Part shown: piece after piece, positions 1 to 44,884 of the stretch
Position numbering within the stretch: the first letter of the stretch is position 1
How the letters are laid out: every line of letters starts with the position of its first letter
Assembly (NCBI GenBank): GCA_013334925.1
Contig: JAAXWP010000016.1
Coordinates: 1,493-46,376, forward strand
Direction: 5' to 3'
Length of the DNA: 44,884 nt
DNA from: Chlorobiaceae bacterium
Lineage (GTDB): Bacteria; Bacteroidota; Chlorobiia; Chlorobiales; Chlorobiaceae
Notes under the pieces: model-generated
The model's input: only the letters and a program-made list of their open reading frames with translations
Database searches by the model: none
What the model was told of the DNA's origin: nothing
Position numbers and translations under genes: made by a program

Positions 1-213
1 ATCAAAAAGTATTTCAAGAAGCCGGTTGTCGGCTTCATCGCTGGCCGTACCGCGCCTCCCGGCAGGAGGATGGGCCATGCCGGTGCTATCGTCTCCGGTG
101 GCAAAGGTACCGCCGAAGAGAAGATCAGGGCCATGGAAGCTGCAGGTATCCATATGGTCGAGAATCCGGCGGATATGGGCACCACCATGCTGAAAGCACT
201 GGGCAGAGCCTGA
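1..213 (+). CDS. sucD: Succinyl-CoA synthetase (ADP-forming) alpha subunit, C-terminal part
   Basis: Frame 1 is open from the window edge to a TGA at 211-213 and gives the last 70 residues of the alpha subunit; the start lies outside the window. The motif [20 protein letters not shown] followed by GTAEEKI is characteristic of the SucD C-terminal ligase domain. The enzyme interconverts succinyl-CoA and succinate with substrate-level nucleotide phosphorylation. In green sulfur bacteria it acts in the reductive TCA cycle (family knowledge). A strong hairpin begins 12 bases after the stop, so this is the end of a transcription unit. The beta subunit is not in the window. Confidence 0.95.
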
Positions 214-224
214 CCGACAGAGAA

Positions 225-266
225 CTGAAAGCAAAAGAGCGCCAGATGGCGCTCTTTTGCTTTCAG
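225..266 (+). terminator. Intrinsic terminator after sucD
   Basis: A perfect 19-bp inverted repeat (225-243 with 248-266) encloses a 4-base loop (AGAT). The A-rich left arm and T-rich right arm (CTCTTTTGCTTTC) make it a good terminator in the forward direction. Confidence 0.9.
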
Positions 267-276
267 GACAGAATTG

Positions 277-358
277 AATGTAAGAAATGGACTTAATGGA
301 CTTAATGGACGTGATGGACGTGATGGACAGAATGGACAGAATGGACACGAAATGTAAG
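277..358. repeat. Tandem 9-bp array (ATGGACNNN)x7 with flanking 8-bp direct repeats
   Basis: Seven consecutive 9-base units at 287-349 start with ATGGAC and carry a variable last triplet (TTA, TTA, GTG, GTG, AGA, AGA, ACG), so the triplets occur mainly as pairs. The octamer AATGTAAG stands at both sides of the array (277-284 and 351-358). Reading the array as codons gives a 28-residue Met-Asp-X repeat ending at TGA 371-373. No ribosome-binding site precedes it, so it is treated as non-coding. A related array occurs after rpsA (18272-18370). Confidence 0.85.
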
Positions 359-373
359 ATCAGGAACACATGA

Positions 374-512
374 GCGAGCGGTCTTTCCCAAACGTCGTGA
401 GCAGTTCGAGAGCCAGACGGATGGAGCGCAGAAACCGGAATGTACTGGTGTACATGAGGATTTCGAGCACCACCCAACGAAGCTATCGAATTGCGAAACA
501 GTTTGAGAAAGA
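374..512. other. Non-coding stretch with possible dispersed 3'-end repeat
   Basis: This lies between the ATGGAC array and the kdsD stop codon. It contains a small palindrome, TGTACTGGTGTACA, near 439-452, in a context that reminds me of a dispersed intergenic repeat seen in several bacteria; that is from memory and unverified. Open frames cross it on both strands, but neither gives a recognisable protein, and the forward one runs into kdsD on the opposite strand. Confidence 0.3.
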
Positions 513-515
513 CTG

Positions 516-1490
516 CTACAACCCCAGGCTCACCAGATCGTGGATATGCACCAGGCCTACCGGTCGGTTGTCATGGTCGCAGACAAGCAGTTGCGTGATC
601 CGGTAGGTCTCGAGGATTTCGAGGCAATTTTTGGCCAGCAGGTCAGCCGATACGGTTTTCGGATTTGCGGTCATGACCTCTTTTGCTGTCTTGTCAAGGA
701 AGTCTTTGCCTTGCTGCACCAGTCGCCTCAGGTCACCGTCGGTGAAGATGCCGGTAAGACGGCCCTCCCGGTCGACGATGCCGCTCACGCCGTATCGTTT
801 CGAGGTCATTTCGAGAATCAGATCCGCCACAGGTGCATCTTCCTGCACGAGTGGAAGTGCCTCTTCCCGGGCCATGAGATCCTCAACCTTCATGGTGAGC
901 TGCCTTCCGAGGGAGCCTTTGGGGTGGGTGAGTGCGAACTCCAGATCGGTGAAGTTCTTCTTTCGCATCAGGCACATGGCAAGGGCATCGCCCATGGCGA
1001 GCATTGCCGTGGTTGAGGTCGTCGGGGCCAGATCGTATGGACAGGCCTCCTGATCTACACCCGTATCGAGCACGACGTTGGCGTTCCGGGCAAGGTACGA
1101 GCGGGAGTTGCCGGTGAAGGCGATGATGGTGGTCTCCAGCTGCCGGAGCGCCGGGATGATGAAGTTGAGCTCTTCGGTCATGCCGCTTTTCGAGAGGCAG
1201 ATGACCACATCGTTTTTCGAAACCACACCGAGGTCGCCATGTGCGGCTTCGGCTGGGTGGAGAAATATGGCCGTGGTGCCGGTCGACGAGAGTGTGGCGG
1301 CAATTTTCTGCCCGATGATGCCCGATTTTCCCATGCCGGAAATGATGATTTTTCCTTTGCAGGCGAGCAGAATGTCAACGGCTTCCGCAAAACTGTCATC
1401 GAGCCGCCCGGCCATTCTGGCGATCGCATCGGCCTCAAGGTTCAGGATTTTCCTGCCTTCAGACAGGGAGAGTGTTCGTTCATCCGTCAT
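516..1490 (-). CDS. kdsD: D-arabinose 5-phosphate isomerase, KpsF/GutQ family
   Basis: A 324-residue protein with the KpsF/GutQ architecture. An SIS sugar-isomerase domain (about residues 36-170, with SGMGKSGIIG at 51-60 and the HPAEAAHGDLG signature) is followed by two CBS domains (about 205-262 and 272-324). The enzyme converts D-ribulose 5-phosphate to D-arabinose 5-phosphate, the first step toward Kdo for the inner core of lipopolysaccharide. The length equals that of E. coli KdsD. The ATG start at 1490 puts the SIS domain at the usual distance from the N-terminus. The gene converges on sucD and has no reverse-strand partner nearby; lpxB, about 7 kb away, serves the same envelope pathway. 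Confidence 0.93.
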   Translation of the reverse strand: MTDERTLSLSEGRKILNLEADAIARMAGRLDDSFAEAVDILLACKGKIIISGMGKSGIIGQKIAATLSSTGTTAIFLHPAEAAHGDLGVVSKNDVVICLSKSGMTEELNFIIPALRQLETTIIAFTGNSRSYLARNANVVLDTGVDQEACPYDLAPTTSTTAMLAMGDALAMCLMRKKNFTDLEFALTHPKGSLGRQLTMKVEDLMAREEALPLVQEDAPVADLILEMTSKRYGVSGIVDREGRLTGIFTDGDLRRLVQQGKDFLDKTAKEVMTANPKTVSADLLAKNCLEILETYRITQLLVCDHDNRPVGLVHIHDLVSLGL

Positions 1491-1707
1491 AGGTGCTCAC
1501 TACGTTTGTACTTGGTCGATACTGCCGGTCAAGAAAAGATCAGAATATTGTTTTTTTAATCCAATATCCCGAAAATCATAAAATTTCCCCTTATTTTCCA
1601 TGACGCGGCCACTTCCTGACGGAGCCCGCAACACGCTTCAGGCGGCTTCCCGGTTACCGGCCGGCCGCAGTTCATGAACTCTTCATGCCAACCTTAACGA
1701 GGGCACT

Positions 1708-2061
1708 ATGAGCTGGATATTCATTCTTGGTTTCGCCTTATCGGTTTTTTTCATGCTTATGTATTTCCTTTCACGATTCGTCACCCATATGAAGGAGGAA
1801 CAGAACCTTCATATCGAATCGTTTAAAGAGACCCTGATTGACAAGGACAACCCGGTGGGGCTCAGCGGCGATGAGCTGCAGAAGCTCAAGAAACAGCAGG
1901 AGGAGGCCCAGCAGCACCTGCGCGAAGTCATCTCCAAGATTCCTGTCGTCCAGAAGGACGGCAAGTTCCAGGTGGATTACGAAGAGGTTCAGCGCCGGAA
2001 GGAGAGCGCCCTGGCTTCCGCCGGCAGCAACGGCGTCAAGCCTCATAACGGAAACTCCTGA
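1708..2061 (+). CDS. Small single-pass membrane protein with charged coiled-coil tail
   Basis: A 117-residue protein I do not recognise. Residues 3-25 are strongly hydrophobic (one transmembrane helix). The rest is charged and helical, with a coiled-coil stretch (DELQKLKKQQEEAQQHLREV), then a short mixed region and a Ser/Gly/Asn-rich end. The most likely topology is a membrane anchor with a cytoplasmic tail. It starts at ATG 1708 after a 217-base gap, and its stop lies 25 bases before the flippase gene, so the two are probably co-transcribed. It may be an accessory factor for envelope assembly; that is inference from context only. Confidence 0.75.
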   Translation: MSWIFILGFALSVFFMLMYFLSRFVTHMKEEQNLHIESFKETLIDKDNPVGLSGDELQKLKKQQEEAQQHLREVISKIPVVQKDGKFQVDYEEVQRRKESALASAGSNGVKPHNGNS

Positions 2062-2086
2062 TCCCGGCGACAGGTAACCATTCAGG

Positions 2087-3634
2087 ATGTTCTCCAAACT
2101 CAAGCTCCTTGCCAGGGATACGGTTGTCTATGGGGCAAGTACCATTCTTGCCCGCAGTATCAACTACGTCCTCGTTCCGCTTTACGCCAACAAGCTTTCC
2201 ACGTTCGACAACGGTATCCAGGCGGTCGTCTACGCCAACATCGCCCTGGCGAACGTCATCTTCTCTTACGGCCTGGAGACCTCGTATCTGAAGGTCGCCT
2301 CGGACGCCATCAAACAGAACCGTGACGAGCGCCCCTTCTTTTCGACGGCATTTATCAGTCTTCTGGTGACCTCCACGCTTTTCGCGCTGCTGATGGTCCT
2401 GTTCGCGCCTGCGCTGGCTGTGGCTATCGGTCTTGCCCCGGAATCCGGGACCTTCATCCGTTACGCCGCCGCGATCCTGTGGCTCGATACGATGCTGGTC
2501 GTGCCTTTCGCGGAGCTCCGGCTGAAGCGCAAAGCCATGCCGTTCGCCCTGGCCAAGGTCATGGGGGTGGTCGGTGGCGTGGTCAGTACCTTTTTGCTCA
2601 TCCTGGTGTTCAATGCGGGGCTTTCCGGTGTGTTCATCGGTGAGGCGCTGGGTTCTCTGGTCAGCCTCCTGTTCATTCTGCCGGTGCTGAAGAACCTCAA
2701 GCCGTTCTTCTCGACCGACATGTACAAAGATCTCCTGAAGATCGGTCTTCCATATGTTCCGACCGGCATCGCCGGATTGCTTATCCACCTGATCGACCGG
2801 AACCTGCTGATCAGGATACCCCAGGTCGATATCGACCGGCTGTATGGCAGCGGCTTTCAGGCCTCCGACATTACCGGCATCTATGGCCGGGTGGCTGCTT
2901 TTGGCGTCGCCCTGCAGATGTTCATCCAGATCTTCAGGTTTGCGTGGCAGCCCTTCTTTCTTCAGCATGCCGACGATCCCGAAGCCAAACAGCTGTTCAG
3001 GCAGGTCATGAACCTGTCGAGCATCGCGGTTATCGTTCTGGCAGTCGCCTGCACCTTTTTTGTTCCCGATCTGGTCCGTTACCACTATGGCGGCCGTCTC
3101 TACCTGCTTCCGCCGAAGTACTGGATGGGCATGTCCATACTGCCGTGGATCTTTTTCAGCTATGTGTTCGACATGATGTCGACCAACCTGTCCGCAGGCC
3201 TGCTGATCACCGGCAATACTCGTTACCTGCCGGTCGTGACGTTTGCCGGAGCGGTAGTCACGACAGTTGCCTGCTGGATCCTCATTCCTGTTGGCGGCAT
3301 GGACGGCGCGGCTGTGGCAATCCTTGCCGGTACGGCTGTCATGTGCCTTTTCATGGGGTATTACTCGGTCAGGGCATATCCGGTCAACTACGACTGGGGA
3401 CGTCTCGGCCTGCTGCTTGGCGCAGGTCTGGCGTTTGCGGCATGGCACGACGATTTTCTGAATTTTCTCGAACGGTTCGGTGTTTTCGGAACGAGCGCGT
3501 TGCTGGTTAAACTGATTATCGTGCTGCTCTACCTCCTGCTCGGCTCGCTCATTTTCCGCAGCGAGGCCGTCTCGGTGATGCGCAGGGTGGGAGCAAAGTT
3601 ACATCCATCCGCCCGGGGAGGGGCCAGACCATGA
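2087..3634 (+). CDS. Polysaccharide/oligosaccharide flippase, MATE-like (Wzx/MurJ superfamily)
   Basis: A 515-residue integral membrane protein with about 12-14 predicted hydrophobic segments. The N-terminal stretch ([20 protein letters not shown]) is typical of polysaccharide biosynthesis exporters of the MOP superfamily (Wzx, MurJ, SpoVB). Such proteins move lipid-linked oligosaccharides across the inner membrane. It lies in a forward run with the small membrane protein upstream, and its last codons overlap the next gene by four bases (ATGA, 3631-3634), which implies translational coupling. The substrate cannot be read from sequence; rhamnose- or mannose-containing glycans made by the 38.8-44.1 kb locus are possible. 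Confidence 0.88.
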
Positions 3635-4437
3635 TCCGGATCGCCGTTGTCCAGTTCACGCCGGTTCACGGCGATAAACACGCGAATCTGCAGGCCATAT
3701 CCGCGTTGATGCCACAGATCGATGTGGATGTTATCGTTCTTCCGGAGTTGTGCACCACCGGTTACTTTTATACCTCTTCCGAAGAGCTTGCACCGCTTGC
3801 CGAAGGATCAGAGGGCGATGCAGTCGCTTTCTTCAGTGCACTGGCCGTTTCCCGGCGGGCGATCATCATTGCCGGTTTGGCCGAGGTCTCTGGTCAGTCG
3901 CTGTATAACTCGGTGTACGTGTTCAGCCCCGAAGGTGTAAAGCCTCTGGTGTATCGCAAGTCCCATCTGTTCTACAAGGAGTTCATGGTCTTCAGTCCAG
4001 GGGACACCGGCTTTCCCGTTGTCCGGGACGAGCGTCTCGATGTTTCGATCGGGATCATGCTCTGTTATGACTGGCGCTTTCCCGAGTCGGCAAGGTCACT
4101 GGCGCTGGATGGTGCCGATATCATCGCCTGTCCGTCGAACCTGGTAACCGATGCGTGGATGAAGGTGATGCCTGCACGGGCCATTGAAAACAAGGTGTTT
4201 GTAGCCGTTGCGAACCGCGCCGGAAGCGAGACGAAAGATGGTGAGACGCTGGTGTTCAAAGGTCGATCGGCTCTCTACGATCCGTGGGGCGAAGCGATAG
4301 TGCAGACGGGACCCTACGACGATCATGTGCTGATTGCGGAGATCGAGCCTGCGGATGCCCGTGACAAGCGATTCAACGAATGCAACGACATCTTCCGCGA
4401 CCGACGTCCTGACCTGTACGGACGTCTCTGCCGATAG
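3631..4437 (+). CDS. Carbon-nitrogen hydrolase, nitrilase superfamily
   Basis: A 268-residue protein with the complete nitrilase-superfamily triad: Glu39 (in [10 protein letters not shown]), Lys110 (in YRKSHLF) and Cys145 (in [10 protein letters not shown]). The length matches single-domain amidases and N-carbamoyl hydrolases. Such enzymes cleave non-peptide C-N bonds through a cysteine thioester; the substrate cannot be assigned, but omega-amidase-like or N-carbamoylputrescine amidase-like activity is plausible. The start codon overlaps the flippase stop. The gene ends 11 bases before the convergent DUF4405 gene, with no obvious terminator between them. Confidence 0.9.
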
Positions 4438-4448
4438 GCGTTCAGTAC

Positions 4449-5294
4449 CTACCGTTTTTCCGATATCCTTTCGATGTGATCGAGCAGGACTCTCAGTGCT
4501 ATCCCGTTTTTTGTCGCTATGGCTTCGAGCCTTTCATCAGTAAGGGCGTCGATTCCCTGCTGTTTCAGGGCAAGTTGCAGGGCGGTTGGCGATACTCCCG
4601 CTTTTTCGGCAGCTTCGCGAAGGCTTCGCTCTCTCCAGGCTGAACCTGAAAACCGCGTTTTTACCGTACCTTCCGGCATCATGATTGCATAGATCTGCAT
4701 GGCCTCCATGCCGTTGGCAGCAGCAATCTGCTGAAGGGTCTGTTTGCTGTCACGAACGTTCACTCCAGCCTCTTTCAGCGTATTCAGGAGCTTTTCAGAA
4801 GTGGAATTTATCCGGGGTAGAGCAGCCAGTTCGTCGAAAGTCAGCAGTTCGGCATGAGGTACCGGTGGCTGTGCGGAGCGGCTCTCTTTTTCCCACGAGC
4901 CGGAAATGCGTCGGCCATAATCGACGATTCCCGAAAATGGCTGCCATTGATGCAGGGTTCCGATGGCGAAGAGTGTCGTTGCTGCCAGTACGACGGAGAG
5001 CTCGGCCGGGCTTTGCAGACCTTTGGATGTTCTGCTTTTGAGATAGGAGAAAAAGAGCTTCCAGTTGAAGAGGCAGAGGTGAAAAATCCCGAGCACTCCG
5101 AATACCAGGCCGAAAATGATATGCTGCTCCTGCCACTCGCTCTTGCTCAGTCCGAGCATACGCCAGCCGGACCAGTTGGCGACTCTGCCGGGTGGCGAAA
5201 CGAACAGGACCACACCGGACAGGAGCATAATCACCAGGGAGAGTGTCAGTCCGAAGCTGACGACCACTTTCCATTTGAGTCGAGGCGTTTCCAT
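4449..5294 (-). CDS. DUF4405 haem-type membrane protein with helical repeat tail
   Basis: Started at the ATG at 5294 (281 residues), which lies 11 bases after the stop of the preceding gene; a longer frame to 5387 would overlap that gene and add an unlikely Ser/Pro-rich leader. Three hydrophobic helices (about 8-32, 57-84 and 98-116) carry His58, His72 and His115, the usual candidate haem ligands of DUF4405/cytochrome b561-like domains. The motif LFVSPPGRVANW is typical of DUF4405. Residues 150-278 are soluble, helical and probably periplasmic, and contain three related motifs (187-205, 225-243, 256-275). It is the last gene of the ECF sigma operon, suggesting a redox or metal-stress output. 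The function is unknown. Confidence 0.8.
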   Translation of the reverse strand: METPRLKWKVVVSFGLTLSLVIMLLSGVVLFVSPPGRVANWSGWRMLGLSKSEWQEQHIIFGLVFGVLGIFHLCLFNWKLFFSYLKSRTSKGLQSPAELSVVLAATTLFAIGTLHQWQPFSGIVDYGRRISGSWEKESRSAQPPVPHAELLTFDELAALPRINSTSEKLLNTLKEAGVNVRDSKQTLQQIAAANGMEAMQIYAIMMPEGTVKTRFSGSAWRERSLREAAEKAGVSPTALQLALKQQGIDALTDERLEAIATKNGIALRVLLDHIERISEKR

Positions 5295-5305
5295 AGACTT
5301 ACGGG

Positions 5306-5866
5306 TCAGGGGAGCTGTCGATCCGGTGGTGGATTGTGCGGACGATGACCATCCGGGCCATCTGCCGGGCGGACTTCCCTTATCCATCGGGATCCATGCT
5401 CGTAACGGCGGCTGTATACTCGTCCGAGAAATGTTTTGAGTGAATCTCGCTGAGCAGGGGTGCAGAGGCTTGCAAGCTCATGGAAATGCATGGCGAGGTT
5501 TCGGTCGAGCTTTGCCTGCTGGACGCCGATCATGTCGGATATCCTGGCAATCTTCATGGTGTCCGGATTCACCTTGACCGCTTCGTCGATCAGTTCCTGC
5601 TTCAGGGTTACAATCTGCTTTATGGCAGGAAGGTTCTTTCGGAAGTGTTCCCTTCGCAGATTTCTGAATTTCTGTTTCTGTTCCGGAGAAAATATGTCAT
5701 CCGGAGATGGAGCAACGCTCCGGGTGTAATACTCCCTGACTTCAACGGATCGGAAATTCTTCGCGAAGAAATTCTGCCACCAGAGTACACCGAGCAGTGT
5801 GACGTTGAGAATGGCCAGAACGACCAGTGTCGTGGTCACAAAGCGCTTTGAAGTAAGAAAATCCAT
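5306..5866 (-). CDS. CpxP/Spy-like periplasmic sensor protein
   Basis: A 186-residue protein with an N-terminal membrane anchor or uncleaved signal (residues 10-32) and a highly charged helical domain (SPEQKQKF, then LRREHFRKNLP, with a second helical pair around residues 90-140 ending in CTPAQRDSLKTFL). This resembles the CpxP/Spy/CnrX 'heavy-metal sensor' fold, in which two helical hairpins sense envelope stress or metal. The tail is rich in His and Pro (HRPHNPPPDRQLP) and could bind metal. The gene is third in the sigma operon, 135 bases after the anti-sigma gene. It probably modulates anti-sigma activity or protects periplasmic proteins; metal specificity is unknown. Confidence 0.75.
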   Translation of the reverse strand: MDFLTSKRFVTTTLVVLAILNVTLLGVLWWQNFFAKNFRSVEVREYYTRSVAPSPDDIFSPEQKQKFRNLRREHFRKNLPAIKQIVTLKQELIDEAVKVNPDTMKIARISDMIGVQQAKLDRNLAMHFHELASLCTPAQRDSLKTFLGRVYSRRYEHGSRWIREVRPADGPDGHRPHNPPPDRQLP

Positions 5867-6001
5867 TGCGGGGCCTTAAAGTTGTTCGTCTTGAATCGTC
5901 GTCTGGATACTGTTTGCATTTCGTTCACCGTCAACTTGCCTCACAGCTGACGGTTTTCTGGTTTTCTGACGTAAGCTCTTCATCATCTGTCAGTTTCTCG
6001 T

Positions 6002-6355
6002 TCACTCGTTGCCGGTCTGGTCATAATAGGAGAGTGCCGGGCTGCCGTAATCTTCAGTGTAGGATTCGGCAAATGCACCGTTTCGGTTCATGGCCGTCTG
6101 TGGTTCATGATGCATGAACATCAGCATTCCCATGGCGATGTTGATGGCCAGTAACAGACTGAAGAATGCCAGTCTCGGATTGAAGGCACCTGCAACGTGC
6201 CGGTTCCGGCTTTCTGCTTCAATACGCTGCAGAAGGTGTGCCCTGAAGAGATGATGCGTCTCGATCCTCGGCATTTCGTCCAGGATGTTCAGGGTTTTCT
6301 TCACTTCGGCGTCTCGCTGTTCCATGCTTCTGTTCATGTCGGTATCAGGTTTCAT
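6002..6355 (-). CDS. Putative membrane anti-sigma factor
   Basis: A 117-residue protein with a charged N-terminal half (residues 1-58), one transmembrane helix (about 61-81) and a short polar tail. It lies directly downstream of the ECF sigma gene (48 bases between them), the standard position of an anti-sigma factor. The N-terminal half would be cytoplasmic and sequester the sigma factor. There is no HxxxCxxC zinc motif, so it is not a ZAS-type anti-sigma; it is closer in size and layout to CnrY/RskA-like single-pass proteins. The assignment rests mainly on topology and gene order. Confidence 0.65.
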   Translation of the reverse strand: MKPDTDMNRSMEQRDAEVKKTLNILDEMPRIETHHLFRAHLLQRIEAESRNRHVAGAFNPRLAFFSLLLAINIAMGMLMFMHHEPQTAMNRNGAFAESYTEDYGSPALSYYDQTGNE

Positions 6356-6403
6356 AATCTTTTGACGTCAATGCCGGCGTAAACTTGTACTTTTTTTCAG
6401 GGT

Positions 6404-6964
6404 TCATCGATTGGCGTCATAATGACGTTCCAGTTTTGTCTGCAGGTTTTTCTTGGCCCGATGCACGAGCGATTCGACAGCCGGAATGGTGGTCTGCAGA
6501 ATGTCTGCGATCTCCTGGTTGCTGTACCCATCCTGCTTGCTGAGCAGGAATGCCGTTTTCTGGTTGTCGGGCAGCGAGTTCAGTGCCTCCTGCAGAACGC
6601 TCACCCGTTCCTTGTCGGCAAGGGCGTCGGCAGGGTTGTCCCTGTCCGGAGCTGGAATCGAATCTGCCGGGTCGTCCACGCCGATGATTCTCTTGAGAGA
6701 ACTGAACCGTTTTTTCCGTTTCAGTTTTCTCAGGTGGTCGAGCGATTTGGTGACCGCTATACGATAGATCCAGGTGGATAATTTTGATTCTTCACGGAAG
6801 CGGTCGAGTGAGCGGTGAACTTCGATGAATACTTCCTGAGCGAGATCTTCGGCATCTTCCCGGTTGAAAACGAACCGATAGCAGGTGTTCAGCACCATCT
6901 CCTGGTGTTCGGCGACAAGTTCGCTGAAGAAAAGATCCCTCGATATGCTTTCCTGCTTCTGCAA
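6404..6964 (-). CDS. ECF-family RNA polymerase sigma factor
   Basis: A 186-residue protein with sigma-70 region 2 ([20 protein letters not shown], then [21 protein letters not shown]) and region 4 ([20 protein letters not shown], then [20 protein letters not shown]), and no region 1 or 3, as in RpoE-type ECF factors. The start is TTG at 6964: an in-frame TAA lies two codons upstream and the first internal ATG would cut into region 2. It heads a four-gene reverse operon with an anti-sigma candidate, a CpxP-like protein and a DUF4405 protein, the layout of metal- or envelope-stress systems such as Cnr. A GGAACC/GTC element upstream suggests self-activation. Confidence 0.92.
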
Positions 6965-6986
6965 TGCTTATTGTTTAACGTGAACG

Positions 6987-7039
6987 GACTCAAGGCCCGT
7001 CTGTGCCGGTTCCGGTCCGTTCCTGAATACCGGAACCGG
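6987..7039 (-). promoter_or_regulatory. Candidate ECF-type promoter overlapping an inverted repeat
   Basis: On the reverse strand GGAACC (7013-7008) is followed 18 bases later by GTC (6989-6987), resembling the GGAAC/GTC pattern of ECF promoters; the sigma gene starts 22 bases further. The GGAACC is inside one arm of a perfect 10-bp inverted repeat (7006-7015 with 7030-7039, 14-base loop) that could be an operator or a weak terminator for the upstream mutase gene. The spacing is slightly longer than the usual 16-17 bases. Confidence 0.35.
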
Positions 7040-7122
7040 AGACGCGGCACGCTGGATTGGACGTTACCGTTTAGGGTCAGACGACGTTTTTACAGATTCC
7101 TTGCGGAACATCCGGCATTTTT

Positions 7123-8505
7123 TCAGCCGAGTTTCGCTGCGAAATTGAGCACTTTTTCCACTTTTTCGCGATCGTTTGCTTCACAGTAGAGTCTCAGGAC
7201 CGGTTCGGTACCTGAAGGCCTGATGAGCAGCCAGCCGCCCTCGAAGTGGTATTTGAAGCCATCCAGGTCGCTGAAACCCGTAACAGGATACCCCGCGATC
7301 GAGGAGAGCTTGCCTCCGGCGGCAGCGGCAATGATCGCCTGCTTTTTTTCATCGGCGACGTGGAGGTCGTGGCGGTTGTAGCAGAAGAACCCATACTCGT
7401 CGTAGAGTTCTTCGACCAGCCCGGAAAGGGTTTTATGTTTTTTCGCCATGATTTCCAGCATGAGCAGACCGATGTAGACACCGTCGCGCTCGGGCAGGAA
7501 CGAGGTGATACCGATGCCACCGGACTCTTCACCACCGATGAGGATGTCGTTCGTGGTCATCAGCCTGCTGACGTGCTTGAAACCGACGGGTAGCAGATGC
7601 ATCCTGAGGTTGTGCCTGGCGCAGATCCTGTCGATGATGTCGGTAAGGGCAAACGTTTTGGCGACTTCACCCGTCTGGCCTTTCTCTTCGACGAGGTATT
7701 TCAGGATAATGGCGAACAGCTTGTGCGAATCGACGAACTCTCCATGCTCATCGAGCATACCGACGCGATCGGCGTCACCGTCGTTGATGATACCGACGTC
7801 AGTCTTCACTTCGTTGAAGAAGTCCACGAAATCGCCGATATACTGCGGAATGGGTTCTGGATTGATGCCATCGAAGCCGGGGTTGACCGAACAGTGGTAG
7901 CAGTTGACCATGGATTCGTCCAGGAGACGTGTGATGATATCCTGGCCTGCTCCATACATGGCGTTATGAGCTATTTTCATCTGGGATTCGCGGATCAGAC
8001 CCAGATCGAGTTTCGATTTGAGGTAGTCGACATAATGGGTTTTGATATCGACCATGGTGATGAGTCCCGGTTCCGGTTTGAGCGGTTCGTCAGGATTGAC
8101 CGTAAGCAGGTTTTTTTCGATCTCGTCGATCACTTCCGGGTGCGCCGGGCCGCCATATTCGGCTTTGACCTTGAATCCATTGTAGACCGGCGGGTTGTGG
8201 GATGCGGTGATCATGACGCCGCCGGCAAGTTTCTGGTCTCTGGTATATAAGGAGACGGCCGGAGTGGAGACGAACTCACCGGAAAGAAAGACCTTGAGGC
8301 CCATCGATGACAGAATTTCAGCTGAAAACCTGGCGAACTCCCTGGACATGAACCGGGTGTCGTATCCGACGCAGACCCCGTTGTTTCTGTTGGGATGCGA
8401 AAGGAAGTACTTTCCCGTGGCGAGTGCCGCCAGTTTCAGGTTGTCATACGTATAGTCCCTGGCTATAACCGCCCTCCATCCGTCAGTGCCAAATTTAACT
8501 TGCAT
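7123..8505 (-). CDS. Phosphoglucomutase/phosphomannomutase, alpha-D-phosphohexomutase family
   Basis: A 460-residue protein with all four signature elements of the phosphohexomutase family: the phosphoserine loop TASHNP (Ser102), the metal loop NDGDADRVG, the sugar-binding loop GGEESGGIG and the phosphate-binding loop RPSGTEPVLRLY. The enzyme interconverts hexose 1- and 6-phosphates, linking glycolytic sugars with nucleotide-sugar and glycogen synthesis. Whether glucose, mannose or glucosamine phosphate is preferred cannot be decided here. It would supply glucose 1-phosphate for RmlA or mannose 1-phosphate for ManC, both encoded at 38.8-44.1 kb. It is divergent from lpxB, with about 100 AT-rich bases between them. 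Confidence 0.93.
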   Translation of the reverse strand: MQVKFGTDGWRAVIARDYTYDNLKLAALATGKYFLSHPNRNNGVCVGYDTRFMSREFARFSAEILSSMGLKVFLSGEFVSTPAVSLYTRDQKLAGGVMITASHNPPVYNGFKVKAEYGGPAHPEVIDEIEKNLLTVNPDEPLKPEPGLITMVDIKTHYVDYLKSKLDLGLIRESQMKIAHNAMYGAGQDIITRLLDESMVNCYHCSVNPGFDGINPEPIPQYIGDFVDFFNEVKTDVGIINDGDADRVGMLDEHGEFVDSHKLFAIILKYLVEEKGQTGEVAKTFALTDIIDRICARHNLRMHLLPVGFKHVSRLMTTNDILIGGEESGGIGITSFLPERDGVYIGLLMLEIMAKKHKTLSGLVEELYDEYGFFCYNRHDLHVADEKKQAIIAAAAGGKLSSIAGYPVTGFSDLDGFKYHFEGGWLLIRPSGTEPVLRLYCEANDREKVEKVLNFAAKLG

Positions 8506-8609
8506 TCTGTTGTATATTTAATATAATGGTGATGAAAAAAGGGGACCAACGCCATACTATACGCTTCTGCAAATGCCGGAGCAGTACCTAAAATACAGTT
8601 TCCTGCCTG

Positions 8610-9776
8610 ATGATGCAATTACCGTCAACGAAGCCATCAAGGTCTGTTTTCGTTCTGGCCGGAGAGGTTTCGGGTGATCTCCATGCTGCCGGGGTTATTC
8701 GTACACTTCTCGACGCCCGACCTGAAGTCAGGGTGTTCGGGGTTGGTGGTCGCAAGCTTCAGGAGCTTGGAGCCGAGCTGCTCTATACGACCGACCAGAT
8801 GAGTATCATGGGGTTTGTCGAAGTGCTTCGTCATGCGCTGTTTCTGAGGAAGGTGATTGCTGACCTGAAGCGTGCCATCGTCCGTGAAAAACCTGCGGTT
8901 GCCCTTCTGATCGATTATCCCGGCATGAATCTGCATCTGGCTTCGTTTCTGCAGAGGCAGGGCATTCCGGTCATCTACTACATATCTCCCCAGGTGTGGG
9001 CATGGAAAGAGCGGCGAGTCGAAAAAATTCGTGCCTTTGTCGATCGCCTGCTGGTGATCTTTGATTTCGAAGTCGGATTTTACCGTAACCACGGTATCGA
9101 CGCCGAGTTTGTCGGTAATCCTGTCGTGGAGGAGCTTGCCGATCTGCGGTTTCCTTCCCGTGAACAGTTTCTGAAAGATGCCGGTATCGATCCATCGAAG
9201 AGAGTGGTGGGACTTCTGCCCGGAAGCAGGAAACAGGAGATCGAAAAAATATTCCCGGAAATGCTCGGTGCGGCACGCCGTCTCCAGGAAACGGGTAACG
9301 TAGCATTCCTGCTCGGCAAGGCGCCGCATATCGACTGGTCTCTGTATGAACAACTCATAAAGGAGTCTGGCGTCAACCCGGTAGTGCGGCCGGCTTACGA
9401 GGTGATGCATTTCAGCGACCTGGTACTGGTGACGTCGGGAACGGCGACCCTCGAGTCTCTCTGTTTCGGAGTCCCCATGATTGTGCTGTACAGGACCGGT
9501 CAGCTCAATTATATGATCGGTAAGCGACTGGTCAGACTCAACAACATCGCCCTGGCCAATATTGTCGCCAAAGGCCTGTATGCCAGGGATCAGCTGGTGC
9601 CGGAGCTGATACAGGAGCGAGCTAATGCCGAGGAGATCAGCCGGATGGCATCGAAAATTCTGGAAGACGACGCCCTGGCATCGTCCATGCGCAAGGGACT
9701 TCAGGAAGCCCGCTCCCGCCTTTCAGCGGATTCTCCGTCACAGCATGTGGCAAAAGTCATCCTGGAGTTCCTGTAA
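8610..9776 (+). CDS. lpxB: Lipid-A-disaccharide synthase
   Basis: A 388-residue protein with the LpxB hallmarks: GEVSGDLHA near residue 18, YYISPQVWAWKERRV, GNPVVEEL, GLLPGSRKQEI and the C-terminal SGTATLE segment. It belongs to glycosyltransferase family 19 and joins UDP-2,3-diacylglucosamine to lipid X to form the tetraacyldisaccharide of lipid A at the inner membrane. Two ATG codons in tandem (8610 and 8613) leave the exact start ambiguous by one residue. The next gene follows after 39 bases and is probably co-transcribed. Confidence 0.95.
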   Translation: MMQLPSTKPSRSVFVLAGEVSGDLHAAGVIRTLLDARPEVRVFGVGGRKLQELGAELLYTTDQMSIMGFVEVLRHALFLRKVIADLKRAIVREKPAVALLIDYPGMNLHLASFLQRQGIPVIYYISPQVWAWKERRVEKIRAFVDRLLVIFDFEVGFYRNHGIDAEFVGNPVVEELADLRFPSREQFLKDAGIDPSKRVVGLLPGSRKQEIEKIFPEMLGAARRLQETGNVAFLLGKAPHIDWSLYEQLIKESGVNPVVRPAYEVMHFSDLVLVTSGTATLESLCFGVPMIVLYRTGQLNYMIGKRLVRLNNIALANIVAKGLYARDQLVPELIQERANAEEISRMASKILEDDALASSMRKGLQEARSRLSADSPSQHVAKVILEFL

Positions 9777-9815
9777 CTTCTTTGTCCCTCAAACCCCAAA
9801 AAAACCCCTGCCAAC

Positions 9816-10103
9816 ATGACGACATTCATCGACACGCTGCTTGGAAATGCGGCGGTTCTGACTATCGCCGTTATTCTTTCGATTCTGATTATTTTCGCTT
9901 CGGCAAAACGACTGATTCGTCTGCTGCTGCTCCTTGTGGCGGTCGCTGTTTTGTATGCGACCTGGCTGACCTGGCGCGGTGACAATGTCGGTGACATGGT
10001 CGACAAGGCGAAACAAACCGCAAAGGATGCAGGACAGAAGGGGAAAAGCGCGGTCAAGACGCTCGACCGTCTCATGCAGACTGACGAAGAGCGCAAACCG
10101 TAA
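9816..10103 (+). CDS. Small two-helix membrane protein of unknown function
   Basis: A 95-residue protein with two adjacent hydrophobic segments (about residues 10-28 and 34-51) separated by a basic turn (SAKRLIR), then a lysine-rich amphipathic helix (about 60-90, KAKQTAKDAGQKGKSAVKT). The tail resembles YtxH/apolipoprotein-like helices that lie along membranes. I recognise no family. It follows lpxB by 39 bases and may be co-expressed with it, so a role at the inner membrane is plausible but unproven. Confidence 0.75.
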   Translation: MTTFIDTLLGNAAVLTIAVILSILIIFASAKRLIRLLLLLVAVAVLYATWLTWRGDNVGDMVDKAKQTAKDAGQKGKSAVKTLDRLMQTDEERKP

Positions 10104-10135
10104 CAAGAGCCGGTTTATATCTTCATGTCCAGCTC

Positions 10136-10170
10136 GCGGACTGGAGGAGGTCTCATCCCCTCCAGTCCGC
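10136..10170. terminator. Hairpin between convergent genes
   Basis: A perfect 12-bp inverted repeat (10136-10147 with 10159-10170, 11-base loop) lies between the small membrane protein gene and the convergent oxidoreductase gene. There is no T-run on either side, so if it terminates transcription it is not a classic rho-independent site. It begins 32 bases after the forward stop codon. Confidence 0.5.
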
Positions 10171-10175
10171 ACCGA

Positions 10176-12140
10176 TCAGGCTGTACGACCGCTGATTGCA
10201 CCGGTCGGGCAGCTTGCGATCAGTTCCGAAAAGTCTGAGTGTGTCTCTCCTGCGAGCTCGAGCGTGCGGACACAGATTCCGCAATCGACACACTTTTCGC
10301 GTTCAAATCTTACCTCTCCGGTTCCGTTGATGCTGAACTCCGCTTCGACCGGTGATTCCGATTCGGCAGTCAGCCCGAAGGCGGTTGCAAGTTCACGCAG
10401 CCGGCAGGAATCTACTGCGCGGCAGCGGCACTGGAGGCAGCGTCGGGCTTCGTTCATGGCGTCGGCCGGAAGGTATCCGGTGACCGCTTCCGTGAAGCTT
10501 CGGCGTCTTTCATCTGCACGCAGCTCGGGCACGGGCATGCGAGCGGAGGGAACGGCGCGTTCATAGAATGGCGCCGGAGCCTGGTCACGCTCCCCGTAGG
10601 TGGAGTTGAATTTCGGCGTGGCGTTTTCAGCGGGCAGACCGCAGAGGAACCGGTCAATGGCCATGGCAGCACGACGCCCCTGCCCGACGGCACGTACGGC
10701 CAGGTCCGGACCGGTGACGCAGTCACCGCAGGCGAATATTCCGGGGATCTCCGTCTCCAGATTCGTACCGGTTCCGAGGGTCCCGTTCTTTTCGATGCCG
10801 AGACCAGGGAGCGCGGCCGGTGGGAGTTCGACGTATTGCCCGGTTGCTGCGATGACCAGGTCAGCTTTCAGATTGAAATCTGAGCCATCAACAGGCGATG
10901 GGCGACGGCGACCGTCAGGCCCTGGCTCTCCAAGCTGCATGGTCACGGCTTTGACCAGAAGTCCGTCAGTTGTGCTGCAGATCTCCGTCGGAGCGCTGAG
11001 CAGCATCAGCTCGACCCCTTCGGCAATGGCCTCGTCGATTTCGAGCTGGTTTGCAGGCATCTCTTCGCGACTTCTCCGATACATGATCTTCACCTCTTCG
11101 GCGCCGAGCCTCAGTGCGGTCCGGGCGGCGTCAACGGCGGTGTTTCCGCCACCGATAACGATGACCGACCTGCCTGCAGGGGCAGCGGTTCCCGAGGCTG
11201 CGTTTTTCAGGAATTCGATTCCGCTCACCACACCTGGTTCCGTTTCCCCGGGGATGCCCATGGGCGAGGCCATGCTTGCACCCACACTCACCAGGAGTGC
11301 GTCGTGGTCGGCCGAGAGCTCGTTCCAGCCGATGTCGCTGCCGAAACGGGTCGACATCCTGAATTCGGCTCCCATGGCACGGATCGGCATGATGTCCGAT
11401 TCGATGACCGGTTCCGGGAGTCTGAAACGCGGTATGCCGTAACGCATCATGCCACCTGGCTGTTCGTTCGCGTCGATGATGGTCACACCGTGACCCGCGA
11501 CAAGCAGGTAGTAGGCCGCAGTGAGTCCGGCGGGTCCGGCGCCGATGATGGCGACCTTTTTACCGGTGTCCGTCTTCTTTTCCGGAATGAACGGTGTCTC
11601 TCCGGCGGCATCCCTGTCGGCTGCGAATCGTTTCAGGGCGCAGATCGAAACAGGATCGTCAACGCCGTGCCGACGGCAGGCATCTTCACACGGAGCAGGG
11701 CAGACGCGTCCGAGAATGCCGGGAAGCGGAATGGTCTCCCTGATGATCCTGATCGCATCATGGTCTCTCCCGGTGGCGATCGCAGAAACGAATTCGGGAA
11801 TGTCGCATTCGGCAGGGCAGGAGATCTCGCATGGTCCGAGGCAGTCTCCACAATGCTGCGAAATGATCCGTTCGAGGCTCTGACGGCGCATGCTCCGAAG
11901 TTCGGCGTTGTCAGTTTCGACCACCAGCGCTTCGGAGACCCTGGTATTGCAGGCCGGGATGAACCGGTTCCGGCCCTTCAGCTCGACGATGCAGAGCCAG
12001 CAGGAGCCGCGTTCAGGCAATGCTTCGTGGAAGCAGAGTGTCGGGATTTCGATACCGTTCAGGCGGGCAGCCTCGAGGATCGAGAGCTCGGGGTCGACCG
12101 ATATGCTACGGCCGTCGATGGTGAGTGTGACGGGTTTCAT
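10176..12140 (-). CDS. FAD-dependent pyridine nucleotide oxidoreductase with 2Fe-2S and 4Fe-4S domains (GltD-like)
   Basis: A 654-residue multidomain redox protein. Residues 1-75 form a plant-type/NuoG-like 2Fe-2S domain (Cys36, Cys47, Cys50, Cys64). Residues 95-175 are the GltD-like double 4Fe-4S domain (Cys97, 100, 104, 108 and Cys147, 151, 155, 167). Residues 195-490 contain two Rossmann sites (IIGAGPAGLTAA for FAD, VIGGGNTAVDAA for NAD(P)H). The C-terminus has further Cys clusters (CLQCRCR and CVDCGICVR...CPTGAI). Such proteins move electrons between NAD(P)H and ferredoxin-type carriers or a partner enzyme; no glutamate synthase large subunit is present. It starts 54 bases after ispH on the same strand, so it may share its transcript. 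Confidence 0.85.
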   Translation of the reverse strand: MKPVTLTIDGRSISVDPELSILEAARLNGIEIPTLCFHEALPERGSCWLCIVELKGRNRFIPACNTRVSEALVVETDNAELRSMRRQSLERIISQHCGDCLGPCEISCPAECDIPEFVSAIATGRDHDAIRIIRETIPLPGILGRVCPAPCEDACRRHGVDDPVSICALKRFAADRDAAGETPFIPEKKTDTGKKVAIIGAGPAGLTAAYYLLVAGHGVTIIDANEQPGGMMRYGIPRFRLPEPVIESDIMPIRAMGAEFRMSTRFGSDIGWNELSADHDALLVSVGASMASPMGIPGETEPGVVSGIEFLKNAASGTAAPAGRSVIVIGGGNTAVDAARTALRLGAEEVKIMYRRSREEMPANQLEIDEAIAEGVELMLLSAPTEICSTTDGLLVKAVTMQLGEPGPDGRRRPSPVDGSDFNLKADLVIAATGQYVELPPAALPGLGIEKNGTLGTGTNLETEIPGIFACGDCVTGPDLAVRAVGQGRRAAMAIDRFLCGLPAENATPKFNSTYGERDQAPAPFYERAVPSARMPVPELRADERRRSFTEAVTGYLPADAMNEARRCLQCRCRAVDSCRLRELATAFGLTAESESPVEAEFSINGTGEVRFEREKCVDCGICVRTLELAGETHSDFSELIASCPTGAISGRTA

Positions 12141-12194
12141 GGTCAGGTGTTATATCATGGATACCGCAGATCTCCATATTCCGGGAGTTTCGGT

Positions 12195-13178
12195 TCACGG
12201 AGTCGCTGTGGCGTCGTTACCGTACTTTTCCTCGATGTGTCGGGCCACTTTTTCGAGCAGCCACATCGGCGTCGATGTCGCTCCGCAGATACCGACACTA
12301 CCTGCGTGCTTTCCGTCTGTCATGGTGAACCAGGCCGGATCGATATCTTCGACGTCTTCGATGAAATAGCTGTGCGGATTGGCATCACGGCATATACCGT
12401 AGAGGACCTGCCCGTTCGAGCTTTTTTTGCCGGCGACGAACACGATACAGTCGTTTGCCAGAGAGAAGTCACGGAGTTTGTCGTTACGGCTCGACACCTG
12501 ACGGCAGATGGTATCCTTGAAGACCAGCTGGGGCATCGGGCTGATTCCGGTCATGTCAGCGGTGATATCGACGTCGCGGACAGCCAGCCAGGATTTCGGT
12601 TCCGTGCCGGTATGTGTCGCGAACAGTTTTTCGAGATTGGCTTTCAGTTCATAGAAGCCGGGCACGTCCATGGTGGTCTGCGAGATCAGGGCGGTCTTCC
12701 GGTCGAGATCGAGCGCAGCGGTCTCTGCCGGATCGGAGAGGTCGGCATGCTTGATGATGACGCCCTTGTTGTCGCACTGTCCGTTGATACCGATCACCTC
12801 CGGATGGGTGTGCTTGCCGTAGATGACGACCTGATAGCCGAGTTCGTGGAGCAGGCGGGCCGTCCTCTGGAGTTTGGAGACGACGGGGCAGGTGGTGTCG
12901 GTGATCGACAGATTGTTGTTGCGGGCCGTCTCATAGGTCGACGGTGGCTCGCCATGGGCCCTGACCAGTACACTCGTGTTGTAGAGCCCGGAAAAGGTTT
13001 TTTCGTCTATGGTGATCAGGCCGAGCGCCTCGAGCCTGCGGACTTCGACTTCGTTGTGCACGACATCTCCAAGCGAATAGAGGCTGCCGGATTCCCGGAG
13101 TTTCTCTTCAGCTACGTGGATCGTGCCCTGCACGCCGATGCAGAATCCGGATGATGTACGGTCAAGGTTTACTTTCAC
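12195..13178 (-). CDS. ispH: 4-hydroxy-3-methylbut-2-enyl diphosphate reductase
   Basis: A 327-residue IspH/LytB protein. The three cluster ligands are Cys13 (SGFCIGV), Cys97 (DTTCPVV) and Cys225 ([13 protein letters not shown]); substrate residues His41, His75, His125 and Glu127 (GKHTHPEV) are present. It catalyses the last step of the MEP pathway, giving IPP and DMAPP for carotenoids, bacteriochlorophyll tails and quinones, and needs two electrons from a ferredoxin-type donor. The start is GTG at 13178 with a GAAAGG sequence just upstream. The downstream oxidoreductase gene, rich in Fe-S centres, is a candidate electron source (inference). Confidence 0.96.
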
Positions 13179-13496
13179 GGTTGCCTTTCGGTCACTGAGC
13201 GGGAGTGGTTCCCGGCGATTGTCGGATTGCGGTGGGAAAGATAAGAAGAGAATGATGAATTATGAATTATGAGTGCCGAATTATGCATAATGAAAAGTAC
13301 CAGAGTGCCGGAATATGAGTGAAGCACGAAATACCAGCAGCATAACCAACTCATCCCTCACTGCCTTTATCACTCCTCACTCAGCGTTCATCCTTCATCC
13401 TTCAGCACTCAGCACTCATCATTCATCCTTCATACTTCCTCACTCAGCACTCATCCTTCATCATTCAGCACTCATCATTCATCCTTCAGCATTCTC
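13179..13496. repeat. Degenerate 7-bp repeat region with inverted halves
   Basis: This 318-base gap between ispH and murI contains no gene. The left part (13250-13292) carries heptads of the type ATGAATT/ATGAGTG. The right part (about 13350-13495) carries the complementary-strand form, many copies of CATTCAT, CCTTCAT, CACTCAT and CACTCAG in tandem, ending one base before the murI stop codon. The two halves are therefore inverted relative to each other. Similar heptads occur after manC (44139-44208). An open forward frame crosses it but is Ser/His-rich low complexity and is not accepted as a gene. Confidence 0.85.
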
Positions 13497-14318
13497 TTAC
13501 ACCCCTACCAGCTCGACGTCGGGAAGCTCCGTTCCCATGAAGAGGCGGTAGAGTTCGCTGAACTTCTGGGGAAGGTCGCTGACCATCAGGTGCGGCATCG
13601 GTTGTGCCGATCCTCCGTTCAGCATGGTCTGACTGCCAAGCAGCTGCCTTGCTTTTCCGGCGACTGCTTCAGCCGAATCGATGATGGTGATCTCCGGACC
13701 GGTGATTCGTTCGATCATGCGGCGAAGGATCGGGTAGTGGGTACAGCCGAGCACGAGGGTGTCGATGCCTTTACCCACCAGCTCCGACAGGTATTCCTCC
13801 GCCACCAGCCTGGTGGCGGCGTGATCGATGAAGCCCTCTTCGGCCAGAGGCACGAACAGGGGGCATGCTTTCGAAACGACCTCGAGCGCGTCATTTTCCT
13901 CGCGGATGGCGCAGGCGTAAGCGTTCGAGCCGATGGTTGCCTGGGTGCCGATGACACCGATCTTTCCCGAGCGGGTCTTTTGCGCGGCGAGCTCCGCACC
14001 TGCCTTGAGCACACCGATCACCGGGATGTTCCCGGCTGTCTGTTCGACGACGTCGAGAGCCAGCGCCGAGACGGTGTTGCAGGCGACGATGATCATTTTC
14101 GGCTGGTGCTTCATGAGGATCTCGGTGTCCTCCCGGGCGTATCTCCGGATAGTGACCTGCGATTTGGGGCCATAGGGCACGCGGGCCGTGTCGCCGAAAT
14201 AGATGATGCGTTCCGAAGGGAGGCCGGCCCGCACCGCTTTGACCACGGTCAGGCCGCCGATGCCCGAGTCGAAAATACCGATCGGGCTGTCAGGAGAGAT
14301 CTTGTACTGCTTTGGCAT
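13497..14318 (-). CDS. murI: Glutamate racemase
   Basis: A 273-residue protein with both catalytic cysteines of cofactor-independent racemases: Cys80 (VACNTVSA) and Cys192 (LGCTHYPIL). The N-terminal [12 protein letters not shown] (Asp17) and [11 protein letters not shown] motifs are also present. It makes D-glutamate for peptidoglycan in the cytoplasm. The C-terminus abuts the degenerate heptad repeats at 13495, so the last residues may have been altered by repeat growth. The start is ATG 14318, which leaves a short leader before the DSG motif. Confidence 0.96.
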
Positions 14319-14377
14319 AAGGTCAATTGCTTGCTCCGGAAGTACGAGGTTCCGGATGAAGTTCTTCCTCTCTTTCC

Positions 14378-14416
14378 ATGGGACCCATAGGACTTACAGG
14401 ACCCATAAGACCCATT
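14378..14416. repeat. Short GACCCAT-type tandem array
   Basis: About four degenerate 9-10 base units (GGGACCCATA, GGACTTACA, GGACCCATA, AGACCCATT) lie between ychF and murI. A similar array is near the window end (44697-44731). Confidence 0.7.
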
Positions 14417-14430
14417 CTTCAGGCTTTTGC

Positions 14431-15522
14431 TCAGACATTGAAACGGAAAGTTATCACATCCCCGTCTTTCACGATATACTCCTTGCCTTCGGAGCGCATC
14501 TTGCCGGCCTCCTTCACCTTCTGCTCCGAGCCCAGGGTGATCAGGTCCTCATAGGCCATGACCTCTGCCCTGATGAAACCCTTCTCGAAATCGGAGTGGA
14601 TGGCGGCGGCGGCTTCGGGTGCGGCTGCGCCCTTGCGGATGGTCCATGCATGGACCTCCTTGACACCGGCTGTGAAGTAGTTGTGGAGGCCGAGGAGGTC
14701 GTAGGCTGCCATGATCAGGCGGTCCAGGCCCGACATCTCGAGTCCGAGGCTCTCCAGGAAGTCCGGGCGCTCCTCTTCGGGGAGTTCGGCGATTTCTGCT
14801 TCGGCTTTCGCGCTGATGATCAGCATTTTCGAGCCGTTCTCCGCAGCGATCTTCTCCACGGTCGCGGTATGCTCGTTACCGCCGGGCAGGTCGGTTTCGG
14901 CCACGTTGGCGGCAAACAGCACCGGCTTTGCCGTGATGAGGAAAAACTGTTTTGCCACTTCACGCTCCTCGTCGGTATCGAGGATGCGACGGACCGGGAC
15001 ACCCTCGCCGAGGCCCGCCACGATCTTTTCGCCAACGTCGACCAGCTGCTGCTGATCCTTGTCCTTGCGGGCACCCCTGCGGAGCTTGTCCATGCGCTTC
15101 TCCATACTGTCGAGGTCGGCCAGCATCAGTTCGGTCTCGATGGTGGCGATGTCGCCAGCAGGATCGATCTTTCCCTCGACATGGATGATGTTGGGATCCT
15201 CGAAACAGCGCACGACGTGGATGATCGCATCGACCTCGCGAATGTGCGAAAGGAACTGGTTGCCGAGTCCTTCGCCTTTGCTCGCGCCCCTTACCAGGCC
15301 CGCGATGTCGACGATTTCGAGGACGGCCGGAACGATGACCGGGGTTTTGACCACGCGGGCAAGTTCGTTGAGCCTCGGATCGGGGACGAGAACGGTGCCG
15401 ACGTTCGGTTCGATGGTGCAGAACGGGTAGTTGGCAGCCTCGGCCTGCTTGGCCGTGATGGCATTGAACAGCGTCGATTTGCCAACGTTGGGCAGACCGA
15501 CAATGCCGCAGCGAAGTGACAT
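14431..15522 (-). CDS. ychF: Redox/ribosome-associated ATPase YchF (OBG-type)
   Basis: A 363-residue protein typical of YchF/Ola1. The P-loop GLPNVGKST is at residues 9-17, followed by the switch segment [12 protein letters not shown] and [18 protein letters not shown] coiled-coil insertion lies in the middle, and a C-terminal TGS domain (about 280-363) ends in DGDVITFRF. YchF binds ribosomes and prefers ATP over GTP; in E. coli it is a negative regulator of the oxidative stress response. The gene is divergent from cmk. An inverted repeat (15530-15572) starts eight bases before the start codon and could fold in the mRNA leader. Confidence 0.96.
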
Positions 15523-15529
15523 GGATGAG

Positions 15530-15572
15530 CGGATTGGTTGAGAAAAATGCGTTTTAACATGTAACCAATCCG
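15530..15572. promoter_or_regulatory. Inverted repeat in the ychF/cmk divergent intergenic region
   Basis: CGGATTGGTT (15530-15539) and its exact complement AACCAATCCG (15563-15572) are separated by 23 bases. It could be an operator shared by the two genes or an mRNA hairpin ahead of ychF. Confidence 0.4.
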
Positions 15573-15573
15573 T

Positions 15574-15602
15574 TTGGAAAAAGCAAATATATTTTTTAAA
15601 AT
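15574..15602 (+). promoter_or_regulatory. Candidate sigma-70 promoter for cmk-rpsA
   Basis: TTGGAA (15574-15579), 17 bases, then TAAAAT (15597-15602). Transcription would begin about 15609, some 15 bases before the GTG start of cmk. Confidence 0.5.
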
Positions 15603-15623
15603 GACAGGCTAAAGTAAAATGCC

Positions 15624-16322
15624 GTGGAGAATCGTATCGGAAAGCGCCCCATCATCATCGCCATAGACGGTCCGGCCGCGTCGGGCAAAAGCACGACAGC
15701 CAGGATCCTTGCCGGGAAGCTCGGCTATACCTACATCGATACCGGGGCCATGTACCGCTCCGTCACCCTGAAGGTGCTGCGTTCGGGTCTGCTTGACGCT
15801 CTCCGGGAGGATACCGGACGGGTGTCAGCACTGCTGGATGGATTGCAGATCGAATTCCGGGGTGACCGGGTGTTCCTCGATGGCGAGGATGTCTCCGCTG
15901 CCATCAGGGAGAATACGGTGAGCCGTGAAGTGAGCTTCGTCAGCTCGCTCAAGCCGGTCAGGGACAGGTTGCTCGTGCTGCAGCAGAAAATGGGTGCGGC
16001 GCGAGGCGTTGTGATGGATGGCCGTGACATCGGTACGGTGGTTTTCCCGGAAGCGGAACTCAAGATTTTCCTGGTGGCCGATCCCCGTGAACGGGCGAAA
16101 CGGCGTCATGCAGAACTGTCGCTGAAAGGCGGCAATTCCGCGGTACCGACAGTCGAAGAGCTCGAGGAGGAGATCCGTCAGCGCGATCGCGACGACGAAC
16201 AGAGGACCCATGCACCGCTGAAGCGGCATCCCGATGCCGTGGTGGTCGACACTTCGTGTCTGACTATCGACCAGCAGGTGGCCAGGGTTTACGATCTGGC
16301 TGCGAAGATTCTGGAAGGGTAA
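15624..16322 (+). CDS. cmk: Cytidylate kinase
   Basis: A 232-residue P-loop kinase ([11 protein letters not shown], residues 14-24) with the conserved [11 protein letters not shown] and [17 protein letters not shown] motifs and the lid segment [15 protein letters not shown], all typical of bacterial Cmk. It phosphorylates CMP and dCMP. The start is GTG 15624: the ATG at 15619 is out of frame and the first in-frame ATG falls after the P-loop. No clear ribosome-binding site is seen. rpsA follows after 117 bases on the same strand, an arrangement also known from E. coli. Confidence 0.95.
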
Positions 16323-16439
16323 AGTCATCCGGGCCTTTCCACCCCTGTTTTATACCGGATGCATCTTATAAACACTAAAACCGCCAGCTGAAATCTCTCG
16401 CGGCTGTCGGCAAATCACCAGAGAGGAAGGAAAACATTA

Positions 16440-18194
16440 ATGTCAGAAACAAAAACGCTGGAAAAGCCGCAGCCGAAAATACCGGGCCGCAAGAAAATCA
16501 AGATCTTCGCTCACTACGAGCCCTCCGAGCTCGAGCAGATGGAGTCGCTCTACACGAGCACCCTCTCCGAGATCACCGAGGACGAGATCGTAAAAGGTCG
16601 TATCGTTTCCATCTCCAACAAGGATGTGACGATCGACGTAGGCTTCAAGTCCGAAGGTATCGTTTCGCTGCTCGAGTTCAGGGATGACGATGATGTAAAG
16701 GTCGGCGACGAAGTCGAAGTGTATCTCGAGAACATCGAGGACAAGATGGGTCAGCTCATTCTCTCGAAGAGGAAAGCCGACGTTCTCAGGATCTGGGACA
16801 AGATCTACGATTCAATCGAGAACGACACCATCATCAATGGCAAGATCATCAACAGGGTCAAGGGCGGCATGACCGTTTCGCTCTCGGGTGTCGAGGCGTT
16901 CCTTCCCGGTTCGCAGATCGATGTCAAGCCGGTTCGCGACTTCGACGCACTGGTCGGCAAGACCATGGACTTCAGGGTCGTCAAGATCAACCCGGTCACC
17001 CAGAACATCGTTGTCAGCCACAAGGTCATCCTCGAAGAGGAGTATGCGGCAAAGCGTGAGGAGATGCTCGCCAACATCAAGGTCGGCATGGTCCTCGAAG
17101 GCACGGTCAAGAACATCACCGACTTCGGTATCTTCGTCGATCTCGGCGGTCTTGACGGTCTCGTGCACATTACCGATATCACCTGGGGCAGGATCAACCA
17201 TCCGTCCGAGGTGGTCGAGCTCGACCAGCCGATCAAGGTTGTGGTCGTCGGCTTCGACGAGAACACCAAGCGTGTCTCTCTCGGCATGAAGCAGCTCGAG
17301 CCCCATCCGTGGGAAAACATCGAAATCAAATATCCGGTTGGCATCAAGGCGAAAGGCCGCGTGGTGTCGATCACCGATTACGGCGCCTTTGTCGAGATCG
17401 AGAAGGGTATCGAGGGCCTGGTCCACATCTCCGAAATGAGCTGGACCCAGCACATCAAGCACCCGAGCCAGTTTGTCTCGCTCGATCAGGAAGTCGAATG
17501 CGTCATTCTGAACATCGACAAGGAGCATACCAAGCTTTCGCTCTCCATGAAGCGTGTGATGGAAGATCCGTGGATCGCGCTCTCCGAGAAGTATGTCGAG
17601 GGTTCGCTTCACAAGGGTAACGTCAGCAACATCACCGACTTCGGTGTCTTCGTCGAGCTCGAGCCCGGCGTCGACGGCCTGGTCCACATTTCGGACCTGT
17701 CGTGGACCAAGAAGATCCGCCATCCCAGCGAACTGGTCAAGAAGAACCAGGAACTTGAGGTCAAGGTGCTGAAGTTTGACGTGAACGCACGCCGTATTGC
17801 TCTCGGCCACAAGCAGATCCAGTCGGATCCGTGGGGTGAGTTCGAGCAGAAGTATGCAGTGGGTGCTGAGACCCCTGGTCAGATCTCGCAGATCATCGAG
17901 AAGGGCGTCATTGTCATTCTCCCTGGTGATGTGGACGGTTTCGTGCCGGTTTCGCATCTCCTGCAGGGTGGCGTGAAGGACATCCACTCCTCGTTCAAGG
18001 TTGGCGATGAGCTTCCGCTCAGGGTCATCGAGTTCGACAAGGAGAACAAGCGCATCATCCTCTCCGCCCTCGAGTACTTCAAGGACAAGAGCAAGGCTGA
18101 GATCGAGGCTTACCTCCAGGCTCATCCGAACGAGAAGAAAGAGATCGAGGACGCCAGCGCAGAGCTGGAGCCCCAGCCGAAAGGCAGCAAGTAA
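16440..18194 (+). CDS. rpsA: 30S ribosomal protein S1
   Basis: A 584-residue protein built of six S1 RNA-binding domains (roughly residues 41-105, 125-190, 207-275, 292-362, 379-449, 466-535). The repeated signatures are [39 protein letters not shown] and [21 protein letters not shown]1 binds mRNA leaders on the 30S subunit and helps initiation, which fits the scarcity of strong ribosome-binding sites in this window. The gene itself has a clear one: GAGAGGAAGG at 16421-16430, ten bases before the ATG. Codon use is strongly biased (AAG, GTC, CTC), as expected of a highly expressed gene. A strong terminator follows. Confidence 0.98.
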
Positions 18195-18216
18195 TTGCTC
18201 CTGACGCATAGACTCT

Positions 18217-18254
18217 AACGAGAAAACCCTTCCAGCCGGAAGGGTTTTCTCGTT
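18217..18254 (+). terminator. Intrinsic terminator after rpsA
   Basis: A perfect 17-bp stem (18217-18233 with 18238-18254) with a 4-base loop; the right arm contains GGGTTTTCTCGTTT. It begins 23 bases after the rpsA stop. Confidence 0.92.
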
Positions 18255-18271
18255 TCAGGAAAGGAAATTCA

Positions 18272-18370
18272 ATGGACATGATGGACGACATGGACGTTAT
18301 GGACAAGAAGCGAAGACTCTGTTGCGCGGTCCATTCAGTCCATCCTGTCCATCAAGTCCATATCGTCCAT
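18272..18370. repeat. Paired inverted 9-bp arrays: (ATGGACNNN)x4 then (GTCCATNNN)x5
   Basis: Four ATGGACNNN units (18272-18307) are followed, after 21 bases, by five GTCCAT units at 9-base spacing (18329-18370). The second block is the reverse complement of the first pattern, so the two could fold into an imperfect hairpin. The unit is the same as in the array after sucD. It lies between the rpsA terminator and the 3' end of era. Confidence 0.88.
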
Positions 18371-18392
18371 TCTCTTCGTGCGCGCTCTTCTT

Positions 18393-19310
18393 TCAATAAC
18401 CGTAGCTTTTCAGCAGACTCTTCTTCTTCCTCCAGTCGGGCCTGATCTTGACGAAGATCTCCAGAAAGACCGGTCTGCCAAGCAACTCTTCGATGTCGGC
18501 TCTTGCTGCCTGGCCGAGCTTTTTGATCGCCGCTCCTTTGGCACCGACGATGATCTGCTTCTGGCTGTTGCGTTCGACAACGACAGAGCAGCGGATCAGC
18601 TCCTTTTTACCTGGATCGTTTTCGTGCTGCTCCCTGAACTCGTCGATGACCACCTCGGTGGAGTAGGGAATTTCTCTGCCGTACTGGAGAAAGATCTTCT
18701 CCCGGATGATCTCGGCTACAAAGAAACGTTCCGGTTCCGTGCTGAGCATCTCTTCCGGATAGAGTGGTTCATCGAGGGGGAGATGCGGCCTGACAAGTTT
18801 CACCAGTTCATCGATGTTGCTGCCCTGCAGGCCGGATAGCGCCGTTACCGCGACAGGCGAGTAGGTGTCGAGCATCTCCTGCTGCACGGTTTTTACCGTC
18901 TCTTCGGTGACGAGATCAGATTTGTTCAGTGCGATGATGAATGGTTTGCCTGCCGGGCGAACCCACCTGGTGATCAGCTCGTCAGTGAAGTTCCTGTCCA
19001 CCGGTTCGTCTCCTTTGGCGAAAGGGATAAGCGCGACGATGATGTCGGCTTCCTTGAGCGCCTGCCGGGTGGTTTCGAGCATGGATTCATGAAGCGACTG
19101 TTTCGGTTCCATGATGCCGGGTGTGTCGAGGATGACGATCTGGCTGTGCTCGTCGAGGTAGATACCGGTGATTTTTTTTCTTGTTGTTTGTGGTTTTGGC
19201 GTTACAATAGATAGTTTGTGATCAAGCAGGCGGTTGAGCAGGGTCGATTTCCCGGCATTGGGAGCTCCGACAAAGGCCGCATGGCCGCATGAGAATGAAG
19301 TTGACTGCAC
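18393..19310 (-). CDS. era: GTPase Era
   Basis: A 305-residue protein with GTPase motifs GAPNAGKST (residues 15-23), DTPG and NKSD, and a C-terminal KH domain ([18 protein letters not shown]). This is the full Era architecture. Era binds the 3' end of 16S rRNA and helps 30S maturation. The start is GTG at 19310; no better in-frame start lies before the P-loop. The gene converges on rpsA and is divergent from rodA. Confidence 0.96.
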
Positions 19311-19410
19311 TGAAACAATAGATTGAAGTAGTAATAGCAGTTCCGGTCGGTATGCCAGTCGGCACCGGTTTTTATTTACAAGATAATATGATGGACCTCT
19401 GGTTCAAGTA

Positions 19411-20646
19411 ATGGAAAAGATTAATAAACTGGATCCCTGGATCGTCATTTCGTTAGTTGGTACGATCGTGATGGGGCTCATGGCTGTGTTCAGCGCCACG
19501 CACAGCGCCACCCAGGGGCCTGGAGAAACGGGCCTTTTTTACCGGCAGCTCTCCTGGACTCTGGCCGGTGTACTTGCTGTTGGCGTGATCTATTTTACCG
19601 ATTACCGGATTTTCAAGGACAATGCCTACTTCATGTACGGCGCAGGTATCGTGCTGCTGCTTGCCGTTCTTGTATTTGGCAGGAAGATTGCCGGGCAGAC
19701 AAGCTGGGTGCGTATCGGAATGTTCAGTTTTCAGCCGTCCGAACTCACCAAAATGGTGACCATCATAGCACTTGCGAGGTTTCTTTCGGATGACCAGACC
19801 GATATGACCAATCCGCTGCATTTCCTGATCGCTATTGGAATTCCACTGTTTCCGACAGCTCTCGTGATGTTGCAGCCCGATACCGGCACTGCGCTGACTT
19901 GTCTCTCCTTCATTGTGCCCATGGTCGTCCTTGCCGGGTTCAATCCGTACAACATTCTGCTGATCGTTGTCCCTATCGCACTGCTGCTCTCAGGGTTCTT
20001 TAATTTCACCATACTCATGGTGTTTACCGTTCTGTCGCTGCTGGCGTTCATTCTTGTCAGAAAAAAAGCGGAACTTCATCAGTTCATCATTACCGGCGCA
20101 GGCCTTGCCGGCGGTTTGCTGACCTGGAAATTCACGGCATCGATTCTCAAGCCGCATCAGATCAAACGTATCCAGATATTTCTCGATCCGATGTCCGATC
20201 CGAGAGGAGCAGGCTACAATGCACTTCAGGCTAAAATTGCCATTGCGTCAGGAGGACTTCTGGGAAAAGGGTTTCTTCAGGGGACGCAGACTCAGCTTCG
20301 ATATATCCCGGCGCAATGGACCGACTTTATCTTCTGTGTCATTGCTGAAGAATTGGGGCTTATAGGGGCGACATTTCTTCTGGTATTTTACCTTATTCTG
20401 ATTCTCAGGCTTGTCTGGATGGTTGGTGCAATCAAGAACAAATTCGTCGAACTGGTACTGGCGGGATATGCTACGCTTCTGATGACTCATGTGGTGATCA
20501 ATATCGGTATGACCATTGGTGTGATGCCGGTCATAGGCGTTCCTCTGCCATTCGTTTCGTATGGTGGTTCGTCGATTGTCGCAAATATGATGATGGTTGC
20601 ACTGGTGATGAATTTTTTCCGTAACAGGAGAAACATCGGTTATTGA
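19411..20646 (+). CDS. rodA: Peptidoglycan polymerase RodA (SEDS family)
   Basis: A 411-residue multi-pass membrane protein of the SEDS family. Signature parts are [29 protein letters not shown] (containing the conserved catalytic Asp), PQAKIAI-like [20 protein letters not shown], and the C-terminal [13 protein letters not shown]. RodA polymerises glycan strands together with a class B PBP during cell elongation. No PBP2 (mrdA) or mreBCD gene is in the window; they may lie elsewhere. FtsW is the alternative paralogue, but the length and N-terminus favour RodA. A terminator follows. Confidence 0.9.
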
Positions 20647-20705
20647 TGTTGCGGCGAAATGCAGTGTTCGCCATGTAATCGAACAGTGAACCGAATGTAA
20701 TGGAA

Positions 20706-20741
20706 AAAGAAAAGGCTGCCTGGAAAGACAGCCTTTTCTTT
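20706..20741. terminator. Bidirectional terminator between rodA and the convergent gene
   Basis: A perfect 13-bp stem (20706-20718 with 20729-20741, loop of 10) with A-rich left and T-rich right arms; it can serve both converging genes. Confidence 0.88.
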
Positions 20742-20775
20742 ATTGTTTTCGCTGAGATGTAACGATTGCCTGAGA

Positions 20776-21222
20776 TCAGCCTTTGAATTTGTAGACAAAG
20801 CGCTTTCCACCTTCGCCTACGGGAATTCTGTCGATTTCAGGATCGTTGTTTCCGTACTTGTTGAACCAGAGGCTTACTGCGGTACCTTTGGTCTGGAGTG
20901 CGGCAGCAATCTCTTTTGGCTTGAACTCCTTGTCGGGGTTTGCCTGGAGAAGGCTCTTGATCGATGCGCCGAGTTTGCCGCGGCCGAATTTGGTTACACT
21001 GGGCGCTGGTGCGGGGCCGCCTTCGATCTTTGCAAGATTGAGTTCGAGCTTACGGATAATGGTGTTCAGCTCGCTCTCATATGGACGGATTTTTTCCTCC
21101 AATTCGAGGCGCATGGCTGCGATTTTTTCCTTAAGTTCGTTCTTCTGCTGATTGAGTGCCTTGAAATCATCGACATTCAGGATGTAAAGATCGAATTTGT
21201 CCGGTGCCACTTTTGTGCTCAT
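20776..21222 (-). CDS. Coiled-coil protein with C-terminal winged-helix-like domain, unknown
   Basis: A 148-residue protein I do not recognise as a named family. Residues 20-68 are a charged coiled coil (NQQKNELKEKIAAMRLELEE), followed by a short Pro/Ala linker. A basic C-terminal domain (about 78-148) contains GASIKSLLQANPDKEFKPKE and ends GGKRFVYKFKG. The C-terminal pattern (helices, then a beta-hairpin wing) suggests a small DNA-binding winged helix, and the coiled coil suggests oligomers. Codon use matches its neighbours. It is a single-gene unit closed by a terminator, with 206 AT-rich bases upstream that must hold its promoter. Confidence 0.75.
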   Translation of the reverse strand: MSTKVAPDKFDLYILNVDDFKALNQQKNELKEKIAAMRLELEEKIRPYESELNTIIRKLELNLAKIEGGPAPAPSVTKFGRGKLGASIKSLLQANPDKEFKPKEIAAALQTKGTAVSLWFNKYGNNDPEIDRIPVGEGGKRFVYKFKG

Positions 21223-21428
21223 GGTAATGTATCTTTTTCTTTTAGAGAAAGAGAGATCATCTCAGAGGATGCAATCTCTTTGCAAATAATATACTATGAA
21301 TGTTTTAAAATATGCAATAAATAAAATGTCCTGCTCTGATTCGTCGTTTCATTATGAAGATATAGGGAAAATATGTGTGCTTTCCGATGTGTGTTTTTTG
21401 AAGAATTATAGTTAAAACATGTAGAGTA

Positions 21429-22805
21429 ATGAGCCTGGTAACGAATGGAATTAAAGAGAATCGTGTTGCTGCAATTACACTTGGATGCAAACTCAACTAT
21501 GCTGAAACATCTACGATTATCGATATGTTGGCCGAAGAGGGTTGGCTTCCGGTTGATATCGATGACGGTGCCGAGCTGATCATCGTGCATACCTGCGCGG
21601 TGACCGGGCAGGCGGAACAGAAGTCGAGGCAGCAGATACGAAAAATCATCAGAAAGAATCCTGGAAGCAGGATTGCCGTTATCGGTTGCTATGCACAACT
21701 CGATCCCGAAAGACTTGCCGTAATCGACGGTGTATCGATTGTTCTGGGCACCATCGATAAATTCGATATCTCGTTTTATACCGGAGAATATAAAAGTGAG
21801 AAGTCAGGAGCAATTGTCAGAGTATCTCCCGTGCGTGATCTGCATAATACGGCCATTCCGGGAAGTTCGATGCTTTGCAGGCCGGAGAAAGGACGTACGC
21901 GGGCGTTCCTGAAGATCCAGGATGGATGCAGTTATGGTTGTTCCTATTGTACGATCCCGAATATCAGGGGGAGATCACGCTCGGTTCCTCTCGATCTCGT
22001 GCTCGCCCGGGCAGCCAGAATTGCAGAAGCCGGTTATCGGGAAATCGTGCTTACCGGTGTCAATATAGGGGATTATCGGGATGCGGGCGTGAATTTTGCG
22101 AGCCTTCTGAAGCGCCTGGAAGAGATCGAGATCAGCCGCATCAGGATCGGCTCGGTCGAACCTGATCTGCTCGATGACGAGGTGATCTCAGCTGTGGCTT
22201 CATCAAAGAAAATCATGCCACATTTTCATCTGCCGCTGCAGAGCGGATCGGATGCCGTGCTGAAGTCCATGGGTCGTCACTATGACACCGCAACCTACAG
22301 GAAGCGTTTCATGAGGGCAGTGGAGGCCATATCGGGGTGTGGAATAGGTGCCGACGTCATGACCGGTTATCCGGGCGAGGGGGAGCGGGAATTCGATGAA
22401 ATGTACCGTTTTCTCGAAGCGCTTCCGGCAGCATACCTGCATGTGTTCACCTGCTCGGTACGGCCGGGAACAGCGCTTTCGAGGCAGGTTGCCGGGCGTG
22501 AACTCAGGACGGTGCCACATGCGGAGGTCGCATCGCGCGCCTCGAAACTTGCCGCTCTTGCCCGGAACATGGAGCTGAATTTCGCATCCTCATTTGTCGG
22601 CAAGCGACTTCGCGTCCTTTTCGAGGAGAGGACCGGGCGTGCTGACGGGACGATCAGCTGGGGAGGGTACAGTGAAAACTATCTGAGGGTCGATGTCGGC
22701 CTCGATGCCGGTGTTATCTCTGACGGGATGAGGGGAGCGGTTCATGAAGTGCTTGTGGAAGGCATAGGTGAGGATTTGCATTTGCAGGGCAGACTCTTAT
22801 CTTGA
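21429..22805 (+). CDS. mtaB: tRNA N6-threonylcarbamoyladenosine(37) methylthiotransferase MtaB
   Basis: A 458-residue radical-SAM methylthiotransferase. The N-terminal UPF0004 domain carries its three cluster cysteines (Cys20 in LGCKLN, Cys56 in HTCAVTGQAE, Cys87 in IGCYAQ). The radical SAM motif CxxxCxxC is Cys167/171/174 (GCSYGCSYCTIP), and a TRAM-like tail follows (about 390-458). The GCKLNYAE and HTCAVTGQAE forms point to MtaB rather than MiaB or RimO. It makes ms2t6A at position 37 of ANN-decoding tRNAs. apt begins 46 bases after it and is probably in the same unit. Confidence 0.92.
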   Translation: MSLVTNGIKENRVAAITLGCKLNYAETSTIIDMLAEEGWLPVDIDDGAELIIVHTCAVTGQAEQKSRQQIRKIIRKNPGSRIAVIGCYAQLDPERLAVIDGVSIVLGTIDKFDISFYTGEYKSEKSGAIVRVSPVRDLHNTAIPGSSMLCRPEKGRTRAFLKIQDGCSYGCSYCTIPNIRGRSRSVPLDLVLARAARIAEAGYREIVLTGVNIGDYRDAGVNFASLLKRLEEIEISRIRIGSVEPDLLDDEVISAVASSKKIMPHFHLPLQSGSDAVLKSMGRHYDTATYRKRFMRAVEAISGCGIGADVMTGYPGEGEREFDEMYRFLEALPAAYLHVFTCSVRPGTALSRQVAGRELRTVPHAEVASRASKLAALARNMELNFASSFVGKRLRVLFEERTGRADGTISWGGYSENYLRVDVGLDAGVISDGMRGAVHEVLVEGIGEDLHLQGRLLS

Positions 22806-22851
22806 ATTTTTCTCTTACAAGCAGTTTCCACCAACGCTCAACAGCAATCTC

Positions 22852-23385
22852 ATGCCTATCAAGTCCAGGATTCGTACGGTGCCCGACTACCCAAAGAAAG
22901 GGATCATGTTCCGCGATATCACTACGCTCATCAAGGATCCTGTAGGATTCCGTCTGGTGATCGATACCATGACCCAGCATTATCTCTCCGCAGGGCTGGA
23001 GTTCGACACGATCGTCGGTATCGAGGCAAGGGGTTTCATTCTCGGCGGAGCGCTTGCCTACACCCTCGGCAAGGGTTTCGTTCCTGTCAGGAAGCCAGGC
23101 AAGCTGCCGGCTGATACCATTGCGCTCGAATACGAACTCGAATATGGCAGCGATACCATCGAAATGCATACCGATGCTCTCGGCAAAGGACAGAAGGTAC
23201 TGCTTGTCGACGATCTGCTCGCAACGGGCGGAACCGCACTTGCTGCCGCCGGACTGGTCGAGAAGGTTGGTGGCGTGGTTGCCGGTATGGCCTTCATCGT
23301 CAACCTGCCCGATGTCGGCGGTGAGAAGAGGATCCTTGAGAAAGGCTACAATATCTATTCCGTGACCGAGTTCGAAGGGGATTGA
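22852..23385 (+). CDS. apt: Adenine phosphoribosyltransferase
   Basis: A 177-residue protein (start ATG 22852, giving MPIKSRIRTVPDYPKKG, the normal Apt N-terminus; an upstream ATG at 22768 would overlap mtaB and add an unrelated leader). It has the Apt signatures PDYPKKGIMFRDITTL, GIEARGFILGGALA and the PRPP loop VLLVDDLLATGGTA. It salvages adenine to AMP. No strong ribosome-binding site precedes it. nhaD follows after 16 bases. Confidence 0.95.
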   Translation: MPIKSRIRTVPDYPKKGIMFRDITTLIKDPVGFRLVIDTMTQHYLSAGLEFDTIVGIEARGFILGGALAYTLGKGFVPVRKPGKLPADTIALEYELEYGSDTIEMHTDALGKGQKVLLVDDLLATGGTALAAAGLVEKVGGVVAGMAFIVNLPDVGGEKRILEKGYNIYSVTEFEGD

Positions 23386-23401
23386 GTAAAAGCAATCGAA
23401 A

Positions 23402-24868
23402 ATGAAATCCTTGTCTGCAATCTTTTGCAAGCCGGCCATACCTGTCCGGCTTGCTGTTTTCGTCGCCATGGGTCTCTGGCTCATGGCGACGGCAGACGTG
23501 ATGGCATCTGAAACCGCTGCGGTCGCTGCGGGGGTTTCAGCCACGCCACCTGTCTGGCTGGTCATACCATTCGTCGCTCTTCTGCTGATGATCGCGACCG
23601 GTCCGCTGCTCTATCCACGCTTCTGGGAGCATCACTACCAGAAGATCTCCATTCTGTCCGGTGCGGTCGTATCGGTTTACTACGCTTTTGGCATGGAGGG
23701 AGGCCTTCGACGTCTCGAACATACGCTCGAAGAGTATATTTCGTTTATATCGCTGATCGCTTCACTGTTCATCGTTTCCGGAGGGATCCTGATCAGGATC
23801 CAGCGTCGGGGAACTCCGGTCGTGAACGCCTTGCTGTTGCTGTTCGGAGCCATATTGTCCAATATCGTCGGTACAACCGGAGCGTCGATGTTGCTGATCC
23901 GCCCTTATCTGAGGCTCAACGAAGGGCGTCTGCAACCCTTTCATATCGTGTTTTTCATTTTCATCGTAAGCAATATTGGCGGGGCATTGACACCAATCGG
24001 AGATCCTCCTCTGTTTATCGGATTTTTACGTGGGGTCCCTTTTTTCTGGGTCGTTTCACATCTCTGGGTGCCATGGATGATGACGGTTCTGGTGCTTGTC
24101 CTGGTTTTCGTGTTTTTCGATATGCGTGTCCCGATCGTTTCCGGAGGTCCGGCGAAGTCCGGGCGAATAGAGCTTAAGGGGCGGCGTAATTTTCTGTATC
24201 TCCTTGTGCTGATCGGGTCCATTTTTCTTGATCCAGCAGTGATTCCCGGGTTCCCAAGCCTGCAGGAGCTGTTCCATGTACCTTTTGGCATCAGAGAGGT
24301 GATTATGCTTGCCGTCGCGGTCAGCGCCTATAAAACGGCCAATACCGAAGCTCTGAGGGGAAATGAGTTCAATTTCGAACCGATCAGGGAGGTTGCGTTT
24401 CTGTTTGTCGGTATTTTCGCGACCATGCTGCCGGCATTGCAGCTCATAGGCGCCTGGGCTCAGAGTCATTCCGGTGAATTCACGGTCACGAAATTCTATT
24501 GGGCGACCGGAATACTATCCGGAGTGCTGGACAATGCCCCCACCTATCTTAATTTTCTTGCCGGAGCGACCGGTAAATTCGGGCTCGATGCCGACAATAT
24601 CGAGCATATACGGCGTTTCGCCCATGGAGTTCAGTCGCCGATTCCGGGTGATGTCAGTTCAGGGATCTATCTGATGGCCATTTCGCTGGCATCGGTCTTT
24701 TTCGGAGCACTGACCTATATCGGCAATGCGCCCAATTTCATGGTCAGGAATATAGCCGCTCAGACCGAGGCTGAGGTTCCGGGGTTCATCGAGTATGTCT
24801 ACCGGTATTCCGTCCCCGTGCTGATACCGGTTTTTGTGGTCTTGTGGTATTTTCTTTTCAATTTCTGA
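23402..24868 (+). CDS. nhaD: Na+/H+ antiporter, NhaD type
   Basis: A 488-residue membrane protein with about 12-13 hydrophobic segments and an N-terminal signal-like helix (residues 12-35). Family features are GTTGASMLLIRPYLR, NIGGALTPIGDPPLFIGFL and VLDNAPTYLNFL, all characteristic of NhaD in the ion transporter superfamily. It exports Na+ in exchange for protons, giving salt and alkaline tolerance. It is in a forward run with apt and a small unknown gene. Confidence 0.9.
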   Translation: MKSLSAIFCKPAIPVRLAVFVAMGLWLMATADVMASETAAVAAGVSATPPVWLVIPFVALLLMIATGPLLYPRFWEHHYQKISILSGAVVSVYYAFGMEGGLRRLEHTLEEYISFISLIASLFIVSGGILIRIQRRGTPVVNALLLLFGAILSNIVGTTGASMLLIRPYLRLNEGRLQPFHIVFFIFIVSNIGGALTPIGDPPLFIGFLRGVPFFWVVSHLWVPWMMTVLVLVLVFVFFDMRVPIVSGGPAKSGRIELKGRRNFLYLLVLIGSIFLDPAVIPGFPSLQELFHVPFGIREVIMLAVAVSAYKTANTEALRGNEFNFEPIREVAFLFVGIFATMLPALQLIGAWAQSHSGEFTVTKFYWATGILSGVLDNAPTYLNFLAGATGKFGLDADNIEHIRRFAHGVQSPIPGDVSSGIYLMAISLASVFFGALTYIGNAPNFMVRNIAAQTEAEVPGFIEYVYRYSVPVLIPVFVVLWYFLFNF

Positions 24869-24880
24869 TCGATAGAAAAC

Positions 24881-25270
24881 ATGAACGGATTTCTCGAGAT
24901 CATACAACGCGGAACAAAAGGCCTGGTTTTTGAAAATTCCGTGTTCTTTCCGTTTCGTATGCAACTGCTCACGGTCTGGCTGGGCAAGGAGATGTCTTTG
25001 CTCGCCTCACCGGAGTTCATTGTTGATCTGTGCGAAGGCAATGAAGATGTGGCAATACGTGAAGGGGATACCTGGACCAACATCGTGTTCCGACGCTATC
25101 GTGATCTCTGCAGAGAGTTCGGTAACGGCAAGGGACACATTATTCTGCTTGCGTCAGAAATGGGTGCTGATTTTTTCACGCAGGAGCGACGGCACTACAT
25201 ACGTGTCGCATTTCCGTCACATGGCAAGGAGATCTCCTTCGAGATCATTGACGATCCCTTTCAGCTCTGA
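24881..25270 (+). CDS. Conserved-looking hypothetical protein, soluble
   Basis: A 129-residue soluble protein with no signal, no transmembrane helix and no motif I can name. It is mixed alpha/beta and ends in a possible beta-hairpin (HYIRVAFPSHGKEISFEIIDDP). It starts 12 bases after nhaD on the same strand, so it is most likely translated from the same mRNA. Its codon use is like that of neighbours. A link with the antiporter (regulator or partner) is only suggested by position. Confidence 0.75.
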   Translation: MNGFLEIIQRGTKGLVFENSVFFPFRMQLLTVWLGKEMSLLASPEFIVDLCEGNEDVAIREGDTWTNIVFRRYRDLCREFGNGKGHIILLASEMGADFFTQERRHYIRVAFPSHGKEISFEIIDDPFQL

Positions 25271-25334
25271 GTCGGTTTACTCCGCCTCGAAGGCTTTCGA
25301 TCGGGAGACCTCCAGGGTTGCCCGCAAGCTCTTT

Positions 25335-25634
25335 TCAGATCTTGAGACTTTCGCTTACCGCGTGTTTGAACTCCTTGGAAATTTTGAATGTCGGCACGTT
25401 TTTCGGGCTGACAGTCACCTTTTCGCCGGTGCGGGGATTCCTTGCCTGGCGGAGGTTCTTGTACCGGATATTGAATGATCCGAACCCCCTGATCTCGATC
25501 CGTTTTCCCGATTTGAGTGAATCGATGATGCTTTCGAACAGGCAATCGACGACCGCTTCGGTCTCGTTCTTGGTCAGACCCGTCCGTTGGGCAATCACGT
25601 TTACCAGGTCGGCTTTTGTGGTCGTTTGTCCCAT
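25335..25634 (-). CDS. HU/IHF-family DNA-binding protein
   Basis: A 99-residue protein of the bacterial histone-like family: helical N-terminus (TKADLVNVIAQRTGLTKNET), GFGSFNIRYK, and the DNA-intercalating arm around RQARNPRTGEKVTVSPKNVP. The arm keeps the Arg-Asn-Pro tip that bends DNA. The length (99 residues) is closer to IHF subunits than to HU (90), but the proteins cannot be separated by eye. It is probably an abundant nucleoid protein. TauE/SafE lies 42 bases upstream on the same strand. Confidence 0.94.
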   Translation of the reverse strand: MGQTTTKADLVNVIAQRTGLTKNETEAVVDCLFESIIDSLKSGKRIEIRGFGSFNIRYKNLRQARNPRTGEKVTVSPKNVPTFKISKEFKHAVSESLKI

Positions 25635-25675
25635 GGTTGTGAGCGATTTGGTTAGAGGTATGACAACAATGTTTA

Positions 25676-26038
25676 TTAAAGCCAGAGTCGAATTGCTACG
25701 ATGACGAGAAAAACTGCGAATGCCCTGCGGAGCATCTCACTGGACATGGCGAGAGCTATTTTTGCACCAAAAAACGCCCCACAGAAAAGTCCGATGGCAA
25801 TGGCCAGTCCGAACCAGATGTGCTCTCCAGAGAGCTTGCCTGACCGGTAATATTCGAACACTCCGAGCAGTCCCACCGGCAGAAGCAGGGCGACCAGTGA
25901 AGTTGCACTGGCATTCTGCTGGTCCATGCCGAATAAGAGGGCCAGCGCCGGTACGATGATAATCCCTCCACCTACACCGAACATGCCCGACAGCATTCCA
26001 GCGGCTGCTCCAATGGCTATGAGGTAGAAGAATTGCAT
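25676..26038 (-). CDS. Half-length TauE/SafE-family membrane protein
   Basis: A 120-residue protein with four hydrophobic segments. The N-terminal AAGMLSGMFGVGGGIIIVPAL is the TauE/SafE (DUF81) signature. Full-length family members have about 250 residues in two homologous halves, so this is one repeat only and may act as a dimer. The family exports sulfite, sulfoacetate or other organic anions, which would suit a sulfur-oxidising phototroph, but the substrate is unknown. The frame is intact; there is no second half downstream. It starts 17 bases after the ftsH stop. Confidence 0.82.
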   Translation of the reverse strand: MQFFYLIAIGAAAGMLSGMFGVGGGIIIVPALALLFGMDQQNASATSLVALLLPVGLLGVFEYYRSGKLSGEHIWFGLAIAIGLFCGAFFGAKIALAMSSEMLRRAFAVFLVIVAIRLWL

Positions 26039-26055
26039 GATTCATAATCTCCAGG

Positions 26056-28041
26056 TTAAGCCGGGCTGCCGGCGGCAGCGCCTTCCGATGCTACGATGGC
26101 ATCGATTTCATGGGCGTCGAGAGACTCTTTTTCCGTCAGTTGTCGGGCGATATCGTGCAGGGTACGAACGTGTTCGGCGAGAATCCTGCGCGCGTTGTCC
26201 ATGCACTCGGTTACAATATTCCTGACCTCGATGTCGATCTGCAATGCCGTCTCTTCGCTGTACTCCCTGACATGCGAGTAGTCCTTTCCAAGAAAAACCT
26301 CCTTGTGTCCATCTCCATAGTTGACAGGTCCGAGCTTCTCGCTCATGCCCCAGTTCCTGACCATCTTTCTGGCGATCTCGGTGGCTTTTTCGATGTCGTT
26401 GGCGGCACCGGTACTGGTCTCATGGAAGATGAGCTCTTCTGCGGCTCTGCCTCCAAGGGCATAGGTGATCATGGCAAGGAGGTACTCCTTGTTGTGCGTA
26501 TACCGGTCTTCGAGAGGCAGATAGGCGGTCTGGCCAAGGCTGCGTCCACGTGGGATTATGGTGACCTTGTGGATCGGATCTGAGCCCGGCGTGAATTTGG
26601 AGACAAGCACATGACCGGCTTCGTGATACGCGGTCAGCTTTTTCTGGTCGGGAGAGATGTACATGCTCTTGCGCTCAGGCCCCATGAGCACCTTGTCCCG
26701 TGCCTGTTCGAAATTTTCGTTCGTGATGATCTGCTGCTCGTATCTTGCGGCGAGCAGGGCGGCTTCATTGACCAGGTTTGCCAGGTCGGCCCCGGAAAAA
26801 CCAGGGGTACTCTTGGCGATGATCGCGATATCGACATCCTCGGAAAGCGGCGTGTTTCTCGTGTGGATTTTCAGGATGGCTTCGCGTCCCCTGATATCCG
26901 GCTTGTCGATGGTAACCTGACGGTCGAACCTTCCGGGTCTGAGCAGGGCCGTATCGAGCACATCAGGGCGGTTTGTGGCGGCGATAAGTATGACATTGTC
27001 CTTGGTCGTGAAACCGTCCATCTCGACGAGGAGCTGATTCAGTGTCTGTTCCCGTTCGTCATGTCCGCCACCGAGTCCTGCGCCACGACTTCTGCCCACG
27101 GCATCGATTTCGTCGATGAAAACGATGCAGGGCGCATTTTTCTTGGCCGTGTCGAACAGGTCGCGAACCCTGGCAGCTCCAACACCGACAAACATTTCGA
27201 CAAAATCGGCACCCGAGATGGAGAAGAACGGAACCTTTGCTTCACCGGCGATAGCTTTGGCAAGAAGTGTTTTGCCCGTTCCGGGAGGGCCAAGGAGCAG
27301 TACGCCTTTCGGGATCTTTCCGCCGATCTTCTGGAATTTTTCCGGGTTCATCAGGAATTCGACGGTTTCCCTGAGCTCCTCGACAGCTTCATCGACGCCA
27401 GCCACATCCTTGAAGGTCACCTTCACATCGAACTCGCTGATCAGCTTGGCGCGACTTTTACCAAAGCTGAATATGTTTTTGTTCGCGCCGCCATTCTGGT
27501 TGGACATACGCCTGAAGATGAGGAAGTATGCCGTCCCGAACAGTACCCATGGAAGTATGAGCACGATAAAGTTCGATATATCGTCATTACTCTGCAGAAT
27601 CTTGAGCTGTACACCGGCGTCGGTCAGCCGGTCAGCCTGGGCGAGGTCGAAGCCAGGTATCCTTACCATGAAACGGTCTGTCTGGGCAACCGTACCGTTG
27701 GCAAGGGTAATGCGGACAGGCGCTTTGAGTTTCCCGATAAGAAGTGCAGAACGGTCCTGATTCACTCGCACCGTCACGTCGGTGATCATGCCGCTGGTGA
27801 GTGTCGAACGATACTGGTTATAGGAGATCTCTGGCGCCGTTTCCTGTACGAAAAATCGCTGGAAAACAAACAGCCCCAGAAGCGCCAACATCAGAAAAAC
27901 CAGAAATTTGGGGAAGTTTCCACCCTCACGCTCATCCTTTTCAGGAGAGCGTTCGCCCTGTTGGCTGCCCTTGTCCGGAGGCATGAATCTGTTGCCTGGA
28001 CGGGCTTTTGGAGCTTTCTGGCTGTCGTTCTGGTTCTGCAT
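26056..28041 (-). CDS. ftsH: ATP-dependent zinc metalloprotease FtsH
   Basis: A membrane AAA+ protease of 661 residues from the ATG at 28041; a GTG at 28065 would add eight residues. Features in order: a hydrophilic leader, a transmembrane helix (about 45-62), a periplasmic domain, a second helix (about 150-170), Walker A GPPGTGKT, Walker [10 protein letters not shown], the SRH ([20 protein letters not shown]) and the zinc site HEAGH. It degrades membrane proteins and short-lived cytoplasmic ones; in other Gram-negatives it also controls LpxC and so lipid A. The leader (1-44) is longer and more charged than in E. coli FtsH. Confidence 0.95.
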
Positions 28042-28309
28042 CGGGAGACGGTTCGGGTGATGCACGGATAACTTGTGACATTAAAAGTAATTAAAATTAA
28101 AACTTCCGTGGAAACCAAAAAGTTTATGTATGAAGTCTAATGATAAACTTCACTGAAAGGCTTTCTGGAGACAGGAATTATAAGAAAAGGGCTTAAAGCC
28201 GGTTTTTCTTTTACATCTTGCAGTTACTAAATGCAGGGAGTTTTTTTTAAATTCCAAGCGATCAAAAGCAACGAAGACGTAGTAAAAACTAAACTGGATT
28301 TCTAACGCT

Positions 28310-29818
28310 ATGGCCGGTCAACGGGTTAGAACGAGATTTGCCCCTTCTCCAACGGGATACCTCCATGTGGGTGGTCTGCGTACCGCACTGTACAATTACC
28401 TGTTCGCAAAGAGGATGAATGGTGACTTCGTCATCAGGATCGAAGACACCGACCAGAGCAGGAAGGTCGAGGATGCGGAAAAAAACCTCATTGGTACCCT
28501 TGAGTGGGCAGGTATCATCCCCGACGAAAGTCCGGTACATGGTGGCAACTACGGTCCTTATGTACAGTCCCAGCGCCTTTCGATCTATCGGGACTACTGC
28601 AATCAGCTGCTTGAGGACAAGAATGCCTACTACTGCTTTTCGACCTCCGAGGAGCTCGAGGAGAATCGTCAGCTTCAACTCAAGCAGGGCCTGCAGCCCA
28701 AGTATAACCGCAAGTGGCTTCCGGAAGATATGGGCGGCAGCATGCCGGAATCCGAAATCAGGAAAAAACTCGATGAGGGCGCTCCATACGTCGTCAGGAT
28801 GAAGGTTCCGGATTACGTTTCCGTATGGTTCGAAGATATCATTCGCGGTCCCATCGAGTTCGACTCATCGACCATCGACGATCAGGTGCTCATGAAATCG
28901 GACGGTTTTCCTACCTACCATTTCGCCAGCGTCATCGACGACCATCTGATGGAGTTCACCCATATCATCAGAGGTGAGGAGTGGTTGCCTTCGATGCCCA
29001 AACATCTTCTGCTGTATGAATTCTTCGGTTGGGAACCGCCGAAGTTCGCACATCTTCCGCTTCTGCTCAATCCTGATCGCTCCAAGCTCAGTAAGCGTCA
29101 GGGTGATGTGGCCGTCGAGGACTACATGCGCAAAGGCTTCAGCAACGATGCCATTGTCAACTTCGTCGCGCTGCTTGGCTGGAACGAGGGCGAGGGCAGC
29201 GAGCAGGAGGTGTTCAGCATGAACGAGCTCATTCAGAAGTTTTCGCTGGAGAGAGTCGGTCGCGCCGGTGCCGTGTTCAATGTCGAGAAGCTCACCTGGC
29301 TGGAAAAACAGTACATCAAGTCGCGTCCGGTCGAAAAGATCGTCTCGAACATCAAGCCCCTGCTTCTTGAAGAGCTGAAGCAGCGTCCTGTAGAAATGCC
29401 GGTGGACCGGATCTCTTCCGACGCCTACCTGGGCAAGGTTGTCGATCTGATGCGGGAGCGCGTCAACTTCGAGAACGAGTTTGTCACCTTCAGCAGCTAC
29501 TTCTTCTTCGAGCCGGATAGTTACGAACAGGAAGCTGTCCAGAAACGCTGGACTCCCGAGACACCCGGGCTGATCAGTGAGTTTGCAACAGTGCTCGAAG
29601 CCGCCGACGATTTTACCGCGGAGGCCATAGAGAGCGCTCTCAAAGCGTTTGTCGCTCCGAAAGGGTTGAAACCGGCAGTGCTTATCCACCCACTCCGAAT
29701 CGTTACCTCCGGCGTGAGTTTCGGACCGAGCCTGTACCACATGCTCGAGGTTCTTGGCAAAGAGACCGTTCTTCGTCGCATAGCACGGGGCGTCGAACGA
29801 ATCGGTCAGGGGGCCTGA
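28310..29818 (+). CDS. gltX: Glutamyl-tRNA synthetase
   Basis: A 502-residue class I aminoacyl-tRNA synthetase. It has the HIGH-type motif as HVGG (residues 19-22, in [20 protein letters not shown]), the KMSKS-type motif as KLSKR (in [16 protein letters not shown]), and the sequence [15 protein letters not shown]. In phototrophs using the C5 pathway, the Glu-tRNA formed also feeds tetrapyrrole and bacteriochlorophyll synthesis. A 244-base AT-rich gap separates it from the divergent ftsH; a T-rich tract with a small GGCT/AGCC hairpin lies near 28188-28210, but I see no clear regulatory element. Confidence 0.96.
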
Positions 29819-29828
29819 TTCCAAAGAG

Positions 29829-29854
29829 CCCGCCATGCCACCCGGTGTGGCGGG
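29829..29854 (+). terminator. Intrinsic terminator after gltX
   Basis: An 11-bp stem (29829-29839 with 29844-29854, two G-T pairs) with a 4-base loop, followed by TTTCTCT. It begins 10 bases after the gltX stop. Confidence 0.85.
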
Positions 29855-29881
29855 TTTCTCTGAAATAATGCATTTTCTGTT

Positions 29882-29910
29882 TTGAAGTAACCGGCTAATC
29901 CTTATATTAG
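29882..29910 (+). promoter_or_regulatory. Candidate sigma-70 promoter for tRNA-Phe
   Basis: TTGAAG (29882-29887), exactly 17 bases, then TATTAG (29905-29910). The tRNA begins 13 bases downstream of the -10 box. Confidence 0.6.
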
Positions 29911-29923
29911 CATCAAGTCAATT

Positions 29924-29999
29924 GGACAGATAGCTCAGTTGGTAGAGCAAAGGACTGAAAATCCTTGTGTCGTGGGTTCGATTCCCTCTCTGTCCACCA
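29924..29999 (+). tRNA. tRNA-Phe (GAA)
   Basis: A 76-base cloverleaf with encoded CCA. The acceptor arm is GGACAGA/TCTGTCC, the D-stem GCTC/GAGC, and the anticodon stem AAGGA/TCCTT with loop CTGAAAA (anticodon GAA). The variable loop is GTGTC and the T loop is TTCGATT. The T-stem (GTGGG/CCCTC) has a T-T mismatch at its second pair; everything else pairs. Confidence 0.97.
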
Positions 30000-30142
30000 G
30001 GTCTTCGATTGTCAGTCTGCAAGACCATCAGTTCCACTCTTTCGTCCTCATTTCCTGTTCGGCTAACATCATCCACTACGACCATATCAGTTAGACGTTT
30101 TCTGATGAGATGCCAGCCGTTTCACCCCTGTTTCTCTTCTGA

Positions 30143-31282
30143 ATGAACATCACGACCGATGCTGCCCAGGAGTCCTGGCACCGGCTCGATGACCCCGGCG
30201 CTTACGAATGGTGGTATTTCGATGCCGAAGATCGTGAACGCGATATTTCGATTGTCATCATCTGGTTTTCCGGGTTTGCGTTTTCTCCATTCTATATGCG
30301 GCATTACGACAGCTGGAGAGCCCGCCGCCGTGCCGATTCCCCTCGGCCTGATCAGTATGCCGGATTCAGTTTTCAGGTCTATGAGCGGGGCAGGGAGATC
30401 GTCAATTTCATCAGGGAGGGCCGCGATGGCCTGGCCGAGTTCTCTCCGGATGGCATCGGCGTCCGTTTTGACCGTAACCGCTTCACGTACGATCCGGTGA
30501 AGGATGAATATCTGATCACCGTCGATTTTGATTTTCCAGCCCGACACCTGCACCTGTCCGGGTCATTTTCCTTCAGACCCACTCACCGGTTCGATTACCG
30601 GAAATCAACCGACTGCATGCCAGGGCGGGCGCACCGCCACCAGTGGCTGCTGAGCGTACCAAAAGCCGATGTCGAAGGCGAACTTGTCATCAGTGGTCCG
30701 GAACCCGGTCAGCGCAGCATGCGCTCGATTCGAGGCCGCGGCTATCACGATCACAATCTCGGCTCGATGCCCATGCATGAATATTTCCGGAGATGGTACT
30801 GGGGCAGAGTTTTTTCAGAGCGGTACGATCTGGTCTATTATGCTGTCTGGTTCAGGCAGCAGAGCTGCACCCCTCTCACGCTCATACTCCTCAATGACCA
30901 TGAGCGCGGCGTGCAGCAGGTCATCGAGGGGGCCAGGGTCAGTGAGCGTCGCAGGAAAAAAGGAGTTTTCGCCCCTTTGCATGGCCGTGAGATATCACTG
31001 GAGGCTGACGGAATCGGTATTGGTGTCGATCACCACAAGGTATTGGATTCAGGTCCGTTTTATCTCCGTTTCTCCTCAAGATTCCATCTGACTGTCGATG
31101 GTGTCAGAACCGATGGTGTCGACGGTATTTCTGAATTTCTCGACCCTTCGGCACTGCAGTCGCCATTCATGCGATTTTTTACGGCGAGCCGCATATGGCG
31201 CGATGGAGAGACGACAGCAATGTATCGGTACTACAATTTTTTCAAGCACCAATTTGATTGGTTAAATAGGAAAAAATTTTAA
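30143..31282 (+). CDS. crtC: Carotenoid 1,2-hydratase
   Basis: A 379-residue protein of the CrtC family (lipocalin-like AttH/CrtC beta-barrel fold). Typical parts are the N-terminal PGAYEWWYFDA, SFSFRPTHRF, the GRGYHDHNLGSMPM motif and the RRWYWGRVF segment. It adds water to the end of acyclic carotenes; in Chlorobaculum tepidum CrtC gives hydroxychlorobactene-type pigments (family knowledge). There is no signal peptide and no membrane helix. It begins 143 bases after tRNA-Phe and is followed, after 155 bases, by petC, the order I remember from C. tepidum. Confidence 0.9.
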   Translation: MNITTDAAQESWHRLDDPGAYEWWYFDAEDRERDISIVIIWFSGFAFSPFYMRHYDSWRARRRADSPRPDQYAGFSFQVYERGREIVNFIREGRDGLAEFSPDGIGVRFDRNRFTYDPVKDEYLITVDFDFPARHLHLSGSFSFRPTHRFDYRKSTDCMPGRAHRHQWLLSVPKADVEGELVISGPEPGQRSMRSIRGRGYHDHNLGSMPMHEYFRRWYWGRVFSERYDLVYYAVWFRQQSCTPLTLILLNDHERGVQQVIEGARVSERRRKKGVFAPLHGREISLEADGIGIGVDHHKVLDSGPFYLRFSSRFHLTVDGVRTDGVDGISEFLDPSALQSPFMRFFTASRIWRDGETTAMYRYYNFFKHQFDWLNRKKF

Positions 31283-31437
31283 TTTCAAAGTCGTTTTGGA
31301 GAAATCTGATCTGCATGGAAATCGCTTCGTTTCCTCAGACAATGTATGCAGAGGGCCTTCCCGTCAGCACGTTGCAGTCAGGTATCGTCATTCCTTATGT
31401 TTAAGCAACCCAAGTCATAAAAAGGAGATAGACCGTA

Positions 31438-31983
31438 ATGGCACAAACTGGTAATTTCAAGAGCCCTGCAAGGTTAGGCACGCTGGGCGACGGTGCTGAA
31501 GTCTCTGCTTCGGGGGCCGTTGCAAGCGGCAAACCGAGGGAAGAGGGCCTGAAAGGCGTCGATTTCGAGCGCAGGAGCTTTCTGCACAAGATCGTCGGAG
31601 GTGTCGGCGCTGTAGTTGCAGCCACCACACTCTACCCTGTCGTCAAGTACATCATCCCACCAGTCAAGGAGGTCAAGGTGGTCAACGAACTTACCGTCGG
31701 CAAGGCATCCGAGGTTCCTGACGGAGCGTACAAGATTTACCAGTTCAACACCGACAAGGTCATCGTGGTCAATAAAGGCGGCGCCCTGACTGCGGTCAGC
31801 GCGGTCTGTACCCACCTCGGCTGCCTGGTTCGCTGGGAAAAAGATCAGGATCTGTTGTTCTGCCCATGCCATGGCGCGAAGTACAAGCAGACCGGTGAGA
31901 TCATCTCTGGTCCTCAGCCGCTGCCACTGAAGCAGTTCAAGGCAAGGATCGAGGGCGACAGTATCATCGTTTCAAAAGCTTAA
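31438..31983 (+). CDS. petC: Rieske iron-sulfur protein
   Basis: A 181-residue protein. The 2Fe-2S ligands are in CTHLGC (Cys124, His126, Cys129) and CPCHG (Cys142, Cys144, His145); His126 and His145 bind iron and Cys129/Cys144 form the structural disulfide in the canonical pattern. The N-terminal 45 residues are polar, then a twin-arginine-like ERRSFLHKIVGG (44-55) leads into the membrane helix (about 52-70). It carries electrons from quinol at the Qo site of cytochrome b. The start has a strong AAGGAG (31422-31427). petB follows after 35 bases. Confidence 0.96.
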   Translation: MAQTGNFKSPARLGTLGDGAEVSASGAVASGKPREEGLKGVDFERRSFLHKIVGGVGAVVAATTLYPVVKYIIPPVKEVKVVNELTVGKASEVPDGAYKIYQFNTDKVIVVNKGGALTAVSAVCTHLGCLVRWEKDQDLLFCPCHGAKYKQTGEIISGPQPLPLKQFKARIEGDSIIVSKA

Positions 31984-32018
31984 GCATCAATACCTGAAAA
32001 TCAAGGGAGTCAAGACAT

Positions 32019-33302
32019 ATGGCTGAAAATCAGAATCCGGCCGCAGGCAACGCGCCTGCCAAGCCGAAACCGGCGGCACCCGGCGCGGCAAAGCCGGCTG
32101 CACCAGGTGCGGCGAAACCCGCTGCTCCTGCTGCCGCAAAACCTCAGGCCCCGAAGGCTGCAGCAGCACCTTCCGGCGTTTACAAGCCTCCGGTAGACCG
32201 TACGGATGCCAACCCCTACAAAAACAACAGGGTTGGTGCTCTGGGCGCATGGTTCCAGGAGCGATTTTACGTAATCATGCCGATCCTCGACTATCTGAAG
32301 AAAAAAGAGGTGCCGAAGCATCGCCTCTCCTTCTGGTACTATTTCGGCGGACTCGGTCTGTTCTTCTTCATGATCCAGATCGTCACCGGCCTTCTGCTTC
32401 TCCAGTACTACAAACCTACCGAAGCCTCAGCATTCTCCTCGTTCGTATTTATCCAGAAAGAAGTTCCGTTTGGCTGGCTCATCCGCCAGATTCACGCCTG
32501 GAGCGCCAACCTCATGATCATGATGCTGTTCATTCACATGTTCAGCACCTTCTTCATGAAGTCCTATCGTAAACCTCGTGAGCTCATGTGGGTCAGCGGC
32601 TTCCTCCTGCTTGTGCTCAGCCTTGGCTTCGGCTTCACCGGCTATCTCCTGCCGTGGAACGAGCTGGCCTTCTTTGCGACCCAGGTCGGCACCGAGGTTC
32701 CGAAAGTGGCTCCCGGTGGTGCATTCCTGGTTGAAATCCTTCGTGGTGGCCCCGAAGTGAGCGGTGAGACCCTCACCCGTATGTTCTCGCTCCACGTCGT
32801 GCTGCTTCCCGGCCTGGTTCTCCTGGTCCTGACCGCTCACCTCACCCTGGTGCAGATCCTTGGTACTTCCGCTCCGATCGGTTACAAGGAAGCTGGTCTC
32901 ATCAAGGGCTACGACAAGTTCTTCCCGACCTTCCTTGCCAAGGACGGTATCGGCTGGATGCTTGGCTTCGCTCTTCTCGTCTATCTTGCCGCGGTGTTCC
33001 CGTGGGAGATCGGTGTCAAAGCAGATCCTCTCGCTTCGGCTCCGGTTGGTATCAAACCCGAGTGGTATTTCTGGGCACAGTTCCAGCTGCTCAAGGACTT
33101 CAAGTTCGAGGGTGGTGAACTGCTCGCTATCGTGCTTTTCACCATCGGTGGCGGTTTCTGGATGCTGGTTCCCTTTTTCGATCGTCAGGCATCGAAAGAG
33201 CAGCGCAGCCCGATTTTCACCATTATCGGCCTGCTGGTTCTCGCATTCCTGCTTGTCAACACCTACAGGGTTTACGCAGAGTACTCTGCACTTGCTCATT
33301 GA
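32019..33302 (+). CDS. petB: Cytochrome b (b6-type with subunit IV fused)
   Basis: A 427-residue protein. It has two bis-His pairs on TM helices ([10 protein letters not shown] and [18 protein letters not shown] and AHLTLVQ) and the Qo motif PEWY ([10 protein letters not shown]). The N-terminal ~50 residues are an imperfect [11 protein letters not shown]-type repeat, absent from other bc complexes. It forms the quinol-oxidising core with PetC. No cytochrome c1 or f gene follows, in line with the known green sulfur bacterial complex, which lacks one. AAGGGAG (32003-32009) lies before the ATG. A perfect 13-bp terminator closes the pair. Confidence 0.96.
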
Positions 33303-33334
33303 GTGTTTGAAGACAATCGTCTTCGTCAGGACAA

Positions 33335-33365
33335 CAGAAAAGCCCGGTTTTGCCGGGCTTTTCTG
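33335..33365 (+). terminator. Intrinsic terminator after petB
   Basis: A perfect 13-bp stem (33335-33347 with 33353-33365) with loop TTTTG; the right arm contains GGGCTTTTCTG. Confidence 0.92.
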
Positions 33366-33480
33366 CGTTCGTCAGGAGGCGGTGAGGCGTTTTCAGAAAC
33401 CTGGTTGAGTATCAATACAGGGAGGTTGTCTCAAAAGCACCAACAAACCCGCTTACTGACGCCAGTTCGTTCACTATTTC

Positions 33481-33602
33481 TGTCATTCTGAGTCCGACAC
33501 AGTCGGGCGAAGAATCCATAAGTGTCTCGTAAGTCTTTATATTTCTATCATTTATGAAGTAGTCCCAATTATTCTGGATCCTTCACTTCATTCAGGATGA
33601 CA
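33481..33602. repeat. Interspersed element, copy 1
   Basis: 122 bases from TGTCATTCTGA to TCAGGATGACA; the ends are imperfect inverted repeats. Internal landmarks are CGGGCGAAGAATCC on the left and GGATCCTTCACTTC on the right. Confidence 0.75.
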
Positions 33603-33799
33603 TTCAGGGACAAACGCAAAACACATAGGTGAATCCCTTCTGAGACCGCCTCCTTTCAAAACGCCGCTATTTCAGTGCTGCAATGGCTCTTCATGACCTT
33701 TGCTCCGGTAATAACTCAATCTGGCACAAAGAGCAGACTGTTTCAGTTATTTAGTTGTTACTCCGGCAATTAAAGATTACAACCCACGACAGCAGACAA

Positions 33800-33891
33800 T
33801 GTCATTCTGATCCCGGCCTGTCGGGAGAAGAATCCACAACTCCATTTTTTTAAAAAAAGAAGATGGATCCTTCACTTCGTTCAGGATGACA
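33800..33891. repeat. Interspersed element, copy 2
   Basis: 92 bases with the same TGTCATTCTGA and TCAGGATGACA ends, the GAAGAATCC and GGATCCTTCACTTCGTTC landmarks, and an A/T-rich centre. Confidence 0.78.
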
Positions 33892-33954
33892 GATGGTGTC
33901 TGGCATTCATTTGCGACTTATTGTTGCCGAAGTATTAAACAACCTCTCGAGTTT

Positions 33955-36900
33955 TTACGGTTTTTCAAGCAATGTCTGCATTTCATATCCGCTCAGGAAT
34001 GCGGCTTCATCGAGATGCTCAAGCCCTTCGATCCACTCGTTCAGCATTGCTTCGATACCTGCTTCTGTCAGTGCCTTTTTGTCATCGATCTCATGGAGCA
34101 AGGCGTTGATCCAGATCCACGAGAGCATCAGCGTGAAACGGTGCTCCCTGAACCAGGTCTTCAGGTGCAGATGCTGGAACCGCATGAATGAATTGAAGTG
34201 CTTGTCTCCTGAAGTGAAAAGACGGCGCAATGCCTCTTTGAGTATTGACGCCGGTGTGTTGTCGGGGTTCTCTTTTCCGCTCTGAAGAAGCAGGCAGGAG
34301 AAGAGGTCGATGAACTCCGCTCCTGATACCGCTGATCCTGTATTTTCAGACCACAGGGGCAGAAGCGTTCCAGCAAGCAGCCAGTCATCGATAAGCTGAT
34401 GCTGGAGGATACCGTTATGCCTCAACAGCTCCTGGATACACTCCAGGGCGATCAGGTCATCGATCATGTCGCAGAAGGGTTGGCAATCATCCCCGACGAT
34501 TCCAAGCGCCGCTTTGAGCCTTTTTTCTCCGGCTGTTTTTTGCAAAAGAACCGAAATCTGTCTGGCAGTCAGATAGAGCCTGGAAGAGGCGTCTGCAATT
34601 TCAGGAGGCAGAGTCAATGGTTGTTCCATGACCACCTCGAATTGCGCCGATACCTCCATAAGCAGACGTTCACATTGCTCACCGAATTTTCTCGAGGCAA
34701 CCGCATCGGTAGCCTTTTTCGCGGAAGCATCGATCCGGAGGGATCCGAGACCGTCAGCGATGACCTGGTGAACCGGTCTGAGACTCATGGAGAGTGCTTC
34801 GAGATCGACTGAGGCCACCCCGCGCCCGGCCAGGTCGTCACAGACCTGATCGTACGGTTTGAGTTTCGTGGGCCGGACGATTCTGAAATCGAGGAACACA
34901 TTGTACCGATACCCTTCAAGCAACACCTGCAGTCCATGGTCGCGGAGACGGGCGCAGGAACGAATGAACTCGAGGCCGCTCGCGTGATCCCTGAATATGA
35001 CATAGGCATCGTGGGCGTCGGGAAGGTCCAGTGCGTCGGCCAGCGAGGTCTGCCTGATCGATCCGTCGCGAAGTTGACCCGCTGAGAGTCGTAACCAACC
35101 TTCGGCTATCTCAAAACGATTGTTGTACAGAACGAGAGCCCGTTCCTCTCCAAGCCTGTTCGTGTAGGCGAATACATGCTCGTTCACGCTGCCGTCGGGA
35201 GCGTAGAGGTCGAAAAGGTAAAAGTGGTGCACCTCGGCGAAAAGCCGGCGCCTTTTCATCACAGGAAAGATCTCCCGGTAGTGACGTGCGACCAGCTCCT
35301 GGTCGGCCTGTTCGTCATAGTAAGCGCGTGCGTACTCCATGCCATACTTCTCGGTGAACCCTTCGACCTGACCGTGTCCGATCATAGGAAGCCCTGGCAG
35401 GGTGATCATCATCATGCAGACCCCGATATACTTGTCTCCCTTGCCGAACTGCGCAATGGCGGTATCCTCGTCGGGATTGTTCATGAAGTTCACATAGCGC
35501 TTCAGGATCTCGGCGTCGAACTCGAGAGTCTTTTTGATCAGTTCCCTGTAGCCGGCGTTGTCCTCCTTTTTCAGCATGTGCATGAACGCGCTGTTGTAGA
35601 CCCTGTGCATGCCGAGAGTCCTGACGAAGTACCCCTCCAGCATCCAGAAGGCTTCAGCCAGAAGCAGGGTATCCGGCACCTCTTCTTTGATCCTGTCCAC
35701 GACCTGACGCCAGAACTCTTCGGGAATAGCCGCCTCGAAATCGGCCATGCTCATCGAGAACGCGCCACGGGAGGGAACTCCTGCGGTGTGCCCTGGCTGA
35801 GGGAACCAGAGGCGCTGAATGTGCATTTTGGCCAGCACCATCGCCGCATCGAACCGGATGATGGGGAACATTCTGGCGACGTGCAGGATCTGCTGGATCA
35901 CCCCTTCACGGACTTCAGGGTTGAGGAAGTCGAGCTGGGCGGTATCATTCCATGGCATGTTGGTGCCGTCATTGCCATGGTAGATGTACCGGGTGTCGCC
36001 GGTCAGGTAGTCGACTCTCCTGAATGTTACTGCGGCGTCGGAGCGGTTCCAGTAACCATCTTCGATATGAATTCCGTAACGGCTGTCCCGGGAGAGATTC
36101 GGGCCATTGTAGGTGTAATTCTGGTAGGGGCGCTCGGAGGTCGACAAAAACCACTCTGGCTTCTGCCTGACCAGCTCCGAGTCGATACCGGTATGGTTCG
36201 GCACCATGTCACTCGCCAGGCGGATGCCTCTCCGGGCTGCCCGGTTCCTCAGATCGAGATATCCTTCGTAGCCGCCGATTTCGAGGGCTATGTCGTAGTT
36301 TTCGAGGGCGTAGGCCGAGGCTTTGGCCTCAGGGTTTCCCTGCAATCGTTTGATCATCTCCGATGCGTGGCTCCGCTCCCATAGACCGATAAGCCAGAGA
36401 GCCGTGAATCCTCGTTCGGCAAGCAGATCGAGCTCCCGGTCAGGTATGTCCTGAAGGCGCCGTATCGGATAACCATAGGCTCGGCTGAGCTGGTCGAGCC
36501 AGACATAGGTGCTTTTGGCGATCATGACCACTTCCGGCATCCATGACGAGTCAGGCGAGTATCTTGCCGGAGCGTCAGCCAGGTTGGCGAAGCTCGGAAC
36601 CCGGGCCTCTTTTTCAAAACCGCCTCTTTCGTGGCCTTTGTTTTCGGTCGCAAGGTTCTCGAAGAAGAGGTAGCGATCCTCGTCTTCGATCAGGACGATG
36701 GCATCGTCGAGCAGTTCCCACCAGGGGGAGTCCTCGAGCAGTTCAGACCAGTGCAGCCGGATATACCTGAGCTGGGCCAGCAACGAGTCGGGAGCACTCC
36801 TCATGGGAAGGGTGAGCAAATCAGCAAGGTCCGTATTGTCCGGTCCTACCGGACCCGCAGCATCCATTGCCTGATGCATGGCCGATACCATGTGTGGATA

Positions 36901-37476
36901 AGCGGTGTTTTTCCTGAGATCACGGTCACTCAGAAGGTCGAAGAACTGTTCCATGGCGGGGTTCTGGTTGTTCAGCCAGACCAGATAGGCCTCCTCCAGA
37001 GCAGAATGCAGGTTTGAGCCGGACTCGAGGTATTGAGTGGCTTTTTTTGTGGTCCGGTACAGATCCTGCGGTGGAAAATGATCCAGGAAACTGGCCAGGT
37101 ACTCTCTCGTAAGCCAAGGGGAGGTGCTGCGTTCTGCAATCGAGATCGCGTTGGCAGCCAGGCCGGCAGCCCTGGACAGAATGTGGTGGAACACTTCATG
37201 CAACAGCTTCATGCCATGGAGTTGCGCCGGCAACAGCTGCTTTGCGTCACTGCCCTTGAGCATCACGATGCGCTGGTTGATTGCATCGGCAAGCTTTTCA
37301 GCCTGTTTCAGCGCTTCGCGCCGGTCATGGGACAGCGAGAGCACTGCAAGGTCCTCCAGGTGGTACAGATCCCTTGCATTGCGGTTGATATAGAAATGTT
37401 CTTTTCCTGAATTACGGGTTTCGATGGTCATTGCCAATGTTACGTGCTCAGAATATTGAGAAGAAGCTCCGGTCAT
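33955..37476 (-). CDS. Large GH13 (alpha-amylase family) glycosidase or transglycosylase
   Basis: A 1173-residue protein. The N-terminal 310 residues and the C-terminal ~390 residues are helical and I do not recognise them; the catalytic barrel is about residues 312-780. The GH13 motifs are region I DMVPNH (423-428), region II IIRFDAA with nucleophile Asp543, region III LLLAEAF with acid/base Glu608, and region IV FMNNPDED with Asp669. In region IV a Pro replaces the usual His. LPGLPMIGHGQ also fits GH13. It probably acts on alpha-glucans such as glycogen or maltodextrin; no signal peptide is seen, so it is cytoplasmic. It starts at ATG 37476; ATG 37431 is an alternative. It is a lone reverse gene. 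Confidence 0.85.
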   Translation of the reverse strand: MTGASSQYSEHVTLAMTIETRNSGKEHFYINRNARDLYHLEDLAVLSLSHDRREALKQAEKLADAINQRIVMLKGSDAKQLLPAQLHGMKLLHEVFHHILSRAAGLAANAISIAERSTSPWLTREYLASFLDHFPPQDLYRTTKKATQYLESGSNLHSALEEAYLVWLNNQNPAMEQFFDLLSDRDLRKNTAYPHMVSAMHQAMDAAGPVGPDNTDLADLLTLPMRSAPDSLLAQLRYIRLHWSELLEDSPWWELLDDAIVLIEDEDRYLFFENLATENKGHERGGFEKEARVPSFANLADAPARYSPDSSWMPEVVMIAKSTYVWLDQLSRAYGYPIRRLQDIPDRELDLLAERGFTALWLIGLWERSHASEMIKRLQGNPEAKASAYALENYDIALEIGGYEGYLDLRNRAARRGIRLASDMVPNHTGIDSELVRQKPEWFLSTSERPYQNYTYNGPNLSRDSRYGIHIEDGYWNRSDAAVTFRRVDYLTGDTRYIYHGNDGTNMPWNDTAQLDFLNPEVREGVIQQILHVARMFPIIRFDAAMVLAKMHIQRLWFPQPGHTAGVPSRGAFSMSMADFEAAIPEEFWRQVVDRIKEEVPDTLLLAEAFWMLEGYFVRTLGMHRVYNSAFMHMLKKEDNAGYRELIKKTLEFDAEILKRYVNFMNNPDEDTAIAQFGKGDKYIGVCMMMITLPGLPMIGHGQVEGFTEKYGMEYARAYYDEQADQELVARHYREIFPVMKRRRLFAEVHHFYLFDLYAPDGSVNEHVFAYTNRLGEERALVLYNNRFEIAEGWLRLSAGQLRDGSIRQTSLADALDLPDAHDAYVIFRDHASGLEFIRSCARLRDHGLQVLLEGYRYNVFLDFRIVRPTKLKPYDQVCDDLAGRGVASVDLEALSMSLRPVHQVIADGLGSLRIDASAKKATDAVASRKFGEQCERLLMEVSAQFEVVMEQPLTLPPEIADASSRLYLTARQISVLLQKTAGEKRLKAALGIVGDDCQPFCDMIDDLIALECIQELLRHNGILQHQLIDDWLLAGTLLPLWSENTGSAVSGAEFIDLFSCLLLQSGKENPDNTPASILKEALRRLFTSGDKHFNSFMRFQHLHLKTWFREHRFTLMLSWIWINALLHEIDDKKALTEAGIEAMLNEWIEGLEHLDEAAFLSGYEMQTLLEKP

Positions 37477-37815
37477 CCGTGACGCGTGCTCTTCGTGGCT
37501 TGAGTTAGCTTGTTCATTAAGTTACGCAATAATATACATGGCTGAAACCGGAAAGCGAGCGGGCTGAAACAGGCTGTACATCGTTTCTCAGGTTGAGACA
37601 TCAGGGGGCGGTGTTACGCCTCGAAATCGAGAAAATATGGGCGTATTGGCAAGAAAAGGCCATGATTACGGCATTTTCCGCTGATGTAATTTCCTGGCAC
37701 GCTATTTGATCTGATAAACGGAAAGAGTCCATTGCTGCATTCTGGTCGGTTTCCATTCTGGACAGACCGGCATGCCGGCCAGGACAGGTCAACAGGGAAT
37801 TATTTCATCTCGATT
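37477..37815. other. Intergenic region between divergent GH13 and CysQ-like genes
   Basis: 339 bases without a convincing gene. A possible forward promoter is TTGTTC near 37510 with an AT-rich TAATATAC near 37530, but the next ATG in frame is almost 300 bases away. No repeat element or hairpin stands out. Confidence 0.5.
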
Positions 37816-38604
37816 ATGACACCGGAACTTATCGTTGCTATTGAGGCATGCATGAAAGCCGGCAGGGCGATAGCAAGGCATGATTGCCGTGTGCCAGTCC
37901 TTGAGGATGGTACGGAAGAGGAGTTTGCAACGGACGAACCCGGCTTTGAGTCTCATCAGCTCATCACCCGTGCGCTTTCGGTGACCGGGTTGCCCATACT
38001 GAGCGAGTACGGCGAACCGGTTCCATATGAAATTCGTTCCGGTTGGCTTCAGTTCTGGATGGTTTCGCCGCTCCAGGGCGTTGATGAGTTCATGGGCAGT
38101 ACCGGAGAGTATACGGTCAGCGTGGCGCTTGTTGAAGGGCATGAACCTGTGCTTGGTGTTGTCTATGTGCCGTCCAGGGATGAGCTGTACTGCGCAAGTC
38201 GGGAGACTGGCGCTTTTCATGTTCGTGAAGCAAGCAGTTCCATTGCCTATACCACGCGCCTGTTCCGGTCTGGACGAAGGGGGCTGCTTTCCGGAGTTCG
38301 TTCATGCCGGATTGTGGTCAGCCGTTCAAGGAGTGACGAGATGGTGCTCAAGTACATGAACGATCTTGGCAACAGGGAGCTCAGCATGGATCTCGTGCCG
38401 AAGGGAGGAGCGCTTAAATTCTGTCTTGTGGCAACCGGAGAGGCTGACCTCTATCCTCGTCTCGAAACGACACTCGAATGGGAGACGGCAGCCGGACATG
38501 CCATTCTCAAGGCGGTCGGAAAAAATGTGGTCGATATCCGGACCGGACAGGAGCTGGTGTATAACAAACCTGATATGGTCAATCCATGTTTTATTGCCCA
38601 GTAA
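37816..38604 (+). CDS. CysQ-like inositol monophosphatase-fold protein with degraded active site
   Basis: A 262-residue protein (start ATG 37816; an earlier TTG at 37732 is less likely) that aligns by eye with CysQ, the 3'(2'),5'-bisphosphate nucleotidase. Shared parts are PILSEYGE, EYTVSVALVEGHEPVLGVVY, GGALKFCLVATGEADLYPR and EWETAAGHAIL. The metal-binding DPLDGT motif is SPLQGV here (Ser84 and Gln87 replace two Asp), the WDTAAGH Asp is Glu223, and the N-terminal T-x-A-D motif reads ATDEPG. CysQ removes PAP formed during sulfate assimilation. With these ligands lost, the present protein is probably inactive as a classic CysQ or has another role. The frame is intact with normal codon use. 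Confidence 0.85.
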   Translation: MTPELIVAIEACMKAGRAIARHDCRVPVLEDGTEEEFATDEPGFESHQLITRALSVTGLPILSEYGEPVPYEIRSGWLQFWMVSPLQGVDEFMGSTGEYTVSVALVEGHEPVLGVVYVPSRDELYCASRETGAFHVREASSSIAYTTRLFRSGRRGLLSGVRSCRIVVSRSRSDEMVLKYMNDLGNRELSMDLVPKGGALKFCLVATGEADLYPRLETTLEWETAAGHAILKAVGKNVVDIRTGQELVYNKPDMVNPCFIAQ

Positions 38605-38688
38605 GTCTGATTTGAAGGGGTCGACGCTGGCTGCATGTCATTGTAAATATGGAAGCGACAAGTGATCTGAACTGTCAGGCTGAAGATG

Positions 38689-38716
38689 TTGCCGACATAA
38701 TTTTTAACTATATTAA
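38689..38716 (+). promoter_or_regulatory. Candidate promoter for the rml-manC locus
   Basis: TTGCCG (38689-38694), 16 bases, then TATTAA (38711-38716), about 70 bases before rmlA. A GC-rich hairpin (AGCAC/GTGCT nested in GGCC/GGCC) lies between it and the start codon. Confidence 0.4.
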
Positions 38717-38785
38717 TCAACTTTATTCCGACAAACCGGCAAGGCCAGCACATCACCGTGCTCTCCGGCCAAAGGCAAAGCTTGT

Positions 38786-39679
<894 letters not shown>

Positions 39680-39749
39680 TATGCTGTCGTTTCGTCGGGT
39701 TCATTCTGCATAAATCATGTTATCGATCATTATTCCTGTTTCGTAGTTC

Positions 39750-40307
39750 ATGAACGTCATACAGACCGCTCTTCCCGGAGTCCTCTTGTTCGAACCCCGA
39801 GTTTTCGGGGATGAACGGGGCTATTTTTTCGAATCGTTCCGCCTCGATGTGTTCGAGCGGCATGCCGGTCCACGGGTGTTCGTTCAGGACAATGAATCAT
39901 TTTCACGTCATGGAGTGATCAGGGGGCTTCATTATCAGAAACTTCCGCACGCTCAGGGCAAGCTTGTTCGTGTTATCAGAGGCACCGTGCTCGATGTGGC
40001 CGTAGATATTCGCAAGGGCTCTCCTACCTTCGGCAGGCATGTGGCCGAGGAGCTGAGCGGAGACAACCGCAGGATGATGTGGATTCCGCCAGGTTTTGCC
40101 CATGGCTTTGCCGTTCTCAGTGATACGGCACTTTTCAGCTACAAATGCGATGCTTATTACGCACCAGAATTCGATGCAGGTATCTTGTGGAACGACCCTG
40201 AGATCGGTATCGACTGGCGTATCGCACCCGAGGATGCCAGCCTGTCCGCAAAGGATATCCGCCAGCCCAAGCTCCGTGAAATCGAAGGTCTCGAACTGCC
40301 GTACTGA
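39750..40307 (+). CDS. rmlC: dTDP-4-dehydrorhamnose 3,5-epimerase
   Basis: A 185-residue cupin. It has FEPRVFGDERGYFFESF, VFVQDNESFSRHGVIRGLHY (catalytic His61), Lys71, and IPPGFAHGFAVLSD followed by Tyr131. All residues known to matter in RmlC are present. It epimerises C3 and C5 of the 4-keto sugar. It follows rmlA by 70 bases. Confidence 0.96.
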   Translation: MNVIQTALPGVLLFEPRVFGDERGYFFESFRLDVFERHAGPRVFVQDNESFSRHGVIRGLHYQKLPHAQGKLVRVIRGTVLDVAVDIRKGSPTFGRHVAEELSGDNRRMMWIPPGFAHGFAVLSDTALFSYKCDAYYAPEFDAGILWNDPEIGIDWRIAPEDASLSAKDIRQPKLREIEGLELPY

Positions 40308-40605
40308 AGGATTTTTCGATAAAACAATTGTCAGGAGCCTGTCCTCCGGTAACGGATGGCTCAATGGCAGTCACGATCGGCGCTGTCGTTCACCCTTATT
40401 GACGCGGCAATGGTAAGTCCTGAAAAAAGCGAGGAGGAAGGTCTGTCATTCTGAATGAAACACCGTGGCATGAAGAATCCTTCTGTGTATTGAAAATGAG
40501 TGCCGGAATCTTATCACGAAAAGCCGCGATCGGAATGACACGTGTGACTGCATAGCAGTAAAAAGAGTATTGATTTTTAATTGTCAGAAACATTAACTGT
40601 CGTCT
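40308..40605. other. rmlC-rmlD spacer carrying an interspersed element
   Basis: 298 bases without a gene. It holds the element at 40444-40540; the first 136 bases show nothing I can name. Its size is unusual inside an otherwise compact pathway cluster. Confidence 0.7.
40444..40540. repeat. Interspersed element, divergent copy 4
   Basis: 97 bases bounded by TGTCATTCTGA on the left and CGGAATGACA on the right, with GAAGAATCCTTC internally. The right half has drifted from the copies near 33.5-33.9 kb. Confidence 0.6.
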
Positions 40606-41487
40606 ATGAACATACTGGTGACCGGAAGCAAAGGTCAGCTTGGTTCTGAACTGAGGGCATTGCAGGATTCCCATACCTCTCACCGTTTTTATTTCACTGA
40701 TCTGCCTGAATTTGATATTACCGATGCCGATGCTGCGACAGCATTCTGTCGTGAGCATGCTATTGGTGCGATTGTCAATTGTGCAGCCTATACAGCGGTT
40801 GACAAAGCTGAAACCGATGTCAATACCGCTTTCCGGGTCAACCGTGACGGCGCGGCAGTGCTCGCTCTTGCGGCAAAGGCCGTCAGTGCGCTTCTGATTC
40901 ACGTATCCACCGACTATGTGTTCGATGGCAGCAATTGCCGTCCGTATCGTGAAGACGATCCTGCTATGCCCTGCGGAGTGTATGGCCAGTCGAAATGGGA
41001 GGGCGAGGAGGCGATCCGCAGGATCGGCCCATCCTATCTGATCCTCCGTACCTCCTGGCTCTACTCGTCGTACGGCCAGAATTTCGTAAAGACCATGCTT
41101 CGGCTCGGTAGTGAACGGGAGTCACTCGGTGTGGTGTTCGATCAGATAGGCACTCCGACCTATGCCCGGGATCTCGCTTCGGCGATTCTCGATATTCTGG
41201 AGCGTTCCGATCCGCAGACTATGTATGCCGAGACTTACCATTATTCGAACGAAGGGGTCTGTTCCTGGTATGATTTCGCTCTGGCCGTCATGATTGCCGG
41301 CGAACGATCATGTCGTGTGAACCCGATCGAAACGGCGGACTATCCCACGCCGGCAAAACGCCCGCATTTCAGCGTGCTGAACAAGCGCAAGATCAGGCAG
41401 GACTGGAACCTCGAGATTCCGCACTGGCACGATGGACTCCTGAGGATGCTCGCTGAACAGGAGCTCGTGAAACGTGACGCGTCGTGA
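40606..41487 (+). CDS. rmlD: dTDP-4-dehydrorhamnose reductase
   Basis: A 293-residue SDR-type reductase with GSKGQLGSEL (residues 7-16), NCAAYTAVDKAE, STDYVFDG (Thr102-Asp103) and YGQSKWEGE with Tyr126 and Lys130 of the catalytic YxxxK. It reduces the 4-keto group to finish dTDP-L-rhamnose. The C-terminus ends in a small degenerate repeat in the DNA (GTGACGCGTCGTGATGCGCG), which may have changed the last residues. Confidence 0.95.
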   Translation: MNILVTGSKGQLGSELRALQDSHTSHRFYFTDLPEFDITDADAATAFCREHAIGAIVNCAAYTAVDKAETDVNTAFRVNRDGAAVLALAAKAVSALLIHVSTDYVFDGSNCRPYREDDPAMPCGVYGQSKWEGEEAIRRIGPSYLILRTSWLYSSYGQNFVKTMLRLGSERESLGVVFDQIGTPTYARDLASAILDILERSDPQTMYAETYHYSNEGVCSWYDFALAVMIAGERSCRVNPIETADYPTPAKRPHFSVLNKRKIRQDWNLEIPHWHDGLLRMLAEQELVKRDAS

Positions 41488-41603
41488 TGCGCGACGCGGA
41501 AAACGTGACACGTTATGCGTTACTCCGAACGATTTCTATGGGTCTTATGAAGAGCTCAGCATCATTATGACCTAACTCCTTATCAACTATCAACTGTTAC
41601 TCA

Positions 41604-42653
41604 ATGCACATTCTGGTCACGGGCGGAGCCGGGTTCATCGGTTCACATGTTGTCAGGCATCTGCTTCATGCCTTTCCGAACTATACCATCACCAATCTCG
41701 ACAAACTGACCTACGCCGGAAACCTGGCCAACCTGAAGGATGTCGAGTCTATGTCGAACTACCGGTTCGTGAAGGGTGACATCACCGATGCCGCTTTTCT
41801 TGAAGAACTGTTTGCCGGGAACCGTTTTGATGGAGTGATCCATCTGGCTGCTGAGTCGCATGTGGACCGATCGATTTCGAGCCCGGTGGAGTTCGTGATG
41901 TCGAACGTTCTTGGAACGGTCAATCTTCTCAACGCTGCCAGGGTCGCCTGGGAGGGGGATTTCGAAGGGAAACGTTTCTACCACGTATCTACCGACGAGG
42001 TCTACGGGACGCTTGGCCGGGAAGGTATGTTCACCGAAACCACCGCGTATGATCCACACAGCCCCTATTCGGCTTCGAAGGCTTCCTCGGATCATTTCGT
42101 CAGGGCTTTCCATGACACGTATGGCCTTCCGGTAGTCATCAGCAATTGCTCGAACAACTACGGTTCATTCCAGTTTCCCGAGAAGCTGATTCCGCTTTTC
42201 ATCAACAACATCCGTCATAACAAGCCGCTGCCTGTCTATGGCAAGGGCGAGAACGTGCGTGACTGGCTCTGGGTGGTCGACCATGCCCGGGCTATCGATG
42301 TCATTTTCCACAAAGGCGCGACCGGCGAGACCTATAACATCGGCGGTCACAACGAATGGACCAACATCGACCTGATTCACCTGCTCTGCAGGATCATGGA
42401 CCGGAAACTCGACCGTCAGCCGGGCACTTCGGAATCACTCATCACCTACGTGACCGACCGTGCCGGTCATGACCTTCGTTATGCAATCGATGCTTCGAAG
42501 CTGCAGCGTGAACTGGGATGGGTGCCCTCGATCACCTTCGAGGAGGGGCTGGAGGCGACCGTCGACTGGTATCTCTCCAATCAGGAGTGGCTTGACGAGG
42601 TGACTTCCGGGGCCTATCAGCGATATTACGAAGAGATGTACGCAGGGCGCTGA
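41604..42653 (+). CDS. rmlB: dTDP-glucose 4,6-dehydratase
   Basis: A 349-residue extended SDR with GGAGFIGSHVVRHLL (residues 7-21), the TDE motif (Thr130-Asp131-Glu132 in HVSTDEVYG), YSASK (Tyr155, Lys159) and NNYGSFQFPEKLIP. These are the catalytic and NAD-binding residues of RmlB. It converts dTDP-glucose to the 4-keto-6-deoxy sugar, the second step, although the gene is fourth in order. It is separated from rmlD by 116 bases containing short degenerate repeats. Confidence 0.97.
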   Translation: MHILVTGGAGFIGSHVVRHLLHAFPNYTITNLDKLTYAGNLANLKDVESMSNYRFVKGDITDAAFLEELFAGNRFDGVIHLAAESHVDRSISSPVEFVMSNVLGTVNLLNAARVAWEGDFEGKRFYHVSTDEVYGTLGREGMFTETTAYDPHSPYSASKASSDHFVRAFHDTYGLPVVISNCSNNYGSFQFPEKLIPLFINNIRHNKPLPVYGKGENVRDWLWVVDHARAIDVIFHKGATGETYNIGGHNEWTNIDLIHLLCRIMDRKLDRQPGTSESLITYVTDRAGHDLRYAIDASKLQRELGWVPSITFEEGLEATVDWYLSNQEWLDEVTSGAYQRYYEEMYAGR

Positions 42654-42710
42654 AACTCGGTTGGTGGTGATATGCTTCTTTCGGACAAATTGATGATAAA
42701 CGAGTCTTAA

Positions 42711-44126
42711 ATGATCATTCCAGTCATTCTCAGCGGTGGTTCCGGCGCAAGGCTCTGGCCGCTTTCGCGTGCGATGTATCCGAAACAGCTGTTGTCGCTG
42801 TTCAGTGAAAAAACCATGCTGCAGGATACGGCACTTCGCCTCTCTTCCGTAAACGATGTCGGTCCGGTGACTTGCGTTTGCAATGAAGAGCACCGGTTCC
42901 TTGTTGCCGAGCAGCTCAGGGAGATCGATGGTGCTCAGCCTACGATCGTTCTCGAACCATGCGGAAGGAACACGGCGCCTGCTGCGGCAATCGCAGCGCT
43001 TCTGATTGCCGAATCGAATCCGGATGCGCTCATGCTGCTGATGCCGGCCGACCACGTGATGCTCGATACCGAAGCATTTGCGGCCGCGTTGACAAAAGGG
43101 CGTGAGACCGCTGAAAGAGGAGACCTGGTGACATTCGGGATCGTACCCTCTTCACCGGAAACGGGTTATGGATACATCAGGGTGGAGCCGGGCAAGGGAC
43201 GCGAGGGCGAGGCCTGTCCGGTGGTTGAGTTTGTCGAGAAGCCCGGCAAGGCGAAGGCCGCGGAGTATCTCGCTTCAGGGGACTACTTCTGGAACAGCGG
43301 GATGTTTCTGTTCAGGCCGGAAGCCTATCTGAACGAGCTCGAGGCGAATGCTCCGGAGATTTTGTCAGCCTGCCGCGAAGCGCTTCGACTCTCGAAACGG
43401 GATCTCGATTTTCTCAGACTCGATCCGGAAGCGTTTGCTTCATGTCCGTCCGATTCGATCGACTATGCGGTTATGGAAAAGACCCGTCGTGCGGTTGTCA
43501 TTCCTCTCGATGCGGGATGGAGTGATGTGGGAGCATGGTCATCGCTCTGGGAGGTCCAGGAGCGAGATGAAGAAGGCAATGTCAAACGGGGAGATGTCCT
43601 GGTACACGAGGTCCGTAACAGCTATGTGCATGCGACCAGCCGCCTGGTTGCCGCGGTAGGTGTCGAGGACCACGTGATTGTCGAGACGGCAGATGCCGTC
43701 CTTGTAGCTTCGAAAGACCGGGTACAGGAGGTCCGGAAGATCGTGGACGAGCTGATCCGTCAGAAGCGCGACGAGCCGTTGATGCATCGTCGTGTCTACC
43801 GTCCGTGGGGTTCCTACGAAACGATCGACGAGGGTGCCCGCTTCAAGGTCAAACGTATTACGGTCAAGCCTGGCGCCGCACTTTCGCTGCAGATGCACCG
43901 TCATCGTGCCGAACACTGGATTGTCGTCACCGGTGCGGCTCTGGTTACGGTCGAGGGTCGCAGGATCCAGCTCGAGGCAAATCAGTCAACCTACATTCCT
44001 GTAGGCGCGCAGCACCGCCTGGAGAATCATGGTGAAGAGCCGCTCGAACTTATCGAAGTACAGTCGGGGGGCTATCTTGGCGAAGATGATATCGTCCGTT
44101 TCGATGATGTGTACGGACGGGCGTGA
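42711..44126 (+). CDS. manC: Mannose-1-phosphate guanylyltransferase / mannose-6-phosphate isomerase
   Basis: A 471-residue bifunctional-type enzyme. The N-terminal nucleotidyltransferase has LSGGSGARLWPLSR, FVEKPGKAKA and NSGMFLF. The C-terminal cupin domain (about 350-465) has the RPWGSYETIDEG, KPGAALSLQMHRHRAEHW and YIPVGAQHRLEN motifs of type II phosphomannose isomerases. It makes GDP-mannose, the donor for mannose and the precursor of GDP-fucose. A separate phosphomannomutase is needed; the gene at 7.1-8.5 kb is a candidate. No terminator is seen after it; a heptad array starts 13 bases downstream. Confidence 0.95.
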   Translation: MIIPVILSGGSGARLWPLSRAMYPKQLLSLFSEKTMLQDTALRLSSVNDVGPVTCVCNEEHRFLVAEQLREIDGAQPTIVLEPCGRNTAPAAAIAALLIAESNPDALMLLMPADHVMLDTEAFAAALTKGRETAERGDLVTFGIVPSSPETGYGYIRVEPGKGREGEACPVVEFVEKPGKAKAAEYLASGDYFWNSGMFLFRPEAYLNELEANAPEILSACREALRLSKRDLDFLRLDPEAFASCPSDSIDYAVMEKTRRAVVIPLDAGWSDVGAWSSLWEVQERDEEGNVKRGDVLVHEVRNSYVHATSRLVAAVGVEDHVIVETADAVLVASKDRVQEVRKIVDELIRQKRDEPLMHRRVYRPWGSYETIDEGARFKVKRITVKPGAALSLQMHRHRAEHWIVVTGAALVTVEGRRIQLEANQSTYIPVGAQHRLENHGEEPLELIEVQSGGYLGEDDIVRFDDVYGRA

Positions 44127-44138
44127 GCCGTGGTGAAG

Positions 44139-44208
44139 AATGCTGAGTTATGAGTTATGAATGATGAATGATGAATGATGAATGCTGAATGCTGAGTGCT
44201 GAGTTATA
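44139..44208. repeat. Degenerate 7-bp tandem array
   Basis: About ten heptads of the forms ATGAATG, ATGCTGA, GTGCTGA and GTTATGA. The pattern is the reverse complement of the right half of the 13.35-13.5 kb array. Confidence 0.85.
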
Positions 44209-44285
44209 AGGATGACGTACAATCGGTTCTTTCATTCTTTATTAATCCGGCGACTACAGGATGCAAATGAATTCAAGGGAAAGTC

Positions 44286-44373
44286 TGTCATCCTGAACGA
44301 AGTGAAGGATCCATCTTCAAATCTTACAATATCTTATGGATTCTTCTTCCGACAAGTCGGGATCAGAATGGCA
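44286..44373. repeat. Interspersed element, copy 3 (inverted)
   Basis: 88 bases from TGTCATCCTGAACGAAG to CAGAATGGCA, with GGATTCTTCTTCCGAC internally. It is the reverse complement of the copy at 33800-33891. Confidence 0.75.
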
Positions 44374-44451
44374 ACCCATAACAAACCGGACTGATACTTT
44401 TAATCGCCGGAGTAATATTTGCCCCTATTGAAGAGTCTCATGATTTGCCCA

Positions 44452-44598
44452 GGTTTTCAGCCTCTTCCATTGAGGAGGGATTTATCCCGACGGATATTCA
44501 GCACTTCTTGTTACTAATAGCCCCGGTCTTCAGCCTCTTACATTCAGGAGGGATTTATCCCGACGGATATTCAGCACTTCTTGTTCTAATAGCCCCGG
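44452..44598. repeat. 73-bp direct tandem duplication
   Basis: Copy A (44452-44526) and copy B (44525-44598) are nearly identical: CTTCAGCCTCTT, GGAGGGATTTATCCCGACGG, ATATTCAGCACTTCTTGTT, TAATAGCCCCGG. GGGATTTATCCC is itself an inverted repeat. Copy B runs into the palindrome that begins a third, truncated unit. Confidence 0.9.
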
Positions 44599-44612
44599 GC
44601 TTCAGCCCGGGG
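44593..44612. repeat. GC-rich palindrome (REP-like)
   Basis: CCCCGGGCTTCAGCCCGGGG is an almost perfect palindrome (8-bp arms, TTCA loop), resembling repetitive extragenic palindromes. Confidence 0.8.
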
Positions 44613-44696
44613 TAGAGAGAGAAATAAATATCCCCCTCTTCAGCTCTCCTGTCATACTGATCCCGGCCAGACGGCGCATCCTTCCGGTTCTTTCAT

Positions 44697-44731
44697 CAGA
44701 CCCATCAGACCCATCGGACCTATAGGACCCA
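44697..44731. repeat. Short GACCCAT-type tandem array
   Basis: About four units (CAGACCCAT, CAGACCCAT, CGGACCTAT, AGGACCCAAT), the same type as at 14378-14416. Confidence 0.7.
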
Positions 44732-44873
44732 ATCTGCTGTCCAACGTGTCTCTTCTTTCTCTCTCTCTCTTTCGTCGCGTTTTTCGCACCCTGCCAAGCT
44801 TTGAGGTCAGCGATTTATATAGTACATTTGCTTATTAAGTTTTATTACGACTCAACATAAATTCTGGCATAAT

Positions 44874-44884
44874 ATGGCTGAAGA
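44874..44884 (+). CDS. Possible 5' end of a gene running out of the window
   Basis: ATG GCT GAA GA after an AT-rich stretch that could hold a promoter. Only 11 bases are visible and no ribosome-binding site is clear, so this is only a possibility. Confidence 0.2.

Follow-up and report, generated by a model that had tools for sequence, protein, structure and literature searches.

A CysQ-family gene in one Chlorobiaceae genus retained under purifying selection after loss of its catalytic site

The analyzed window, a DNA stretch of 44,884 nucleotides from a Chlorobiaceae bacterium, contains a gene for a CysQ-family protein, herein referred to as CysQx. The gene is under purifying selection after loss of the catalytic site. 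Judged from the sequences, CysQx is probably a CysQ-derived pseudophosphatase, a non-catalytic protein maintained by selection; we put the probability of this reading at roughly 65%. The gene was delimited by its open reading frame, homology, and the alignment of orthologues:

37816 to 38604, plus strand: CysQx, CysQ-family protein of 262 amino acids with a dismantled metal site

The frame starts with the ATG at 37816, ends with the stop at 38604, and contains no internal stops. The protein matches the Pfam family PF00459 above the cut-off (E = 2.1e-25) and the TIGR01331 (bisphos_cysQ) model with E = 2.1e-48. The score for the latter, 165.1 bits, is below the trusted cut-off of 228.8 and does not reach the equivalog threshold, as expected for a protein in which the signature positions are gone. 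The match to PDB 3b8b (CysQ; E = 8.5e-48) covers residues 6–261 of 262, which indicates whole-length homology, and in the tree CysQx branches with the intact CysQ proteins of Chlorobiaceae. With matches in these three libraries, the homology to CysQ is beyond chance; the open frame and clear CysQ similarity reported in the first-pass annotation are upheld. Codon use, described there as normal, is only roughly so: GC3 of CysQx is 0.565, against 0.60–0.69 for the neighboring genes, and this value suggests modest or weak expression. No second, intact cysQ was found in the assembly of this genome. No relative of CysQx was found in the scan of viral contigs, and no Rfam match was found within positions 33000–44884 of the window. 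An AlphaFold run on the five CysQx sequences described below gave a model too poor for fold search or surface mapping (pLDDT 39, pTM 0.41).

CysQ-like proteins were searched for in 98 genomes of the order, 86 of them belonging to the family, and were found in 12 genomes. Seven of these proteins are intact and five lack the catalytic site. All five site-less copies, including that of the window genome, belong to only one genus. Identity to the window copy is 72, 56, 52, and 46% for the remaining four. The same four relatives were recovered by a scan of GTDB contigs (JAAXXR010000012.1, CAIYTH010000014.1, JAAXWS010000010.1, and OMIK01000070.1), assemblies whose titles name Chlorobi, Chlorobiales, or Chlorobiaceae. 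Intact CysQ proteins of green sulfur bacteria are 36–46% identical to CysQx, the nearest being those of G028, G063, and G078 from the sister genus. Because four other assemblies show the same site loss, a sequencing error and a mutation private to this genome were both rejected as its cause. An overlapping gene was also rejected as the cause of CysQx conservation, since all other frames contain stops in every orthologue.

In INPP1, the family pattern D54...E79E80...D153PID156ST158...D317 forms three metal sites and includes the water-activating Thr; mutation of D54 alone decreases Vmax 4300-fold with Km nearly unchanged (PMC7948987). At the seven positions of this pattern CysQx has G43, E64, Y65, S84, Q87, V89, and E223, so only E64 is kept. 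Thus, CysQx fails the pattern D...EE...DPxDGT...D of the metal-dependent, lithium-inhibited phosphomonoesterases (IMPase/INPP1/Hal2 superfamily), and none of the seven residues is kept across all five orthologues. The affected motifs of the window copy are the following:

37921 to 37950, plus strand: position of the TxAD motif with the first metal Asp (codons 36–45); the residue aligned to this Asp is G43, and the Asp is lost in 4 of 5 orthologues
38005 to 38010, plus strand: position of the EE pair, here E64-Y65 (SEY); the first Glu is kept in the window copy, G004, and G007, the second is lost in all five
38065 to 38082, plus strand: SPLQGV (residues 84–89) in place of DPLDGT; D84 and T89 are lost in all five, D87 is kept in G004 only
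38320 to 38331, plus strand: SRSR in place of SRSH; the His (H172) is lost in all five
38404 to 38418, plus strand: GGALK in place of GSSLK, the presumed substrate loop; no orthologue keeps S198 or S199, and two of five keep K201
38479 to 38499, plus strand: WETAAGH in place of WDTAAGH; Glu (E223, 38482 to 38484) is present in all five

In total, seven residues are absent from all five orthologues: D84, T89, E65, D223, H172, S198, and S199. An Asp aligned to D43 was found in G017 only, where the alignment is uncertain. The replacement of DPLDGT by SPLQGV, the Glu in the WDTAAGH motif, and the altered TxAD motif had all been reported in the first-pass annotation and were all seen again, with no aligned Asp in the TxAD region; the half-retained EE pair and the missing substrate residues are additions to it. 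It also proposed to ask whether Ser84 and Gln87 are conserved: none of the orthologues has Asp at position 84 (S, S, A, S, S), and Gln87 is not conserved (Q, D, G, Y, V).

The seven intact CysQ proteins are identical at 95 positions. All five CysQx proteins keep 34 of these, and none of the seven metal and Thr positions is among the 34 (Fisher p = 0.039). Counted by alignment cells, 5 of 35 are kept at these seven positions vs. 269 of 440 at the other intact-invariant positions. When the four substrate-site residues are added, none of the eleven positions is among the 34 kept (p = 0.005). CysQx also has lineage-specific invariants, including C12, E45, C126, R129, R137, K232, and P252, as defined by five sequences only.

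It is very unlikely that CysQx is an enzyme whose active site was rebuilt, or one with another substrate or metal. Such an enzyme would fit the presence of E64 in three orthologues and D87 in G004, the conservative replacement of Asp by Glu at 223, and the preservation of H228 and the WxTAxGHAI block. However, no acidic set at the old site is common to the five proteins, as position 64 is occupied by E, E, E, P, S, position 65 by Y, H, Y, Y, C, and position 89 by V, V, D, E, P, with position 87 variable too; no new conserved acidic cluster was found beside the old site. Residual metal binding may persist where E64 (three species) or D87 (G004) remains.

H172, S198, S199, and K201 are residues that we take to be nucleotide-binding by reference to the Hal2, CysQ, and INPP1 structures. 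The window copy retains the YPR substrate motif but not SRSH or GSSLK. These residues bear on the proposal of the first-pass annotation that CysQx is a pseudoenzyme binding PAP as a sensor. The pseudoenzyme part agrees with the loss shared by five orthologues; the sensor part does not agree with the lost nucleotide-site residues. A sensor binding PAP or another nucleotide without cleavage has a precedent in INPP1 D54A, in which turnover is abolished and affinity is kept (PMC7948987), K201 is still present in G000 (the window genome) and G004, and most of YPR is retained. Nevertheless, such a role is improbable: none of the five orthologues keeps H172, S198, or S199, three have lost K201, and the metals and the DPxDGT backbone, here gone or rebuilt, also take part in substrate contacts in this superfamily.

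The chromosomal position of CysQx is the same in 5 of 5 species, between a divergent gene for an amylase-domain protein and the rfbA, rfbC, rfbD, rfbB, and manC genes (the G017 contig stops within rfbC). In the window, the fixed flanks are:

33955 to 37476, minus strand: alpha-amylase-domain protein of 1173 amino acids, divergent upstream neighbor
38786 to 39679, plus strand: rfbA, which we take to encode glucose-1-phosphate thymidylyltransferase, followed by rfbC, rfbD, rfbB, and manC

In the 1173-aa protein, the alpha-amylase catalytic domain occupies only the middle, with long flanks having no Pfam match. Its counterpart in G004 (L034:6146-9658) contains one in-frame TAA, either a sequencing error or a real break. 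Elsewhere in the window, the product of the 30143–31282 gene weakly matches carotenoid 1,2-hydratase (NF045922, E = 4.9e-9, far below the cut-off); in 5 of 5 species it is conserved next to the Rieske and cytochrome b genes.

In 16 other genomes of the genus, the amylase gene adjoins rfbA with a gap of about 200–470 bp; in G001, G010, and G012 the amylase gene is divided among contigs, the near part being next to rfbA. No cysQ remnant was found between the two genes in any of these 16 genomes, which are G005 and fifteen further members of the genus. Intact cysQ genes of the order are located at other loci with unrelated neighbors. In the tree of the flanking proteins (amylase and RfbA, LG+G4, IQ-TREE), G005 groups with G019 and G017 with a support of 100. 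Since G005 is thus located inside the CysQx group, it lost the gene, and CysQx is therefore dispensable, a point against a selected role. The CysQx tree (IQ-TREE), ((G000,G004),(G007,(G019,G017))), has the same order as the flank tree. Independent horizontal acquisition by each of the species was ruled out by the fixed position and the matching trees. The simplest history, as read from these sequences, would be one arrival, one loss of the site, and a deletion in G005. The ancestor of this six-species sub-clade would have had a CysQ gene between the amylase gene and rfbA. The metal sites, activating Thr, and substrate loop would have been lost before the species diverged, and CysQx would then have been retained by selection on its folded core.

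Two conserved elements were found in the adjacent intergenic regions:

37695 to 37709, plus strand: TGGCACGCTATTTGA, 106 nt upstream of the CysQx ATG, with a core conserved in the five CysQx species and G005
38700 to 38719, plus strand: TTTTTAACTATATTAATC, AT-rich, immediately upstream of rfbA and similar in relatives without CysQx

The core of the first element, TGGCACG-N3-TTTG, is present among the compared loci only in these six species, and G005 keeps it despite the gene loss. The spacing of TGGCACGCTATTTGA (GG-N10-GA) is like that of sigma-54 promoters, apart from the final C. The second element is probably the own promoter of rfbA.

Codon models on the fixed tree gave an omega of 0.131 for CysQx, with omega = 1 rejected (LRT 412); individual omega values are only approximate, as silent sites are close to saturation. 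The values for the neighbors are 0.115 (CrtC-like), 0.070 (amylase), and 0.043 (rfbA). CysQx thus evolves faster than rfbA and amylase, which counts against the reading as a selected pseudophosphatase. With the intact genes added, omega is 0.149 for the CysQx crown vs. 0.137 for intact CysQ. The most constrained segment comprises residues 101–145 (omega 0.046). Neutrality (omega = 1) was rejected separately on the G000, G004, and G017 tip branches; it was not rejected on the G007, G019, and G000+G004 branches or on the G017+G019 stem taken alone, and the G007 and G019/G017 lineages are under weaker constraint. A stem omega of 3.85 was rejected as evidence for positive selection, given the saturation of silent sites and an LRT of 5.6 (2 degrees of freedom).

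Given the near-saturated silent sites, a model-free count by codon position was used alongside omega. The differences between G000 and G004 at positions 1/2/3 are 0.18/0.11/0.55, vs. 0.19/0.12/0.49 for an intact pair of similar divergence (G009 and G015). In a neutral simulation, only 0.3% of runs at 20% divergence gave a stop-free pair. The five open, site-less orthologues and the crown omega of 0.13–0.15 bear out the earlier statement that CysQx is not in simple decay. DPLDGT in close relatives with dN/dS near 1, named there as the mark of a decaying gene, is not what was observed: dN/dS is far below 1, and the cysQ genes that carry DPLDGT are all more distant and located at other loci.

A slow relic, with the function gone, the gene under elimination, and the open frames reflecting recent loss, is an unlikely explanation. 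It would account for the absence of the gene from G005, for evolution faster than that of the neighbors with weak constraint on the G017+G019 stem, and for the GC3 below theirs. However, the site loss is common to all five species and predates their deep divergence (third-position differences of 0.54–0.64), about eight stops are expected in a neutral pair at 30% divergence while all five frames are open, and neutrality is rejected both on the whole tree and on each of the three tips.

The first-pass annotation had tentatively linked a relaxed need for PAP removal to an absence of assimilatory sulfate reduction. This link, as stated, is wrong here: cysH, cysD, and cysN are encoded in the CysQx genome (contigs C12 and C19), and CysH is of the APS type, scoring 251.6 bits with the APS reductase model (cut-off 235.3) and 150 with the PAPS reductase model (cut-off 254.2). 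CysN carries a fused, degenerate APS-kinase-like domain (54 bits vs. a cut-off of 138.7). With an APS-type CysH and a degenerate APS-kinase-like domain, sulfate assimilation should yield no PAP. In G017, which has the most diverged CysQx, no PAPS_reduct-family match (cysH or cysD) was found. CysN fused to an APS-kinase-like domain was also found in several members of the genus (L116:2-1324, L118:5235-7046), with about half of the profile matched (47–54 bits, cut-off 138.7). By its sequence, this domain apparently represents a second degenerate PAPS-related activity in the same lineage.

DHH-family proteins were found in 21 of 21 genomes of the genus. The second DHH protein of the window genome (L114) combines a DHH with a DHHA1 domain and, among NCBIfam models, matches NrnA best (103.5 bits vs. 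a cut-off of 350). Members of the NrnA family can hydrolyze PAP (PMC8268124), and L114 may serve as a PAP-hydrolyzing backup for CysQ. With the APS-reductase route and this NrnA-like protein available, PAP removal by CysQ would have been dispensable. A complication is contig C29 (L113, 3557 bp), which contains a sulfotransferase fragment (PF13469), cysD, and cysN fused to a complete APS kinase. This cassette, which fills the whole contig, would produce PAPS and then PAP. The contig, short and of higher GC, may have been gained recently or may be a stray one.

As a pseudophosphatase, CysQx would serve as a binding partner or regulator rather than a catalyst, using surfaces away from the old active site. 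Binding is the most likely activity, because the metal ligands, nucleophile activator, and substrate loop are lost while a constrained core and own invariants are kept; a role specifically in protein–protein binding is nonetheless a tentative assignment, somewhat short of an even chance. Recruitment of a CysQ-family protein without a catalytic centre to a new function, marked by its own invariants, is likewise possible rather than probable.

If recruitment is correct, CysQx would be a pseudoenzyme in a superfamily without a described one in the literature searched. In open-access literature, no pairing of pseudoenzyme with CysQ or inositol monophosphatase, or of "pseudophosphatase" with bisphosphate nucleotidase, was found, an absence that is suggestive only, as most subscription journals were outside the search. 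The clade forms a natural series, with intact cysQ elsewhere in relatives, five dead copies in which the loss is graded, and one deletion, which lets one ask when a fold outlasts catalysis. Annotation by homology would name CysQx a PAP phosphatase, crediting the genome with an activity that is probably absent.

Among known systems, CysQx is closest to CysQ, the 3'(2'),5'-bisphosphate nucleotidase (TIGR01331; PDB 3b8b; E. coli CysQ), with which it shares full-length homology, the core, and the WxTAAGHAI block. In contrast to CysQ, its three metal sites, activating Thr, and substrate loop are all broken, and its chromosomal position differs from that of every intact cysQ found in the order. SuhB, which has the IMPase fold, additionally functions as a Nus factor within the rRNA antitermination complex (PMC4807359; PMC6614801) and provides a precedent for a superfamily member acting in a protein complex; unlike SuhB, CysQx is tied to transcription by nothing in the data. 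The NrnA-like L114 has an unrelated fold and may cover the lost activity, its PAP hydrolysis being presumed. Two Inositol_P proteins of the same genome (L001 and L002) belong to the CysQx superfamily with 19–22% identity but, unlike CysQx, have full-length family matches and metal motifs in place.
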